From Streptococcus thermophilus (GTDB taxonomy: Bacteria > Bacillota > Bacilli > Lactobacillales > Streptococcaceae): 64,000 bases of DNA. Positions 1 through 64,000 of the stretch are shown in pieces. The notes under the pieces were generated by a model. It was not told where the DNA came from and did no database searches. It saw only the letters and a list, made by a program, of their open reading frames with translations. The stretch is taken from contig NZ_CP038020.1 in the NCBI RefSeq assembly GCF_010120595.1, positions 1,674,001 to 1,738,000 on the forward strand, given 5' to 3'. The position numbers and the translations under genes were made by a program. Every line of letters starts with the position of its first letter. The first letter of the stretch is position 1.

Positions 1-84
1 CAAAGGCAGCTGGCATGATTTTCTTATCTTTGAGTTGTTACGATACTTGTCGAAAAGTTCTTCCTCTATACCAGATTCTTACAG

Positions 85-114
85 AAAAAGAGCCTTATAA
101 CTAAGGCCCTCTTT
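85..114 (-). terminator. Rho-independent terminator of gapN
   Basis: Stem with arms AAAGAG-CCTTA and TAAGG(CC)CTCTTT around a 4-base loop, followed on the minus strand by a T-rich run. It lies about 30 bases past the gapN stop. Nothing else recognisable is seen in bases 1-84. Confidence 0.75.
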
Positions 115-144
115 ACTTTTTATAATTATTGACTGGCTTAACAC

Positions 145-1578
145 TTAGTAGTCTGAAATATCAAATACTGTTGATTTCACACGAGTCATAGCTTCGATAG
201 AGTACTTCACACCCTGAGTTCCGGCACCAGATCCTTTAACACCAAGGAATGGGAAGTTATCTGTACCACGTTGTGTTTTGTTGTTGATGTGAACTGTACC
301 AACTTCAAGTTGCTCAGCAATTGCAAATGCACGTGGGTAGTCTTGTGTGAAGACAGCACCTTGAAGTCCAAATTCAGATTCGTTAGAAATCTTGATTGCT
401 TCTTCAACTGAAGATACACGGATGAATGGCAACACTGGACCAAATGGCTCTTCCCAAGCAAGACGCATGTCAGTAGTTACATGGTCAAAGACAGCTGGGT
501 AGATAAGGTTTCCTTCACGTTTCAATTCAGTTTTAGCAGTAGCACCTTGCTCAACTGCGTCATCAATTAAACCTTGAACAAAATCAGCAGATTTCGTATC
601 GATAAGTGGTGTAACACTTGCACTTTCTTCAGGCATACCAACAGTAATATTACCGACCAAAGCTGTTACTTTTTCTACCAATTCATCTGCAACACTATCC
701 ATTACAAGAACACGTTTGATAGCCGTACAACGTTGTCCTGAATAGTCAAAGGCACCAGCCACAATGTTTTTAGCAGTCAAGTCAAGATCAGCATCTTCAA
801 GAACGATAGCAGCATCTTTACCACCAAGTTCAAGCATTACTGGACGCATTGCTGCCAAACGACCGATATTTTCACCAACTGGAGTCGAACCTGTAAAGTT
901 GATAAAGTCAACTGCTTTGTGTTCAACGATGTAGTCACCAATAACTGAACCACGTCCTGTGATAGAGTTCAAGACACCAGCAGGGATACCAGCTTCAACA
1001 AACGCTTCTACCAAAAGAAGACCTGAGATAGAACCTTGTGTTGGTGGTTTGAAGGCAACAACGTCACCAGCGATCAAGGCAGGAGCAATTTTAGAACCAG
1101 CCAAGTTTACTGGGTAGTTAAATGGTGAGATAGCAAGGACAAGACCTACTGGTTCCCGACGAACAACAGCAATTTTTTTCTTGCTACCAGCATCAAAAGC
1201 ACCACCTTCGAGTACTTCACCTTCCAAACGCAAACCTTCTTCAGCAGCATAGTGGATAATTTCAGCAGTACGAACAACTTCACCAATTGCAGATTTCAAA
1301 CCTTTTGAAATTTCTTTAGAAAGAACTTGTCCGATTTTTTCTGCATCACGTTCCAAGATATCAGCTGCTTTATGAAGATAAGCTGCACGTTCAGCATATG
1401 AAAGTGCACGCCATGCTGGGAGTGCTGCTTTAGCTGCTGCGTAGACTTCATCTACTTCAGCTTGGCTCATAGCTGGAACTGACCCAAGTTCCTCACCGTT
1501 TGCAGGTGCGTAAATAGTAATTGAATTTTCAGATGTTTTCCACTCACCATTGACATAGTTTTTGTATTGTTTAGCCAA
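145..1578 (-). CDS. gapN: NADP-dependent non-phosphorylating glyceraldehyde-3-phosphate dehydrogenase
   Basis: Oxidises glyceraldehyde-3-phosphate directly to 3-phosphoglycerate with NADP+, bypassing GAPDH and phosphoglycerate kinase. It is a main cytosolic NADPH source in streptococci, which lack a full oxidative pentose phosphate route. The 477-residue protein is an aldehyde dehydrogenase: Rossmann-type region with the SPFNYP motif near 151-156, general base Glu250 in LELGGKDA and catalytic Cys284 in GQRCTA, the same numbers as in S. mutans GapN. The start is an ATG with an AAAGGAG Shine-Dalgarno 7 bases upstream. It is monocistronic, with its own promoter and terminator, and stands downstream of the ptsHI operon on the same strand. 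Confidence 0.96.
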   Translation of the reverse strand: MAKQYKNYVNGEWKTSENSITIYAPANGEELGSVPAMSQAEVDEVYAAAKAALPAWRALSYAERAAYLHKAADILERDAEKIGQVLSKEISKGLKSAIGEVVRTAEIIHYAAEEGLRLEGEVLEGGAFDAGSKKKIAVVRREPVGLVLAISPFNYPVNLAGSKIAPALIAGDVVAFKPPTQGSISGLLLVEAFVEAGIPAGVLNSITGRGSVIGDYIVEHKAVDFINFTGSTPVGENIGRLAAMRPVMLELGGKDAAIVLEDADLDLTAKNIVAGAFDYSGQRCTAIKRVLVMDSVADELVEKVTALVGNITVGMPEESASVTPLIDTKSADFVQGLIDDAVEQGATAKTELKREGNLIYPAVFDHVTTDMRLAWEEPFGPVLPFIRVSSVEEAIKISNESEFGLQGAVFTQDYPRAFAIAEQLEVGTVHINNKTQRGTDNFPFLGVKGSGAGTQGVKYSIEAMTRVKSTVFDISDY

Positions 1579-1610
1579 GATAGTAACTCCTTTTATCTAT
1601 TATAAAATCT

Positions 1611-1639
1611 ATTTTATCACTTTTTTAGCAATATTCCAA
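1611..1639 (-). promoter_or_regulatory. Candidate sigma-A promoter of gapN
   Basis: On the minus strand, TTGGAA (1634-1639), a 17-base spacer and TAAAAT (1611-1616), about 33 bases before the gapN start. Sequence match only. Confidence 0.6.
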
Positions 1640-1762
1640 CATTTAAATGAGTAGTATTCAGAAAATTTTGACAAAAAATACTAAAAAATTATTAACCAAG
1701 GTTAGACGTATTTTACTCCTAACCAAAGGACGAGTTAAATCTCTTCTCTCTGCTTAGATATA

Positions 1763-1794
1763 AAAAAGTGAAAGCTCAAGCCTCCACTTTTTTT
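1763..1794 (-). terminator. Terminator of the ptsHI operon
   Basis: Inverted repeat AAAAAGTG/CACTTTTT with a T-run in the minus-strand sense, starting a few bases after the ptsI stop codon. Confidence 0.75.
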
Positions 1795-1796
1795 GA

Positions 1797-3530
1797 TTAA
1801 TCTACGTTAACATATTTTTTTGAAAGTTCAAGAACTTCTTCCATTGTTGAACATTCAGTAAGTGCACGGTTAGCATATTCTTCCATTTTAGCTGTGTCAA
1901 GTTTCTTCATTAAGCTACGTGTACGAAGTATTGATGTAGCTGACATTGAGAACTCATCCAAGCCCATTCCGACAAGGAGTGGAACAGCAGTTTGATCACC
2001 AGCCATTTCACCACACATACCAGCCCATTTACCTTCAGCGTGAGCTGCCTTAATAACGTTGTTAATCAAGCGAAGGATTGATGGGTTATATGGTTGGTAA
2101 AGGTATGAAACTTGTTCATTCATACGGTCAGCAGCCATTGTGTATTGGATAAGGTCGTTTGTACCAATTGAGAAGAAATCAACTTCTTTAGCAAATTGGT
2201 CAGCAAGCATTGCTGCAGCTGGGATTTCAATCATGATACCTACTTCGATGTCGTTTGCAACGGCAACACCTTCAGCAACCAATTTAGCTTTTTCTTCTTC
2301 AAGAATACCTTTAGCAGTACGGAACTCAGTCAACAAAGCAACCATTGGGAACATGATACGCAATTTACCGTGAACAGATGCACGAAGCAAGGCACGTAAT
2401 TGAGTACGGAACATTTGGTTACCAGTTTCAGAGATAGAAATACGTAATGCACGGTAACCCAAGAATGGATTCATTTCTTTAGGAAGGTCAAAGTAAGGAA
2501 GTTCTTTATCCCCACCGATATCCATTGTACGAACAACAACAGGTTTACCATTCATTCCTTCAAGAACTGCTTTATATGCTTCATATTGGTCTTCTTCGGT
2601 TGGGAAATCTTGAGAATCCATATACAAGAATTCTGTACGATAAAGACCAACTGCTTCTGCACCATTATCGTTAACTCCTTCAACGTCTTTAGGTGTACCG
2701 ATATTTGCTGCTAACTCGAAGTGTTTTCCATCAGCAGTAACTGTTGGAGCATCTTTAAGTTGAGCCCATTCTGCCTTTTGTTTGGCGTAATCTTCACCAG
2801 CTGCTTTAAACTCAGCAATTTGTTCTTCAGTTGGATTAATAACAACTTCACCGGTAATACCTGAAACCGCTAAAATGTCACCATCTTTAACAAGTTCAGT
2901 TATGTTGTTTGTTCCAAGGACTGCTGGGATTTCAAGTGTACGAGCCATAATTGCAGAGTGACTAGTACGTCCACCAATATCAGTAACAAAAGCTTTTACA
3001 AATTTTTTATTCAACTGAGCTGTATCAGATGGAGTCAAGTCATGAGCAACAATGATTGATTCTTCATCGATTGTTGCTGGGTTTGGCAATTTCTTACCAA
3101 GCAAGTTTGCAAGCACACGTTTAGTAACGTCACGAATATCCGCTGCACGTTCTTGCATGTACGGGTTATCATCCATACCTTCAAAGATCGCGATAAACAT
3201 GTTAGTTACTTCCGTCAAAGCAGCTTCGGCATTAACTTGTTTAGCACGGATAGTTTCTTTGATTTGACCAGTCATTTCTGGATCAGCAAGAACCATCAAA
3301 TGAGCATCAAAAACGGCTGCTGCTTCTTCACCAAGGCTTTCAACTGCTTTTTCACGGATAACAGAAAGCTCGTCTTGCGACGCCGCTAGAGCAGCATCTA
3401 GACGAGCCTCTTCTGCACTTGTATCTTCAACTGTAACAGTTTCAAATGACAAGTCTGGTTGAACAAGTAGATATGCCTTAGCAACTGCAACACCATCAGA
3501 TGCCGCGATTCCTTTAAGCATTTTTGTCAT
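1797..3530 (-). CDS. ptsI: PTS Enzyme I (phosphoenolpyruvate-protein phosphotransferase)
   Basis: First enzyme of the sugar phosphotransferase system: takes phosphate from phosphoenolpyruvate onto a histidine and passes it to HPr in the cytosol. The 577 residues match the family length. Order: HPr-binding N-terminal domain, phosphohistidine domain with [11 protein letters not shown] (active His191), then the PEP-binding TIM barrel with the conserved GTNDLIQYT and GMCGEMAGD motifs. It starts 4 bases after the ptsH stop, so the two are cotranscribed and probably coupled. The sequence is intact. Confidence 0.98.
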
Positions 3531-3534
3531 ATTT

Positions 3535-3798
3535 TTATGCCAATCCTTCTTTTGTCATTGTTTCTGCGATTGCTGCAATTGCATCATCAGCGTCAGGACC
3601 TTCTGCAGAAATAGTTACGTCAGCACCTTGACCAACACCAAGACTCATAACACCCATGATAGATTTAAGGTTAACTGCTTTACCTTTGTATTCAAGAGTG
3701 ATATCTGAAGCAAATTTACTTGCTGTTTGAACAAGCAAAGTAGCTGGTCGTGCGTGAATACCAGTTTCTGCAACAATGTGGAAATCTTTAGAAGCCAT
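3535..3798 (-). CDS. ptsH: Phosphocarrier protein HPr
   Basis: Small cytosolic phosphocarrier between Enzyme I and the sugar-specific EII proteins. It is also the regulatory partner of CcpA when phosphorylated on serine by HPr kinase. 87 residues; catalytic His15 in GIHARPAT and regulatory Ser46 in LKSIMGVMS are both present. The ATG has a GAAGGAGA Shine-Dalgarno. First gene of the ptsHI operon; a strong promoter lies about 60-90 bases upstream. Confidence 0.98.
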
Positions 3799-3860
3799 AA
3801 TGGAGTCTCCTTCTTAATTTGGAATATTTGAGTTATCAATGATAACCCTTACAATCTAGT

Positions 3861-3889
3861 ATTATAACATAGCTGTTTGATATTATCAA
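3861..3889 (-). promoter_or_regulatory. Promoter of ptsHI
   Basis: Near-consensus promoter on the minus strand: TTGATA (3884-3889), 17-base spacer, TATAAT (3861-3866). The short leader contains an inverted repeat GTTATC-N2-GATAAC (about 3834-3847). The rest of the gap to 4059 is AT-rich and shows nothing further. Confidence 0.8.
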
Positions 3890-4059
3890 GGTTAAGACGC
3901 ACTTTATAAAAGTTTTTCATAAGCTAATCTCTCATTTTATTTCCAATTTTCATTTTTCAAACCATAATCAAACACCAGTCTTTATCTATTCACAATATTT
4001 TCAGAAAACTTCTTTCATATTGTTTTCAATCATTAATTTTCATTTTTGTGCAAAAACAA

Positions 4060-5235
4060 TCATATAATTGAGAGAATTTGATTGCTGAAACCACTGGTTG
4101 AATAGGCTCGTTTTCCAAAGGCTAGGTCAACTGTAAAAATCCCTGATTTAAAGTTTTTTTCAATAGCACTTATAATGAGTTCAGCTGCTTCAGACCAACC
4201 GATATATTCTAAAAGCATACAGCCAGATAAGAGAATAGAGCAAGGATTAGCCCTATCTTGATCCGCAATATCTGGAGCCGTTCCATGAGTAGCTTCAAAG
4301 ATAGCATGGCCTGTTTGATAGTTAATATTAGCTCCAGGGGAGATTCCGATACCACCAACCTGGGCAGCTAGAGCATCACTTGCATAATCGCCATTCAAGT
4401 TGGTTAATGCAACAACATCAAATTTTTCGGGATTCAAAAGAATCTGTTGTAGAAAATTATCAGCGATTATATCATTAACTTCTAGACGGCCAGCAAGCAT
4501 TTCTTCCTTATATTCTTCCTCAGCCACTTCATAGCCCCATTTACGAAAGCCACCTTCTGTGAATTTTTGAATATTCCCTTTATGCACCAATGTTACTTTC
4601 TTTAGATTGTTCTTAAGAGCATAGTCAATAGCTGAACGAATCAATCGTTTACTTCCTTCTATTGAAATAGGCTTAATTCCAATACTACTTGACTTGGGAA
4701 AGCGAATTTTATCGACATTCATTTCTGTTTGAAAAAAAGCAATAACGCGCTCTACATCTACCGTTCCTGCTTCCCATTCAATTCCTGCATAAATATCCTC
4801 AGTATTCTCACGAAAAATAGTAATGTCTGTTTTTTCTGGTTCCTTAAGTGGACTTGCTACTCCTTCAAAATACCGAACCGGTCGAACACAAGCGTAGAGA
4901 TCAAGTTCTTGACGTAAAGCTACATTTAAAGAACGAATTCCTCCTCCGACAGGTGTTTCAAGTGGCCCCTTAATAGCTACCAGGCTTTCTCGAATAGCCT
5001 CTAAAGTTTCTTGCGGCAACCACTCACCTGTTTTATCAAAAGCCTTTTTACCTGCCAAAAACTCTTGCCACTCAATACGACGCTGTCCTTCATAGGCTGC
5101 TTCTACCGCTTTATCAAAAATTGCTTGAGCATTCTTCCAAATATCACGTCCAACACCATCTCCTTCAATGAAAGGAATAATCGGATTATCAGTAACTTTG
5201 AGCTTGCCATTAGTCATAAGGATTCTTTCTGCCAT
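4060..5235 (-). CDS. icd: Isocitrate dehydrogenase, predicted NAD+-dependent
   Basis: Converts isocitrate to 2-oxoglutarate and CO2, the last step of the partial citrate pathway that gives glutamate in streptococci. 391 residues, homodimeric IDH family. Visible: the substrate-binding serine segment RSLNVALRQ (about 101-109), [12 protein letters not shown] near 219-230, and NLNGDYASD near 279-287. Where NADP enzymes such as E. coli Icd have Lys-Tyr after HGTAP, this protein has Asp322-Ile323, the pair found in NAD+-using IDHs, so NAD+ preference is inferred. Last gene of citB-citZ-icd, 14 bases after citZ. No strong hairpin was picked out in the 200 bases downstream. Confidence 0.95.
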
Positions 5236-5249
5236 ATATTTTTTCCTCC

Positions 5250-6374
5250 CTAGCGTTTTTCTAAAGCAATATAAGTCATATTTTCTTGTCCAATATACTG
5301 TGAACGTGGACGAATCAATTTGTTATTTTTTTGTTGCTCGTGAATATGTGCAATCCAACCGGCAACTCGACTCATAGCAAAGATGAGTGTAAAAATATCG
5401 CTGTCAATTCCTAGAGTATGATATACAGTGGCTGAATAGAAGTCCACATTAGGAATCAATCCTTTCTTATCTCTCATGAACTCTTCAATTTCTTGAGACT
5501 TATTAAAGAATTCTTCATTCTCTGTACCCTCTGTCAACTTCTTGGCCATATCCCTTAAGAAAATCTCACGAGGATCTTTCTTCTTGTAAACACGGTGCCC
5601 AAATCCCATGATTTTTTCTTTAGAATCAAGTTTTTCCTGCAAGTATGCATTGACATCACCAGATTCACGAACTTCTTTTAGCATATCAAAGACACGTTCA
5701 TTAGCCCCACCGTGAAGTGGACCTTTCAGGGCACCAATAGCTGTCGTGACACAAGAATAAATATCTGTTAGGGTTGAAGCACAAACTCGCGCAGCAAATG
5801 TTGAGGCATTCAATTCATGGTCAGCATGAAGGATTAAAGTCTTATTCATAGCTTCGATTTCAATTTCAGAAGGTTCAACACCATTCAACATGTAAAGAAA
5901 ATTCGCTGCAAATCCTAAATCCTTCCGTGGTTTAAGAGGCATTTTACCAGTACGTAAACGTGCAAAAGTCGTGATGATAGTTGGCAATTTAGCCATTAAT
6001 TCGATGCTTTGCTGATAAACAGCTTCCATGGATCTTTCCTCAGCATCCACATTATATACACCAAGTAGGGAAACTGTTGAACGAAGAACACTCATCGGGT
6101 GTAAATGGGGGCGAGATTGGATAAGAATACATTGTTCTACAGCATCTGAAATATCATAGTTCTTACGTAATTCGGCCTCAAAATACTTGAGTTCCATTTG
6201 CGTTGGAAGATGACCATTCCACAGCAGATAAATTACTTCCTCAAAAGACGCCTTATTATTCATAAACTCGGAAATATCATATCCTGCATAGGATAAATGG
6301 TCATCAATAATAGATGAAATCCTAGTATTACAGGCAATCATATCCTTAAGTCCATCAATTTCAACTGTTGTCAT
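5250..6374 (-). CDS. citZ: Citrate synthase
   Basis: Condenses acetyl-CoA with oxaloacetate to citrate. 374 residues, short Gram-positive type II-like citrate synthase. Active-site blocks are present: [22 protein letters not shown] with the substrate histidine, [12 protein letters not shown], and the catalytic aspartate in DFYSATVYH. It begins one base after the aconitase stop codon, so translation is very likely coupled. With citB and icd it forms the biosynthetic arm to 2-oxoglutarate and glutamate; no other TCA genes occur in the window. Confidence 0.96.
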
Positions 6375-6375
6375 T

Positions 6376-9039
6376 TTAGGCTCCCTTCAATTTTTTTCTT
6401 ACAACCATTGGCAAGATACCACCATTTTTATAGTAGCGAATATCAGCATCTGCATCAAAACGAACCAGTACTTTGAAAGTTTTGGTTTGTTCAGGTGTTG
6501 AAGCTGTAACAGTAATAACATCATGAACACCTGGATTTTCTGAAAGATCAAAGCTAAAAATCTCATGTCCTGTCAATCCAAGAGTTTCAGCATTTTCTCC
6601 TTCCATAAATTGTACCGGCAAAATTCCCATCATGACTAGATTTGAACGGTGAATACGCTCAAAACTCTCAGCAAGTACTACTTTCACACCAAGGAGATTT
6701 GCCCCTTTAGCTGCCCAGTCACGACTTGAGCCCATACCATAATCCTTACCAGCAATTACAAGTGTATCTCGATTAGCTTCTTTATATTTCATGGCAGCAT
6801 CGTATATGGGTAGAATGTCACCTTCATATTTAGTATATCCACCAATTTTTTCTTCTGCCAACTCATTTTTGATACGAATATTAGCAAAAGTTCCTCGCAT
6901 CATGACTTCATGGTTTCCACGACGACTACCATAAGAATTAAATTCTTGATAATCTACACCATTTTCAGACAAATAGCGTGCTGCTGGACTGTTTCTAGCA
7001 ATATTACCAGCTGGAGAAATATGGTCTGTTGTAAGCGTATCTCCAAATTTAGCCAACACCTTCAAATTATTCAATGGTTTAATGGTCAAATCATCTCCTA
7101 AAGCATCAAAGTAAGGTGGATTTTGAATATAGGTAGACTTCTCATTCCATTTATAATTTTGGCTCTGTTCAGTAGGAATGGCATTCCACTTCTCACTGTC
7201 TGAGAAGACACTAGCGTATTCGTCTCGGAAAAGTTGACGGGTTACGTATTTATCAACATAAGTTTCAATTTCATCACGTGATGGCATAATATCTTCTAGA
7301 TAGACGGCTCGCCCATTGTCTTCAAAACCTAAAGGCTCCCTTGTCAAATCAATATTAGTGTTACCAGCCAAAGCGTAGGCAACAACCAATGGTGGGCTAG
7401 CTAAGAAATTTGCTTTTACGAGAGGATTAATACGTCCTTCAAAGTTACGATTTCCTGACAGAACGGCACTCGCTAGTAAGTCCGTGTCTACAATAGCTTT
7501 AGCTACCTCAGGACGTAGATCTCCCGAGTTACCAATACACGTCGTACAACCGTAACCTACCAAATTGAAGCCAAGCTTGTCTAAGTAGCTTTGCAAGCCT
7601 GAAGCTTTAAGATAACCAGTAACAACTTTAGAACCTGGTGCCAAAGATGTCTTCACCGTTGGAGATACCTTTAACCCTTTCTCAACTGCTTTTTTAGCTA
7701 AAAGACCAGCCGCCATAAGAACGTAAGGATTTGAGGTATTGGTACATGATGTGATCGCTGCAATGGCCACATGCCCCGTTTGAATTGTTTCTGAATGATC
7801 CTCAAAATCAACTTTTGCCGTTTTTTCTAACTCCTTCTTGTCCAATCCAAAGCCACGCACACCTGCTTCTCGTACCACTGCATCCTGAAATTCTTGCTTA
7901 GCATCGGACAAGAGAATCAAATCCTGTGGACGTTTGGGACCCGAGATAGAAGGTTTAATGGTTGACAAATCAATTTCAACAACCTTAGTATACTTGGCTT
8001 CTTTACTTGGGTCATAAAACAGATGATTGGCTTTTGTGTAGGCTTCAGTGACCTGGATATGTTCCTCATCACGATTAGTTAAACGCATGTAGTTAAGAGT
8101 TTCGTCATCAATAGGAAAATAACCACAAGTTGCCCCATACTCTGGTGCCATATTAGCGATTGTAGCACGATCAGCTAGAGATAGGCTCTTTAAGCCAGAA
8201 CCAAAATACTCTACAAATTTACCAACAACATTTTCAGAACGAAGTACTTGAGTAATCTTGAGAGCCAAGTCTGTTGCCGTAGCAATTTTAGGAAGTTCAC
8301 CTGTTAAATGTACACCAATAACCTCTGGAATTGGGAAATAGGAAGCTTCACCTAGCATAGCTGCTTCAGCTTCAATTCCGCCGACACCCCATCCCAGAAC
8401 ACCAATACCATTAATCATCGTTGTGTGACTATCTGTACCAAACATAGAGTCGGGATATAGTAGCCCATCTTTTTCAATAATGACATCACTTAGAAATTCA
8501 ATATTAACCTGATGGATAATACCCGTAGCTGGTGGAACCGCACGGTAATTTTCAAAAGATTGTTCGGCCCATTTAAGAAATTCGTAGCGCTCATTGTTAC
8601 GTTTAAATTCTAGATTGATATTATCTTCAAGCGCTGTATCACATCCATATGAATCGACTTGAACAGAGTGGTCAATGACTAAATCTACTGGAATCTCTGG
8701 ATTAATAAGTTCTGCTTTACCACCATTAGCCACTATAGCATCCCGCATTGAGGCCAAGTCAACGACAACAGGAACCCCTGTGAAATCTTGTAAAATGACG
8801 CGACTTGGTTTAAATGGTACTTCAGAAATTGTTGGAAAATTCGGAAATTTTATCAGATCAGAAATGTGAGATTCCTTAACGTCAATGCCATCTTTTTTTC
8901 GGAGGAGACTTTCAAGTAGTATTAGAATGCTATAAGGTAGTTCTTCGACCTTAACATCATAGGATTTTGCTGCTTTTTCGAGATCATAAAAAGAGAATAT
9001 CTTACCATTTACAGTTAGATTTGAACAGTATTCTTGCAT
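6376..9039 (-). CDS. acnA: Aconitate hydratase
   Basis: Isomerises citrate to isocitrate through a [4Fe-4S] cluster. 887 residues, full-length AcnA/IRP type (also named citB). The three cluster cysteines are Cys432 (SCTNTSNP), Cys498 and Cys501 (GYGCTTCIG). The C-terminal swivel domain carries the [10 protein letters not shown] substrate loop. The start has a strong TGGAGG Shine-Dalgarno 9 bases before the ATG. First gene of the citB-citZ-icd operon; a TAGAAT -10 lies about 30-35 bases upstream of the start on the minus strand. In low-GC bacteria such proteins may also bind RNA when the cluster is lost, but nothing here shows this. Confidence 0.97.
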
Positions 9040-9206
9040 ACTTGAACCTCCATTAGTTAAAAAATTTCCTCTATTCTACACTGTTTTTTTTAAAAAAACA
9101 AATAAAATTGGCATTCTGGTGTGATGTTTTATTACATCTTCAGTCAGTTGTTGGAATTTTAGCCATTTCCATAAATAAATTTAAGAAAACTTAAAAAGCC
9201 TTCAAA

Positions 9207-9222
9207 ACACAAGATATAGGGT
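9207..9222. promoter_or_regulatory. NrdR-box-like site 1 (nrdHE)
   Basis: ACACAAGATATAGGGT resembles the NrdR box consensus ACACwATATaTwGtgT. A second box begins exactly 32 bases downstream, about three helical turns, the usual NrdR tandem arrangement. It lies upstream of the nrdH promoter. Confidence 0.7.
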
Positions 9223-9238
9223 TGTGTTTCAATACTAA

Positions 9239-9254
9239 ACACAAAATATTGTAT
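9239..9254. promoter_or_regulatory. NrdR-box-like site 2 (nrdHE)
   Basis: ACACAAAATATTGTAT is close to the NrdR box consensus and is 32 bases from box 1. It ends 17 bases before the -35 element of nrdH. Predicts ATP/dATP-dependent repression of the class Ib reductase by NrdR, which is not encoded in this window. Confidence 0.75.
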
Positions 9255-9271
9255 TCCTTAAAATATTTAGC

Positions 9272-9300
9272 TTGATTTTTCCCAATATTTTGGGTATTCT
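9272..9300 (+). promoter_or_regulatory. Promoter of nrdHE
   Basis: TTGATT (9272-9277), 17-base spacer, TATTCT (9295-9300), directly downstream of the two NrdR-like boxes and 61 bases before the nrdH start. Confidence 0.65.
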
Positions 9301-9360
9301 ATTAAAGTCGAAAAAGTGACACCTAGTCACTTAAAATCTTTAAAAAAAGGAGTATTTGCA

Positions 9361-9585
9361 ATGGAAAAGATTACATTGTTTTCAAAAAACAACTGTATGC
9401 AATGCAAAATGACAAAAAAATTTTTGGAAAAAGAAGGTGCTGATTTCGAAGAAATCAATATCGATGAACAACCAGAAAAAATTGATTACGTCAAAAGCCT
9501 AGGCTTTACTGCTGCTCCAGTGATTGAAGCAGGCGATATCGTCTTTTCAGGTTTTCAACCGGCTAAACTTAAAGAAATCCTTTAA
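9361..9585 (+). CDS. nrdH: Glutaredoxin-like NrdH redoxin
   Basis: Small thioredoxin-fold electron donor for the class Ib ribonucleotide reductase. 74 residues with redox motif Cys-Met-Gln-Cys (NNCMQCKMTK) near residues 11-14 and the C-terminal FSGFQP motif typical of NrdH. I chose the ATG at 9361 because AAAAAAAGGAG stands 8 bases upstream and the protein then begins like known NrdH; an in-frame ATG at 9316 would add 15 unrelated residues. First gene of nrdHE, 86 bases before nrdE. Confidence 0.95.
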   Translation: MEKITLFSKNNCMQCKMTKKFLEKEGADFEEINIDEQPEKIDYVKSLGFTAAPVIEAGDIVFSGFQPAKLKEIL

Positions 9586-9671
9586 TTATTAAGTTTTTAT
9601 ATAGAAAGGAACTTGTTTGCTTAGTTTAATATGTTAACTTTAACCTTTAAACTAGGCCTGGTATCTGTATT

Positions 9672-11831
9672 ATGTCTTTAAAAAATCTTGGCGATGTTTC
9701 TTACTTCCGCCTCAACAACGAAATTAACCGTCCTGTAAACGGTCAGATTCCTTTGCATAAGGATAAAGAAGCGCTTCGTGCCTTTTTCCTTGAAAATGTT
9801 AAGCCAAATTCAATGGCATTCAACAGCATCACAGATAAAATTAATTATTTGATTGAAAACGACTATATTGAGTCTGAATTCATCGGTAAATATGAACCTG
9901 CTTTCATCGAAAAATTGTCTGCAGAAATTCATGCTCAAAAATTTCGCTTTCAATCTTTCATGGCAGCCTACAAGTTCTACCAACAATATGCTCTCAAAAC
10001 AAACGATGGCGAGACATACCTTGAAAGTTTTGAAGATCGTGTTCTTTTTAATGCTCTTTACTTCGCTGATGGTGATGAAAACCTGGCTAGTGACCTTGCT
10101 AACGAAATGATTCACCAACGTTATCAACCTGCTACTCCTTCATTTTTAAATGCTGGACGTAGTCGTCGTGGAGAACTCGTTTCATGTTTCCTTATCCAAG
10201 TAACGGACGATATGAATTCCATCGGTCGTTCTATTAACTCAGCTCTCCAATTATCACGTATTGGTGGAGGGGTTGGTATTAGCCTATCTAACCTACGTGA
10301 AGCTGGTGCTCCTATCAAGGGATATGCTGGTGCTGCTTCTGGAGTTGTCCCAGTTATGAAGCTTTTTGAAGACAGCTTCTCTTACTCAAATCAACTTGGT
10401 CAACGTCAAGGTGCTGGTGTTGTTTATCTGGATGTTTTCCACCCAGATATCCTTGCCTTCCTTTCAACTAAGAAAGAGAACGCTGATGAAAAGGTACGTG
10501 TTAAGACATTGTCACTAGGTGTTACAGTACCAGATAAATTCTACGAGTTAGCACGTAATAATGAAGATATGTATCTCTTCAGCCCCTACTCTCTCGAAAA
10601 AGAATACGGTAAACCATATAACTACATTGATATTACAGCTATGTATGATGAATTGGTTGCCAATCCTAATATCACCAAAACTAAGATTAATGCGCGTGAG
10701 TTAGAAACTGAAATTTCTAAACTCCAACAAGAATCTGGTTACCCATATATCATCAACGTTGATACAGCTAACAGACATAACCCAATTGATGGTAAAATTG
10801 TTATGTCCAACCTCTGTTCTGAGATTCTCCAAGTTCAAGCACCAAGTGAACTTAACGATTCTCAAGAATTTGTTAAACTCGGTACAGATATCTCATGTAA
10901 CCTTGGATCTACTAATATCCTGAACATGATGACTTCACCTGATTTTGGTCGTTCCATTAAGACTATGACACGTGCGCTTACCTTTGTTACAGACAGCTCA
11001 AGTATCGATGCCGTTCCATCAATCAAAAATGGAAACCAACAAGCTCATACCTTTGGTTTAGGAGCTATGGGGCTTCACTCTTACCTTGCTAAACACCATA
11101 TCGAGTATGGTAGCCCAGAATCTGTTGAATTCACTAATATCTACTTCATGCTTATGAACTACTGGACTTTAGTTGAATCTAACAATATCGCCCGTGAACG
11201 TCAAGAAACCTTTGTCGGCTTTGAGAATTCAAAATATGCTGACGGTTCTTACTTTGATAAATACGTTACAGGGCAATACGTTCCTAAATCTGACCGTGTT
11301 AAAGAACTTTTCGAAGGCCACTTCATCCCACAAGCCAAGGATTGGGAGGAACTACGTGAACTCGTTAAAAAAGATGGTCTCTACCATCAAAACCGTTTGG
11401 CTGTTGCGCCAAATGGCTCAATCTCTTACATTAACGACTGTTCTGCTTCTATTCATCCAATCACACAACGTATTGAAGAACGTCAAGAGAAGAAAATCGG
11501 AAAAATTTACTATCCAGCCAACGGTCTTTCAACAGACACTATTCCTTTCTACACTTCAGCCTACGACATGGACATGCGTAAAGTTATCGACGTTTATGCC
11601 GCTGCGACTGAACACGTTGATCAAGGTTTGTCATTAACCCTATTCTTGCGTAGTGAGTTGCCTAAAGAAATTTACGAATGGAAAACAGAAAATAAACTAA
11701 CAACTCGTGATCTTTCTATCCTTCGTAACTACGCCTTTAACAAAGGAATCAAGTCAATCTACTACATCCGTACTTACACAGATGACGGCGAAGAAGTTGG
11801 CTCTAACCAGTGTGAAAGCTGTGTCATCTAA
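9672..11831 (+). CDS. nrdE: Class Ib ribonucleoside-diphosphate reductase, alpha subunit
   Basis: Reduces ribonucleoside diphosphates to deoxyribonucleotides with the NrdF radical subunit. 719 residues, full NrdE. Visible: SCFLIQVTDD with an active-site cysteine (about 171), SNLCSEIL with the second, GNQQAHTFGLG, and the C-terminal shuttle pair Cys714-Glu-Ser-Cys717. The N-terminal ATP-cone of class Ia enzymes is absent, as expected for Ib. The start ATG has a poor Shine-Dalgarno; the only strong one (AAAGGA near 9604) is about 60 bases away, so the start or translational coupling deserves checking. Ends 157 bases before nrdF with a terminator between. Confidence 0.97.
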   Translation: MSLKNLGDVSYFRLNNEINRPVNGQIPLHKDKEALRAFFLENVKPNSMAFNSITDKINYLIENDYIESEFIGKYEPAFIEKLSAEIHAQKFRFQSFMAAYKFYQQYALKTNDGETYLESFEDRVLFNALYFADGDENLASDLANEMIHQRYQPATPSFLNAGRSRRGELVSCFLIQVTDDMNSIGRSINSALQLSRIGGGVGISLSNLREAGAPIKGYAGAASGVVPVMKLFEDSFSYSNQLGQRQGAGVVYLDVFHPDILAFLSTKKENADEKVRVKTLSLGVTVPDKFYELARNNEDMYLFSPYSLEKEYGKPYNYIDITAMYDELVANPNITKTKINARELETEISKLQQESGYPYIINVDTANRHNPIDGKIVMSNLCSEILQVQAPSELNDSQEFVKLGTDISCNLGSTNILNMMTSPDFGRSIKTMTRALTFVTDSSSIDAVPSIKNGNQQAHTFGLGAMGLHSYLAKHHIEYGSPESVEFTNIYFMLMNYWTLVESNNIARERQETFVGFENSKYADGSYFDKYVTGQYVPKSDRVKELFEGHFIPQAKDWEELRELVKKDGLYHQNRLAVAPNGSISYINDCSASIHPITQRIEERQEKKIGKIYYPANGLSTDTIPFYTSAYDMDMRKVIDVYAAATEHVDQGLSLTLFLRSELPKEIYEWKTENKLTTRDLSILRNYAFNKGIKSIYYIRTYTDDGEEVGSNQCESCVI

Positions 11832-11887
11832 GATAGTGATTTGAGGCTAACAACTTCACTACTCTTATTTATAAAAATCATAAAATG

Positions 11888-11908
11888 GTCGGTTAGCCGA
11901 CTTTTTTA
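11888..11908 (+). terminator. Terminator between nrdE and nrdF
   Basis: GTCGG-TTAG-CCGAC hairpin followed by TTTTTT. It implies that nrdF has its own promoter or is reached by readthrough. Confidence 0.8.
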
Positions 11909-11988
11909 ATAGATAAACTCAAAAAACTATATCATGATTTTTAATTATGATAAAATAGAAATGATATCAATAAAGAAAGAGGTTTCTA

Positions 11989-12951
11989 ATGGAAACTTAC
12001 TATAAAGCCATTAACTGGAATGAAATCGAAGATGCGATTGATAAATCTACCTGGGAAAAATTAACTGAACAATTTTGGTTAGATACTCGAATTCCCCTTT
12101 CAAATGACCTTGATGACTGGCGTAAACTTTCAGCTGAAGAAAAAGATTTAGTTGGAAAAGTTTTCGGCGGCTTGACCTTGCTAGATACCATGCAATCTCA
12201 AACGGGTGTTGAAGCCATTCGAGCAGACGTTCGTACACCTCATGAAGAAGCTGTCTTGAACAACATTCAGTTTATGGAATCTGTTCACGCAAAATCTTAC
12301 TCTTCTATTTTCTCAACTTTGAATACTAAATCAGAAATTGAGGAAATTTTTGAGTGGACAAACAGCAACAAGTACTTGCAAACTAAAGCAAAAATCATTA
12401 ATGATATCTATGAAAACGGAACGGCACTTCAGAAAAAAGTTGCTTCAACTTATCTTGAAACCTTCCTTTTCTATTCAGGCTTCTTCACTCCACTCTATTA
12501 TCTTGGTAATAATAAGCTAGCTAATGTCGCTGAAATTATCAAACTCATTATCCGTGACGAATCTGTTCACGGTACCTATATTGGCTATAAGTTCCAACTA
12601 GGATTCAACGAATTACCTGAAAAAGAGCAGGAGAGTTTCCGTGAATGGATGTATGATCTCCTCTATCAATTATATGAAAATGAAGAACTCTACACTAAAT
12701 CTCTTTATGACGGTGTTGGATGGACCGAAGAAGTAATGATCTTTCTTCGCTATAACGCCAATAAAGCATTGATGAATTTAGGACAAGATCCTCTTTTCCC
12801 AGATTCTGCTAACGATGTTAACCCAATCGTTATGAATGGTATTTCTACAGGAACATCAAACCACGATTTCTTTTCTCAAGTCGGTAATGGTTACCTTCTA
12901 GGTACTGTTGAAGCTATGCAAGATGATGATTATAACTACGGACTAAAATAA
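11989..12951 (+). CDS. nrdF: Class Ib ribonucleotide reductase, beta (radical) subunit
   Basis: Holds the dimetal centre (Mn or Fe) and tyrosyl radical used by NrdE. 320 residues, a four-helix ferritin-like fold. Metal ligands are visible as Asp66 (LLDTMQSQ), Glu97 and His100 (ESVHAKSYSSIF), with the radical Tyr104, and a second Glu/His pair in RDESVHGTYIG (about 190-200). Shine-Dalgarno GAAAGAGG 7 bases before the ATG; a -10-like GATAAAAT lies near 11949. It is separated from nrdE by a terminator, and nrdI is not in the window. Confidence 0.96.
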   Translation: METYYKAINWNEIEDAIDKSTWEKLTEQFWLDTRIPLSNDLDDWRKLSAEEKDLVGKVFGGLTLLDTMQSQTGVEAIRADVRTPHEEAVLNNIQFMESVHAKSYSSIFSTLNTKSEIEEIFEWTNSNKYLQTKAKIINDIYENGTALQKKVASTYLETFLFYSGFFTPLYYLGNNKLANVAEIIKLIIRDESVHGTYIGYKFQLGFNELPEKEQESFREWMYDLLYQLYENEELYTKSLYDGVGWTEEVMIFLRYNANKALMNLGQDPLFPDSANDVNPIVMNGISTGTSNHDFFSQVGNGYLLGTVEAMQDDDYNYGLK

Positions 12952-12972
12952 AAGCCAGCCTAGGCTAGCTTT
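12951..12972 (+). terminator. Terminator of nrdF
   Basis: AAAGCCAGCC-TA-GGCTAGCTTT, a 10 bp stem with one mismatch, starting at the nrdF stop codon. The decayed ISL3 element begins 4 bases later. Confidence 0.7.
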
Positions 12973-12975
12973 AAT

Positions 12976-13024
12976 GGCTCTATAATTTCTGTAGTGGGTA
13001 AAACCACTGTAGAGATTATAGAGC
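12976..13024 (+). terminator. Long hairpin at ISL3 left end
   Basis: The left terminal sequence GGCTCTATAATTTCTGTAGT is followed after a short loop by its near-complement and then TTTTT, making a stem of about 21 bp. The same hairpin occurs at 43894-43942. It may insulate the element from outside transcription. Confidence 0.6.
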
Positions 13025-13096
13025 TTTTTGAATGCAGACAAAAAGTCCCATAAAAACTATAATGAGAAGTAACCAAACCATCATTAGGAAGAACTC

Positions 13097-13545
13097 ATGA
13101 AATCTATTAAGAATACCACAGGATTAATCGGAATGATGGATCCTAACATCATTACTCTTGTTTTTAAAATGGATACTCATATCGAGGTTCAAGCAAAACT
13201 AGAACTCCAACACTACTACGTCTGAAGAAACGTCGCTTCCAGTGTAAAGATTGTAGAAAAGTCACGGTGGCTGAGACATTAATCGTTGAGAAAAACCACC
13301 AAATTTCAAATCTAGTCCGCCAAAAGGTCTCACAACTCCTAACTGAGAAGATGTCACTAACGGATATTGCCAGAAGACTTCGTGTGTCGACATCCACTGT
13401 CTATCGTAAGCTTGATCAGTTTACTTTCAAGGAACATTTTGATAAACTCCCAAGGGTTATGTCCTGGGATTAGTTTGGGTTCAAGAAAGGGGAATTGACT
13501 TTTGTCGCTCAGAACTATGAGACTAACAAATCTTTAATATATTCT
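13097..13545 (+). pseudogene. ISL3-family transposase, N-terminal remnant
   Basis: Coding starts at ATG 13097 with the same leader as the copy at 44015. A helix-turn-helix segment (SLTDIARRLRVSTSTVYRKL) is intact. Frames change near 13200-13224. A TAG at 13471-13473 interrupts the run MSWD-stop-FGFKKGELTFVAQNYETNK, where ISL3 transposases continue through. Homology stops near 13530-13545, where IS110-type coding begins. The DDE catalytic core is missing, so no active transposase is made. Confidence 0.8.
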
Positions 13546-14482
13546 CAGACTCAGAGCTCAATCTGATATTAGCTAACGCTCAACATATTAAGAATGTACC
13601 AGGTCGAAAAACAGACATGAAGGATGCCGAATGGATTGCACAGCTCGGACGTTGTGGACTTATTGAGCCATCTTATATTCCTAACCCTGAAGTAATGCAG
13701 TTACGTTTACTCACTCGTAGGTTACGTTCTTACAAACAACGTCAAACTCAAATAAAGAATAAGATTCATAACCTCTTACAACCTACTAATATCAAACTAA
13801 CCAGCTATCTTTCTGTTATCTTCTCTAAGACAGGACAATCTCTTTTAATGCTCTTTATCAATGGGGAACTCATTGATTATGACAATGTGACAGCTTGTAT
13901 TCACAAGCGTGTCAAAGCAAGTCCCGAAGAATTTAATGTAGGCCATGAATGGGAAGTTGTCTCTGGAGGATCGATTTCTCTTGGACCAAAGCCTAGAAGA
14001 ATATCAATTGTATCAAAAACTCATGAATAAATTAACGAGTGAAATAATAGCTTATATCGAAAAGGAGTTCCCCTGAAGAAAATAGATTACTTCAAACGAT
14101 TCCTGGTGTGAGTGAAACTTGTACAGCCACTATTTTAGCTGAGATTGGACCAGATGTGAAGGCTTTTCAATCGGATGCAGACTTAGCTTCTTGGGCTGGG
14201 CTCTGCCCAGAATCCTATGAAAGTGCTGACATTAAAAAATCCTCACACATCACACAAGGAAATCGATATATCAAGCAGGCTTTGACCATGTCGGTATTGA
14301 TTGAGGCTCACTCTAAAGATAATGCGTTTTTATCTTTTTATATCAAAATTTCCAAAAGAGGGAGTGAAATGAAAGCCGGCATTGCTTGTGCACACAAGCT
14401 GCTTCATATCTTTTACAAAATTCTCGCAACACATCAAGAATACGACAAAGAAAAAGTGCTAGAACTGAGGAAACAGTTCTAA
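13545..14482 (+). pseudogene. IS110-family transposase remnant
   Basis: The first part (FSDSELNLILANAQHIKNVPGRKTD...) is the DEDD-domain region of IS110 transposases but lacks roughly the first 90 residues. The end (QTIPGVSETCTATILAEIGP ... HITQGNRYIKQAL) is the transposase_20 domain with its conserved serine region. The frame is broken near 13945 and again near 14075. Bases 14483-14680 carry no gene; they hold a hairpin AGAAAGGAC/GTCCTTTCT (14641-14666) and other repeats that could be the end of the IS110 element. Confidence 0.8.
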
Positions 14483-14717
14483 CTCCAAACTAAAAAAATT
14501 TCAATTACCGTATAGCACAGGAAGTGATTTTTGCACTTTTTACTGTCTTTTTTTCAAATCATGACTCCCCCGTTAGACAGGAGGTCATGTTTTGTCTCGC
14601 ACCTAACGGAAAGAGACGGACTGAAAGTCACATAATAAAAAGAAAGGACGAAATTTGTCCTTTCTCGATCTTAGCTTTTCTTCAACACACTACAGTTGAC
14701 AAAGAGCCAAAAAATAG

Positions 14718-14747
14718 GAAAAGCCATCCAAATGGACAGCTCTTTCA
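14718..14747 (-). terminator. Terminator of the DUF1002 gene
   Basis: Minus-strand hairpin AGAGCTGTCC-ATTT-GGATGGCTTTT followed by T-rich sequence, directly after the stop codon. Confidence 0.65.
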
Positions 14748-15716
14748 CTACCTAGAAAGTCCAGTAAAGAAATCTACGATAGCTTGCCAGATTTGTGCGA
14801 AAATATTTTTGCTATTCTCAAGTGTTTGGTTAGCATCAAAGTTTAAGTTGATGCCAGAGAAAGTATTACCCGCTTTTGAAACGATAGAAGCTTTAAGTGA
14901 ACTCAGACTTGACTTGAAGCTAGCACTATCAATGATTGATGACTTAGATAAATTTAAAACAAAGTTCACCAAAAGATTGATTTGAGTATCAGAAAGATTC
15001 AGGTTGTAGTTATTGATGGTTCGCTGAACAATCGTTTTAGCTTGATCATCAGTCAACTTATTTCCTTTATCAGCAACTGCCGTCTTGATATCAGTCATGG
15101 CTACATTAAGCTTATCCGCATCATAGTTACTCTTACCTGAATTCTCATCATTGATTTGGGAAAGGGTTTTAAGCTCTTCCTGAGCAAGCTCTTTGCTTTC
15201 ATCTGAGACTTTTGCTCCATTCTGCTCTAGAGAATAATAAATACCAGCCAAGGCACTTTCCCCAGTTACTGGAATAGGTGCTGCTACTGTAATCTTAGCA
15301 TGTTCAATACCAAGTGTCGTTGCAGCATTACGATACATATCTGGAGTGATTTTTGTGATATTTTGTGGTGTCACAATTTCTACACTCAAGGTTTCCTTAG
15401 CACCTAGTTTAGCAATCTTAACTGAAGAATATAACTGAAGACTAGAATCATCTGCAACATTCATGATATTTGCATAGGCCGTAGTCGTTAATGTCTTGAC
15501 ATTGGTATCCTTGCTACTATCATAACTTAGCAAGTTTAGGGTCTGATTACGCTCTTCCTCTGACAAAGAATAACCCATAACGTAGTCAGGTTGAACGTAA
15601 GATTCATCAATAACCTTTTGGACATCTGACGATGTGTCTGCTTGAGCAGCTGAGGCAAAGGTTGTCACCAAAGTTAGGAAAGCCATCCCAGCAACGAAAA
15701 GCTTTTTCAATTTCAT
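14748..15716 (-). CDS. Secreted DUF1002-family protein
   Basis: 322 residues with a Sec signal peptide (MKLKKLFVAGMAFLTLVTT, probable cut after AQA near 27), then a DUF1002-type body like Bacillus YpuA. The middle part (ITPQNITKITPDMYRNAA... region, about 115-160) holds the family core. The C-terminus is helical and ends with an amphipathic stretch IWQAIVDFFTGLSR. No lipobox or LPXTG motif, so it is released or loosely wall-bound. Function is unknown. It is monocistronic, transcribed away from srtA, and its stop lies 40 bases from the decayed ISL3 end. Confidence 0.85.
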   Translation of the reverse strand: MKLKKLFVAGMAFLTLVTTFASAAQADTSSDVQKVIDESYVQPDYVMGYSLSEEERNQTLNLLSYDSSKDTNVKTLTTTAYANIMNVADDSSLQLYSSVKIAKLGAKETLSVEIVTPQNITKITPDMYRNAATTLGIEHAKITVAAPIPVTGESALAGIYYSLEQNGAKVSDESKELAQEELKTLSQINDENSGKSNYDADKLNVAMTDIKTAVADKGNKLTDDQAKTIVQRTINNYNLNLSDTQINLLVNFVLNLSKSSIIDSASFKSSLSSLKASIVSKAGNTFSGINLNFDANQTLENSKNIFAQIWQAIVDFFTGLSR

Positions 15717-15829
15717 GTATGTTTCCTTTCGAAAATAGAATAGTATCCATAATCTCCTAAAAGATGACCGAGTATGAGCTCAGCCGTGAATTCATTATAC
15801 CATGACTTAAAAAAATAGGGTCAAAAAAA

Positions 15830-16231
15830 CTACTCATGTAATTCCAAAGGGAGCCCGTCTGGATCAGCAAAGAAAGTCATCTTTTCCCCAGTAAAACTGT
15901 CCTTGCGAATAGGTTAGCATGAAATACCTTTTTGTTCCAAAGACTCGACAACCTCTTCAATATTAGCCACTTTAAAAGCTAAATGACGTAGTCCACACGC
16001 CTCAGGATAAGACAGACGCTTTGGTGGCTCCACATAGGCTAGATCAGTAGTCTTATTTCCAAAGATTTCCAGTTCTATATCACCACAACGTAGATCTAAT
16101 TTATAATCGTGACGTTCCGGACGGTGATTTTCACGTATGATTTCAAAACCTAGTTTATTAACATAAAAATCTCGAGATAGATCATAATCAGAAACAATGA
16201 TAGCGACATGATGTATTGTTTCCAAAAACAT
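15830..16231 (-). pseudogene. VOC/glyoxalase-family protein interrupted by a stop codon
   Basis: Vicinal oxygen chelate fold of the lactoylglutathione lyase/YaeR type: HHVAIIVSDYDLSRDFYVNKLG at the start, LRHLAFKVANIEEV in the middle. At 15914-15916 an in-frame TAA replaces a residue between GISC and PIRKD; beyond it the same frame runs on for 28 codons (DSFTGEKMTFFADPDGLPLELHE) to the natural TAG at 15830. One base change (for example GAA to TAA) explains it. The lost part carries the last conserved metal-ligand glutamate, so the 105-residue product is probably inactive. Confidence 0.88.
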
Positions 16232-16268
16232 TTTTTCCCTCCATAGAAAAAGACCTTACGGCCTTTTC

Positions 16269-17030
16269 TTAACTTTGAAATTGATTGTATGACTTATTGA
16301 AGTCTTCAAGAATATCTGAACTTGCCTTGTCAAAGTCTACCTGCGATTCCAAGTTCCCTTTGACAACTGTACGCTGAGTTGCTTCAGCATCTGTACAAGT
16401 TACCAAAGTCACTTCAGATTTACCAGGAGTGTCATCAACCACTGCTACTTCAGTTGGTTGGACAATTTTTACCTCACTGATAACATAGGTGTAGACCTTA
16501 TTTTTATCCGTAAGATAAATCTTCATGCCATTTTTTGCTCTATCTATTGGTGAGAAGAGCATATCAGAAGCCCCAGCGATACCGAAAATGTGGTGACTAG
16601 CCAACGAATAATTATTTTCCCCACCCATGACTTGATTTTCCTTCATAGTTCCAGCACCATAGGTAAGCTCTGTATTACCAAGTCCTTTGAAAATAGGGAG
16701 ATTAATACCAACCTCAGGGATAGCAATTCCACCAACAACTGGAAGTTTTTGAGAACCCATCTTGGCTTGCAAGACTGACTCTGTACTAACAGATTTAACC
16801 GTATCAAAGTCATAACTTGCCTTAGCTTCCTTGTTTTTCTTTATGGTCTTTTTAGAAACCTTACTTACTTGATATTTATTAGTATTCCAAGCAATTATAG
16901 TGTTTCGAATTGATTTATTAAAAATTAAAGCTAAACCAACAACCAAGAGAACAACAATCAAGATCCAACGAAGGACCTCAAGCCACTTACGATGCTTTTT
17001 AGGAGTCTTATTTTTATTATCTTTTCTCAT
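16269..17030 (-). CDS. srtA: Class A sortase
   Basis: Membrane-anchored transpeptidase that cuts LPXTG surface proteins between Thr and Gly and joins them to lipid II. 253 residues: basic N-terminus, a transmembrane anchor at about 20-37, a linker, then the sortase barrel with SHHIFG (catalytic His about 146), TLVTCTD (Cys212) and Arg220. It lies 32 bases after gyrA on the same strand, the usual streptococcal order, and may be cotranscribed with it. No sortase substrate is encoded in the window. Confidence 0.96.
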   Translation of the reverse strand: MRKDNKNKTPKKHRKWLEVLRWILIVVLLVVGLALIFNKSIRNTIIAWNTNKYQVSKVSKKTIKKNKEAKASYDFDTVKSVSTESVLQAKMGSQKLPVVGGIAIPEVGINLPIFKGLGNTELTYGAGTMKENQVMGGENNYSLASHHIFGIAGASDMLFSPIDRAKNGMKIYLTDKNKVYTYVISEVKIVQPTEVAVVDDTPGKSEVTLVTCTDAEATQRTVVKGNLESQVDFDKASSDILEDFNKSYNQFQS

Positions 17031-17062
17031 TAGTTATCACCACTTTACTGGTCTTCAGTAAC

Positions 17063-19498
17063 TTAATCAATTTCTTCAGGTTCAACCAAAGCAAAGGTGA
17101 CAATACGAGCAGTATCATCTAAACGCATGACCTTAACCCCTTGAGTTGCACGACCAGTTTGAGAGATATTAGCAACTGCAGTACGGATAATAACACCCGT
17201 ATCAGTTATGACCATAATATCCTCATCACCAGAAACTGTTACAATGCCTGCAAGGTTACCATTTTTATCTGTGATATTAGCTGTCTTAATACCTTTACCA
17301 CCACGCCCCTTAGTTGGGTATTCAGTAGCTGAAGTACGCTTACCGTAACCTTTTTCCGTGATAATCAAGACTTCTTGGTCTTCAGTAATAGCTGCTGCAC
17401 CAACGACTTGGTCACCGTCACGAAGGGTTACCCCTTTAACACCAGCAGCCATACGACTCATACTGCGAATAGTATCCTCTTTGAAACGCACACTGTAACC
17501 AAATTTAGTACCAATAATAATTTCTTCATTACCATTAGTCAAGAAGACATTGATAAGTTCATCACCTTCTCTAAGTTTCAAGGCAATCAAACCATTTTGA
17601 CGGATATTTTTAAATTCTGCTTCTTTAGTTCGTTTCACTAAACCTTGGCGAGTTACAAAGACAAGGTGATTGTTATCTGATGCTTCGTCGCTCTTAGCAT
17701 TAATCACTGTTTGAATTGTCTCACCTTCATCCAACTTCAAGAGATTAACAATTGGTAATCCCTTAGCTGTACGGCCATACTCAGGAATTTCGTAACCCTT
17801 GAGACGGTATACACGCCCTTTGTTGGTCATAAAGTAAAGATGATCATGAGTGCTTGTTGAAACGATATCACGAACAAAGTCGTCATCGTTCACACCTGTC
17901 CCTTGAACTCCACGACCTCCACGTTTCTGAGAACGGAATTCGTCTTGAGCCAAACGTTTGATATATCCCTTGTTAGAAAGAGTGATAACGACATCTTCTT
18001 CTTCGATTAGGTCTTCATCTTCAAGTGAAACAACTTCGCCGACCATTAGCTCTGTACGACGGGCGTCCGCGAATTTACGCTTACTTTCATCCAACTCTTC
18101 CTTGATGATAGCAATAACACGTTCTGGTTTTGCCAAAATATCAGCCAAATCAGCAATCAAGGCAAGGAGATCATCGTACTCATTTTGAATCTTATCACGT
18201 TCCAAACCGGTCAAACGACGCAAACGCATATCAAGAATGGCTTGGCTTTGACGTTCAGTGAGTTCAAAGCGAGCCATCAACTCGGCTTGAGCCTCTGCAT
18301 CAGTTTGACTGTTACGAATAATCGTAATCACTTCATCCAGATGATCAAGCGCAATTAATAAGCCTTCTAAAATATGGGCACGTGCTTCAGCCTTATCCTT
18401 ATCAAACTGTGTACGACGGACCACAACCTCTTTTTGGTGAGCAATATAGTCAGCCAAAATTTGACGCAAGGAAAGGATTTTGGGCACACCCTTTTCAATA
18501 GCCAACATATTGAAGCTGAAGTTTGTCTGAAGTTGAGTTAATTTGAACAAATTGTTCAAGATCACATTGGCAGATGCATCACGACGCACTTCGATGACAA
18601 AACGTACCCCCTCACGAGAAGACTCGTCACGAACTGCTGTAATCCCCTCAATACGTTTTTCCTGAGCCAAACGAACGATGTGTTCATGGACCTTAGTCTT
18701 ATTGACCATATAAGGAAACTCAGTAACTACAATGCGCTCACGACCTGATTTGGTTGTTTCAATTTCGGTACGCGAACGAAGAACAATAGAGCCTTTACCA
18801 GTTTCGTAAGCACGGTGAATACCAGATTTTCCCATGACCAAACCACCAGTTGGAAAGTCTGGACCAGGAAGAACTTCCATCAGTTCACGGGTTGTGACTT
18901 CAGGATTGTCCATCATCAATTTAACGGCATCTATAGTTTCAGCCAAATTGTGTGGTGGAATGTTGGTCGCCATACCAACCGCGATCCCTGTAGCACCATT
19001 AACAAGAAGATTTGGAATACGGGATGGAAGAACAATTGGCTCACGTTCAGAACCATCGTAGTTATCTTGAAAATCTACGGTATTCTTATTGAGATCACGG
19101 AGCATCTCCAGGGCGATTTTAGACATACGAGCCTCAGTGTAACGTTGAGCGGCTGCGCCATCACCATCCATAGAACCAAAGTTTCCGTGGCCGTCAACCA
19201 ACATGTAACGGTAACTCCACCATTGAGCCATACGAACCATAGCTTCATAGATAGATGAATCACCGTGTGGGTGATATTTACCCATAACATCCCCGGTAAT
19301 ACGGGCAGATTTTTTATGAGGCTTATCAGGTGTCACCCCAAGCTCATTCATTCCATAAAGAATACGACGTTGTACCGGTTTTAAACCGTCACGAACATCT
19401 GGGAGTGCACGAGATACGATAACACTCATGGCATAATCGATAAAACTCGTTTTCATCTCAGACGTCAAATTAACGTCAATTAAATTATTATCTTGCAC
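17063..19498 (-). CDS. gyrA: DNA gyrase subunit A
   Basis: Breakage and rejoining subunit of gyrase, which adds negative supercoils. 811 residues: winged-helix domain with catalytic Tyr120 ([11 protein letters not shown]), tower and coiled-coil, then the C-terminal beta-pinwheel with the GyrA box QKRGGRG near 530. The quinolone-resistance region reads [12 protein letters not shown], that is Ser81 and Glu85, the sensitive state in streptococci. Divergent from ldh across a 218-base gap with promoters for both. Confidence 0.98.
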
Positions 19499-19569
19499 TC
19501 TAAAAATGCCTCTTTTCTTTCAATCAAATTATTCCAAATTCTCATAAAAGAATGGAAAATTTCTATAAT

Positions 19570-19598
19570 ATTATACCATAAAAAGCTTTATATTTCAG
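19570..19598 (-). promoter_or_regulatory. Candidate gyrA promoter
   Basis: On the minus strand an extended TGG-TATAAT -10 (ATTATA on plus at 19570-19575) with a weak CTGAAA -35 at 17 bases (19593-19598). Confidence 0.6.
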
Positions 19599-19602
19599 TT
19601 GT

Positions 19603-19616
19603 TTAAAACGCTTTCA
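19603..19616. promoter_or_regulatory. cre-like site (CcpA) between gyrA and ldh
   Basis: TTAAAACGCTTTCA fits the cre consensus TGWAANCGNTNWCA at 13 of 14 positions. It is 23 bases upstream of the ldh -35, a position suited to activation of ldh by CcpA, and lies just upstream of the gyrA -35. Confidence 0.65.
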
Positions 19617-19638
19617 CTTAATAATTCCTTATTATTTC

Positions 19639-19667
19639 GTGACATTCATCACTTAAAATGGTAGAAT
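19639..19667 (+). promoter_or_regulatory. Promoter of ldh
   Basis: GTGACA (19639-19644), 17-base spacer, TAGAAT (19662-19667), 49 bases before the ldh start. Confidence 0.7.
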
Positions 19668-19713
19668 AAGCATTGTATGGGGTAACCCAATAAAAAATTA
19701 AGGAGATGTTTAG

Positions 19714-20703
<990 letters not shown>

Positions 20704-20721
20704 TCTTACTTTAGTTAAATA

Positions 20722-20746
20722 AAAGCCTCCAGTTGGAGGTTTTTTA
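20722..20746 (+). terminator. Terminator of ldh
   Basis: CCTCC-AGTT-GGAGG stem with flanking A/T pairing, followed by TTTTTT. Confidence 0.85.
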
Positions 20747-20762
20747 GTATTTTAAAAAGAAA

Positions 20763-20790
20763 AACAGCTAATTCATATGAATTAGCTGTT
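20763..20790 (-). terminator. Terminator of nox
   Basis: Perfect 28-base palindrome with arms AACAGCTAATTCAT and ATGAATTAGCTGTT. On the minus strand it is followed by TTTCTTTTT, 6 bases after the nox stop. Confidence 0.75.
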
Positions 20791-20795
20791 TAATA

Positions 20796-22169
20796 TTATT
20801 CAGCGGAGATAGCTGCTTTAGCAATATAGCTAAGTGGTTGGTTAAAGTGTGGCAAGAAGAACAAATCAAGCAATTGTAGACGGTCAATTGTTACTCCTTC
20901 TTGAATTGCCAATGAGAACATGTGGATTCCCATTGAGATATCCATGAGTGAAACCATTTGAGCACCCAAAACTTTACGAGTATCTTTATCATAAACAATC
21001 TTGATAGTTACATCTTCATTTTCATCCTTCATGAAGGGAGGTTTTTGAAGATCCGTTGATTCTACTACTGCTGGATTGAAACCAAAGCGTTTTGCCTTCT
21101 CTTCAGTCAAACCAGTAGAAACCATGTTCAAACCATAGATAGAGATACCATTTGATCCTTGAACACCGTTTGATTCAACATCACCACCACCGGCATTGTG
21201 TCCAGCGACAATACCTGAACGAATAGCATTTGAAGCTAAGGCAATGTAGTTGACATCGTCAAGAGCATTGTCATAAACCGTAGCACAATCACCAACAGCG
21301 TAAACATCCTTAACTGATGTTTCTTGTTTCTTATTAACAAGGTAAGCACCATTTCGGAATGTTTCCAATTTACCAGCTCCAAGGGCTGTATTAGGACGGA
21401 AACCAACAGCAAGAACAACCATATCTACATCGTACGCATTTTTATCTGTTACGATGCGTTCTACCTTAGTTTCACCTTCTACTGCTTTAACAGTTTCGCC
21501 AAAGGCCAATTGGATACCGTGGTCTTTCAAATTTTTAGCCATACGGTCTGTAAAATCGCGGTCATAGTATCCTGCCAAACATGTGTCAACAACATCAATA
21601 AGGATAACTTCTTTACCACGACGTTGGAAGGCTTCAGCCAATTCAACACCAATGTAACCTGCACCAACGACTGCTACACGTTTGATGTCTTGTGATTTAT
21701 CGTTCAACTTATCAATAACTTCTTGAGCGTTTTGGAAAAGTTTAACGAATTGAAGGTTTTCAAGAGTCGCTTCGAAAGTACGGCTACCTTCTTTAATCTC
21801 AGCACCATCGATTGGAGGTAAGATTGGTTGTGAACCAGTAGCTAAAATCAATTTGTCATATGATTCAACATGTTCTTTACCATCAACAAGAGCTGTAACA
21901 GTTTTACCGTCAAAGTCAATAGACTCAACTGGTGAGTTTATATAAACTTTTGCACCCTTGCTTTCAAGGACTTCTTTGTTGGCATAGAAAAGGCCATCAG
22001 GACCTGAGATTTGATTACCAATCCAAAGAGCCATACCACAACCCAAGAATGAAATGTTAGAGTTTTGATCGAAAACAACTACTTCATTTTGGTCTCCGTA
22101 ATTATCAAGAATAGTATTAATACTATAAGTACCAGCATGGTTAGCACCGACAACTACGATTTTTGACAT
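20796..22169 (-). CDS. nox: H2O-forming NADH oxidase (NoxE)
   Basis: Flavoprotein that reduces O2 to water with NADH, regenerating NAD+ and removing oxygen. 457 residues: FAD motif VVGANHAGT (6-14), redox-active Cys44 in [10 protein letters not shown], which cycles through sulfenic acid, an NADH domain with [13 protein letters not shown] near 163-175, and a dimerisation domain. I chose the ATG at 22167-22169 ([13 protein letters not shown]) with GAAAG upstream; a TTG four codons earlier is open but less likely. Convergent with ldh, so the two NADH-consuming genes stand side by side. Confidence 0.95.
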
Positions 22170-22427
22170 AAATTTATCCAACTTTCTTTTGATAATAGAT
22201 TACTATACAATTTTACCACAATTAGAAAACGGTTAAACGTTTTATGCTCAAACTTTGTTACTTTTTGAACAAAATAAGATATTTTGATTTAAAATCGTCA
22301 TTTTATTAGCTCAATACATATTAACTAGTGTGCCATGTGAAATATTCTTATCACTGACTGACCCTAGAGTCTCTATCATTAAGCTATTAGCAAATCCTAA
22401 TGACTACTACTTGGCTCTTTGCCCACT

Positions 22428-22483
22428 CAAAAATAGAGTGAGTGACACTCTAACTCATTGAGAAGATGTCAACACTCTTTTTG
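22428..22483 (-). terminator. Candidate terminator of the ABC-F gene
   Basis: Arms CAAAAATAGAGTG and CACTCTTTTTG pair across a 32-base loop. It follows the ABC-F stop directly on the minus strand. The rest of the 22170-22484 gap is AT-rich and shows nothing firm beyond the nox 5' region. Confidence 0.5.
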
Positions 22484-22484
22484 A

Positions 22485-24023
22485 TTAAACTAACTCATTA
22501 AAATCCCAAATATCTGTCCAACCTTCATAAAATTCAGGTTCGTGACATACCATTAGGACACTACCTTTAAAGGCCTGAAGGGCACGCTTCAATTCGTCCT
22601 TTGCATCAACATCCAAGTGATTAGTTGGCTCGTCCAGAACAAGGACATTATTTTCACGATTCATAAGGAGACAGAAACGAACTTTTGCCTGCTCTCCTCC
22701 TGACAAGACCTGAATTTGACTTTCAATATGTTTAGAAGTTAAACCACATTTAGCTAGGGCTGCACGAACCTCAGCTTGATTTAGAGCTGGGAAAGCATCC
22801 CAAACCGCTTCAAGTGGGGTCTGACGTGAACCTTCTGCTTCTTGCTCAAAATAACCTAGGTCAATAAAATCACCTGTTTCAACTTCTCCTTCAAGAGGTT
22901 GAATAATCCCAAGTAAACTTTTCAGCAAAGTGGTCTTACCAATACCATTGGCACCGACGATAGCTACCTTTTGATTACGTTCGAAAGTGAGATTCAAAGG
23001 CGACTTAGTCAAAGGACTGTCGTATCCAATTACGAGATCCTTAGTTTGGAATATAAAACGTCCAGGCGTACGGCTTTCCTTGAAATGGAATTCAGGTTTT
23101 GGTTTTTCTGCTTGCAACTCGATAATCTCCATCTTATCCAATTTTTTCTGGCGAGACATGGCCATATTTCGAGTAGCAACACGAGCTTTATTACGGTTAA
23201 CAAAATCTTGAAGATCGGCAATTTCCTTTTGCTGACGTTCATAGGCAGCTTCTAATTGTGCTTTTTTCATAGCATAGACAGATTGGAAATCATCATAATC
23301 GCCTGCATAGCGAACCAAATCTTGATTTTCAACATGGTAGACAATGTTAATAACATCGTTTAAGAATGGAATATCATGCGAAATGAGAACAAAAGCATTC
23401 TCATACTCTTGGAGATAGCGCTTAAGCCAGGCGATGTGTTCAGCATCCAAATAGTTGGTTGGCTCATCGAGAAGCAAGATATCGGGTTTTTCAAGCAGTA
23501 ACTTAGCTAAGAGAATTTTGGTACGTTGACCGCCTGAAAGATCCGTCACATCGGTATCCATACCAAAATCCATGACACCCAAGGCACGAGCAACCTCATC
23601 TATCTTGGCATCAAGAGTATAGAAATCACGAGTTTCCAACCGATCCTGAAGCTCACCTACTTCTTCCATCAAAGCATCAACATCGGCACCTTCTTCTGCC
23701 ATAGACATATAAATCTTGTTGATACGTTCCTCAGTTTTAAAAAGCTCATTGAAAGCCGTACGAAGGACATCGCGTACGGTCATACCCTTTTCAAGGACAG
23801 CGTGCTGATCTAAATAACCCGCTGTCACATACTTAGACCACTCTATCTTACCTTCATCTGGCTGCAATTTCCCAGTAACGATAGACATAAAGGTTGACTT
23901 TCCTTCACCATTAGCACCGACAAGACCGATATGCTCACCTTTGAGCAAACGGAATGAGACATTTTCAAAAATGGCACGGTCCCCAAATCCGTGACTAAGA
24001 TTTTTGACTTCTAAAATAGACAT
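22485..24023 (-). CDS. ABC-F family ATPase (YkpA/YbiT-like)
   Basis: Soluble tandem ATPase without membrane domain; ABC-F proteins act on the ribosome as translation factors or resistance proteins. 512 residues: first nucleotide-binding domain with GANGEGKST near 36-44, LSGGQRTK and LLLDEPTNYLD, a charged linker of about 80 residues (240-320), second domain with GANGIGKTT, LSGGEQAK and VLDEPTNHLD. The shape resembles YkpA/YbiT rather than Lsa/Msr resistance proteins, but the subgroup call is tentative. Single gene with its own terminator. Confidence 0.88.
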   Translation of the reverse strand: MSILEVKNLSHGFGDRAIFENVSFRLLKGEHIGLVGANGEGKSTFMSIVTGKLQPDEGKIEWSKYVTAGYLDQHAVLEKGMTVRDVLRTAFNELFKTEERINKIYMSMAEEGADVDALMEEVGELQDRLETRDFYTLDAKIDEVARALGVMDFGMDTDVTDLSGGQRTKILLAKLLLEKPDILLLDEPTNYLDAEHIAWLKRYLQEYENAFVLISHDIPFLNDVINIVYHVENQDLVRYAGDYDDFQSVYAMKKAQLEAAYERQQKEIADLQDFVNRNKARVATRNMAMSRQKKLDKMEIIELQAEKPKPEFHFKESRTPGRFIFQTKDLVIGYDSPLTKSPLNLTFERNQKVAIVGANGIGKTTLLKSLLGIIQPLEGEVETGDFIDLGYFEQEAEGSRQTPLEAVWDAFPALNQAEVRAALAKCGLTSKHIESQIQVLSGGEQAKVRFCLLMNRENNVLVLDEPTNHLDVDAKDELKRALQAFKGSVLMVCHEPEFYEGWTDIWDFNELV

Positions 24024-24131
24024 AACATATCTGGGCTAAAACAGTCTTTAGCCCTTTCCTTTCTTGACATTAACTTAGTTATTTTACCATTTTTTAGTGT
24101 AAATTTGGACCTTTGCTTATGTAAAATCGAA

Positions 24132-24155
24132 AAGAAAAAGCAGGACCCGCCTGCT
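24132..24155 (-). terminator. Terminator of the ECF/pyridoxine cluster
   Basis: AGCAGG-ACCCG-CCTGCT stem with TTTTTC on the minus strand, 7 bases past the S-component stop. Confidence 0.75.
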
Positions 24156-24594
24156 CAATCTTTAGTCTTTTTTCAAAATGCGTTTGAAGACAGGATATAA
24201 AAGAGGAACCACAATGATTGTAACAACTGATGTTCCAAAAGTTCCACCAATCTTGATCACTGAAGCTAGCATGGCAGCTTTTAAGGGGAGGGACGCAACG
24301 ATGGTATTAATAATCGTATACTTAAGGAAATTCAAAATAATTTTGGTCAATGCAGCGATCACTCCAGCGATAATGACGTTAACTATTTTATCATTTGATT
24401 TTAGGAGCTTTTCAAAAACAAGATAGAGCACCAAACAGACAATCAAAGATTCTAAAATAGTAATCCAAACCTCAGCAGCATAGCCATTAAAAATATCAAA
24501 TAGCCCTAATGCTACCGTTGCAACTAACGCACCTTTTCTAGCACCAAAAATTAAGATAGCAATTACAACCAAAGCATTTCCCAAATGGACAAAT

Positions 24595-25907
24595 GATACT
24601 GTCAATAATTATGTGTAAACACTCAAGTAGAGTTGAAGAATGTTAATCAAATAAGCTTTCAAGTGTGTCAGCACATTGGCCAAACCCTTTATGGATGCGT
24701 TGATTTTGCTTGAAATTATAATCTTCAAACAGGGTAACTAAATAACGTTCCAGAGCCTCCTCGTTAGGAAAAAGGACCTTCTTTTTCGTTTGACGTTTGA
24801 TTTCTTTGTTAAGAGACTCAATGAGGTTTGTCGAATAAATGCTATGCTAAATCTGGTAGGGAAACTGATAAAAAGTTAAAAGATTATCCGTATTCTCCAG
24901 ACTTTCCATGACTTTCCTATACTTTGGTTTCCATTCGGCGATAAAGTTCTCTAAAGCTTGCACTGCCATTTCTAAATTTTCAGCACGATAAATCGTTTTA
25001 AATTGCTCCAGAATAACCGCTCTATCTGCTCGTTTCACTTTACTAGCTAGATTTCGACTAATATGAATTAAGCAACGTTGTTGTTTAGCTAATGGGTAAG
25101 CCTGATTGATAATCTGTTCAAGCCCCTTGAAGCCATCGGTCACTACAAGAGAAACCTGTTGGATTCCTTGGTTTTGAAGCTTGTCTAACAGGGTGGACCA
25201 AGAAGCATTGTTTTCATTTGGGGCGATTTCATATCCAAGAACAGCCTTCTGTCCTTCTGGTGTAATGCCAAGTGCGATATGAATACATTCTTTACTAACG
25301 GTTCCACGTCTTAATGGAAGATAGGTTCCGTCAAGAAATAAAACAGAGTAATTGGCTTCTAAGCTTCGCTCATGAAAAGTAGCGACATTCTCCTGAGTTG
25401 CTTTTGAGATATTAGAAATTGTGGCAGGACTATAGTGATGACCATACATTCGCTCGATGATATCACTAATTTCTCGAGTCGTTACACCGGTTTGATAGAG
25501 TTTGATAACCATCTCTTCCAAGTGGTCATCTCGACGTCCATAAGCGGGAAGCAAAGCTGGACTAAAGTTCCCATTACGATCTCTAGGAATACTCAACTGA
25601 ACAGTCCCATATTTGGTTTCGAATTTCCGTGCATAGCTTCCGTTACGACTATTCCCAGAATTATAGCCTAATTTATCGTAAGGTTCATACCCTAAAAAGG
25701 CTGATAACTCTGCTTGAAGCAGATCATTCATAGCTGTTTCAAGAGAAGTACGGAAAAATTCATCAATATCTTGCTTTTGGGCTAGGAAGTTAAGTAGTTC
25801 TGTGGTAAACTGAGTCATAGGAATAAATCTCTTTCTAGTAATGTTTTGCAACTCTACTATAACGGATTTATTCCTTTTTGTGTTTACACAACTTATTTTA
25901 CACTACC
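24595..25907 (-). mobile_element. IS1191 (IS256 family), complete copy
   Basis: 1313 bp element with imperfect 28 bp terminal inverted repeats sharing GTGTAAACAC at the inner side, flanked by the 8 bp duplication GGACAAAT at 24587-24594 and 25908-25915. Length, ends and the 391-codon transposase match what is known of S. thermophilus IS1191. It sits inside an ECF S-component gene. The duplication is perfect and the host frame is restored on paper, so the insertion is recent. Confidence 0.93.
24643..25818 (-). pseudogene. IS1191 transposase with in-frame stop
   Basis: Mutator-type (IS256) DDE transposase. Start taken at 25818 (MTQFTTELLNF), giving 391 codons to the TAA at 24643. The DDE region is visible: VLFLDGTYLPL with the first Asp, LVVTDGFKGLEQI with the second. 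A TAG at 24847-24849 cuts the frame after FPYQI; beyond it HSIYSTNLIESLNKEIKRQ contains the conserved glutamate. The stop therefore removes the third catalytic residue and this copy should be inactive unless the TAG is read through. Confidence 0.88.
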
Positions 25908-26002
25908 GGACAAATTGTGGTCCAAAAGGAATACGAATAAACTGTATAGTAACAATAATCAAGGCTGCATACAAACTCAATTCAACTAATTCACGAGTAT
26001 TA

Positions 26003-26861
26003 TCATTTTTCATTTTTCTCCTCCAATAGCTCATTAATGCCATTAAATAAATAACCGATATAGGGCTCATAACAGAGACCATATTTTAAAGGGCGACCAC
26101 TTGAAAGTGTAAACAATAGGACTTTATTCAGGAAATCCAAAGCCAAATCACAAACCTTAAGAAAATCAAGGTTATGAAAATATCCGGCTGATAAAATGGC
26201 CATCAGTAAGTCCCCGCTCCCATAAAAATGTGATTGATACCGTTTCCTCATTCGATAAATTACTTGATTGGTCTCCTTATCGAAATAAGCCAACCCGATC
26301 TTTTCAGTCTCAAATGAAATACCTGTTAAAATAACTTTTCGAGGTCCAAGCCTGCTCAAATTTCTCAGAAGATTCTCAATAGTAGTCATATCATAGGAAC
26401 CTTCCTCAAGATAAGGAGAACCCGTCAATAAGGCAGCTTCTGTCAGATTGGGAATTATGACATCAGCCTGTTGACAGAAATCTTTCATAGCTTCTACATA
26501 GTCTCTATCAAAACCTTGATAGAGACGGCCATTATCACCCATAATAGGATCCAACAAAAAGAGGAATCTTTTTTTCGTAAGACAATTGACTGACAAGGCC
26601 TAGTTCTTCTTCTGACTTGAAATAACCACCGACTAAGCCATACACTCTAAAATCCAATCGCTTCCACTGCCCACAAAAACCTTGCATATCAACTGTAAGG
26701 TATCGTACATAGATATTGTCAAACTCACCAGTATGAGAAGACAAAAGAACCGTTGGTAAGGGAAGAACTTCAGTCTGACAAGATGACATGATAGGAAGAC
26801 TACTGGTCAAAGCAACCTTCCCAAAACCAACGAGATCATTGACAACAATCACTGTGGTCAT
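26003..26861 (-). pseudogene. Pyridoxine/pyridoxal kinase (PdxK/ThiD-like) with frameshift
   Basis: Ribokinase-like vitamin kinase that would phosphorylate pyridoxine or pyridoxal. The N-terminal half (VIVVNDLVGFGKVALTSSLPI, 26861-26565) and C-terminal half (LLDPIMGDNGRLYQGF onward, with VILTG and the GSGDLLMAI anion hole near 26200) are in different frames. The switch lies at 26555-26580, next to an A7 and a T5 run; one extra base explains it. It starts one base after the upstream S component stop and its own stop overlaps the next gene, so this was one coupled vitamin-salvage unit. Confidence 0.85.
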
Positions 26862-27371
26862 CTATTTTCCTTCCCAAACTTTTTTAAACTGTTTAATAAA
26901 TCCTGTATGGAAGTAAATATAGTAGGCGAAAGCTGAACCAAGAATTGCGGCAACTAGATCAAAAGGAATTTTCATCATAGCATAGGCTGGTGTGCCATAG
27001 ATAAAGGCTCTTCCAAAACCATAACCAAGTAGGTTGATAATTGCCCCAAGCAAGAGACCTAAAACAGCCCTAGGTTTACTCAATTTTCCTAATCGCCCAC
27101 CTACAACAAGTGAGATAGCAAGAACTTGAAGGCTGTGTGTTGCTAGTGTTACCCACATAGGAAGAGGATAAAAAAGAAAATCTCCAATAAATGAGCCCAC
27201 ACCAGCAATTATGACTGCATCCATAGGTGGAAATATCAAACCAACCAAGAAAATGATAATACCGTTAAAATAGAAGTGACCTCCTGGAACAGGAATTGAC
27301 AAGAGACTTGAACTCAAAATGACAACAAGTGCCATGAAAAATGCAGAGAGGGTTAAACGTTTTGCTGACAT
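26862..27371 (-). CDS. ECF transporter S component, candidate B6 vitamer importer
   Basis: 169-residue membrane protein with about six hydrophobic helices, N-terminal MSAKRLTLSAFFMALVVILS typical of S components that dock on EcfT with small-residue patches. It is read together with a pyridoxine-type kinase and a second S component, so uptake of a B6 vitamer is the best guess. The shared EcfA/A'/T module is not in the window. Upstream, 27372-27476 has no gene. Confidence 0.8.
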   Translation of the reverse strand: MSAKRLTLSAFFMALVVILSSSLLSIPVPGGHFYFNGIIIFLVGLIFPPMDAVIIAGVGSFIGDFLFYPLPMWVTLATHSLQVLAISLVVGGRLGKLSKPRAVLGLLLGAIINLLGYGFGRAFIYGTPAYAMMKIPFDLVAAILGSAFAYYIYFHTGFIKQFKKVWEGK

Positions 27372-27473
27372 ATCTAAAACTCCTTAGAAATAAATATAGT
27401 ATAAGTTTATGAAAATTCTGACGATTAAACAAGTAGAGATTTCTCTATCTGACCCGGTACAGATGTGAGGCTA

Positions 27474-27503
27474 TAAAAAATCACCACACATCCATGTGGC
27501 GAT
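27474..27503 (-). terminator. Terminator of the DUF5067 lipoprotein gene
   Basis: ATCACCACA/TGTGGCGAT stem (one mismatch) followed on the minus strand by TTTTTTATAG, 6 bases after the stop. Confidence 0.8.
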
Positions 27504-27508
27504 AAAGC

Positions 27509-28039
27509 TTATTGAGATTTATTATCAAAGTATTTGACGGGTGCATTTTCAAGATTTTTCAATGAAATATGAGCAGTCGCATCTGCTTCTGTACCATAGT
27601 CTGAGAATTCAATTATCAAGTCATGATCAAAATCAGACACGGCATAGTCAACAACAATTTCCTTAACTTCCTTAGGGCCAATCTTTGTCTTATTAGCAAT
27701 CTTGTCTCTGTCATCGTCTTTAGAGAAGACCATTGTCGCAACCTTCAATTCTTCCTTCTCCTGTTTAACATCGAGAACCACTTTCATCAAAAGAGCGTAG
27801 GCATTCATGGTTTCTTTACTTGTGTTGCTAAGTTTATAGTGAACACGAATAGCTTTTTGATCTTCAGGGGATTCGATTTTAGTGGCAGAAAGAACTTGTA
27901 CGCTAGCATCTTGTCCCACAAATTGCATTTTGTTTTTATCGTATGTCCAAGTAGGCTCTTTATCCGGTGTACAGGCTGACAAACCAATAATGGTTAAGCA
28001 AGCAAGAGCGATAAGTCCTAAGACTTTCTTAAATGTCAT
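27509..28039 (-). CDS. DUF5067-type lipoprotein
   Basis: 176 residues with a lipoprotein signal peptide: hydrophobic stretch to LSAC, lipidated Cys23. The mature part is one beta-rich domain of the DUF5067/immunoglobulin-like kind (VHYKLSNTSKETMNAYALL). Exposed outside the membrane; function unknown. Monocistronic, divergent from the MocR-type regulator at 28197. Confidence 0.8.
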   Translation of the reverse strand: MTFKKVLGLIALACLTIIGLSACTPDKEPTWTYDKNKMQFVGQDASVQVLSATKIESPEDQKAIRVHYKLSNTSKETMNAYALLMKVVLDVKQEKEELKVATMVFSKDDDRDKIANKTKIGPKEVKEIVVDYAVSDFDHDLIIEFSDYGTEADATAHISLKNLENAPVKYFDNKSQ

Positions 28040-28196
28040 TATTACAATCTCCTTAAACTTGTTTAAAATAGGAATTTAGTATTTCCTAATAACCTTTTTA
28101 TTATGTCAAAATCTAATAATACTGTCAAATGCCTCCAGACATCTTGCTCTCAGAGAATAAATAAGGTAGAATAAAAAAATCTGTAAGGGGGTAGTT

Positions 28197-29462
28197 ATGA
28201 GCATCTATCAAGAAATTGTTAAGACTATCGCAAAAGATATCCAAAATGGTAATTTGGAGAAAGGAAGTAAATTACCATCTATTCGTCAGATTAGTCAGAC
28301 TTATGGTTGCAGTAAAGATACTGCTCAAAGAGCGCTCTTGGAACTTAAGTATCAAAACTATATTTATGCCGTCCCCAAAAGTGGCTATTATGTTCTAGAG
28401 GGCCCCTCTAAATCCAATGATACGGTTCTACTCAACCTTAATGACTATAATCAATTAGCTTACGAGGATTTTCGTCTTTGCTTAGATGAAAGTTTGGCAG
28501 AACACCAAGACTACCTCTTCAACTATTATCATGAGCAAGCTGGACTAAAAGAACTGGTTGAAGCATTAAAAAATCGCCTTGCATCTGACGACATTTATGT
28601 CAATTCAAATCAAATTGTCATTACTTCAGGAAGCCAACAGGCTCTCTATATCCTATCACAGATGGATTTCGGTAATGGTGCTCACAAAATTCTTTTAGAA
28701 CAACCTACCTACCACCGTATGAACCATTTAGTCAAGCGTCAAAATCTATCCTACGAAACTATCAATCGCAATCTTGATGGTATTGACTTTAATCTATTAG
28801 AGGAACACTTTAAAACTGGTCAGATTAAGTTTTTCTATACCATTAGTCGTTACTCAAATCCTCTTGGATTGAGCTACACTGCTAGTGAAAAAGAAAAGGT
28901 GGCTCAACTTGCCAAACAGTATAATGTCTATATCGTCGAGGACGATTATATGGGTGACTTTAGCGATAGTAAAAATCTACCAATTCACTACTACGATACC
29001 CAAAATCAGACCATCTATATCAAATCTTTTTCCATGGCACTTTTTCCAGGTTTACGACTAGGTAGCCTCGTCTTACCACCAAACCTTAAGACTACCTTTT
29101 TGTCCCACAAAGGACTTATTGACTATGATACCAACCTCATCATGCAAAAAGCACTTTCAATTTATCTTGATAATGGTATGTTCAAAAAAAATATTAAAAA
29201 ACTTAAAGACCTTTTTCAACAAAACATGGCTAAAAGTCAGGAAACTATCGAGAAAGCTAAGGTTTCCATTCCATATCAGATTTCTCCTAGACACATTACC
29301 TGGAAGCTTCCAAAAGGGGTCTCATTAGAGAATTTCAAAGCTCAGAAACAAATTCGCTTTTTAGAAACATCCTTTATAAGACCAACTTCTGAGACTTATA
29401 TGCAAATAGGACATGGAAAAGAACTGAAGACTTTTTTAAAACTTTTGAAAATGATAGACTAA
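28197..29462 (+). CDS. MocR/PdxR-like GntR-family regulator with aminotransferase domain
   Basis: 421 residues: N-terminal GntR winged helix (GSKLPSIRQISQTYGCSKDTAQRALLEL, about 22-50) fused to a type I aminotransferase fold; the PLP lysine is in IYIKSFSMALFPGLRLG. MocR proteins sense PLP or amino-compound adducts, and the PdxR branch controls B6 genes. The broken B6-like cluster ends 0.8 kb away, so control of those genes is plausible but unproven. Start ATG with GTAAGGGGG upstream. Terminator shared with the convergent ATP-cone gene. Confidence 0.85.
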   Translation: MSIYQEIVKTIAKDIQNGNLEKGSKLPSIRQISQTYGCSKDTAQRALLELKYQNYIYAVPKSGYYVLEGPSKSNDTVLLNLNDYNQLAYEDFRLCLDESLAEHQDYLFNYYHEQAGLKELVEALKNRLASDDIYVNSNQIVITSGSQQALYILSQMDFGNGAHKILLEQPTYHRMNHLVKRQNLSYETINRNLDGIDFNLLEEHFKTGQIKFFYTISRYSNPLGLSYTASEKEKVAQLAKQYNVYIVEDDYMGDFSDSKNLPIHYYDTQNQTIYIKSFSMALFPGLRLGSLVLPPNLKTTFLSHKGLIDYDTNLIMQKALSIYLDNGMFKKNIKKLKDLFQQNMAKSQETIEKAKVSIPYQISPRHITWKLPKGVSLENFKAQKQIRFLETSFIRPTSETYMQIGHGKELKTFLKLLKMID

Positions 29463-29477
29463 AAACTCAAACATACA

Positions 29478-29504
29478 AAAAAGCCATCAAAGCAATGGCT
29501 TTTT
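29478..29504. terminator. Bidirectional terminator between regulator and ATP-cone gene
   Basis: AAAAAGCCAT/ATGGCTTTTT stem with A/T runs on both sides, between convergent genes. Confidence 0.85.
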
Positions 29505-29505
29505 A

Positions 29506-29844
29506 TTATTTAGTCTGTTCAAAGCGTAGGTGTACGATTACTTTGTCACCATAACCGTTACGCTCCAAATCTCGTTGTAAACGGTATGAAATATAATGCT
29601 CGGCGATATTGATGAAACCAGCTTCCATAAGACGATTTTCAACCAATGATTGAATCATGTTAATGGTTGGACGTTCCACTTGAGCATCTTGTAGATCAAG
29701 TGCTACTTTTTTAGTGACTTGAGCAAGGTTTTGTCGCCAAGAATCATCAAGAACATACACAGTCTGTGCTGCTTTTAAGATGGCTTGGTAGATTTTATCA
29801 GGATCAAATTCAGCAACTTGACCATTACGTTTAATAATTTGCAT
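29506..29844 (-). CDS. Stand-alone ATP-cone domain protein
   Basis: 112 residues made almost only of an ATP-cone: IIKRNGQVAEFDPDKIYQAILKA at the start, then the helical part ending IAEHYISYRLQRDLER. ATP-cones bind ATP/dATP in NrdR, NrdA and NrdD. NrdR's N-terminal zinc ribbon and any reductase domain are missing. The cone resembles the N-terminus of anaerobic reductase NrdD more than NrdR, by eye. It may be a free-standing nucleotide sensor or a relic. Single gene. Confidence 0.8.
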   Translation of the reverse strand: MQIIKRNGQVAEFDPDKIYQAILKAAQTVYVLDDSWRQNLAQVTKKVALDLQDAQVERPTINMIQSLVENRLMEAGFINIAEHYISYRLQRDLERNGYGDKVIVHLRFEQTK

Positions 29845-29934
29845 GGCTAGCCTCTTTTCAGGTTTTTTCTTTTATTATGCAGAGAATTTACATATTTGTC
29901 AAGTGTCAATCACTGAAAGAGCTATTCGGACTGC

Positions 29935-30511
29935 TTATTCCAAGAATTTAGAAATGTAAAGTGGTTTGCCATGTTTATCAAAGGATAGAGTTGAGGAATA
30001 GGACATTGACTGATTATGTCGAATATGATTAGCAATTCTCTTGTCACCGTTTATCAGATGCATATCATAAATCTGTCCGTCAGAATCAATAAAGACAGCA
30101 TCAATCCTAGCACTACTCGATTTTGACCCAAGATAACGAATATCTATTTTGTCCACTTAACTATAAATAGTTTTAAGTCCTCTATAATCTTTGTAAACAG
30201 TGACGGTAGCCAAAACATTCCCACCCAAAACATAGGTCATTCCGAAAACAAAGAGATAAACTATTGGTAGGACTAGTAAAGATAATTTACTTTTTCGAAA
30301 TGTTTCTTTATGCCAATTACATATATACTGAGGTACATGGTTAAAAACCTCTTAATATATTGATGAACGAGTAACCTATAGACTAGTATTAAAAATACCA
30401 GTTGACCCAAAGGATAAGCAAAACTGGGTAAGGCATCAATAAGTGTATTGACTTTATCAGATTCAAAGGTGTAATGTCCCCAAATCCCATCAAAAAACTC
30501 TAAAAACAAGT
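29935..30511 (-). pseudogene. Small membrane protein broken by a frameshift and a stop
   Basis: Begins at a TTG (30507-30509) with an AAAGGAG Shine-Dalgarno (MFLEFFDGIWGHYTFES...). After about 70 codons the frame must shift by one base near 30300-30325 to continue as WHKETFRKSKLSLLVLPIVYLFVFG, a second membrane segment. A TAA at 30157-30159 then splits off a last soluble part (KIDIRYLGSKSSSARIDAVF ... KPLYISKFLE, to 29935) that stays in the same frame. Reassembled it would be a protein of roughly 190 residues with two or three membrane helices. Family not recognised. Confidence 0.6.
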
Positions 30512-30542
30512 TATCTCCTTTTAGCCTTATATCTACTATCTT

Positions 30543-30570
30543 AAAAATCCATCTTATCAGATGGATTTTT
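30543..30570 (-). terminator. Terminator of pheT
   Basis: Perfect 12 bp stem AAAAATCCATCT/AGATGGATTTTT with a 4-base loop, 6 bases after the pheT stop. Confidence 0.9.
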
Positions 30571-30575
30571 AACTA

Positions 30576-32984
30576 TTAACGTACTTCTGCTTCGACCTTT
30601 TCAGTGAGAGCTTTGGTAATTTTTTCCATGTATTTGGCAACTTCTTCGTCTGTGAGGTTGTCATTTGGATTTTGGAAGGTGAGGCTATAGGCCATTGATT
30701 TCATACCAGCACCAAGTTTTTCACCTGCATAAACGTCAAAGAGTTTAACAGCAATCAAGTGTTTCACTCCTGCTGAATAGATGGCATCAAGAACTTCTTG
30801 ATGAGTGATGTCTGCCTTAAGAAGAAGGGCGATATCACGTGATACTGCAGGGAATTTTGTGATTTCAACAAATGGTTGAGCTGGTTTCAAGGCGTCTTCG
30901 ACAGCACTAAGATTAATTTCGGCCACATAAGTTTCTGGAATACCGTAGTTTTTAGCTGTTTGTGGGTGAACTTGACCAAGGAATCCAATAGTTTGACCAT
31001 CAAGCACAATAGCAGCAGTACGACCTGGGTGCATGCTTGCTAGGTCTTTTGTCGCTACATAGTCAACCGAAACTTCAAGTTTATTGAAGAGAGCCTCAAT
31101 GATACCTTTAGCATAGAAGAAATCAACTGGCGTTGCTTTGGTTTGGAAATCTTTTTCCGCTACAAGACCAGAAATTGCGAAGGCAAAGGTATTGATTTCG
31201 TTTGGTAACTCTTCTTTCGGATTACCATTTTGCTCAAAGACCTTACCGATTTCGTAGATAGCTACGTTGCTATTCTTACGGTTGACATTGTAAGCAACGG
31301 TATCAAGCATACCAGAAACCAAGTTTTGACGGAGGGCAGAGCGATCAACAGTCATAGGCCACATTAACTCAGTCAAGTTACTTGGTGTCGCAGCAAATTC
31401 TACGGCTTTTTCAGGTGTTGTCAAGGTGTATGAAATAATCTCAGTCAATCCAGCACCTTCAGCAATGGTACGAACCTTACGGCGAAGTGTTTGTGTTTTA
31501 GTCAATTCACCGGATGTTCCTGCTGCCTCTGGAAGTGTCGTAGGCAATTTCTCATAGCCATAGATACGTGCAATTTCCTCTACCAAGTCTGCTTGGATAC
31601 TGATATCCCAACGACGACGTGGTACAGATACAGTGAATCTATCAGCATCACCTGTCAAACCGAAACCAAGTTTTGCAAACACATCTTCAATATCCGCAAA
31701 AGTCAATTCTGTACCTAGACGGACATTCACATAGTCAAGACTTGTAGAAACTTGGACTGGTTCTGTGTCGACTGAACCTGCTTGAACACGGCCTGCAAGA
31801 ACAGATCCATTTGCCAATTCTTGCAACATTGCTGCTGCAAAATCAAGAGCTTCAAGGACAGTATCGTTATTAATACCTTTTTCAAAGCGTGATGACGATT
31901 CTGAACGAAGGTTAAGACGGCTACTTGTCTTACGAACAGATTTTCCATCAAAAACAGCAGCTTCGAGGACAACATTTTTAGAGTTGTTATCAATTTCAGT
32001 TGATGCACCACCCATGACACCACCAAGAGAAACAGGTTTGTCAGCAACTGTAATAACAATATCTTCAGCAGTCAATTCACGCTCTTCACCATCGAGAGTA
32101 ACCAGTTTTTCACCCTCGCGTGCATCACGGGCAACAATGTGTGATTCTTCAAGCTTATCCAAATCGAAGGCATGCATTGGTTGTCCAAAGTATAGAAGAA
32201 CATAGTTTGTCACATCTACTACATTGTTAATTGGACGAATACCAGCATTCATGAGAAGGTTTTGTAGCCATTGTGGACTTGGTTGAACCGTGACATTCTC
32301 AACCACTCGACTAGCATAAGTAGTCACTTTATCACTTTCGATAGCTACTGAAATTTTATCAGAAGCTAGTTTGCTGTCTTCAGTAACTGTTTTTTCTGGG
32401 AAATGAACGGATTTACCATAGATTGCAGCAACTTCATGAGCCACACCACGCATAGAAAGGGCATCAGCACGGTTAGGTGTGATTGACAATTCAATAATTT
32501 CGTCATCAAGGTCTAGATATGGGAAAATGCTATCTCCAGGAACAGCATCTTCTGGCAAAATTTGGATACCATCTGCAAATTCTTTAGGAATAATGCTATC
32601 TGGAAGACCAAGTTCAGCTAAAGAACAGATCATACCAAGAGATTCTATACCACGAATCTTACCTTTTTTGATCTTGTAATTATCTGCAATTCGGGCACCA
32701 GGAATGGCAACAATTACCTTGATTCCAGCAGTGACATTTTGAGCGCCACATACAATTTGACGTGGACCTTCAGCATCTCCTGTATCTACTTGACACAAGT
32801 GCAAGTGTGTTTCAGGCACATCTTCACATGACAAGACATGACCAACAACCAATTTTGACAAGCCTTCAGCAGGTGTCTTAACACCTTCCACTTCAATACC
32901 TGTTGTCGACATTTTTTCAGCAAGTTCGGCCGTGGTAACATCCACATCAACCAACTCTTTTAACCATTTATAACTAACTAGCAT
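30576..32984 (-). CDS. pheT: Phenylalanyl-tRNA synthetase beta subunit
   Basis: Large subunit of the alpha2-beta2 enzyme that charges tRNA-Phe; it holds the editing site. 802 residues, the usual bacterial length: tRNA-binding OB-fold near 40-150, B3/B4 editing domain, B5 domain, and the C-terminal anticodon-binding FDX-ACB domain ([20 protein letters not shown]). The start [15 protein letters not shown] is chosen by family comparison; its Shine-Dalgarno is weak (AAGGACACGG, about 19 bases off). It is separated from pheS by a GNAT gene and a 300-base gap with hairpins. Confidence 0.96.
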
Positions 32985-33046
32985 AATAATGATATTAAGA
33001 CCGTGTCCTTGCAGAGCAAGGACCAAAGTGACAAGATTTTAGGAAG

Positions 33047-33077
33047 TCGCCTGAAATCCTGATTTCAGTAGCGACTT
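33047..33077 (-). other. Hairpin in the pheT 5' region
   Basis: GTCGC-TGAAATC / GATTTCA-GCGAC inverted repeat in the 300-base gap (32985-33284) between the GNAT gene and pheT. No T-run follows on the minus strand. The gap also contains a direct repeat (33105-33122 and 33178-33195) and a small palindrome TATCAGT/ACTGATA (33127-33143). Confidence 0.45.
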
Positions 33078-33104
33078 ATCTAAATCTCGAACTTTGAGGT
33101 CGTA

Positions 33105-33195
33105 TTCAAATCCTTTCTGTAAAACTATCAGTTCAACTGATAAATGTAAGAAGAACTTCAACCACTCTTAAGACGGGTTCAAATCCTTTCTGTAA
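33105..33195. repeat. 18 bp direct repeat, two copies
   Basis: TTCAAATCCTTTCTGTAA occurs at 33105-33122 and again, identical, at 33178-33195 (73 bases apart). On the minus strand each reads as AGAAAGGATTTGAA, resembling a Shine-Dalgarno, but no convincing gene follows. Confidence 0.7.
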
Positions 33196-33284
33196 TTTAG
33201 GAATATCTGTATTTGATATATGAGGAAGACAAATTTATGCGTTTTATCGTCTTCTTAAAACCTCTCTATCAACTTCATTTAGGT

Positions 33285-33803
33285 TTATAGTTTCAATTTT
33301 AACAACCAATCGCGATCCACTTTACCATCACCGACAAGAAAATCGTGTTCTGCGAATTTTTCAAAGCCATATTTATCGTAAAAAATCTGTGCCTTGAAAT
33401 TCCTTTCCCAAACACCTAACCAAGCCCAATCACAACCCAGGTCACGAGCTTCTTGCAAAGCAAACTCAAATAATCGCTTACCCAAGCCCATGCCTTGAAA
33501 GGCCTGACTGATATAAATACGCTGAATTTGAAAGGCATTGTCTAGGTGCTGCTCTGTTTGGGCAGATCCGACATTAGTTTTTAGAAAACCTGCCTTTACA
33601 TCATTAACTATAATGAAAAAGTAACGCGATTCTTCATGAGTAATTTCATCGAGCAGAACTTCCTCAGACAGTGCTGTATCAAAGTAAGCTTGCAACTGGG
33701 ATTCTGTATTATCATGAGCAAATGTCTCCCTAAAAGTATCTTCCGAAATAACTTTTAATTCTTCAACTTCTTCGGGAAGAACCTTTCGAATAACAACCGT
33801 CAT
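33285..33803 (-). CDS. GNAT-family N-acetyltransferase
   Basis: 172 residues, GNAT fold: acetyl-CoA pyrophosphate loop in AFQGMGLGKRLFEFAL (about 108-123) and the C-terminal WLGVWERNFKAQIFYDKYGF motif. Substrate unknown; similar proteins are often called polyamine or amino-acid acetyltransferases. It lies between pheS (16 bases upstream) and pheT on the same strand, so it shares the T-box-controlled transcript, an arrangement seen in streptococci. Confidence 0.88.
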   Translation of the reverse strand: MTVVIRKVLPEEVEELKVISEDTFRETFAHDNTESQLQAYFDTALSEEVLLDEITHEESRYFFIIVNDVKAGFLKTNVGSAQTEQHLDNAFQIQRIYISQAFQGMGLGKRLFEFALQEARDLGCDWAWLGVWERNFKAQIFYDKYGFEKFAEHDFLVGDGKVDRDWLLKLKL

Positions 33804-33819
33804 GACAACCTCCTAAACC

Positions 33820-34863
33820 TTATTTAAACTGTTCTGAGAATCGAACGTCTCCTTGATAGAAACCACGGATGTCGTTGATACCATAGCGAAGCATGGCAAT
33901 ACGTTCTTGACCAAGACCAAAGGCGAAACCTGAATATTCTTCAGAATCAACACCTGACATCTCAAGCACTTGTGGGTGAACCATACCAGCACCAAGGATC
34001 TCAATCCAACCTGTCTTCTTGCATACGTTACATCCTTTACCCCCACACTTGAAGCATGACACGTCAACCTCAACGGAAGGTTCAGTGAATGGGAAGTAAG
34101 AAGGACGCAAACGGATTTGACGTTCTGCACCAAACATTTTTTGAATAATCATCTCAAGCGTTCCCTTCAGATCACCCATTGAGATGTTTTTACCAACGAC
34201 CAAACCTTCGATTTGGTGAAACTGGTGGCTGTGAGTCGCATCATCGGTATCACGACGGAAAACACGTCCTGGTGAGATCATCTTAAGAGGACCTTTAGAA
34301 AAATCATGTTTATCAAGTGTACGAGCTTGGACAGGACTTGTATGAGTGCGAAGCAAGATTTCTTCGGTAATGTAGAAAGTATCTTGCATGTCACGTGCTG
34401 GGTGATCCTTAGGCAAATTCATACGTTCAAAGTTATAGTAGTCTGTTTCAACTTCAAAACCATCAACAATTTGGAAGCCCATCCCCAAGAAAATATCTTC
34501 GATTTCTTCAGCTATTTGGCTAAGAATATGACGGTTACCAAGGTTTACTTGGCGACCTGGAAGGGTTACGTCAAGACTTTCAGAGTCAAGTTGGGCTTGA
34601 ATTTTAGCTGCTTCAACAACTTTAGCTGCTTCGTCAAAAGCTTCAGTCAAAACGTCACGAACTTCGTTGACCATTTTACCAACTGTAGGGCGTTCTTCAC
34701 TAGGAAGGTCTTTAAGTCCCTTCAAAAGTTCCGTCAAAGAACCTTTTTTACCTAAAACTGCAACACGCAATTCTTGTAATTCCTTAGAGTGTTCACCACG
34801 CATTTCAGCCAATTTAGCCTGCGTTGAGGTTTTCAACTCTTGTAATTGTGTTTGTAAATCCAT
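33820..34863 (-). CDS. pheS: Phenylalanyl-tRNA synthetase alpha subunit
   Basis: Catalytic subunit that activates phenylalanine. 347 residues: N-terminal coiled-coil (1-85), then class II core with motif 1, motif 2 ([22 protein letters not shown]) and motif 3 ([17 protein letters not shown]). The Ala in this last stretch is the usual residue that gates p-chloro-phenylalanine. The start [11 protein letters not shown] has AAAGGAATATC before the ATG; longer in-frame readings run into the T-box leader. Confidence 0.97.
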
Positions 34864-34899
34864 GATATTCCTTTCTGATATGACAATTTCGAATCGCAA

Positions 34900-35102
34900 A
34901 CAAAAAAACACACGCCAAAACTCCAACCCGGAGCGTTGACACGCGGTACCATCCGTTTTTTATCTGGTTTCCCAGACCTTGATTCGTCAGCCGTTTTCAT
35001 GAGTGAATTCGCCAAACTTCCCTTGAGGAGGCTTCCAGTCCATGACCCCCAATCCCTGTCAATTTCCATAAGGTTACTAGTCTCTACGACTTCTATTTAA
35101 TT
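34900..35102 (-). promoter_or_regulatory. T-box riboswitch (tRNA-Phe) leader of pheS
   Basis: Minus-strand leader with the T-box core GGATGGTACCGCGTG (34940-34954), followed by a long terminator hairpin (CACGCcaaaACTCC / GGAGcgttgaCACGCG, 34911-34945) ending in T7. Upstream is the stem I region; GAATTCAC (35003-35010) offers UUC, a Phe codon followed by A, as likely specifier. Uncharged tRNA-Phe would pair with the T-box and allow readthrough into pheS, the GNAT gene and pheT. Confidence 0.88.
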
Positions 35103-35108
35103 ACCACC

Positions 35109-35137
35109 ATTCTATCAAAAATTAGTTGTGCTTTCAA
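35109..35137 (-). promoter_or_regulatory. Promoter of the pheS T-box transcript
   Basis: TTGAAA (35132-35137), 17-base spacer, TAGAAT (35109-35114) on the minus strand. Confidence 0.75.
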
Positions 35138-35375
35138 GTGCCTACAGTTACGTCAATTCAATAAGTTTTTTTGGAAACTATTCTTTTTGGAGAAATCATT
35201 CAGGTAATGCTCAATGCCCGTATCAGACAAGCCTAGTCTCAAACTGAAAAAGATGAGTGGTAAAATAAACAAAGAAAAAACTTCTTAGAATTGTAATATT
35301 TCAATCGAAAAAGACCAGCTGACCGCTTTCTCATAGTGGCAAAAATCCTGATCATAGCCACTGTTAGAGCATTTT

Positions 35376-35397
35376 ACGCAATCGATTGCGTTTTTTT
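35376..35397 (+). other. Palindrome with T-run, no gene attached
   Basis: ACGCAATCGATTGCGT followed by T7 in the 35138-35482 gap. It looks like a small plus-strand terminator, yet no plus-strand gene precedes it. The rest of the gap shows no gene. Confidence 0.4.
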
Positions 35398-35427
35398 GAA
35401 AGTCATTTCAAATTTTTTTGAAACTAT

Positions 35428-35463
35428 AAAAAAAGATAGTGATAAAGCTATCAACTATCTTTC
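35428..35463 (-). terminator. Terminator of rnc-smc
   Basis: AAAGATAGT/ACTATCTTTTTTT stem on the minus strand, about 20 bases after the smc stop. Confidence 0.8.
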
Positions 35464-35482
35464 ATGAAATTATAATCTATTT

Positions 35483-38400
35483 TTAGTCAAAATCGAGGTC
35501 TTTTAGTTTAACTGAAACAATTTTTGAGACACCAGATTCCTGCATTGTCACCCCATAAATAGAGTCTGCTGCTGACATGGTTCCCTTACGGTGGGTAACT
35601 ACGATAAATTGACTAGACTTGTCAAAACGATTGAGGTAGTCACCGAAGCGTTTAACATTGGCTTCATCCAAAGCCGCTTCTACTTCGTCTAGGACAACAA
35701 AAGGTATAGTCTTAACACGAATGATGGCAAAGAGAAGAGCCAAAGCTGACAAGGCCTTCTCACCACCTGACATAAGGTTAAGTGATTGAATTTTCTTACC
35801 TGGTGGCTGAACAGAAATTTCTACACCGGCCTCTAGGAGATTGTCTGAGGTCAAAATCAAATCTGCTGATCCGCCACCAAACATCTGGGTAAAGGTCTGT
35901 TTAAAGCTTTCACGGATAGCCTCGAAGGTTGCTTTAAAGCGAGATTTCACCTCACCATCCAAATCATTGATGGTATTCAGAAGGAGACCCTTAGCTTCAA
36001 GTAAATCATCCTTTTGACCATTCAAGAAATCGAGACGTTGCTTAACTTCTTCAAATTGGGCAATAGCCTCTACATTGACAGGGCCCAGAGCCTTAATCGA
36101 ACGCTCAAGACTTTGAAGATTCTGGCGAGTTTGCTCAACATTCTCAAGAGGGGTAACCTGACCTTTGGCTGCTTCAAGCGTCATCTGGTAATCTTCAGCC
36201 AACTGAGTCGCAAACTTACGAAGCGACTGACTATTTTGACTTTCACGCTCTTCCAATCGAGTCTGTTGACGAATCAAATCTTCATTGCGGTTCCCCGCTT
36301 TAGCCAAACGCTCCTCCAAGTCCTCCAACTGACCTTCGTAGTCTTGCACTTGAATCTTGGCACGAACAAGTGCTTGTTCCAAATCGTCTTTACGTTGAAC
36401 AGCTTCTTTATGCTGTGCTTGTAACTGCGGCAGACGATCAGTTTGATCCTCATCGACTTGGTTATTGAGGAGAGCCTTGAGACTGTCAGATTCCTTCGTT
36501 AATTCAGACAAGTCTGCTTGAAGACGATTACTTTCTGTCTTAGCAAAACGCAATTCCGCTTGCAAGTCGCGCTCCTTCAACTGGAGTTCAGATTGCCTGT
36601 CTAAGAGAGCTTGTTTTTGTTGGCCAAGGGCATCCTTATCTTCCTTAATTGCTTCGATACGGTCATTGATGGCCTCGCGCTTAGATGCAATTTGCGCTAA
36701 CTCTGCCTTAAGTTGCTCAGACTTAGTTTGAAGATTTGCCCCTTCAGATCCCTGAGAACCCTGCTTGAAACTATCTACCAAGACTTGATTTTTCTCTACA
36801 TCTGATAAGGCTTGCTGATACTCCAAGCCTAGCCTTTGCTCCTGCAGACGAGCATTTTCACCATCAACTTTGAAATCTTCTAGCGCTTTCTGTAAAGCCT
36901 TACGCTTTGTCTTAAGGGCTTCAACCTTAGCCTCACTATCACTTAATTGAGCCTTAATTTGGCTAATTTCAGTAGTTAATGCATCTAGTTCGGGCTTAAT
37001 AAAGAGACTATTATTTTGCTTATTGGCACCACCGGCAAAGGCTCCACCAGGGCGGATTTCAGAGCCATCAAGAGTAACCATACGTACTTGAAAACGAACA
37101 GCTTGAGCAGCCTTATTGGCATTGTCGATGGTATTAAAGATTGCCGTTACACCTAAGATGTTTTGAAAAATATTAGCCAAACGTTCCTCGTAAGTGACCA
37201 AATCGGAAGCCATACCAATGAAACCAGGTGCATTGGCAAGAATTTGAGCAAATTGCCCATTCAGTTGACGTGGTTTGATGGTTGTCAATGGTAAGAAAGT
37301 CGCACGACCCTGACGATTACGTTTCAAGTAATCAATCGAACGCTTAGCTGCTGCTTCATCCTCAACAATGATGTTTTGCCCACTAGCTCCCATTGCAATT
37401 TCAAGAGCCGTCTGATAGCGCGTATCAAAGGTCAAGTGTTCACTAACAGCGCCAATAATTCCCTGAATGGATTGGGCATTTTGAAGAACGGACTTAACCC
37501 CTGCATAGAAATTACTATGATTTTTTTGAATAGACTCTAGACTTTGACGGCGAGCTTCTTTACTCTTAAGGTGATCCATGAGGTCAAACATCTTCGTTTG
37601 AGCTTCTTGATAGTCCTTATCGATGACTTGATAAGACTGATCCTTCTCTTTGTAGCTATTCAAGAGATTTTGAAGACTCGCTTGAGCTGCTTGATAAGCC
37701 TTTTGAGCTTCGCTAGCTACTTCCTGAGCAGAGAGCAAATAAGCTTGAGCCTGTTTATATTCTTCAGCCTGTGCCTCAAGTGCTTGTGTCTGACTTTCCA
37801 TGTCGTGGGTGACCTGAGTTAGACTGTTGGAAACCTTAGCTTCCTCCTGCATAAGACTGACATAGTCTTCTCGCAAACGTTCAATAAGCGTATCTGGGTT
37901 ATCAGAGAATTGCTCCAGATCTTTTTGAATGGCAGTCAGCTCCTGAGCAATAGTATTCAATTCAGCATTCAATTTAACTTGACGTTGGTTAACCTTATCA
38001 AGCGAAGCCTGTGCTTCTGCTTTCAAACTCTCTAGCTCGCTGAGACGAGCTGCTGTCTCTTCTTTTCTCTCGGAACGCTGCTGACTCTCCATGGTATAGA
38101 GATCAATTTGACGCTCAAAGTCACTAATAAGTCGTGTGACATCTACTAAGGTTTGTTGGTCAGAAGAAATTTGTTCTGAAATTTGGTGACGTTTTTGCTT
38201 GAGTTCTTGGTTCTCCGTCTCTAAACGATGACGTTCCTCATAATAGCTGGTTAATTTGTCCTTGACCTCTGCCAAATCTTCTTGTGTTTGGGTTAAGTCA
38301 GATTTTCCAACTTCAATATCATGCACTAAAAGGTTAAGCAGGGTCTGTCTACGCTCTCCATCGAGTTCTAAGTAGCATTTTGCTGTCGCTGCTTGCTTTT

Positions 38401-39016
38401 CAAGTGGTTTAACCTGACCATCTAGCTCATAGATGATATCTTCCAATCGATCAAGATTATCCTGAGTTTGATTAAGCTTGCTTTCGGTTTCTTTCTTACG
38501 TATCTTATATTTAAGAATACCTGCAGCTTCCTCGAAAATAGCACGGCGATCCTCAGGTTTGGCATTAAAAATAGCCTCAACACGACCTTGAGAAATAATA
38601 GAAAAAGAATCACGCCCAAGACCAGTATCCATGAAGAGGTCATGAATATCACGCAGACGAACCTTCTTACCATCGATCAAGTAGTCATTGTCACCATTTC
38701 GATAAATATGACGTTCCACACGAATGGTTTCACCAACACCTGCGATAAAGCCGTCACTGTTATCAAGAGTGACCGCTACTTCCGCGTAGTTAAGAGCTTT
38801 ACGGACCTCTGTACCTGCGAAAATAACATCTGGCATCTTGCCCCCACGCAAACTCTTTGCAGAGGATTCGCCCAGTGCCCAACGCAGGCTCTCTGTAATA
38901 TTTGATTTTCCCGATCCATTTGGACCTACAACGGCTGTTACTCCTTTGTCAAATACGACCTTCGTCTTATCCGCAAAGGACTTAAAGCCCTGCATTTCAA
39001 TTGATTTCAAGTACAT
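35483..39016 (-). CDS. smc: Chromosome segregation SMC ATPase
   Basis: Structural maintenance of chromosomes protein, partner of ScpA/ScpB in DNA loop extrusion and segregation. 1177 residues: N-terminal ATP head with Walker A GPNGSGKSN (32-40), long coiled-coil, flexible hinge at about 510-660, second coiled-coil, and C-terminal head with signature LMSGGEKALSALAL and Walker B FVVLDEVEAALDEAN. Begins 2 bases after the rnc stop, so the two genes are coupled. Intact. Confidence 0.98.
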   Translation of the reverse strand: MYLKSIEMQGFKSFADKTKVVFDKGVTAVVGPNGSGKSNITESLRWALGESSAKSLRGGKMPDVIFAGTEVRKALNYAEVAVTLDNSDGFIAGVGETIRVERHIYRNGDNDYLIDGKKVRLRDIHDLFMDTGLGRDSFSIISQGRVEAIFNAKPEDRRAIFEEAAGILKYKIRKKETESKLNQTQDNLDRLEDIIYELDGQVKPLEKQAATAKCYLELDGERRQTLLNLLVHDIEVGKSDLTQTQEDLAEVKDKLTSYYEERHRLETENQELKQKRHQISEQISSDQQTLVDVTRLISDFERQIDLYTMESQQRSERKEETAARLSELESLKAEAQASLDKVNQRQVKLNAELNTIAQELTAIQKDLEQFSDNPDTLIERLREDYVSLMQEEAKVSNSLTQVTHDMESQTQALEAQAEEYKQAQAYLLSAQEVASEAQKAYQAAQASLQNLLNSYKEKDQSYQVIDKDYQEAQTKMFDLMDHLKSKEARRQSLESIQKNHSNFYAGVKSVLQNAQSIQGIIGAVSEHLTFDTRYQTALEIAMGASGQNIIVEDEAAAKRSIDYLKRNRQGRATFLPLTTIKPRQLNGQFAQILANAPGFIGMASDLVTYEERLANIFQNILGVTAIFNTIDNANKAAQAVRFQVRMVTLDGSEIRPGGAFAGGANKQNNSLFIKPELDALTTEISQIKAQLSDSEAKVEALKTKRKALQKALEDFKVDGENARLQEQRLGLEYQQALSDVEKNQVLVDSFKQGSQGSEGANLQTKSEQLKAELAQIASKREAINDRIEAIKEDKDALGQQKQALLDRQSELQLKERDLQAELRFAKTESNRLQADLSELTKESDSLKALLNNQVDEDQTDRLPQLQAQHKEAVQRKDDLEQALVRAKIQVQDYEGQLEDLEERLAKAGNRNEDLIRQQTRLEERESQNSQSLRKFATQLAEDYQMTLEAAKGQVTPLENVEQTRQNLQSLERSIKALGPVNVEAIAQFEEVKQRLDFLNGQKDDLLEAKGLLLNTINDLDGEVKSRFKATFEAIRESFKQTFTQMFGGGSADLILTSDNLLEAGVEISVQPPGKKIQSLNLMSGGEKALSALALLFAIIRVKTIPFVVLDEVEAALDEANVKRFGDYLNRFDKSSQFIVVTHRKGTMSAADSIYGVTMQESGVSKIVSVKLKDLDFD

Positions 39017-39018
39017 GC

Positions 39019-39708
39019 TTAATTACCTAGTTGTTCAAGGGCAGACTTCGCTGCTGCCTGTTCAGCTAATTTCTTTGATTTTCCGAGACCAGTGCTGAGT
39101 TCCTTACCATCAACAGCTACCTGCATAGTAAATTCCTTAGCATGAGCAGGTCCAGACTCATCGATAACAGTATAAGTAATATCAACCTTACCATTGACCT
39201 GGAGACGCTCTTGAAGCGCCGTCTTATAGTCTATTACTCGGTCAAAGTTCCCCTTTTCAACCTGAGGAATCATGACCTGATTCAAAAATTTCTCAACAGC
39301 AGGCAAACCTTGATCCAGATAGAGAGCTCCAAGGAAGGCTTCCCAGAGATCACCGAGAATGGTGGCACGCTCACGACCACCAGATTTTTCTTCACCTTTA
39401 CCAAGACGAATATACTGCTCGAATCCGCAAGCCTTTGTAAATCCGGCTAAGCTCTCTTCACGAACGATAGTACTACGCATCTTAGACATTTCCCCCTCCG
39501 GTTTGTTAGGATAACGATTGTAAAGGTAAACAGAAATGACTAATTGCAGAGCCGCGTCTCCTAAAAATTCCAAACGTTCATTATGTGAAATGTTTAGGAG
39601 GCGGTGCTCATTGGCATATGAGGTATGTGTAAATGCGGTTTCTAAAAGGTCCTTTTGGCTAAAAACAATACCAAAGTCCTGTTCAAGTTTTTGTTCAAGT
39701 TGATTCAT
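39019..39708 (-). CDS. rnc: Ribonuclease III
   Basis: Cuts double-stranded RNA in rRNA processing and antisense regulation. 229 residues: RNase III signature [15 protein letters not shown] near 40-54, catalytic Glu in [13 protein letters not shown], then a C-terminal double-stranded RNA-binding domain ending [15 protein letters not shown]. Start chosen at [10 protein letters not shown] with AAAGGATG 4 bases upstream; eight further in-frame codons lie upstream but have no better site. Confidence 0.96.
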
Positions 39709-39864
39709 AAAACATCCTTTCTTTTTAAACACACTAACTATAATTATATCAAAAAAAGCAGATTTTCATGATGGAAAAACTGCTTTTAGTAGCTATATCT
39801 GCGGATTTAGTGAGAGGTAACCAATTGCACTAAAAAAAGCTAAGCAATGCTCAACTTCATTTTC

Positions 39865-40800
39865 TTAATAATCTGGACGAACAACACCTGTAACGGTTTC
39901 ACGTGTTGCTTCGACATCTTCTTCAAGGACAACCTTGATGATACGTTTAGCTTCTTCTGAAGTACATGCAACCAATGGCAAACGAAGTGGTCCAACTTCC
40001 AAACCAAGATGGTTGAGAACAGCCTTGACAGGTGCAGGACTTGGTACTGAGAAGAGAGCGTTAACTTTAGGAATGAATTTACGTTGGATAGCTGCTGCCG
40101 TCTTGAGGTCACTATTTTCAATAGCTTTAAGCATGGCATGCATCTCATCACCATTTGTATGAGAGGCTACTGAGATAACACCATTAGCTCCAAGGTTCAT
40201 TGCGTGGAAGGCATCTCCATCTTCACCAGTATAAACTAAGAAATCTTCAGGTTTGTGCTCAATAAGGTAGGCCATGTTGGCAAGACTGGTACATTCTTTA
40301 ACACCAATGATATTTGGATGTTCAGCCAAACGAAGCATGGTATCTGGAGTCATTTCAACAACTACACGACCAGGAATGTTGTAGATGATAATTGGCAAAT
40401 CAGAAGCATCTGCAATAGCTTTGAAATGTTGGTACATACCTTCTTGTGATGGCTTGTTGTAGTAAGGCACGATAGCAAGACCTGCTGCGAAACCACCAAA
40501 TTTAGCAACTTCTTTAGCAAACTCGATAGAGTCACGCGTATCGTTGGTACCGACACCAGCAATCAGTGGTACACGACCATTGACAATCTTTTGAACAGCC
40601 GCAAAGAGTTCCAACTCCTCATCATGAGTAAGCGTTGGGCTTTCAGCAGTTGTTCCTGCCAAAAGAAGAGCTTCCGTATGGTGAGCCAATAGATGCTCAA
40701 TCAAGTCTGGAAGAGCATCATAGTTGATAGATCCATCCTCATGGAAAGGTGTAATTAGGGCTGTGATCAGTTTGACATCTCTTAATTGATCAATTGACAT
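39865..40800 (-). CDS. dapA: 4-hydroxy-tetrahydrodipicolinate synthase
   Basis: Condenses aspartate semialdehyde and pyruvate, first committed step to diaminopimelate and lysine. 311 residues, TIM barrel: Schiff-base Lys168 (IGVKECTS), Tyr140 (IIYNIPGR), and GTTAESPTL near 49-57. Start ATG with GAAGGAG 7 bases upstream. It follows asd, which makes its substrate, across a 300-base gap that holds a long hairpin. Confidence 0.96.
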
Positions 40801-41083
40801 AGTATTCTCCTTCAACCGTTTTCTAATCCTTTCCATTTTACCATAATTTTGACCAGACAGACAGATAAGTTGACAATTTTCTGAAAACGTGATGTCACAT
40901 TGTTTCCAATTTTTGGTGATTTACACAAAAAAATAGAGAGATATGTCTACCTGTTTCATTGCAATCAGCTTTAAGTTAGTATTAACATACAACACTAAAA
41001 CCTTACTAGTCCCTAAGCCATGGCGCAGTGGTTAATTGGAAACATTCATGTTTACAACATTCGTACTTCCTAATCAACTGTTC

Positions 41084-41138
41084 GGGGGCGAAACTACGAA
41101 ATCAAACTCTTCGAGTTACTGATTTCTGTTTCGCTCCC
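41084..41138. repeat. Long imperfect hairpin between asd and dapA
   Basis: 55 bases folding as GGGgGCGAAAC-GAAATCA-ACTC / GAGT-TGATTTC-GTTTCGCtCCC with a TTC loop. It overlaps the first base of the asd stop codon. No T-run follows on the minus strand, so it is not a simple terminator; it could be an RNA-processing or stability element, or a small mobile repeat. The remainder of the gap (40801-41083) shows no gene. Confidence 0.65.
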
Positions 41139-42214
41139 TATTTCAATTCAAATTTTAATTCTGATGTTGGGCGTACAAGTCCACGTTCGTGTAGAGTTTC
41201 TGCAATTTGGACTGAGTTCCAAGCAGCACCTTTGAGGAGGTTATCTGAAACAACCCACATGTGTATACCTTTTTCAGCATCCAAGTCTTTACGGATACGT
41301 CCGACAAAGGTATCACGTGATCCAACAGCATTAACGGCTTGTGGGTAGACTTGGCTTGCAACGTCATCTTCAAGGACCGCACCTGGGAATGCTGCAATAG
41401 CGGCTTTCACTTCATCAATTGGTGCCACTGCTTTTGTTTCAATGTAGACAGACTCTGAGTGAGCTGACAAGACTGGAATACGTACACATGTTGCTGATAC
41501 GGCAATGCTATCGTCTTCCATGATTTTCTTAGTTTCGTTTGTCATCTTCATTTCTTCGTAAGTATAGTCATTTTCAGTGAAGACATCTATTTGAGCCAAG
41601 GCGTTAAAGGCGATTGGGTAATGCTTCTTATCGCCACCACATGGCAAGATTTCAGCTTTAACATCACGTGGGTTAACGCCGTCATTCAAAACTTCTTTCA
41701 ACTCACGTTGTGTTTCAAGGATTGCTCCCATACCAGCACCTGATACAGCTTGATAAGTTGACACGATGATACGGTCCAAGCCCCATTTTTGACGAACTGG
41801 CTCAAGTGCCACCATCATTTGGATAGTTGAACAGTTAGGACAAGCGATAATACCGTTGTGAGCATCAAGCGCATGTGCATTGACCTCAGGTACAACCAAT
41901 GGCACATCTGGATTTTGACGGAAGTAAGATGTGTTATCAACGACTACTGCACCGGCTTTAACAGCGTATGGTGCATATTTAGCAGAGGTAGATCCACCAG
42001 CTGAGAAAAGTGCAATGTCTACACCTTCAAATGCGTCTTCCGTCGTTTCTTCGATGGTCACGTCTTGACCTTTAAACTGCAAGACTTTTCCTGCAGAACG
42101 AGCAGACGCAAGGTAGCGAATTTTATCGATTGGAAGTGGTGATTCTTCCAACATTTTGATCATTTGAGCACCAACGGCACCTGTAGCACCGACAACAGCG
42201 ACTGTGTATCCCAT
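41138..42214 (-). CDS. asd: Aspartate-semialdehyde dehydrogenase
   Basis: Reduces aspartyl phosphate to aspartate semialdehyde with NADPH, the branch point to lysine, threonine and methionine. 358 residues: nucleotide motif VVGATGAVG (7-15), catalytic Cys128 (ACPNCSTIQ), substrate residues in [10 protein letters not shown]. Start MGYTVAVV with AGAGGTTTTACT upstream. Downstream neighbour dapA uses the product. A structured small RNA lies about 100 bases upstream. Confidence 0.97.
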
Positions 42215-42316
42215 AGTAAAACCTCTTTTGGAATTTTCTATCAATTTAGTTTAATAAATCTATTATACTATGTTTAAACCCAGTTGAAAAGGGTTAAAAG
42301 AGCAAGAATAACAGAA

Positions 42317-42466
42317 AAATCCCCTACCAAACGGCAAGGGATAAGAGGCATCTTTCGATGAGAGTAGCAGGTTCACACAACTACTCAAGGTCCGCTCCTG
42401 CGTTACAATTTAATGTTGACCTCCTCAGCGCAAAAGGCTCTAAAGAGCCAATCGACTCATCGCATA
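42317..42466 (-). ncRNA. asd-type structured RNA upstream of asd
   Basis: A compact transcript of about 150 bases: own promoter, a closing stem GCGATGAG / CTCATCG (about 42456 and 42357), inner stems such as GGCTCTTTAGAGCC (42436-42449), and a terminator hairpin ATCCC-TACC / GG-AGGGAT with a T-run (42317-42345). Position, orientation and layout match the asd RNA motif reported upstream of asd in lactic acid bacteria, which in S. pyogenes behaves as a separate small RNA. The terminator before asd fits a free sRNA or an attenuated leader. Confidence 0.68.
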
Positions 42467-42471
42467 CTCCT

Positions 42472-42499
42472 ATTCTAACATAATAGGTAACAGAGTCAA
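42472..42499 (-). promoter_or_regulatory. Promoter of the asd RNA
   Basis: TTGACT (42494-42499), 16-base spacer, TG-T-TAGAAT extended -10 (42472-42477) on the minus strand. Confidence 0.75.
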
Positions 42500-42548
42500 G
42501 CGGTTGAGTTCTACAAATACTTTCTTGCTTCCCTAATACTAAGAGATG

Positions 42549-43104
42549 TCATTTGACTAGCATGGTGATCAATAAATCACGGACCCAATCAGGATTTACC
42601 TTTGAATAATTGCGCAAGCTCCAACCGAAAGCCTTGGTAATGAAAAACTCAGTCTGTCCAAAGTTATTACAAATAACCTCAGCTAAAAGGTCTGTATCTG
42701 TCAATTCTTTACGTATAAGCTGGTGGTCAATGGCAATACGTCTCAACCAAAAATCCTCATCCAGACTCCATTGGCGCATGAAGTCCTTAGTTTCTGGATA
42801 GTGAAAAGTAATCTCCCCGATAATACGGTCTAATTGATCTATACTATCCCACCATGATTTGGTTTGAGCTAATTCCTTTAGCTTTGAAAAATCTTCAGGT
42901 CTAAACTCCTTCTTCTTTTTGTCCAGATAATCCATAGCAATATATTGAAACTCACGGTAGGGGTGTTGCCAACACTCTTCCATAAAAGTCCAGTCAATTG
43001 GATCCTTAATAAAAGGCTTAAAAAACTCTCTTTCAATCTTTCTGAGAATTGTTTTTTTGAACGCCAAGAAACCTGAATTTATTTTTCATATAGGCTTCCA
43101 TGTG
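42549..43104 (-). pseudogene. AlkD-like DNA alkylation repair protein, 5'-degraded
   Basis: HEAT-repeat DNA glycosylase family. The open C-terminal part (42549 to about 43058, TILRKIEREFFKPF ... DWVRDLLITML) has the typical KPFIKDPIDWTFMEECWQHPYREFQY and SKVNPDWV segments. Just upstream the matching N-terminal coding (MEAYMKNKFRFLGVQK) is one frame off at an A7 run (43052-43058), and further upstream (past 43104) the frame is lost again. About 50 N-terminal residues are missing. Bases 43105-43342 hold only this decayed 5' end and AT-rich sequence. Confidence 0.75.
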
Positions 43105-43342
43105 TGTACTTTAGCTGAGTCAGCTTGGTCCTCTTACAGTTTTAAAAGGATTTTTACCCATTTAGAAGGTTTCTGAGGCAATAGTCGGGCACTTGTTGTT
43201 TGGGACGTATAGGCTCCTTTACTACAAAGAAATTGGTTCACAGTTTAGAGCTTTTTCTACAGTTTCTCAAATATTAGTATCAATCTATCATTGTCAGATT
43301 GCATAATTAATTTGTCAACTTTGACTAGACATTTCCAGACTT

Positions 43343-43855
43343 CTACCGTATTTTTCTGACAGGACCATCTATGGTCTTTTGCATCCAGACGATATCATGC
43401 CATTGTTCAAACTTGTAACCAACTTTTGGAAAATGAGCCACTTGGATATAACCGCGTTTTTCATGCATGGCAATACTAGCCTCGTTCGGAACAGCAATAC
43501 AAGCTAAGAATCGCAAAAAGCCTCGTTTTTCAAGTTCCTCTTCGAGAGCACCATAGAGCTGGCTCCCCAAACCCCGACCACGCGCATCTTCATTCAGATA
43601 GATAGACAATTCTGTCGTCCAATCATAGGCTGTTCGAGCATAGTAGGGTGAGGCATAAGCATAACCGAGAACTTGTCCATCCTCTTCTGCTACTAGATAG
43701 GGGTATCTTTCAATCGTATTGCTGATGCGTTTTTCAAACTCTTGAACACTAGGAACCTCATATTCAAAGGTAATCGCCGTCTTCTCAACATAGGGTGCAT
43801 ATATGGCCTGAATAGCTTGTGCATCAGCCAAGTTGGCTGGACGAATGGTTATCAT
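43343..43855 (-). CDS. GNAT acetyltransferase, phosphinothricin acetyltransferase-like
   Basis: 170 residues, GNAT fold of the Pat/Bar type: IRPANLADAQAIQAIYAPYV at the start, acetyl-CoA loop in EDARGRGLGSQLYGALEEEL, then CIAVPNEASIAMHEKRGY. Proteins of this kind acetylate amino groups of methionine sulfoximine, phosphinothricin or other amino acids; the true substrate is unknown. ATG at 43853-43855 with GAAGGAG 7 bases upstream. The ISL3 remnant inserted 30 bases before its start, so its promoter may have been altered. Confidence 0.85.
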   Translation of the reverse strand: MITIRPANLADAQAIQAIYAPYVEKTAITFEYEVPSVQEFEKRISNTIERYPYLVAEEDGQVLGYAYASPYYARTAYDWTTELSIYLNEDARGRGLGSQLYGALEEELEKRGFLRFLACIAVPNEASIAMHEKRGYIQVAHFPKVGYKFEQWHDIVWMQKTIDGPVRKIR

Positions 43856-43893
43856 CAATTTCTCCTTCGGACTTCATTATCTTTATTTTAAAC

Positions 43894-44855
43894 GGCTCTA
43901 TAATTTCTGTAGTGGGTAAAACCACTGTAGAGATTATAGAGCTTTTTAAGTATACACAAAAAGTCCCATAAGAACTATAATAAAGAGCGACAAAACCATC
44001 ATTAGGAAGAACTCATGAGGCTTATTAAGAATACCACAGAATTAATCGGAATTAAAGACCCTAACATCATTATTCTCTTGTTTTTGAAACGGATACTCAT
44101 ATTGAGGTTCAAGCAAAACTGGATTATCCTGTATACGAAACTACTTTTTGAAGTATCCATTGGAAATCCGACAACAGGTACAATTTATCACGATGGATAT
44201 GTCTGGAGCTTATATTCCACTGGCTCGCAAACTCTTTCCTAACGCCAAAAATCGTTCCTGATCGATTTCACATTATCCAGCACCTTGGACGTGCCTTTTT
44301 AAAGACAAGAATTGCCATTATGAACCAGTTTAATAAGAATTCACTACCTTATTGAGATTTAAAAAATCACTGGCGACTTTTTCAAAAGGACAGTCGTAAG
44401 CGATCTCTCAACTCCTTCTATTCAAAGACCTTCAGACAAACTTTAGTACCACATGAAATCATTGAGAAGACATTGGTATTTTCAGAAGAGATCGCTAATG
44501 CCTACAAACTTTATCAGCTTTTACTTTTCACTTTCAGGAGAAGAGAGTAGATTAGTTCTTTGAGTTAATAGAGGAGAACATAAGCAAGGTCAATCATTAT
44601 CTTCAAACTGTCTTTAGGACTTTTCTTAGACACAAGAAATCCATCAAAAACGCACTAGAAACAGACTATTCAAACGCGAAACTTGAAGCGACTAACAAGT
44701 TGATTAAAGACATCAAACGGTTGGGCTTTGGTTTTAGAAACTTCATCAACTTTAGGAAGCGTGTCTTCATCACTCTGAACATACAAAAAGAGAAAACCTA
44801 TCCGGTCCTCTCTAGATGTTAGATTTTCGTAACCCACTACAGTTGACAAGGAGCC
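43894..44855 (+). mobile_element. Internally deleted ISL3-family element (IS1193-like)
   Basis: Ends GGCTCTATAATTTCTGTAGT... and ...CTACAGTTGACAAGGAGCC are inverted ISL3-type termini. A perfect 8 bp duplication TTTTAAAC flanks it (43886-43893 and 44856-44863). At 962 bp it is well short of a typical 1.4 kb ISL3 element. The left end forms the same long hairpin (43894-43942) as the copy at 12976. Confidence 0.88.
44015..44822 (+). pseudogene. ISL3 transposase remnant
   Basis: Starts MRLIKNTTELIGIKDPNII, loses the zinc-finger/HTH part by deletion, then shows the catalytic region DMSGAYIPLARKLFPNAK with the DDE aspartate, followed by HIIQHLGRAFLKTRIAIMNQFNK, and near the end TNKLIKDIKRLGFGFRNFINFRKR, all split by several frameshifts and stops. 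Inactive. Confidence 0.85.
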
Positions 44856-44907
44856 TTTTAAACTTTTAAAAAAAGAGGGCTCAACCCTCTTCTTACAAAA
44901 ATTGACA

Positions 44908-46481
44908 TTACATCAATGGCGCAACTAGTCTGGCCAATAAACCTAGGGTCTTTTGATAGAATGGAAGATTTTTAACATCAGTCGTGCTGACTCGGTGACA
45001 CTGGTCTTTTGTCGCTTGGAAATCTTCCTCAATATCAAGAACCGAAGAAGTCCCATAAAGATAGGTCGCACACTCAAAATGATGATATAGACTTCGGTAA
45101 TCTAAATTAATCGTTCCTACAACAGCCCTACTATTATCACTTACAAAGACCTTAGCATGAATAAATCCAGGGGTGTACTCATAGATTTTAACGCCAGAGG
45201 CCAGCAGTGTTGGGTAGTAGGTCTTAGCTAGGTAGTAAGCTGACTTTTTATCAGGAATACCAGGCATGATGATAGTAACGTCTACCCCACGCTCAGCCGC
45301 AAATTTCAATGCATGTAATAACTCACCATCTAAAATAAGATAAGGTGTCATGATATGAACAAAATCACGGGCATGGTTAAGAATATCAATATAGACATTC
45401 TTACCAACTTTATCCTTGTCTAATGGAATATCTCCATAAGGAACAACAAAGCCAAGAGTGTCAAAGCACTCATGTTCAACCATATACGGTGTCACATCTA
45501 GCAGTTCATGAGAGTAGGTCCACATCTGCAGAAATAGGACTATGAAAGTATCAACCGCTGGCCCCTCCAGCATAAGGGCGGTATCTTTCCAATAACCAAA
45601 ACGCTCAATCTTGTTAATATACTCGTCAGCTAAATTAACCCCACCTGTGAAAGCAACCTTACCATCAATCAGCAAAATTTTTCTATGGTCACGGTAATTA
45701 TAATAGGTCGACAAGAATGGCGTCACTGATGCAAAAACACGAGACTGAATTCCTATATTTTGCAAACGTTTCTTATAGTCGAAACTTAAGGTTGAGAATT
45801 CATTCATGCCATCATACAGTACTCGAACTTCCACCCCTTCTTGAACCTTCTGTTTCAAGATTGCTAGGATTTCACCCAACATCTCACCTTCACCAATGAT
45901 GAAATATTCCAAGAAAATATACTTCTCTGCTTTAAGGAGCTGTTTCTTCATTTCTTCAAACTTGTCTTCACCACTTGGGAAATAGGTCGTCTTCGTGTGA
46001 CGATAAACTGGAAAAGAACCATTCACATTTTCAAGATATTGGACCAAGTTATAGTTGCTCGTGTGACGCTGCTTAAGCTCTTCGAGGGCCTGATTATCCT
46101 GTTTCAGAATACCAGAACTGCGGTCAATATTGCTCTGAATAGCACGCTTCATCCCTGTGTAACCTATATCAAGTTTCGTATAAGCCAAGAGCAAGGCTCC
46201 GATAATTGGAAAAGGCAATACAATCAGGAGCCAAGTGTTGACGGCTGTTGGTTCCATATCACTTTGGAAGAGATAGATAATGGCCAGAATACAAAGGACT
46301 ACTTCTGTTACTTGCAGGTGTATCCTATATTGATGCAACCAGAGGTAAGACATGGCCACAACAACAAGCTGCAGTATAATGATTAAGAAGATAATCGTAG
46401 CACGACTAAATATTCCACGAAGAAAGCCTCGACGACTCTTATCATAAAGACGTTCAATTTTAGCTTCGTTTTTGATAGCAT
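44908..46481 (-). pseudogene. cls: Cardiolipin synthase with 5' frameshift
   Basis: Membrane enzyme joining two phosphatidylglycerols into cardiolipin. Two N-terminal membrane helices and two PLD motifs, YNYRDHRKILLIDG and GFIHAKVFVSDN, are intact, as is the C-terminal hydrophobic end. The ATG with the only good Shine-Dalgarno (AAAGGAG, ATG at 46479-46481) reads MLSKT and stops after 32 codons. One extra A in the A5 run (46469-46473) would give MLSKNEAKIERLYDKSRRGFL and join the main frame. As it stands, translation could begin only inside the second helix region (GTG 46357-46359). Either a true 5' lesion, slippage-rescued, or a sequencing error. Confidence 0.72.
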
Positions 46482-46546
46482 GACTCCTTTCCCTTTTTAA
46501 ATAATCTTATTATAACAAAAAATGACTTAATTAATTTAAATTTTCT

Positions 46547-48334
46547 TTAATGACTATCTTGGCTCAACTTATCTAATAAAGCTTGAGCTACTTTTTCAGG
46601 AATTCCAAGAGCTTGGATGTCTTCGACACTGGCTTGTTGGATAGCCGTCATTGATTTGAAGTTTTTGAGGAGTTTTTGTTTGCGTTTAGGTCCCAACCCC
46701 TCCACGCCATCAAGTTTGGAACTGAAACTATTCTTACTACGGACTTGTCGATGGAAGGTGATGGCAAAGCGGTGTACTTCATCCTGAATACGGTGAAGGA
46801 GGAAAAATTCCTCGGATTGACGTGGCAAATCAATGACTCGCAAGGGATCTCCAAAGAGCAATTCATTGGTTTGGTGCTTGTCATTTTTCTGAAGACCTGC
46901 AACCGGGATAGATAGATTCAGCTCATTACGAAGCACGTCCTTAGCGACATTGACCTGACCTTGACCACCATCCATGATAATGAGGTCTGGTGGGGTTAGA
47001 CCATCACGTTTGACACGACTATAACGGCGACGAATGACCTCACGCATGCTGGCATAATCGTCAGGCCCTTCAACCGTCTTAATCTTGTATTTGCGGTACT
47101 CTTTTTTATTAGGTTTGCCGTTCTCAAAAACGACCATGGCAGATACAGGGCTCGTTCCCATGATGTTAGAGTTATCGAAGGACTCGATGCGAACCGGTGT
47201 CGGAATTCCCATGAGTTTGCCTAGATTTTCAATGGCTCCTTGGGTCTTGGCTATATCTTTTTCAAGAAGATCAAATTTTTGAGTCAGGCTGACACGGGCA
47301 TTTTTCGTTGCCAGATTAACCAACTGCTTTTTCTCGCCTCTTTGCGGTTTAAAAATCTTGACTTCATCTCCGACCAGAGCTTCGACAGACTCTTGATCAA
47401 TGTCTCCAGGAATAAAAATTTCCCTAGGCTTAAGATGACGACTATCCAGGTAAAATTGACCCATATAGGTCAGAAAATCTTCCTCAGCATCATTATAGTA
47501 AGGGAACATATTGACATCACGCTGGATGAGTTTCCCTTGGCGAACAAAGAAAACTTGAACACACATCCAACCCTTGTCCACGTAGTAACCGAAGATATCA
47601 CGGTCCTGCATGTCCTGACGGATAACCCTTTGCTTGGTCCTCAGTGTCGATACCGCCTCAATCAAATCGCGATACTCCGCTGCACGCTCAAACTCCATCT
47701 GATCAGACATGTCCTTCATCTTGGCCTTAAGCTGGTTAACGATTTTATCATCATAACCGTTTAGAAAATTCTTGACATCCTCAACCAAACCTTGCCAATA
47801 GTCCTCAGTGGTGTGACAGATGGTGTGGGCATTACATTGGCCAATATGGTAATAGAAACAGACCTTGTTAGCAGGATTTTTACATTTCTTAAAGGGGAAA
47901 ATACGGTCCAACAGCTTCTTGATTTCATTGGCTGCACCAGAGTCTGGGTAAGGACCAAAATAGAGACCACCATCCTTCTTAACCTGGCGGGTAATCAAGA
48001 GCCTTGGATAGAGTTCCTTAGTAATCTTGATAAATGGATAAGACTTGCCATCCTTGAGGCGGATGTTGAATTTGGGCATATTCTCTTGGATGAGGTTAAT
48101 TTCCAAAAGCAAGGCCTCGATATTAGACTCGGTAACGATAAATTCAAAGTCTGCAATCTCGGATACCAGAAGCTCCGTCTTGGTATCATGACTTCCACGA
48201 AAATAGCTACGCACACGATTTTTTAGATTTTTAGCCTTACCGACATAGATAATATTGCCAAATTTGTCCTTATGGAGATAACATCCCGGGTTGTTTGGGA
48301 GCAATTCCAACTTATGTTTAATCAGATCGTTCAT
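46547..48334 (-). CDS. uvrC: Excinuclease ABC subunit C
   Basis: Makes both incisions in nucleotide excision repair with UvrAB. 595 residues: GIY-YIG nuclease ([19 protein letters not shown], 16-34), cysteine cluster near 150-170, UVR motif ([16 protein letters not shown]), RNase H-like nuclease domain ([19 protein letters not shown]) and C-terminal helix-hairpin-helix pair. Complete, single gene. Confidence 0.97.
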
Positions 48335-48393
48335 GCCCTCATTGTAACAAAAAAAGAGCAGAAAAGCTCTTCGAAATCATGGCTATCATAGCT

Positions 48394-49110
48394 CTACTTA
48401 GACAAAATTTTCAGGATTTCCTCATAGTTTTTGACTTGATAGGTTGGAACAGCTGGAGTCTTATTGACTAGGTTCCTTGGATTGAACCAGACACTATCAA
48501 TGCCTGCATTATTACCACCTTGGATATCAGCAGTTAGACTATCACCAATTATGAAAGCTGAGCTTGGATGAAAATCATGGACCTGATTGGTAATTTTAAC
48601 AAAAAAGTCTGTAGATGGTTTGTGGGCACCCACCTCATCAGAGATGAAAATATAGTCGAAGAAAGGTAAGATACTTGAAGCCTGCAGGCGGAAATGTTGG
48701 ATAAAACCAACTCCATTAGTTGCTGCATAAATCTTATGACCACGATCTTTGACATCCGCTAAAAAGCATAATCTTGAGGAAGTTCCTGCCCCTGTTGACT
48801 CAAAAAATGTTGGTAACGGCCAGCTAAGTGACTACCATCTACTTCTTTTCCAAAGTGCTCAAAGAGACGTGAAAAGCGCGTACGAAGTAATTCAGGATTT
48901 GTAAGCAAACCATGGTTGAGGTCTTCCCCACATGGCACGATTCATGGGAATATAGTAGTCTTTATAAACCTGAATCTCTTGGGAAGCCACACCAGCCTCT
49001 TCTAGTAGGAAAGTTAAGGCCAAATCTTCAGCACGGTCAAAATCTAGGAGAGTGTGGTCGAGGTCGAAAAGTAGGAATTTGTATGGCAAGAGTAATATTC
49101 TTTCAGAATT
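48394..49110 (-). pseudogene. HAD-family nucleotidase (YjjG-like), frameshifted
   Basis: Noncanonical pyrimidine nucleotidase type: KFLLFDLDHTLLDFDRAEDLAL carries HAD motif I, and the far part (GAHKPSTDFFVKI, FIIGDSLTADIQGGNNAG) carries motifs III and IV. The two ends are in different frames with at least two shifts between 48630 and 48900. The likely first codon is a TTG near 49086, where most relatives have ATG. Confidence 0.8.
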
Positions 49111-49276
49111 CATTCTGAGTTGATTATACAACAATCCCACAATCGTTGACATTCAGCTGACCAACCATTAAGACTACAAGGTGATTACCTGCCTACCACC
49201 ACATTATCAATGAAAATATTGACATCAGAGGTGACTTTTCATAAAAAAGTTAACGTAAAACATATAGGAGGTTAAC

Positions 49277-49818
49277 ATAAATAAACAAAACCTGTTCCAT
49301 AATCTTAATTGCACTAGGTGCTGCCTTAATCGTAGCTCTATCGCCATTTCAGATTGCTTTAGGACCTATTTCCTATCACACTTCAAACATTGGTAATCGG
49401 CTTAATTGCTACACTTATCGCCCTAAAGAAGCAACTCTTTCCGTTTTACTTTACCTTTTATTAGGAGAAATTGATCTACCAGTTTTCTCTGGTGGCAATG
49501 ATGGTCTTCACACCTTTATTGGACAAACTGGTGGATTTTTACTTTTCTTCCCACTAAGAGCATTAGTCACATCACTGATCGCAAATCGTAAGAAAAGCCT
49601 AATACAAATTTTCATCGCAAACTTTTTAGGTGAAGTGGTCATTTTCATCGGAGGTGCCATTGGCTTTATAATTTTCACTCACTCTCTTATCCTAACTACT
49701 CTAAAATTGGTAGTCCTACCATTTGTACTACCAGACTTCATCAAAATTACCTTAACAACACTATTTAGTCTCTTGTTACTAAAAGCACTTCAATCTCAGT
49801 CTTACTTTAAAATTTAAA
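49277..49818 (+). pseudogene. bioY: BioY biotin ECF S component, start lost and frameshifted
   Basis: Membrane S component for biotin uptake. An AGGAGG site is followed at 49277-49279 by ATA, where the start ATG would be expected. The reading then changes frame at least twice: ILIALGAALIVALSPFQIALGPI, ...TLVIGLIATL..., and finally YRPKEATLSVLLYLLLGEIDLPVFSGG to the end at 49818. The later part (HTFIGQTGGFLLFFPLRA) is clearly BioY-like. Biotin uptake by this gene is lost. Confidence 0.82.
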
Positions 49819-49827
49819 AATAGCTAA

Positions 49828-49890
49828 AAACACCACTCAGTCTGAAGGTATTTCGTAAAGAAACGGTTCAGGTTGGGTGGTTTTTTCTTG
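49828..49890. terminator. Bidirectional terminator between bioY remnant and the transport operon
   Basis: Imperfect stem CCACTCAGTCTGAA / TTCAGGTTGGGTGG with T-runs on both strands. The gap to 50057 otherwise shows nothing. Confidence 0.65.
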
Positions 49891-50057
49891 TCCATTTTTG
49901 CTCATTTTTCTTTAGTTAATCATTCCAAAAATTTTATACATTGCTACTACTAAGTAATTGTTGAAGAAGTCTTAACATGTCAACAAACGAATAAATAAAG
50001 ATGTATTTATTGAAATTACTAACGTTAATAAGCTAAAACACCAATAGTGTTAAATAT

Positions 50058-50684
50058 CTAAACAGAATATTCCTTTTGGAACAACTCTTCAACAAGACAA
50101 ATTATTAAGTTTGTCAATAAGCTTAGACCTACATTTAAGATAATTCCCCATAAAAGTTTTGTAAGATTCATCGTACGTAGCCCATCAAAGAGTATGACTC
50201 CGAGACCGCCTGCATTAATCGTTGCTCCAATTGTAGCGATTGCAATAATGGCAGTTGAAGCCAATCTTAAACCAGCGAAAAATGACTTTTGAGCTAAAGG
50301 AAATTGAATCTTTAACAAAATCTGCCACTTAGTCATCCCCATAGCCTTTGCTGCTTCAATAACATGTTTATCAACTTGTGATAGTCCTGACAAAAAAGTT
50401 CGAACTAAAATATATTGAGCATAAATAACTAAGACAATGATAGCTGTTGTTTGACCTAATCCCGTAATAGGTATCAAGAGAGCAAATAAAGCAAATGAAG
50501 GAATGGCATACATTAAAGAAAAAAGATAAATAGTAACATGACTAAATTCTTTATAAAAGTTAAGAAATATTGTAACAAAAATTGCTAATACAATTGCAGT
50601 AACTATCGCAATAAAACTTATCTCAATATGTTCTAGTAAAGCACTAAGAAATTCATCATAAGAATTTCTAAAAACATCAAACAT
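50058..50684 (-). CDS. Betaine-type (QAT) ABC transporter permease 2
   Basis: 208-residue inner-membrane permease of the OpuC/YehW family, about five helices, with the EAA-like loop EAAKAMGMTKWQILLKIQFPLA. Start set at MFDVFRNS (ATG at 50682-50684, GGGGGTAGGAAT upstream). Last gene of the operon and begins 4 bases after the ATPase stop. Its gene order (permease, binding protein, ATPase, permease) is that of YehZYXW/OpuC importers for quaternary ammonium compounds. The context (see 53070-57358) suggests a histidine-derived betaine as cargo. Confidence 0.88.
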   Translation of the reverse strand: MFDVFRNSYDEFLSALLEHIEISFIAIVTAIVLAIFVTIFLNFYKEFSHVTIYLFSLMYAIPSFALFALLIPITGLGQTTAIIVLVIYAQYILVRTFLSGLSQVDKHVIEAAKAMGMTKWQILLKIQFPLAQKSFFAGLRLASTAIIAIATIGATINAGGLGVILFDGLRTMNLTKLLWGIILNVGLSLLTNLIICLVEELFQKEYSV

Positions 50685-50688
50685 ATTC

Positions 50689-51444
50689 CTACCCCCATAA
50701 GCTTTCTTGGTTTTTGGCTGTATCAAGTAGTCGCTTAACAAAATCATTTGCAGGTTTCTTTAAAATGGCTTCTGGTGTATCAAATTGCGCAATTTTTCCT
50801 TCGTCCATAATCATAACTCGAGTTCCCAATTTAAATGCTTCGTAAATATCATGAGTGATAAAAACAAAGGTTTTATTTGGGTATGTTTTATGAATCGTCA
50901 ACAGTTCTTCTTGTAATTCACTTCTTGTAATGGCATCGATAGCCCCAAAAGGTTCGTCAAAAAGCGTCACACTGGGATCTGCAGCCAAAGCTCGTGCTAC
51001 TCCAACACGTTGCTGCTGACCACCAGATAATTCATTAGGATATCTCTTAGCATATTGATCATAAGGTAGCTTGATTAATGATAATAACTCTGACACACGC
51101 GCCTTTATTGTTTTTTTGTCCCAATTAAGTAATTTTGGAACAGTAGCGATGTTTTCTTCAACTGTCTGATGAGGAAAAAGTCCAATCTGTTGAACAACAT
51201 AACCTATACGACGTCGTAACGTAATTTCATCTAGCTGATCAATTTGGCTACCATCAAATATTACAGCTCCTGAGCTGGGTTCTATGAGACGATTTATCAT
51301 TTTTAAAGTAGTCGTTTTTCCAGATCCAGATGTACCTAAGATGGTAATAAATTCTCCTGTTTTTATCGAAAAATTAAGATTATCAATAACAATCTTATCA
51401 CCGTAACGCTTTGTCACATGATCAAATTTTATTATTTCTGTCAT
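50689..51444 (-). CDS. Betaine-type (QAT) ABC transporter ATPase
   Basis: 251 residues: Walker A GTSGSGKTT (35-43), Q-loop, signature LSGGQQQRVGVARAL, Walker B VTLFDEPFGAID, and switch His in FVFITHD. It is a short QAT ATPase without the C-terminal CBS pair of OpuCA/OpuAA, so osmotic gating is not expected. 11 bases downstream of the binding-protein gene. Confidence 0.92.
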   Translation of the reverse strand: MTEIIKFDHVTKRYGDKIVIDNLNFSIKTGEFITILGTSGSGKTTTLKMINRLIEPSSGAVIFDGSQIDQLDEITLRRRIGYVVQQIGLFPHQTVEENIATVPKLLNWDKKTIKARVSELLSLIKLPYDQYAKRYPNELSGGQQQRVGVARALAADPSVTLFDEPFGAIDAITRSELQEELLTIHKTYPNKTFVFITHDIYEAFKLGTRVMIMDEGKIAQFDTPEAILKKPANDFVKRLLDTAKNQESLWG

Positions 51445-51455
51445 ACATTTTCTCT

Positions 51456-52373
51456 CTATTTGATTGTTTTATAAAATTCTTGTGCTACTCTTTGATAGTT
51501 TTGACCCTCTACATCTACTTTAGCGTTAAGTTTAGTCACAGTCGCTGTATCCAATTTTTCAGAAATTTTGTTCAACGTACTTTCTATTTTCGGATTAGAC
51601 TTCAACACATCATCTCGAACTATAGGAGCCAAATTATAAGGGGGCCAAAAATTTTTGTCGTCTTTTAAAAGAAGATAATTATCTGTATTAACCAATTGAC
51701 CTTCAGTTGTATATGCCGGAGTGACATCAGCTTCTTTATTGTCTAAAACGGTGTATTTCAAGCTATTGTCATAAACCTTGGAAGACTTCCATGAAAAATC
51801 TCCATAAGTTTTAGCTAATCCAGGAATACCGTCCTCTCTCTGATCAAATTCACCTTGAGAAGCAAAATTCAACTCAGAGGCATGTTTTTGTAAGTCTGAA
51901 ATTGTCTTAATTCCCAGCTGATTTGCAATATCCGTTCGAATGACTAACCCTTGACCATCATTTGCTGAAGCATATTTCAACCAAGTTACCTTGAACTTTT
52001 TCTCATAGTCTTTTTTGACGGTTTCATATACTTTTTGAGAGTCTGTTTCCATCGGTTCTTTTAAGATTGAGAGTAAGCCAGTTCCCGTATATTCTGGATA
52101 CAAATCAATCTCTTTATTTATCAATGAACGATGAATCAAAGAACTAGAAATGTTAGAAACTCTCTGAACTTTATAGCCATTATCTTCTAAAGCTAAGGCA
52201 TAAATTTCAGCTACAACTAGATTTTCAGTAAAATCTTTAGATCCTATTCGTATTGTGGCATTCGTCTTAGAACTATTTACATTATGGGAATGTTTTCCTA
52301 CAAAAACAAAACCCGTCACAACACCAATAATAATAGCTAGTAAAATTCCTAAAAATAATTTTTTACGCTTCAT
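51456..52373 (-). CDS. Betaine-type ABC transporter substrate-binding protein
   Basis: 305 residues of the OpuAC/YehZ fold: IRIGSKDFTENLVVAEIYALALED at the start of the domain, LYPEYTGTGL, and YTTEGQLVNTDNYLLL. The N-terminus is basic plus one hydrophobic helix (6-27) without a lipobox cysteine, so it is probably held by an uncleaved signal anchor. Unlike many relatives it is not fused to the permease. Its start overlaps the permease stop by 4 bases. The pocket residues cannot be assigned by eye, so the ligand is inferred from the neighbours only. Confidence 0.88.
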   Translation of the reverse strand: MKRKKLFLGILLAIIIGVVTGFVFVGKHSHNVNSSKTNATIRIGSKDFTENLVVAEIYALALEDNGYKVQRVSNISSSLIHRSLINKEIDLYPEYTGTGLLSILKEPMETDSQKVYETVKKDYEKKFKVTWLKYASANDGQGLVIRTDIANQLGIKTISDLQKHASELNFASQGEFDQREDGIPGLAKTYGDFSWKSSKVYDNSLKYTVLDNKEADVTPAYTTEGQLVNTDNYLLLKDDKNFWPPYNLAPIVRDDVLKSNPKIESTLNKISEKLDTATVTKLNAKVDVEGQNYQRVAQEFYKTIK

Positions 52374-53029
52374 ATTTTATAACTCCTTTTCTTGTGTTTT
52401 TCAATAGGCAAACGACTGATTAGTAAGTCAAAAAGAATCATACTTATAAACGATAATAAAGCGACCGACCCACCACCAATTATCAGAAGATCATAGCGAT
52501 AAAGACCCAAACCTGTAAAAATGATTGTACCAAGTCCACCTGCACCAATATAAGTCGCAAGAGTGGCACTAGCAATTACTTCAATTAAAGCGAGTTTAAT
52601 TCCATTTAAGATATGTTGACTTGCTAAGGGAAACCCCAGTTTATATAATGTTTGCCACTTTGTCATTCCAAGTCCAGTAGCTGTCTCAATTAATATCTGT
52701 GGAACCTCATTAAACCCCACAATAGTGTTTAATAAAATAGGAGGAACTGCTAATACAACCAGAGCAATAATTGCAGGTAACCGGCCTACACCAATAAAAG
52801 GAATAAGAATAAACAATAGACCTAAACTAGGAATAACTCTCAAACCCTGAGTACAAAAACTAGCAACCTGTTTTAATTTAGGGTTTGAGAAGCTAAGATA
52901 ACCCAAAGGTAAACCAATTACTAAAGCAATCATCAAAGCCTCTCCACTTAACGCTACATGATCTCCAAGTATTTTGACATAATCCTTACCATGTTCTATA
53001 AAATACTGTTGTATTTGTTGAATGATCAC
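52370..53029 (-). CDS. Betaine-type (QAT) ABC transporter permease 1
   Basis: 219 residues, five to six helices, EAA-like loop ETATGLGMTKWQTLYKLGFPLA, followed by GAGGLGTIIFTGLGLY. Forms the channel with permease 2. Lies 40 bases after the lyase gene and overlaps the binding-protein gene by 4 bases, so it belongs to the same transcript as the enzymes. Confidence 0.9.
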   Translation of the reverse strand: MIIQQIQQYFIEHGKDYVKILGDHVALSGEALMIALVIGLPLGYLSFSNPKLKQVASFCTQGLRVIPSLGLLFILIPFIGVGRLPAIIALVVLAVPPILLNTIVGFNEVPQILIETATGLGMTKWQTLYKLGFPLASQHILNGIKLALIEVIASATLATYIGAGGLGTIIFTGLGLYRYDLLIIGGGSVALLSFISMILFDLLISRLPIEKHKKRSYKI

Positions 53030-53069
53030 CCTAATCTCCTTTTCATTACTGTATTCCCGTCTTTATCTA

Positions 53070-54581
53070 CTAAGCTGAGACGTAATCTTTAGTAAATAAA
53101 GTTCGTATACAAATTTTTCCTATATCTTTTGAAATACCTCTAATAACCTGATAAAGCATATGATGGTCTTGTAAAGTACCGTATCGTTCAAAGATTATTT
53201 GGAATACTTCATGAGTTAATAAACCTAAAGGTCTTTCCTCTGGAAAACGTATAGATATGGCTTGAGTAGCATAAAGTAACTCAATAGCCAAAATTTCGTG
53301 AAGTTTGTTTACAATTCCATCTAGTTCTTGAAGAATTAAAGGTAGGTTGGTTTGCCTATCTTCCATTTCTCCTGCCAAAGGATAGGAAATATTTGATAAA
53401 GTTTGACAAGCATGATGAATCTCAACATCTAAGGTAGCAGCCGTCTTTTGCAAAGCTTGTAATCCGAAATATTGGTGCTCATCGGCAATTAAAAAACGAC
53501 TCAAACCTGTAAAATCCGGATTACCTAGTTTAATCATACGTTGAATTGAAGCATTAGAAACATGACTCAAAGCAACGTTCAACATTTCAATCGCCAAACT
53601 AACATTTAATGTTTCAAAATGTGGTGTTGACAAAATACGTTGATTGTCAATATCAACCATTGGATTGTCATCAGATGACTCTAATTCAAGTAACAGTTGC
53701 TCCTCAACATACGATAAACTATCATAAGCGGCACCATGAATCAGTGTGGCATTTCTAAAGCTGAGAGGATCTTGAACCGTTTTTGTTTTATTATTTAATA
53801 AATAACTGTCCCTCAAGGCAGATTGAAAATGCTGACTACTTATGTTTTGACCATTGTGATGTTTCGCCTTAACCACCAAATCATCCAAAGGTGTTATATT
53901 TCCACCTAAAGCTTCTAAAGATAAACTACAGGCCAGATCAAACCAATACAAAAGATTTTTAATTTTTGGAATCAATAAAGATAATCGTGAAAACGAAACA
54001 GCATTTGAGCTAATTACCGCTAATCCATCTTTAGCATAAAAACGAATAGGTTTAAGATGAAGTCGCTTAAAAACTTCTCTAGCCTCATAGCGATTACCTT
54101 CATAATCAACAAGTCCTTCTCCCATTAATCCCAAACCTATATAAGATAAAATACCAATATCACCCTCACCAACAGAACCAAAGCCGTTTACAACTGGAGT
54201 AACTCCTAAATTCAAAAAATCAACTAAACGTTCTGGAATGGCAACCTGGATACCTGCGTATCCTTTAAGCATATTGTTAAGATGTATCAACATTGCTGCT
54301 CTAACATTATCAATAGATAGTTCTGGTTCAATTCCAACACAGTGGGCATAGATTAACTGACGATTAAATTCCTCAATTTTATCTTTCGGGATTTTTCTAT
54401 CCTTATTTTTACCAACACCAGTATTAAGACCATAAATCTGTTGCTGACTATCAAGAACCTGTAATACGACCTTCCTCGAAGCTTTGAGACGATGATAAGC
54501 TTCAGGAGCTATTGTCACTTTTTCCCCCTTAACTACACGTTCAATTGATTCAACGGTCAATCCGTATCCTGTTAATTCCAT
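53070..54581 (-). CDS. Histidine ammonia-lyase homologue lacking the MIO triad; candidate ergothionase-type lyase
   Basis: 503 residues, full length for the aromatic amino-acid lyase family. YGLNTGVG (50-57) matches the inner-loop tyrosine region of HutH. The segment that in HutH reads GSVG-ASG-DLAPL, from which the MIO cofactor forms, here reads GSVGEGDIGIL (135-145): Ala-Ser-Gly is gone and one residue is deleted. MIO cannot form, so ordinary histidine deamination is not expected. Ergothionase, which removes trimethylamine from ergothioneine, is a known MIO-free member of this family. The operon also has a urocanase homologue, a DUF917 gene and a betaine importer. Exact substrate is inference; other N- or S-methylated histidines are possible. 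Confidence 0.85.
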   Translation of the reverse strand: MELTGYGLTVESIERVVKGEKVTIAPEAYHRLKASRKVVLQVLDSQQQIYGLNTGVGKNKDRKIPKDKIEEFNRQLIYAHCVGIEPELSIDNVRAAMLIHLNNMLKGYAGIQVAIPERLVDFLNLGVTPVVNGFGSVGEGDIGILSYIGLGLMGEGLVDYEGNRYEAREVFKRLHLKPIRFYAKDGLAVISSNAVSFSRLSLLIPKIKNLLYWFDLACSLSLEALGGNITPLDDLVVKAKHHNGQNISSQHFQSALRDSYLLNNKTKTVQDPLSFRNATLIHGAAYDSLSYVEEQLLLELESSDDNPMVDIDNQRILSTPHFETLNVSLAIEMLNVALSHVSNASIQRMIKLGNPDFTGLSRFLIADEHQYFGLQALQKTAATLDVEIHHACQTLSNISYPLAGEMEDRQTNLPLILQELDGIVNKLHEILAIELLYATQAISIRFPEERPLGLLTHEVFQIIFERYGTLQDHHMLYQVIRGISKDIGKICIRTLFTKDYVSA

Positions 54582-54603
54582 ACCTTATCACCTAAATCGT
54601 AAC

Positions 54604-55707
54604 TTATTTGAAAGCATGTCTATACAAGTCTATACCTAAAACATTCTCTACTTCGGGGTAGACACTAGGATCCTTCACACCAGTACTTAACGGAAAATGT
54701 TTATGTGAAATTTTGAAAACAACAACTTCTTCGTCAATACTAATCTCGTCAGTACTCAAGGCCTTGGCATCTTTTGCCCTAAATAAAGTAATAACATCAG
54801 GATAAGTAGCAACACGTCCTAGTGCTTGACTATCTACAGCCATAAATTCATTTTGAACATGGAGCGTTACATTATCCGATTCAGTTTTTATTTTTACCTT
54901 ACCAACATCAAAAGCTTCATCGGTGTAAGTCATATCCTTGGCAATAACCTTACCTTTAGCTAAAATTTCTCCATGAGTATGCTTAACAATAGCATCAATA
55001 ATCGATGAACCATCTTCATTTTGATGTTCTAGTATGCAATATCCCAATTCAATAGCCTTAGATAAGCCTCCAATAACAGCATTCTGTTTGATATAAGATA
55101 CTGTGAGAGGATGACGGGCAGCAGCAATGAAACCGCCTGATAAATCCGAAGCTATTCGAAGAATTTTCGAAGTGTAAGCTGCCGTTCCTTGCACGGATAA
55201 CTCAATATGGCGACCTGTTTCACGACGTCCACCTGACACAGCTTGAATAGTTTCATAAGTCGTATCATTAGCTACACCCATATTTCCCATTTTTCCAGTA
55301 GGATGGGCTCTGATATCACCAGTAGCGTCAACAACAGCTAATCCCAATGCTGATGCTGATAGCCAACCGTTTGTCGAACTGGATTTTCCATTCTGAGGTG
55401 TTAATATACCTTTGATTTTTTCAGGATGGGGATGTTTCTCAAGGAGTAATTCTACCGCACGAATATAATCTTTTCCCAACATCTGCCAATCTGTTGTCCC
55501 AGCCGGTGCTCCAATTGCTGTTTGAGTGATAATCAAATCATCCTCTTCAAACTCATCAATAGTTTTTAAGACTACTGGAGATAATGCAACTGCTGCCTCT
55601 CCCATTTCAAGTCCGTGCTCATAAAAGCCACCGCCACCACTCGCATAAACGGAACCTCCAATACAAGCAGCTAACACATCGTTCTTAGTCAAATATTTTA
55701 TCGTCAT
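54604..55707 (-). CDS. DUF917 family protein (S-methyl thiohydantoin desulfurase-like)
   Basis: 367 residues, DUF917/S-Me-THD family, annotated in other genomes as hydantoinase-like. Visible: N-terminal glycine-rich YASGGGGFYEHG (21-32), TAIGAPAG near 63-70, RAHPTGKMGNMG near 133-144, and a C-terminal half with repeated beta segments. Members with known function remove sulfur from thiohydantoin acids formed when thiourocanates are hydrated. It lies between the hydratase (16 bases) and the lyase (22 bases), where the canonical hut pathway would need imidazolonepropionase. That placing supports a sulfur-bearing or methylated imidazole substrate. Confidence 0.82.
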   Translation of the reverse strand: MTIKYLTKNDVLAACIGGSVYASGGGGFYEHGLEMGEAAVALSPVVLKTIDEFEEDDLIITQTAIGAPAGTTDWQMLGKDYIRAVELLLEKHPHPEKIKGILTPQNGKSSSTNGWLSASALGLAVVDATGDIRAHPTGKMGNMGVANDTTYETIQAVSGGRRETGRHIELSVQGTAAYTSKILRIASDLSGGFIAAARHPLTVSYIKQNAVIGGLSKAIELGYCILEHQNEDGSSIIDAIVKHTHGEILAKGKVIAKDMTYTDEAFDVGKVKIKTESDNVTLHVQNEFMAVDSQALGRVATYPDVITLFRAKDAKALSTDEISIDEEVVVFKISHKHFPLSTGVKDPSVYPEVENVLGIDLYRHAFK

Positions 55708-55723
55708 TTAAAACTTCACTCCT

Positions 55724-57358
55724 TTATAAATGAACACGTCTAATACGTTTTTGCTCAATCTCGTCTAGAGATGCTTCATAGCCAGCATCCGCATAGCGAA
55801 GAACACCTAAGCTAGTGTCATTGGTAATTGATAACTGGAGACGTTCAGAAGCTTCATGTGTCCCATCAGCTACAACAGTAATACCAGCACTCTGCATATA
55901 ACCGGTGTATCCTCCTCCACCTGAATGGATAGCGACCAAATCTGCTTTAGACGATGCCGCTAACATGGCATTTAACAGTGGCCAGTCTGCAATGGCATCA
56001 GAACCATCTTTTAAATTCTCAGTCATAATATTAGGATGTGCCATAGCTCCAGCATCCAAATGATCACGTGTAAAGGCAACTGGTGCTGATAGAACACCTT
56101 CTGCTACTAAATCATTAACAGCTAAAGCTAATTGAGTTCTTTCCTCATGGCCTAACCATCCGATACGAGCAGGTAATCCTTGAAAAGGAACATACTTACG
56201 TGCTAATTTGATCCAATCTGTGATAATGGTATTATCTGAAAAGTGCTCTAAAAGATAATCATCAATAATGTGAATGTCCTTTGGATTCCCTGACAAGGCT
56301 ATCCAACGAAAAGGACCTATGGCTCTTTCAAATAGAGGTCTTAAGAAAGCTTCTGTAAAAATAGGAATATCGAAGGCATTCTCAACTCCGAACCTTTTTG
56401 CCTGTGTACGAATATTATTCCCATTATCAAAAACTTTAGCACCTTTATTTTGGAAAGAAAGAATTGCTCTGACTTCTTTAGCAATTGAAGCACCAGCATC
56501 AGATTCTAGTTTCTTTGGATTTGACTGACGAACTCGTATCACTTTTTCTAAAGAGTAATTTTCTGGAACATAGCCATAAAGAAGATCATGAGCTGCTGTC
56601 TGATCACTCACAATATCAGGAACGATTCCTCGATCTAAAATATCTTGATAGACTGTTGCTGCATTTCCGATAACTGCAATAGAAACATTTTCACCTTTTC
56701 TTTTAGCATCATCTATCCACGACAATGCTTGATCTAAACTATCAGTCTTTTTATCAACATAACCAATTGATAAACGCTTATCAATATTGTCTTCATTAAC
56801 ATCGACAACAATAATATTTGCACCCGCCATTTTAGCTGCCAGAGGTTGAGAACCACCCATTCCACCCATACCAGCAGTAAGAATTAATCTCCCTGACAAA
56901 TCATCGCTGAAATAAAGACGACTAATAGACTTAAAGATTTCATATGTTCCCTGTATGACGCCTTGTGAACCAATATACTGCCAATCTCCTGCAGTCAATC
57001 CACCCCAAGCAATTAAGTTTTTATCATACAAATCATAAAAATTTTCCGAAGTCGCCCACTTTCCAACTAAATTAGAATTAGCCATTATAACCAAGGGAGC
57101 ATCTGGATGTGTTTTTAAAATGCCTATAGGTTTCCCAGATTGTATAATTAAGGATTCATCTTCCTCAATCGTTTTTAAACTTTCGACAATAGCTTCATAC
57201 GACGACCAATCTCTTGCTGCTTTGCCTAGAGCACCATAAACGATAAGATTATCAGGATCTTCAGCATTTTCCAAAACATTTTCCAAGAGCCTAAGAAGCG
57301 CTTCTTGACGCCATCCCTTAGTTCTTAGTTGATTTCCTCTTTGTGCTTTTATCTTCAT
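55724..57358 (-). CDS. Urocanate hydratase homologue, divergent; candidate thiourocanate hydratase
   Basis: 544 residues, same fold and length as HutU. NAD+-binding TAGMGGMGGSQPLAAKMAGA (161-180) and RDHLDAGAMA (431-440) are kept. Differences from true urocanases: the conserved Cys of FCRGIGPFRW is Glu344 (FERAIGPFRW); the HHGGGVGMGFSQ stretch is HSGGGGYTGYMQ (478-489); YGQMTAGSW is WGGLTAGDW (118-126). These map to the substrate side, so a changed substrate is likely, for example thiourocanate or S-methyl thiourocanate. First gene of a seven-gene operon; no hutI, hutG or hut regulator is nearby. No obvious classical Shine-Dalgarno problem: AAAGGAAG stands before the ATG. Confidence 0.85.
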   Translation of the reverse strand: MKIKAQRGNQLRTKGWRQEALLRLLENVLENAEDPDNLIVYGALGKAARDWSSYEAIVESLKTIEEDESLIIQSGKPIGILKTHPDAPLVIMANSNLVGKWATSENFYDLYDKNLIAWGGLTAGDWQYIGSQGVIQGTYEIFKSISRLYFSDDLSGRLILTAGMGGMGGSQPLAAKMAGANIIVVDVNEDNIDKRLSIGYVDKKTDSLDQALSWIDDAKRKGENVSIAVIGNAATVYQDILDRGIVPDIVSDQTAAHDLLYGYVPENYSLEKVIRVRQSNPKKLESDAGASIAKEVRAILSFQNKGAKVFDNGNNIRTQAKRFGVENAFDIPIFTEAFLRPLFERAIGPFRWIALSGNPKDIHIIDDYLLEHFSDNTIITDWIKLARKYVPFQGLPARIGWLGHEERTQLALAVNDLVAEGVLSAPVAFTRDHLDAGAMAHPNIMTENLKDGSDAIADWPLLNAMLAASSKADLVAIHSGGGGYTGYMQSAGITVVADGTHEASERLQLSITNDTSLGVLRYADAGYEASLDEIEQKRIRRVHL

Positions 57359-57440
57359 CCCTGTACTTCCTTTTCTTTAAATATGTTTTTTATGTTATCA
57401 CCAAACAATTGTCTTGCATAAGCTATTTTTTTATGGCGCA

Positions 57441-57478
57441 TCATAAATAAAAGTTATGACCGATTGTAAAAGTTTCAA
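57441..57478 (-). promoter_or_regulatory. Candidate promoter and operator of the thio-imidazole operon
   Basis: On the minus strand, TTGAAA (57473-57478), 16-base spacer and TAACTT (57451-57456). An inverted repeat TCATAA-N7-TTATGA (57441-57459) covers the -10, a natural repressor site. No regulator gene is adjacent. Confidence 0.45.
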
Positions 57479-57516
57479 ATTATTCATGATTTATATTTCT
57501 CAATTGAAAACAAAAA

Positions 57517-57556
57517 TACCTCAATAATTGGAAAAAAAGTCCAATCATTGAGGTAC
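57517..57556 (-). terminator. Hairpin terminator upstream of the operon
   Basis: Stem ACCTCAAT-ATTGGA / TCCAAT-ATTGAGGT (one unpaired base per arm) with TATTTTTG on the minus strand. It blocks transcription from further right or could act as a leader attenuator. Confidence 0.7.
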
Positions 57557-57636
57557 GATTTATTATCTTAGTCCTAGTATAAAATTAATATGATTTTTCT
57601 GCCTTAGTTGAAATTGCTATAGCCTTCTTCTACCCA

Positions 57637-57664
57637 AAAAAGGACGACCCGCAGGCCGCCCTCT
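57637..57664 (-). terminator. Second, GC-rich terminator
   Basis: Minus-strand AGGGCGGCC-TGCG-GGTCGTCCT (two G-U pairs) followed by TTTTTT. No minus-strand gene precedes it now, so it may be left from a deleted gene. The rest of 57359-57842 is AT-rich; a TATACT -10 for sdaAB is at 57809-57814. Confidence 0.65.
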
Positions 57665-57842
57665 CTGATTTATGAAAAATAAGTATTGCTTACTTAATAG
57701 AACATTATTATATCTATTGAACCTTAAAGAAACCTTAAAATAAGTTATTTTTTTTATGGTTTCAATAGATTTTTACTTAAACAGCGAATCTCTCTAATTC
57801 ATGGTATACTGAAAATACAAGATTAATCAAACGAGGCGTGTT

Positions 57843-58193
57843 ATGAAAAATTTAAAATTTCAATCCGTTTTTGACATCATCAGTCCTGTCATGGTAGGGC
57901 CTTCCTCAAGCCATACTGCAGGAGCTGTTCGTATCGGAAAAATTGTTTCGGCAATCTTTGGTGATGCACCCACTGAAGTAGAATTTCAACTTTTTAATTC
58001 CTTTGCAAAAACCTATCGAGGTCATGGGACAGATGTGGCTCTTGTGGCTGGTATTTTAGGTATGGAAACTGATGATCCTGATATTCCGCATGCGCTTGAT
58101 ATTGCACACGAAAAAGGTATTAAGGTCTACTGGAAGATTAACAAAGACAGCAATGTACCGCATCCTAACACCACTCGTATTACACTAAAAAAT
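57843..58193 (+). pseudogene. sdaAB: L-serine dehydratase beta subunit, truncated
   Basis: First 117 residues of the iron-sulfur L-serine deaminase beta chain: FQSVFDIISPVMVGPSSSHTAG with the substrate serine motif, then YRGHGTDVALVAGILGM. Homology stops at ...TTRITLKN; the frame runs on to 58355 only through the opposite strand of the response-regulator gene. The C-terminal ACT-like part and the partner sdaAA are missing, so a deletion joined this gene to the two-component locus. Confidence 0.85.
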
Positions 58194-58267
58194 ACTTCAC
58201 TCTTACTAATTAATCTAATTTCAATTTTTAATTTAATCATAATGATAGAAAATTTACCTACTTCTCC

Positions 58268-58870
58268 TCATCCCAACCAGTCTTTTTCTTTGGCAATGCG
58301 GACAGCTTCTGTTCTGTTGCCTGCATCGAGTTTGGTCAGGATGGCTGTCATGTAATTTCGAACTGTTCCATTTGAGAGGAAGAGGCTTTCTGCGATTTCT
58401 TGGTTAGTTGAACCTTCGGCAACCATGACCAAGACTTCTTGTTCACGTTGGCTAAGTGGATTATTGTCAAAGGCGACACCTTCAACTAGCTCTGGCGAGT
58501 ACTCCTTTTGACCTGCTAGGACGGTATGGATGGTCGCCATAAGGTCACTGATGGAACGCTCTTTGAGCACATAAGCATCCACCTGGGCTGCAAGGGCTCG
58601 TTTAAAATAGCCTTTACGTTTGAAGGTGGTCACAATAACGACCTTCGTTTCTCTTTGGTTGGCACGGATCCACTCTAGGACATCAAGACCTGTCTTAACT
58701 GGCATTTCAATGTCTAAAATTGCTACGTCGACCTCTTCTTTTTTCAAGAGAGCAATGGCTTCTTGACCATCACTGGCCGCATGGACATCTTCGACATCGT
58801 CTTCCAACATGAGGAGTTGGCAGAGGGCATCCCTCAACATTGACTGGTCTTCGGCGACTAATAATTTCAT
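58268..58870 (-). CDS. LuxR/NarL-type response regulator
   Basis: 200 residues: receiver domain with phosphoacceptor Asp53 (VAILDIEMP) and C-terminal LuxR helix-turn-helix ([23 protein letters not shown], 135-157). Start overlaps the kinase stop by 4 bases. DesR/LiaR-like group. Likely controls its own cluster and the upstream palindromes at 62041-62069. Confidence 0.92.
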
Positions 58871-59961
58871 GCTTTTCCTCCCTCTTTCAAATGTACACGA
58901 ATAATGGTTGGATGCGATTGAGACAGAATTTCCAAGTCTCCATCTACCAAACTGAGACGCTCTCTGATACTGTGTAGCTCTTGTCCTGTGACTTCCTCAA
59001 AGCCACAACCATCATCCTCAATCTCAAGTACAATACCATGATCACGTCTTAGACGAATCTGACAGCTATCGGCCTGGCTATGTTTGATGACATTATTGGC
59101 CAGTTCACGAAGCACCATGGACAAGGTCGACTGGCTAACGGGTGACAGGCTGTCTAAATCAAGGCTACTATCCACGGTCAGGACGATATCAGATAGGTCA
59201 AAGAGCCGCTCAAGTTCCAGTAGCTCCTCGGCCACCGTTCGGTACTTGAGCTTATTGACAATCTCACGCACCTCGTACATGGAGTCTCGGCTGATCTGGT
59301 TCAATTCTTCCAGATTCTTTCTAGCAGCTTCATACTGCTCCTTGTCCATCTGTTTTAGAGCCAACTCGGTTTTAAGACTCATCATGGCAAAGGTATGCCC
59401 TAAGGTATCGTGCAAATCACGACCGATACGATTGCGTTCATTTTCAGCTGACAGGATATTAATGGTCCGATTCTGCTCCGCAAGGGCTTCTTCCATCTTT
59501 CTCTCCTGACGCATACGGTTTTGAAAATAGTACATTCCCAAAGAAAAGAGGGTAATAGCCATAGACATGAGATGGGTACTCAAATCGTCTGTCAGTAGGA
59601 AGGATGATGACGTCAAAATCAAGAGTGTCGCTATAAAGGATAAGAATCGATAAGAAGATATTCTATCCTCAAAGCGCCAAACGAGAAGATTAACATTGAA
59701 AAAAACAAACCACATCATGCCACCTTGGAAGGAAATGGACATAAAGATAATGTAAGCTAGAGTGTAAAACCACAGAAATGGAATCCACTTGCTATAAGCT
59801 TTTTTCAAATACACTATAAGGAGATAAGCGGTGGTAAACAGGCCCGTCAAAACTAGGGTCCAAACTGGAAAATACCCACCAAAAACTCCTAAGATCGGGA
59901 AGACAAGGAAAATCAGACTAACAAAATAAGCAAAATCATTTTTCTGGTATGTTCTAAACAT
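58867..59961 (-). CDS. Sensor histidine kinase (DesK/LiaS-like)
   Basis: 364 residues: five or six N-terminal membrane helices (about 10-150) with no large outer domain, then HisKA_3 dimerisation helix with phospho-His in [15 protein letters not shown] and an HATPase domain with the N-box [12 protein letters not shown]. Such kinases sense membrane state or their linked ABC transporter. I took the ATG at 59959-59961 (MFRTYQ); a GTG two codons earlier is possible. Its start overlaps the permease gene end. Confidence 0.9.
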
Positions 59962-60691
59962 GGTCACTTTCTCTGTACGATTTGATAAAAAGGGCTAAGC
60001 CTGTAGTTATTGTAGCAATGACCAAGATAAAAATGAGTGATTTCCATGAAAATTCCCCTTTTTTTGAGAAATTGACTACCAACTGATTAATATGATAGAT
60101 GGGTGTCCACTCCGAAATGTGCTGAACCCATTTTGGAAACATGGTAACTGGCATCCAAGAACCACCGATAATAGCAAGTCCAAGAAAGACGATATTTCCG
60201 ACGATAGCCATGATTTGTTGAGACTTAATTTGGGCTAGGAGTAAGCCAAAGGATAGGAAGACTAGACTTGACAAGAGTAAAAGAGCACCTGAACCGAGCC
60301 AATGTGATAATGGCATCTTAACATCACGCACAAAAGCTCCTACACAGAAAGTTACGATGATAGCAACCATAAAGTTCATAAGAACTCGGAAGATTTTAGA
60401 GAGATAGTAGGCCTGAATACTGATTTTTGAATGTTCGATGTAGGTTAACCAATGCTCCGTTTGATCCTCTCTAAGCATGTAGGGAAAGGTAAAGAAACCA
60501 AAGCTGGACATAGAGAATCCTGTCATCGTCAACATATAAGACAAGATAAAGGCTTTTTGTGACTCTGGGTCAGGACTCATTTCCATACCTGAATACAAGA
60601 GGAAAAATCCGACGGGCATTCCGATAGACATGATAAAGACGGGCCAACTGCGCCATGTTTTTATCCATTCGATTTTAAGTAGTGCTTTCAT
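59954..60691 (-). CDS. ABC-2 type transporter permease
   Basis: 245 residues, six membrane helices, ABC-2 family (drug, lantibiotic or lipid export type). GSWMPVTMFPKWVQHISEWTPIYHINQLVVNF near the end is the conserved ABC-2 segment. Overlaps the ATPase gene by 4 bases and the kinase gene by 8. A fragment of a close paralogue is found at 63657-63844. Confidence 0.88.
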   Translation of the reverse strand: MKALLKIEWIKTWRSWPVFIMSIGMPVGFFLLYSGMEMSPDPESQKAFILSYMLTMTGFSMSSFGFFTFPYMLREDQTEHWLTYIEHSKISIQAYYLSKIFRVLMNFMVAIIVTFCVGAFVRDVKMPLSHWLGSGALLLLSSLVFLSFGLLLAQIKSQQIMAIVGNIVFLGLAIIGGSWMPVTMFPKWVQHISEWTPIYHINQLVVNFSKKGEFSWKSLIFILVIATITTGLALFIKSYRESDHV

Positions 60692-61569
60692 GACTTGTCC
60701 TCCCTTGTGCTATCAAATAGGCTATCTAAAAGTGTCTTGTTTTGAATTTCAATGTCAGAAATGCGACAGCCTTGAGCTTGTAAACTACTCCATACACTTT
60801 CAATATCTTTAGTCATAAAGGTTACAACATCGCGTTTTTCAGTCACATCATAAATGGCTGCCAGTTTGTCAAGACTTGGCGCAAAGCGACTTGCTAAAGT
60901 GACTTGTTTTTCCTTTTCTTCGCTACGCATAGCGTGTGGCGTAGTATCCCTGATGAGTTTCCCCTGATGAAGGACCAAAATACGGTCCGCTGTGTGCTCG
61001 ACTTCTTCGATATAGTGTGACGAATAGAGGATGGTCACACCTGACTTTTTCAGATCATTGATGATTTCCCAGAAACGTTGGCGTGTCGTAGTGTCCATCC
61101 CTGCTGTCGGCTCATCTAAAAAGAGAATGTCAGGCTTGCCAATTAGACAGAGGACAAAGGCAAGAAGACGTTTTTGTCCCCCTGAGAGTTTGTTCGCAAA
61201 CTGCTGATACTGGTCGTCTTTGAATTGTAAAAGTGCTTGAATCTCTACTTTAGATAACCCATTTTCAGAAATATCTTGGAAAAAAGTAAGCAGTTCCTTG
61301 ACTTTTAATTGAGAGGGAATGGTATTTTCTTGAAGGAGAACAGCAATTTGATCTTGTGCTTTACCCTTTTTACCCTTGATAAAGACTTGACTGCTACTGG
61401 CTTTCTTATCACCAAGAATGCAGGACATTAAGGTCGTTTTACCAGCACCATTTGGCCCAATTAAAGCAAGACAGTCGCCATGTCCCACCTCAAAGCTAAT
61501 ATGGTCTAAAATCGTTTTTCCCTTAATCTTTTTGACAAGATTTGTGACTTGAAGGATTGCTTCACTCAT
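60688..61569 (-). CDS. ABC transporter ATPase
   Basis: 293 residues: Walker A GPNGAGKTT (38-46), signature LSGGQKRLLAFVLCL, Walker B ILFLDEPTAGMD, switch His in LYSSHYIEEVE, plus a C-terminal regulatory tail. Pairs with the ABC-2 permease; likely exports or senses a membrane-active peptide or drug under control of the adjacent two-component system. Start ATG overlaps the preceding small gene by 8 bases. Confidence 0.92.
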   Translation of the reverse strand: MSEAILQVTNLVKKIKGKTILDHISFEVGHGDCLALIGPNGAGKTTLMSCILGDKKASSSQVFIKGKKGKAQDQIAVLLQENTIPSQLKVKELLTFFQDISENGLSKVEIQALLQFKDDQYQQFANKLSGGQKRLLAFVLCLIGKPDILFLDEPTAGMDTTTRQRFWEIINDLKKSGVTILYSSHYIEEVEHTADRILVLHQGKLIRDTTPHAMRSEEKEKQVTLASRFAPSLDKLAAIYDVTEKRDVVTFMTKDIESVWSSLQAQGCRISDIEIQNKTLLDSLFDSTREDKS

Positions 61570-61741
61570 GTGTGTGATTTCCTTTCTTTTGAAAAAAAGC
61601 TAAAAAAACATAACAATCTGCAACAGACACACCCATAACACTATAGAGAATATCACTGCTGCCATGAAATAGGACATAAGCAAAGAGGATGGTCCAAGTT
61701 GTTGCTAGGAGCATGATGCTCAGTATTTTCAATAGTTTCAT
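61562..61741 (-). CDS. Small membrane protein, 59 residues
   Basis: Begins with AGGAGG 6 bases before the ATG: MKLLKILSIMLLATTWTILF, a first membrane helix, then ILYSVMGVSVADCYVFLAFF, a second, and a basic end QKKGNHTHE. Its stop overlaps the ATPase start (ATGAGTGA), so it is translated with the transporter. No family recognised; a membrane partner or immunity-like subunit is possible. Confidence 0.75.
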   Translation of the reverse strand: MKLLKILSIMLLATTWTILFAYVLFHGSSDILYSVMGVSVADCYVFLAFFQKKGNHTHE

Positions 61742-61751
61742 GCTGGGCCTC

Positions 61752-61961
61752 CTAGTTTTTCAAATCATTTATGACTAGATCGATAAAACTTTTAGCCATC
61801 GATATGAGAATGTAGGCTGAGATAGATAAGCCAATAATCATGCCAAGATTTGAGAAAATAGCTTCAAAGTTGCCTTTTTCAAAGATATCAGTAAACATGC
61901 TAAGTCCAGCAAAAACAGTTGCGATAACAGCGTAGATAAGGTAAGATGTTTTGATTTTCAT
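61752..61961 (-). CDS. Small membrane protein, 69 residues
   Basis: Two predicted helices (MKIKTSYLIYAVIATVFAGLS and MIIGLSISAYILISMAKSF) with a short loop between. Start ATG with GAAAGAGG 8 bases upstream. First gene of the transporter/two-component operon, 10 bases before the 59-residue gene. Function unknown. Confidence 0.75.
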   Translation of the reverse strand: MKIKTSYLIYAVIATVFAGLSMFTDIFEKGNFEAIFSNLGMIIGLSISAYILISMAKSFIDLVINDLKN

Positions 61962-62040
61962 GAGATGACCTCTTTCGTTTTTATTATTTCTGAGTTATGA
62001 CTAAAGTATATCTTTTTGGTCACTCTCTTTTTAGCACCAA

Positions 62041-62069
62041 ATGTCATGACATGATATGACATTTGTCAT
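62041..62069. promoter_or_regulatory. Palindromic operator cluster of the two-component operon
   Basis: Two adjacent palindromes, ATGTCATGACAT (62041-62052) and ATGACATTTGTCAT (62056-62069), about 80 bases upstream of the first gene. Spacing and symmetry suit a NarL/LiaR-type dimer, so self-activation is the simplest reading. Confidence 0.55.
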
Positions 62070-62079
62070 GTGACGTAAA

Positions 62080-62106
62080 AAAAAGCCAACCTAAGCTCAG
62101 CTTTTC
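62080..62106 (-). terminator. Terminator of the BASS transporter gene
   Basis: Minus strand AAAAGC...GCTTTTTTTT hairpin after the stop at 62114. Confidence 0.55.
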
Positions 62107-62113
62107 ATTTATC

Positions 62114-63052
62114 TTAATGACTCTTTTTTGAATGGTTCTTCCACCATGATGAGAGGATAGAACCTGAGATATTGTGCCAAATGCTAAAGATAGTTGATGG
62201 GATAGCAGCTTGTGGCACGAAATATTTCATGGCAAGCGTTGCCCCCAAGCTTGAGTCTTGCATACCCACTTCGAAGGTAATGGCTTTTTGTTGAGGTTCT
62301 TCCAAACCAAGGAGTTTTGAAAATCCAAAACCAAGGACATAACCACAAAGATTGTGGAGTATGACAACCGGAATGACAAGAGCTGTCGCTGCTGTGAAAA
62401 TATTGGCATGGTTGGCAGAAACCACTGCCCCAACAATCAAGAGGATGGCAACCTGTGAAATCAAAGGCATAATCTTAATGATGGCATCGATTTTCTTACC
62501 AAAAATAGAGTGGATAACCACACCCAAGATGATAGGAACAACAACGATACGCAAGGTACTAAGAAAAAGGTTCTGTGCAGGCACACTGACATACTGATCA
62601 GCCAAAAAGGACAAGAGCGTTGGAATCATGAGTGGTGCCAAAAGGGTTGAAAGGGTTTCGATAGAAACATCTAAGGCGACATCCCCACCTGAAAGAAAGG
62701 CCATGACACTAGATGAAGTTCCACTCGGACAAGACCCAACTAGGATAACACCTGCCGCTGTCGCACCCTTAAGATGGAAAATTATACAAAGCAACCAAGC
62801 CAAACCAGGCATGATGACATAGTGGGCAACAGTCCCAAGGATAACAGGAATTGGACGCTTAGCAATACGCTTGAAATCCTCAGTGGTCAAGGTAAGCCCC
62901 ATACCAAAGAGAATCAAACCAAGCAAGTAGGCCGTATTGGGAATGACCCAACTACTTGTTGCTGGAAAGGCGTAGTTAAAGACAGCCCAGAGAATAACAG
63001 CTGCAGTAAACCATTTGCTGAGCCATTTACTAAAAGATACAAGTGAATCCAT
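62114..63052 (-). CDS. BASS-family (bile acid:Na+ symporter-like) transporter
   Basis: 312 residues, about ten helices, SBF family. Conserved pieces: GSCPSGTSSSVMAFLSGGDVALD (crossover helix with sodium-site residues) and FEVGMQDSSLGATLAMKYF. Bacterial members carry pantothenate, pyruvate or other organic acids; cargo here is unknown. Start ATG with GAAAGAAGG upstream. Single gene. Confidence 0.88.
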   Translation of the reverse strand: MDSLVSFSKWLSKWFTAAVILWAVFNYAFPATSSWVIPNTAYLLGLILFGMGLTLTTEDFKRIAKRPIPVILGTVAHYVIMPGLAWLLCIIFHLKGATAAGVILVGSCPSGTSSSVMAFLSGGDVALDVSIETLSTLLAPLMIPTLLSFLADQYVSVPAQNLFLSTLRIVVVPIILGVVIHSIFGKKIDAIIKIMPLISQVAILLIVGAVVSANHANIFTAATALVIPVVILHNLCGYVLGFGFSKLLGLEEPQQKAITFEVGMQDSSLGATLAMKYFVPQAAIPSTIFSIWHNISGSILSSWWKNHSKKSH

Positions 63053-63196
63053 AGTGTAACCTTCTTTCTATTTTCATGATATAGTATAGCACTTTCATTT
63101 TGAATTTCAAGATATGTTTGGAATTTTCTGAAATTTATTTCAAAAAGAATAAACCCTCGCACTTGAATGGCGAGAGCTTAGAGATTTCTATAAACT

Positions 63197-63646
63197 TTAA
63201 ACCTTGTCTTTCGACTTCTCTTCAAACTGCTGAGCCCGTTCTTCTCCCCACCACAGTGGTAACAATTCCCCCAGAGTGATGGTTTGACGTGTTTCGTAGT
63301 CAACCATAAACTCTAAGTTACGATTGTCAGGATGGAGCTCCATTAAAAATTCTCGACAGGCTCCACAAGGCATACCAGACGGTCCACCGTGAGGTGGCTG
63401 GTCTCGAAAGGCAATAATACGCTTAACTTTGGTCTGACTAGTCTCTTGATACATATTAAAAAGGGCAGCTCTTTCGGCACAAAGATGGAAAACACCACAA
63501 GTCCCTTCCATACAAAAGCCTGTGAAAATTTGTCCATCTTCAGCCTCCACGGCAGCTACAACATGCCTAGCATAGACAAAGTCTGAGACTTCCTGTGGCT
63601 GATACAAGGCTTGAGCTTTTTCATACATTTTCTGCCAAATATCCAT
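63197..63646 (-). CDS. Cytidine deaminase-like protein
   Basis: 149 residues, CDA fold: zinc site CAERAA (Cys and catalytic Glu) and PCGACREFL (two Cys). The pattern is that of cytidine deaminase or its blasticidin-S deaminase relatives; tRNA/nucleoside salvage is most likely. Start chosen at MDIWQKMYEKAQ with AAAGGAG 5 bases upstream rather than an upstream codon 54 bases earlier. Confidence 0.85.
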   Translation of the reverse strand: MDIWQKMYEKAQALYQPQEVSDFVYARHVVAAVEAEDGQIFTGFCMEGTCGVFHLCAERAALFNMYQETSQTKVKRIIAFRDQPPHGGPSGMPCGACREFLMELHPDNRNLEFMVDYETRQTITLGELLPLWWGEERAQQFEEKSKDKV

Positions 63647-63656
63647 TATTTCTCCT

Positions 63657-63844
63657 TTAACCTCGATCACTTTCTCTATGAGACTTGATAAAGAGTGCAA
63701 GCCCTGTTGCTACTACATTATAAGCCAAAATAAACAAAAGTGATTTCCATGAAAATGTCCCGTCCTTTGCAAAATTAACAACTAACTCATTGACATGATA
63801 AACAGGCGTCCACTCAGAAATGCTCTGAACCCACTTTGTCGGGA
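63657..63844 (-). pseudogene. ABC-2 permease, C-terminal fragment
   Basis: 62 codons (KWVQSISEWTPVYHVNELVVNF ... GLALFIKSHRES) closely match the last part of the permease at 59954-60691. The rest is absent: at about 63845 the sequence changes to another gene. A deleted duplicate of the exporter locus. Confidence 0.85.
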
Positions 63845-64000
63845 CCAAGCATCTTACAACAATTGGCACACTGGGTACAATCAATTTCTTGAAAGACTTC
63901 ATTGTGTACCTGCTGAACAATCTTATCTAAATTTTTAGGAGCCTTCTTCTTGAGTTGTGCTAGAAACTTTCGGTGCTCCCCTTGCTTTTGACGTGCCAAT
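63845..64000 (-). pseudogene. YkgJ-family cysteine cluster protein, truncated at the junction
   Basis: About 50 residues from the N-terminal side (ALARQKQGEHRKFLAQLKKK-like start, then EIDCTQCANCCKMLGP with the CxxCxxCC cluster) before the frame enters the permease fragment. The start may lie beyond the window. The remaining cysteines of the family are missing, so the product is not functional. Confidence 0.75.

Follow-up and report, generated by a model that had tools for sequence, protein, structure and literature searches.

What compound is handled by a seven-gene operon of Streptococcus thermophilus that joins an ABC transporter to homologues of histidine-degrading enzymes? The locus lies in a window of 64,000 nucleotides (the whole stretch of DNA analysed, to which all positions refer) and is evidently the region str/stu1308-1315 described by Goh in 2011 (PMC3231929). 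The accessible text of that article lists bioY2, a transporter, hutH, one more gene and hutU, labels str/stu1314 an oxidative-stress defence protein, and reads the whole as a transporter with "partial L-histidine degradation". The original prediction proposed that the operon imports and degrades ergothioneine (ET) or a close relative, and that such a system was undescribed in this species. No report of ET catabolism in S. thermophilus was found in the literature listed (subscription papers lay mostly outside its scope). The locus itself had already been printed for two strains as a partial histidine pathway (PMC3231929, as far as accessible). On the evidence below, the operon probably imports ET, or a thiohistidine betaine closely akin to it, and would carry out the first three steps of the ET pathway, likely to obtain reduced sulfur.

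The predicted seven-gene run was confirmed, with all seven reading frames open and in place on the minus strand of 50058-57358. Profile matches also agreed with the gene families that had been named, namely urocanase, DUF917/S-Me-THD, aromatic amino-acid lyase, two BPD permeases, an OpuAC binding protein and an ABC ATPase:

55724..57358, minus strand: predicted thiourocanate hydratase of 544 aa, a HutU homologue encoded by the first gene; Ert pathway step B; NF058530
54604..55707, minus strand: predicted thiohydantoin desulfurase (DUF917, S-Me-THD-like), 367 aa, step C; NF058529
53070..54581, minus strand: MIO-free lyase, candidate ergothionase, 503 aa, step A; best PDB relative 6s7j, triad absent
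52370..53029, minus strand: ABC permease 1, GTG start, 219 aa; PF00528 at 85.1 bits, best NCBIfam model ProW, below its cut-off
51456..52373, minus strand: quaternary-amine binding protein (OpuAC family), 305 aa; PF04069
50689..51444, minus strand: ABC ATPase, 251 aa, CBS domain not detected; Pfam ABC_tran, and TIGR01186 (proV subfamily) at 298.1 bits, under its cut-off of 326.6
50058..50747, minus strand: ABC permease 2, with the ATG at 50684 as the better start; PF00528 at 67 bits

Read 5' to 3', the genes are spaced by 16, 22 and 40 bases, a 4-base overlap and 11 bases. At the last junction the longest frame of permease 2 overlaps its neighbour by 59 bases, while a start at the internal ATG, which has GGGGGTAGGA directly upstream, leaves a gap of 4 bases. 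Plausible ribosome-binding sites accompany most of the seven frames. In the flanks, a serine-dehydratase fragment occupies 57843-58355, and 49320-49830 contains no ORF longer than 60 aa; bioY2 is reported there in other strains in the accessible part of PMC3231929.

The lyase belongs to the aromatic amino-acid lyase family (PF00221, 429.6 bits). An identity as histidine ammonia-lyase (HutH) was rejected, as the protein scores 292.5 bits against the hutH model, below the cut-off of 539.15, and the MIO A-S-G triad is replaced in the alignment by E-G, one residue shorter. The triad is likewise absent in 119 of the 120 relatives listed out of 1650 matched, the last one (P0017) being unalignable at the site. 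The best PDB match is 6s7j, the ergothionase of Treponema (295.8 bits; next 7tqr, 179.2), and residues N59-K60-D61, E139, D185, N193 and L273 are common to both proteins and differ in the three HAL sequences compared. The expected MIO-free HAL relative is therefore present, with ergothionase as its nearest solved relative. In the lyase tree, the streptococcal lyases are sister to those of Lactococcus hircilactis and an Enterococcus MAG (support 0.988). The backbone is weak: on it the streptococcal lyases stand apart from the three HALs, with 6s7j placed away from the streptococcal group. The HALs attach beside the streptococcal/Lactococcus group (support 0.846), perhaps through long-branch attraction. 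No NCBIfam model naming ergothionase was found for the window lyase or nine other lyases tested, and the candidate ergothionase step consequently rests on one solved relative and shared motifs.

Substrate-specific models exist for the other two enzymes. The hydratase scores 1025.8 bits against the thiourocanate hydratase model NF058530 (cut-off 930), 753.5 against the S-methyl model, below its cut-off of 880, and 723.3 against the general hutU model, above its cut-off of 375 and about 300 bits under the thiourocanate model; the predicted action of a urocanase relative on thiourocanate is thus supported at the level of sequence. Its best PDB relative is 7ned (820 bits, versus 609.5 for 2fkn), with which it shares IHSGGGGY where 2fkn, 1x87 and 7jfz have HHGGGVG; the molecule name of 7ned in the PDB is only 'Urocanate hydratase', and no paper naming the entry was found in a literature search. 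The DUF917 protein exceeds the cut-off of the thiohydantoin desulfurase model NF058529 (561.2 bits; cut-off 440) and fails the S-methyl model NF058532 (293.1 bits; cut-off 450). The link originally drawn to DUF917 desulfurases was correct as to family, and the type is that of thiohydantoin rather than S-methyl-thiohydantoin. With both S-methyl models failed, specificity for S-methyl-ET was rejected.

Beliaeva, Leisinger and Seebeck reportedly described a five-step bacterial catabolism of ergothioneine in 2021, and the operon appears to encode its steps A to C. As in that pathway, lyase, thiourocanate hydratase and thiohydantoin desulfurase are found in one operon, with a quaternary-amine importer nearby in many relatives. 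The difference lies in the last two enzymes, hydantoin-5-propionate amidohydrolase and N-carbamyl-glutamate amidohydrolase, which are not above background in the S. thermophilus genome. For ErtD and ErtE (names from NCBIfam), only background scores were obtained in the whole genome of S. thermophilus and in S. saliviloxodontae, S. ferus and Lc. hircilactis: the top-scoring places reach 132-139 bits for NF058538 (ErtD) and less than 42 bits for NF058540 (ErtE), versus 500 and 570 in Aeribacillus. In S. thermophilus the best ErtD place (137.9 bits; cut-off 600) is a dihydroorotase and the best ErtE score is 27.5 (cut-off 520), so these searches, run with NF058538 out of the two ErtD models (the other being NF058539), did not reveal a complete five-step pathway. 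The absence of ErtD rests on score gaps, because none of the seven genomes searched, Aeribacillus included, reaches the ErtD cut-off.

The absence of hutI was confirmed on the genome scale, since the three PF01979 proteins are named by NCBIfam as urease alpha, dihydroorotase and NagA, leaving no HutI among them. For hutG the outcome is less clear-cut. The genome holds one arginase-family match to PF00491, adjoining a protein that looks like a radical-SAM maturase, and neither of the two has an NCBIfam match at E<=1e-50; a HutG role was set aside for this protein, which is not an obvious HutG, and is still conceivable. The genome also encodes an O-acetylhomoserine sulfhydrylase (650 bits).

Comparable loci were recovered by a lyase scan, which gave 351 confirmed candidates and 80 loci kept. 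A DUF917 gene is present in the fetched stretch of 29 of these 80, 24 of which also have a quaternary-amine binding protein; 14 of the 29 are without ErtD and ErtE nearby, and since these include Bacillales, the lack is shared beyond the lactic acid bacteria. S. saliviloxodontae has the identical seven genes in identical order and S. ferus the three enzymes, and in both species the hydratase and desulfurase exceed the NF058530 and NF058529 cut-offs. The strongest outside support for the ET reading comes from Lc. hircilactis, where the genes accompanying related enzymes include those for an O-acetylhomoserine sulfhydrylase, a MetQ-like lipoprotein and a homologue of EgtU that scores 255 bits to EgtUC; the Lc. 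hircilactis hydratase is below the cut-off (901.1 versus 930) and carries an in-frame stop near its end. Across the class (398 genomes), NF058529 was exceeded in nine and a close relative of the binding protein (E<=1e-60) occurred in 16, both being present in seven (G000, G124, G143, G144, G174, G268 and G294). In six of these seven they share a contig and are no more than about 8 kb apart, and in G268 and G220 a more distant binding protein (31-32%) adjoins the cluster instead.

The ET specificity of the importer is less certain than the enzyme assignments. The binding protein clearly belongs to PF04069 (221.4 bits; gathering score 21.2). Like EgtU of S. pneumoniae, which is described in the accessible part of PMC9732360 as highly specific for ET, the system is an OpuAC-type quaternary-amine importer, and equivalents of EgtU E375, R379, D381, Y419 and Y443 are retained. 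Membership of EgtU was nevertheless rejected, as the binding domain is a separate protein not fused to the permease and G244, F293 and Y341 have no equivalents, the protein reading F48, the Y of EYTGT and the Q of NDGQGL. It is possible, though not the favoured reading, that the enzymes degrade ET while the transporter is a co-opted general importer of quaternary amines (glycine betaine, carnitine, choline), with ET as one of several substrates. Consistent with this, the best PDB matches of the binding protein are acetylcholine/nicotine-sensor scaffolds (198.7 bits) rather than EgtUC (131.9), close relatives adjoin the enzymes in only two of the nine Streptococcus genomes that have one, and, among the four closest non-streptococcal relatives (60-62%), the three whose surroundings were read lie away from Ert genes, G188 being the fourth. 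Other observations speak against a general importer. A protein search of the S. thermophilus genome gave no second relative of the binding protein at E<=0.001. The ATPase matches ABC_tran and no CBS domain in Pfam, while osmoregulated OpuA/OpuC carry CBS domains. Within the genus, this binding protein and the fused EgtU type are mostly exclusive, the latter occurring in one of the nine genomes with the former versus 72 of 89 others (Fisher P 5e-5, kinship ignored). Moreover, N-x-x-Q in place of N-x-T-Y is common to the binding protein and nine Ert-linked ones (L018, L027, L028, L052, L065, L073, L082, L084 and L103), and is absent in L038 (NDSN) and in the other Ert-linked type (L011, L014, L035, L063, L102 and L104). 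Of the proposed import and degradation of ET, the enzymatic half is therefore supported by models, triad loss and 6s7j, whereas the importer fails the EgtU signature and its relatives are mostly away from Ert genes.

It seems unlikely that the operon in fact acts on a compound related to ET (selenoneine, S-methyl-ET or another thiohistidine betaine, for example): neither the lyase nor the importer has a substrate-specific model, but both unmethylated models passed where the S-methyl ones failed, and Lc. hircilactis pairs related enzymes with a homologue of the ET-specific EgtU. Slightly more doubtful still is the view that the operon is a decaying remnant that no longer has a function. The degraded flanks and the one strain lacking the region would speak for it; the seven open frames and a 99% identical lyase cluster of 673 member sequences argue against decay. 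Ordinary or partial histidine degradation, as in the published annotation, is the least credible reading. Although the hydratase passes the general hutU model, this interpretation was rejected on the hutH score, the loss of the triad and the absence of HutI, and the margin of the thiourocanate model adds to the case.

Regulation was considered from the upstream region, where two elements were noted:

57414..57434, minus strand: upstream footprint ATAAAAAAATAGCTTATGCAA, similar in three Streptococcus species by alignment
57440..57460, strand not assigned: weak ATAA-N7-TTAT element resembling a CmbR (cysteine repressor) operator, 16/21 to the pneumococcal consensus

The footprint pattern has one match in the window and none in 100 shuffles, and the shorter pattern ATAAAANAWTN{2,5}TTATG one match in the genome versus three for its reversed control; since this site served as the model for both patterns, these counts are not independent evidence. 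The CmbR consensus, GYGATAAAAAWWAYTTATMAC, was taken from the accessible parts of papers on sulfur regulons, in which no mention of this locus was found. Seven such CmbR-like sites occur in the window, where two of 46 upstream regions reach the 16/21 score, and the shuffle P is 0.097 here, 0.008 in locus L008 and 0/2000 in L009. Because the genome-wide count at up to three mismatches equals that of the reversed control (eight each) and the operon's own site is not significant, CmbR control is left as a weak lead. No RNA switch was matched in Rfam at gathering score in 47000-60000.

From the enzyme families, triad loss, gene order and background-level ErtD/ErtE scores we infer ET import, the reactions in S. 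thermophilus and their sulfur purpose, the chemistry of lyase, hydratase and desulfurase following general knowledge and the family names. The ABC transporter would bring in ET, the MIO-free lyase would eliminate trimethylamine, yielding thiourocanate, which the urocanase relative would hydrate to thiohydantoin propionate, and the DUF917 enzyme would remove the sulfur as sulfide, leaving hydantoin-5-propionate. Since the two hydrolases leading on to glutamate were not found, the likely gain is reduced sulfur, which would feed cysteine/homocysteine synthesis, with trimethylamine and hydantoin as waste; the short operon would then be a sulfur-harvesting variant. More tentatively, and not quite probable, lactic acid bacteria may keep a deliberately short, sulfur-controlled ET pathway (steps A to C, no D or E) that mines ET for sulfide and discards trimethylamine and hydantoin-5-propionate, wired in Lc. 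hircilactis to EgtU and homocysteine synthesis, with EgtU replaced by a different importer in the streptococci.

Gut bacteria also break down ET (Feng 2025 JACS; Zhou 2025 Cell Host Microbe). As described in the accessible text of a 2026 paper (PMC13405746), they too form trimethylamine and thiourocanate from it, and Feng's pathway further releases sulfide; the host here differs in being a dairy streptococcus. According to the same text, ergothionase has been definitively identified in Burkholderia, Cupriavidus, A. radiobacter and T. denticola, and divergent or poorly annotated homologues may escape detection. Many Firmicutes are thought to import ET for thiol use (PMC9732360, accessible part). 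If true, the ET reading would replace the 2011 histidine annotation and add a possible trimethylamine source beyond those organisms, and the strain difference between CNRZ1066 and LMG 18311, which have the region, and LMD-9, which is without it (PMC3231929, accessible part), offers a natural control. ET being a dietary antioxidant, a yogurt starter of this kind would use up ET from the diet and release trimethylamine, and would thereby alter the effect of fermented dairy on dietary ET.

The interval 50058-57358 of the window is filled by seven minus-strand ORFs, which bears out the seven-gene operon of the original prediction. In order of transcription, a urocanase homologue, a DUF917 protein and a HAL-family lyase come first, followed by the transporter genes for a permease, an OpuAC-type binding protein, an ABC ATPase and another permease. 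Consecutive genes are spaced by 16, 22, 40, -4, 11 and 4 bases, the last value applying if the second permease is taken to begin at an internal start codon. All seven genes occur in identical order in S. saliviloxodontae (locus L008) and, since the run recurs in a second species, it is not a product of chance; S. ferus (locus L009) has the three enzymes. Among 36 Streptococcus genomes searched, the thiohydantoin desulfurase model NF058529 found a match in the source genome only, which makes the operon rare among streptococci.

Ergothioneine (ET) is reportedly degraded through a five-step pathway, already known from the work of Beliaeva, Leisinger and Seebeck in 2021, comprising a lyase (A), a thiourocanate hydratase (B), a thiohydantoin desulfurase (C) and the hydrolases ErtD and ErtE (D and E). 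In NCBIfam release 20.0, thio and S-methyl-thio substrates each have models of their own. Against that for thiourocanate hydratase (cut-off 930), the urocanase homologue scored 1025.8 bits; it reached 753.5 against the S-methyl model (under its cut-off of 880) and 723.3 against general hutU (cut-off 375), and the DUF917 protein reached 561.2 bits with the thiohydantoin desulfurase model (cut-off 440) and 293.1 with the S-methyl one (under 450). Current NCBI models already recognise these two enzymes.

The lyase failed the hutH cut-off (292.5 bits against 539.15), and its closest PDB relative was the Treponema denticola ergothionase 6s7j (295.8 bits), followed by the probable HAL 7tqr (179.2 bits). 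In HAL, the MIO group is formed by an Ala-Ser-Gly triad; in the alignment, the window lyase has a two-residue Glu-Gly in its place. Two residues also occupy this site in 119 of the 120 relatives listed among 1650 matched proteins, the remaining one (P0017) not being alignable there. No NCBIfam model calls this lyase or nine others an ergothionase, and the assignment of step A therefore rests on 6s7j and the shared motifs. The tree proposed for placing the lyase among ergothionase and HALs gave a divided answer: the streptococcal lyases join a pair from Lc. hircilactis and an Enterococcus MAG with support 0.988 (FastTree), but 6s7j is not close to this group, deeper branches being weak, and the long branch of the three HALs attaches beside it (0.846), a placement which may reflect long-branch attraction. 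The lyase scan confirmed 351 candidates and 80 loci were retained; 51 of these MIO-free lyase loci (L008-L087), mostly from anaerobes, show no relative of DUF917 in the sequence retrieved around them, where some contigs are short, and some (L023, L029, L048) carry two lyase-family genes close to each other.

The DUF917 gene was found in the fetched stretch at the other 29 loci, 25 of which have the hydratase, with a 26th (L075) seen in a separate neighbourhood reading. At a threshold of 250 bits to the Aeribacillus (L028) proteins, ErtD- and ErtE-like genes were both present at 13 of the 29, the ErtD-like gene alone at two and neither at 14. The Aeribacillus neighbours themselves are an N-carbamyl-L-glutamate amidohydrolase ErtE (570.3 bits, cut-off 520) and an ErtD-like hydantoin-5-propionate amidohydrolase under both ErtD cut-offs (533.7 against 650; 499.9 against 600). 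In whole-genome searches, the ErtD model NF058538 gave no more than 132-139 bits in S. thermophilus, S. saliviloxodontae, S. ferus and Lc. hircilactis, versus 500 in Aeribacillus, and the ErtE model less than 42 bits versus 570. As none of the seven genomes searched attains the ErtD cut-off, its absence is argued from the score gap. These background scores indicate that the lactic acid bacteria examined carry a short form, A-C. The best ErtD place in the source genome is a dihydroorotase; urease and NagA account for the other two of its PF01979 proteins.

Several loci showed further genes. PF01156 nucleoside-hydrolase family genes lie in or beside Bacillales Ert clusters and could point to a glycosylated substrate; L027 also has a gene matching an alpha-galactosidase model, under cut-off. 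A luciferase-like monooxygenase directly precedes one Ert cluster without a nearby ErtD/E-like match.
L018:6097-7053, L027:20342-21283 and L065:11511-12482: PF01156 genes
L104:5439-6794: PF00296 monooxygenase

The transporter was weighed both as an EgtU, the ET transporter of S. pneumoniae, and as a plain osmoprotectant system. In an alignment with the EgtU binding domain EgtUC, residues E375, R379, D381, Y419 and Y443 have their counterparts in the binding protein, but G244, F293 and Y341 are replaced by F, Y and Q, respectively; on the residue roles given in the part of PMC9732360 consulted, the absence of these last three led us to reject its identity as EgtU. Relatives of at least 64% identity occur in nine of 98 Streptococcus genomes, two beside Ert enzymes and seven not, within about 9 kb, and the closest non-streptococcal ones (four, at 60-62%, among 398 genomes of the class) stood beside Ert genes in none of the three cases read. 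Two stand-alone relatives of the importer (L098:8322-12796, L099:4619-8615) adjoin zinc-type dehydrogenase genes, L098 also a GNAT gene. Against a plain osmoprotectant transporter speak the lack of a CBS domain in the ATPase, the lack of any further binding-protein relative in the source genome, and a near mutual exclusion with EgtU-type proteins (open frames of at least 500 aa) in the genus, 1/9 versus 72/89, uncorrected for ancestry. ET import by this ABC transporter is likely, a judgement held with moderate confidence.

A parallel arrangement was found in Lactococcus hircilactis.
L079:4683-14179: Ert-like cluster with interleaved O-acetylhomoserine sulfhydrylase and MetQ-like lipoprotein, and an EgtU homologue
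Its order is hydratase, sulfhydrylase, DUF917, lipoprotein, lyase, fused permease/binding protein and ATPase. The fused protein (255 bits to EgtUC) has KLG, EFTGT and TY as in EgtU, with D for N339 in the alignment; the hydratase, at 901.1 bits, falls short of the 930 cut-off and contains an in-frame stop close to its end. This locus is the best independent sign of ET as the substrate and of a demand for its sulfur.

Upstream of the first gene lie a footprint common to three Streptococcus species and a putative ATAA-N7-TTAT element similar to the pneumococcal CmbR cysteine operator (as described in the part of PMC5131005 consulted).
57556-57516: hairpin with T tail, which may end upstream transcription
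Against the pneumococcal consensus, best scores were 16 (window), 17 (L008) and 18 (L009) of 21, with shuffle P of 0.097, 0.008 and 0 of 2000, and were attained by 2/46, 1/19 and 2/14 upstream regions, respectively. Genome-wide, the pattern gave eight matches and eight in the reversed control, so that the element is a lead on sulfur control and nothing beyond. Rfam gave no match at gathering score in 47000-60000, and terminator-like matches around the operon did not exceed shuffles (5 versus a mean of 4.8).

Nearby and elsewhere in the genome, three other features were recorded.
49320-49830: no ORF above 60 aa, at the site of bioY2 in other strains (PMC3231929, consulted in part), possibly a broken copy
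57843-58355, plus strand, adjoining the operon: serine dehydratase beta chain fragment (PF03315)
L152:116-1953, another place in the source genome: radical-SAM peptide maturase look-alike overlapping an arginase-family gene, possibly a peptide-modifying pair

The locus itself is in print: the part of Goh et al. 2011 (PMC3231929) consulted reports an 8.6-kb region, str/stu1308-1315, in two S. thermophilus strains and absent from LMD-9, as a transporter for proline/glycine together with an incomplete histidine pathway that lacks later enzymes. A joint interpretation as an ET-catabolic locus of a dairy streptococcus was not met among the matches listed in the literature searched, most subscription papers lying outside it, and neither were the lack of steps D and E, the use of another importer and the similar locus of Lc. 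hircilactis. Of the proposal that the operon imports and degrades ET, the enzymatic half is well supported, with hydratase and desulfurase models passed and the lyase nearest to 6s7j, but the binding protein fails the EgtU residues. On sequence evidence, we regard the enzymes as strong candidates for ET catabolism; harvesting sulfur from ET would be a plausible, if tentative, purpose.
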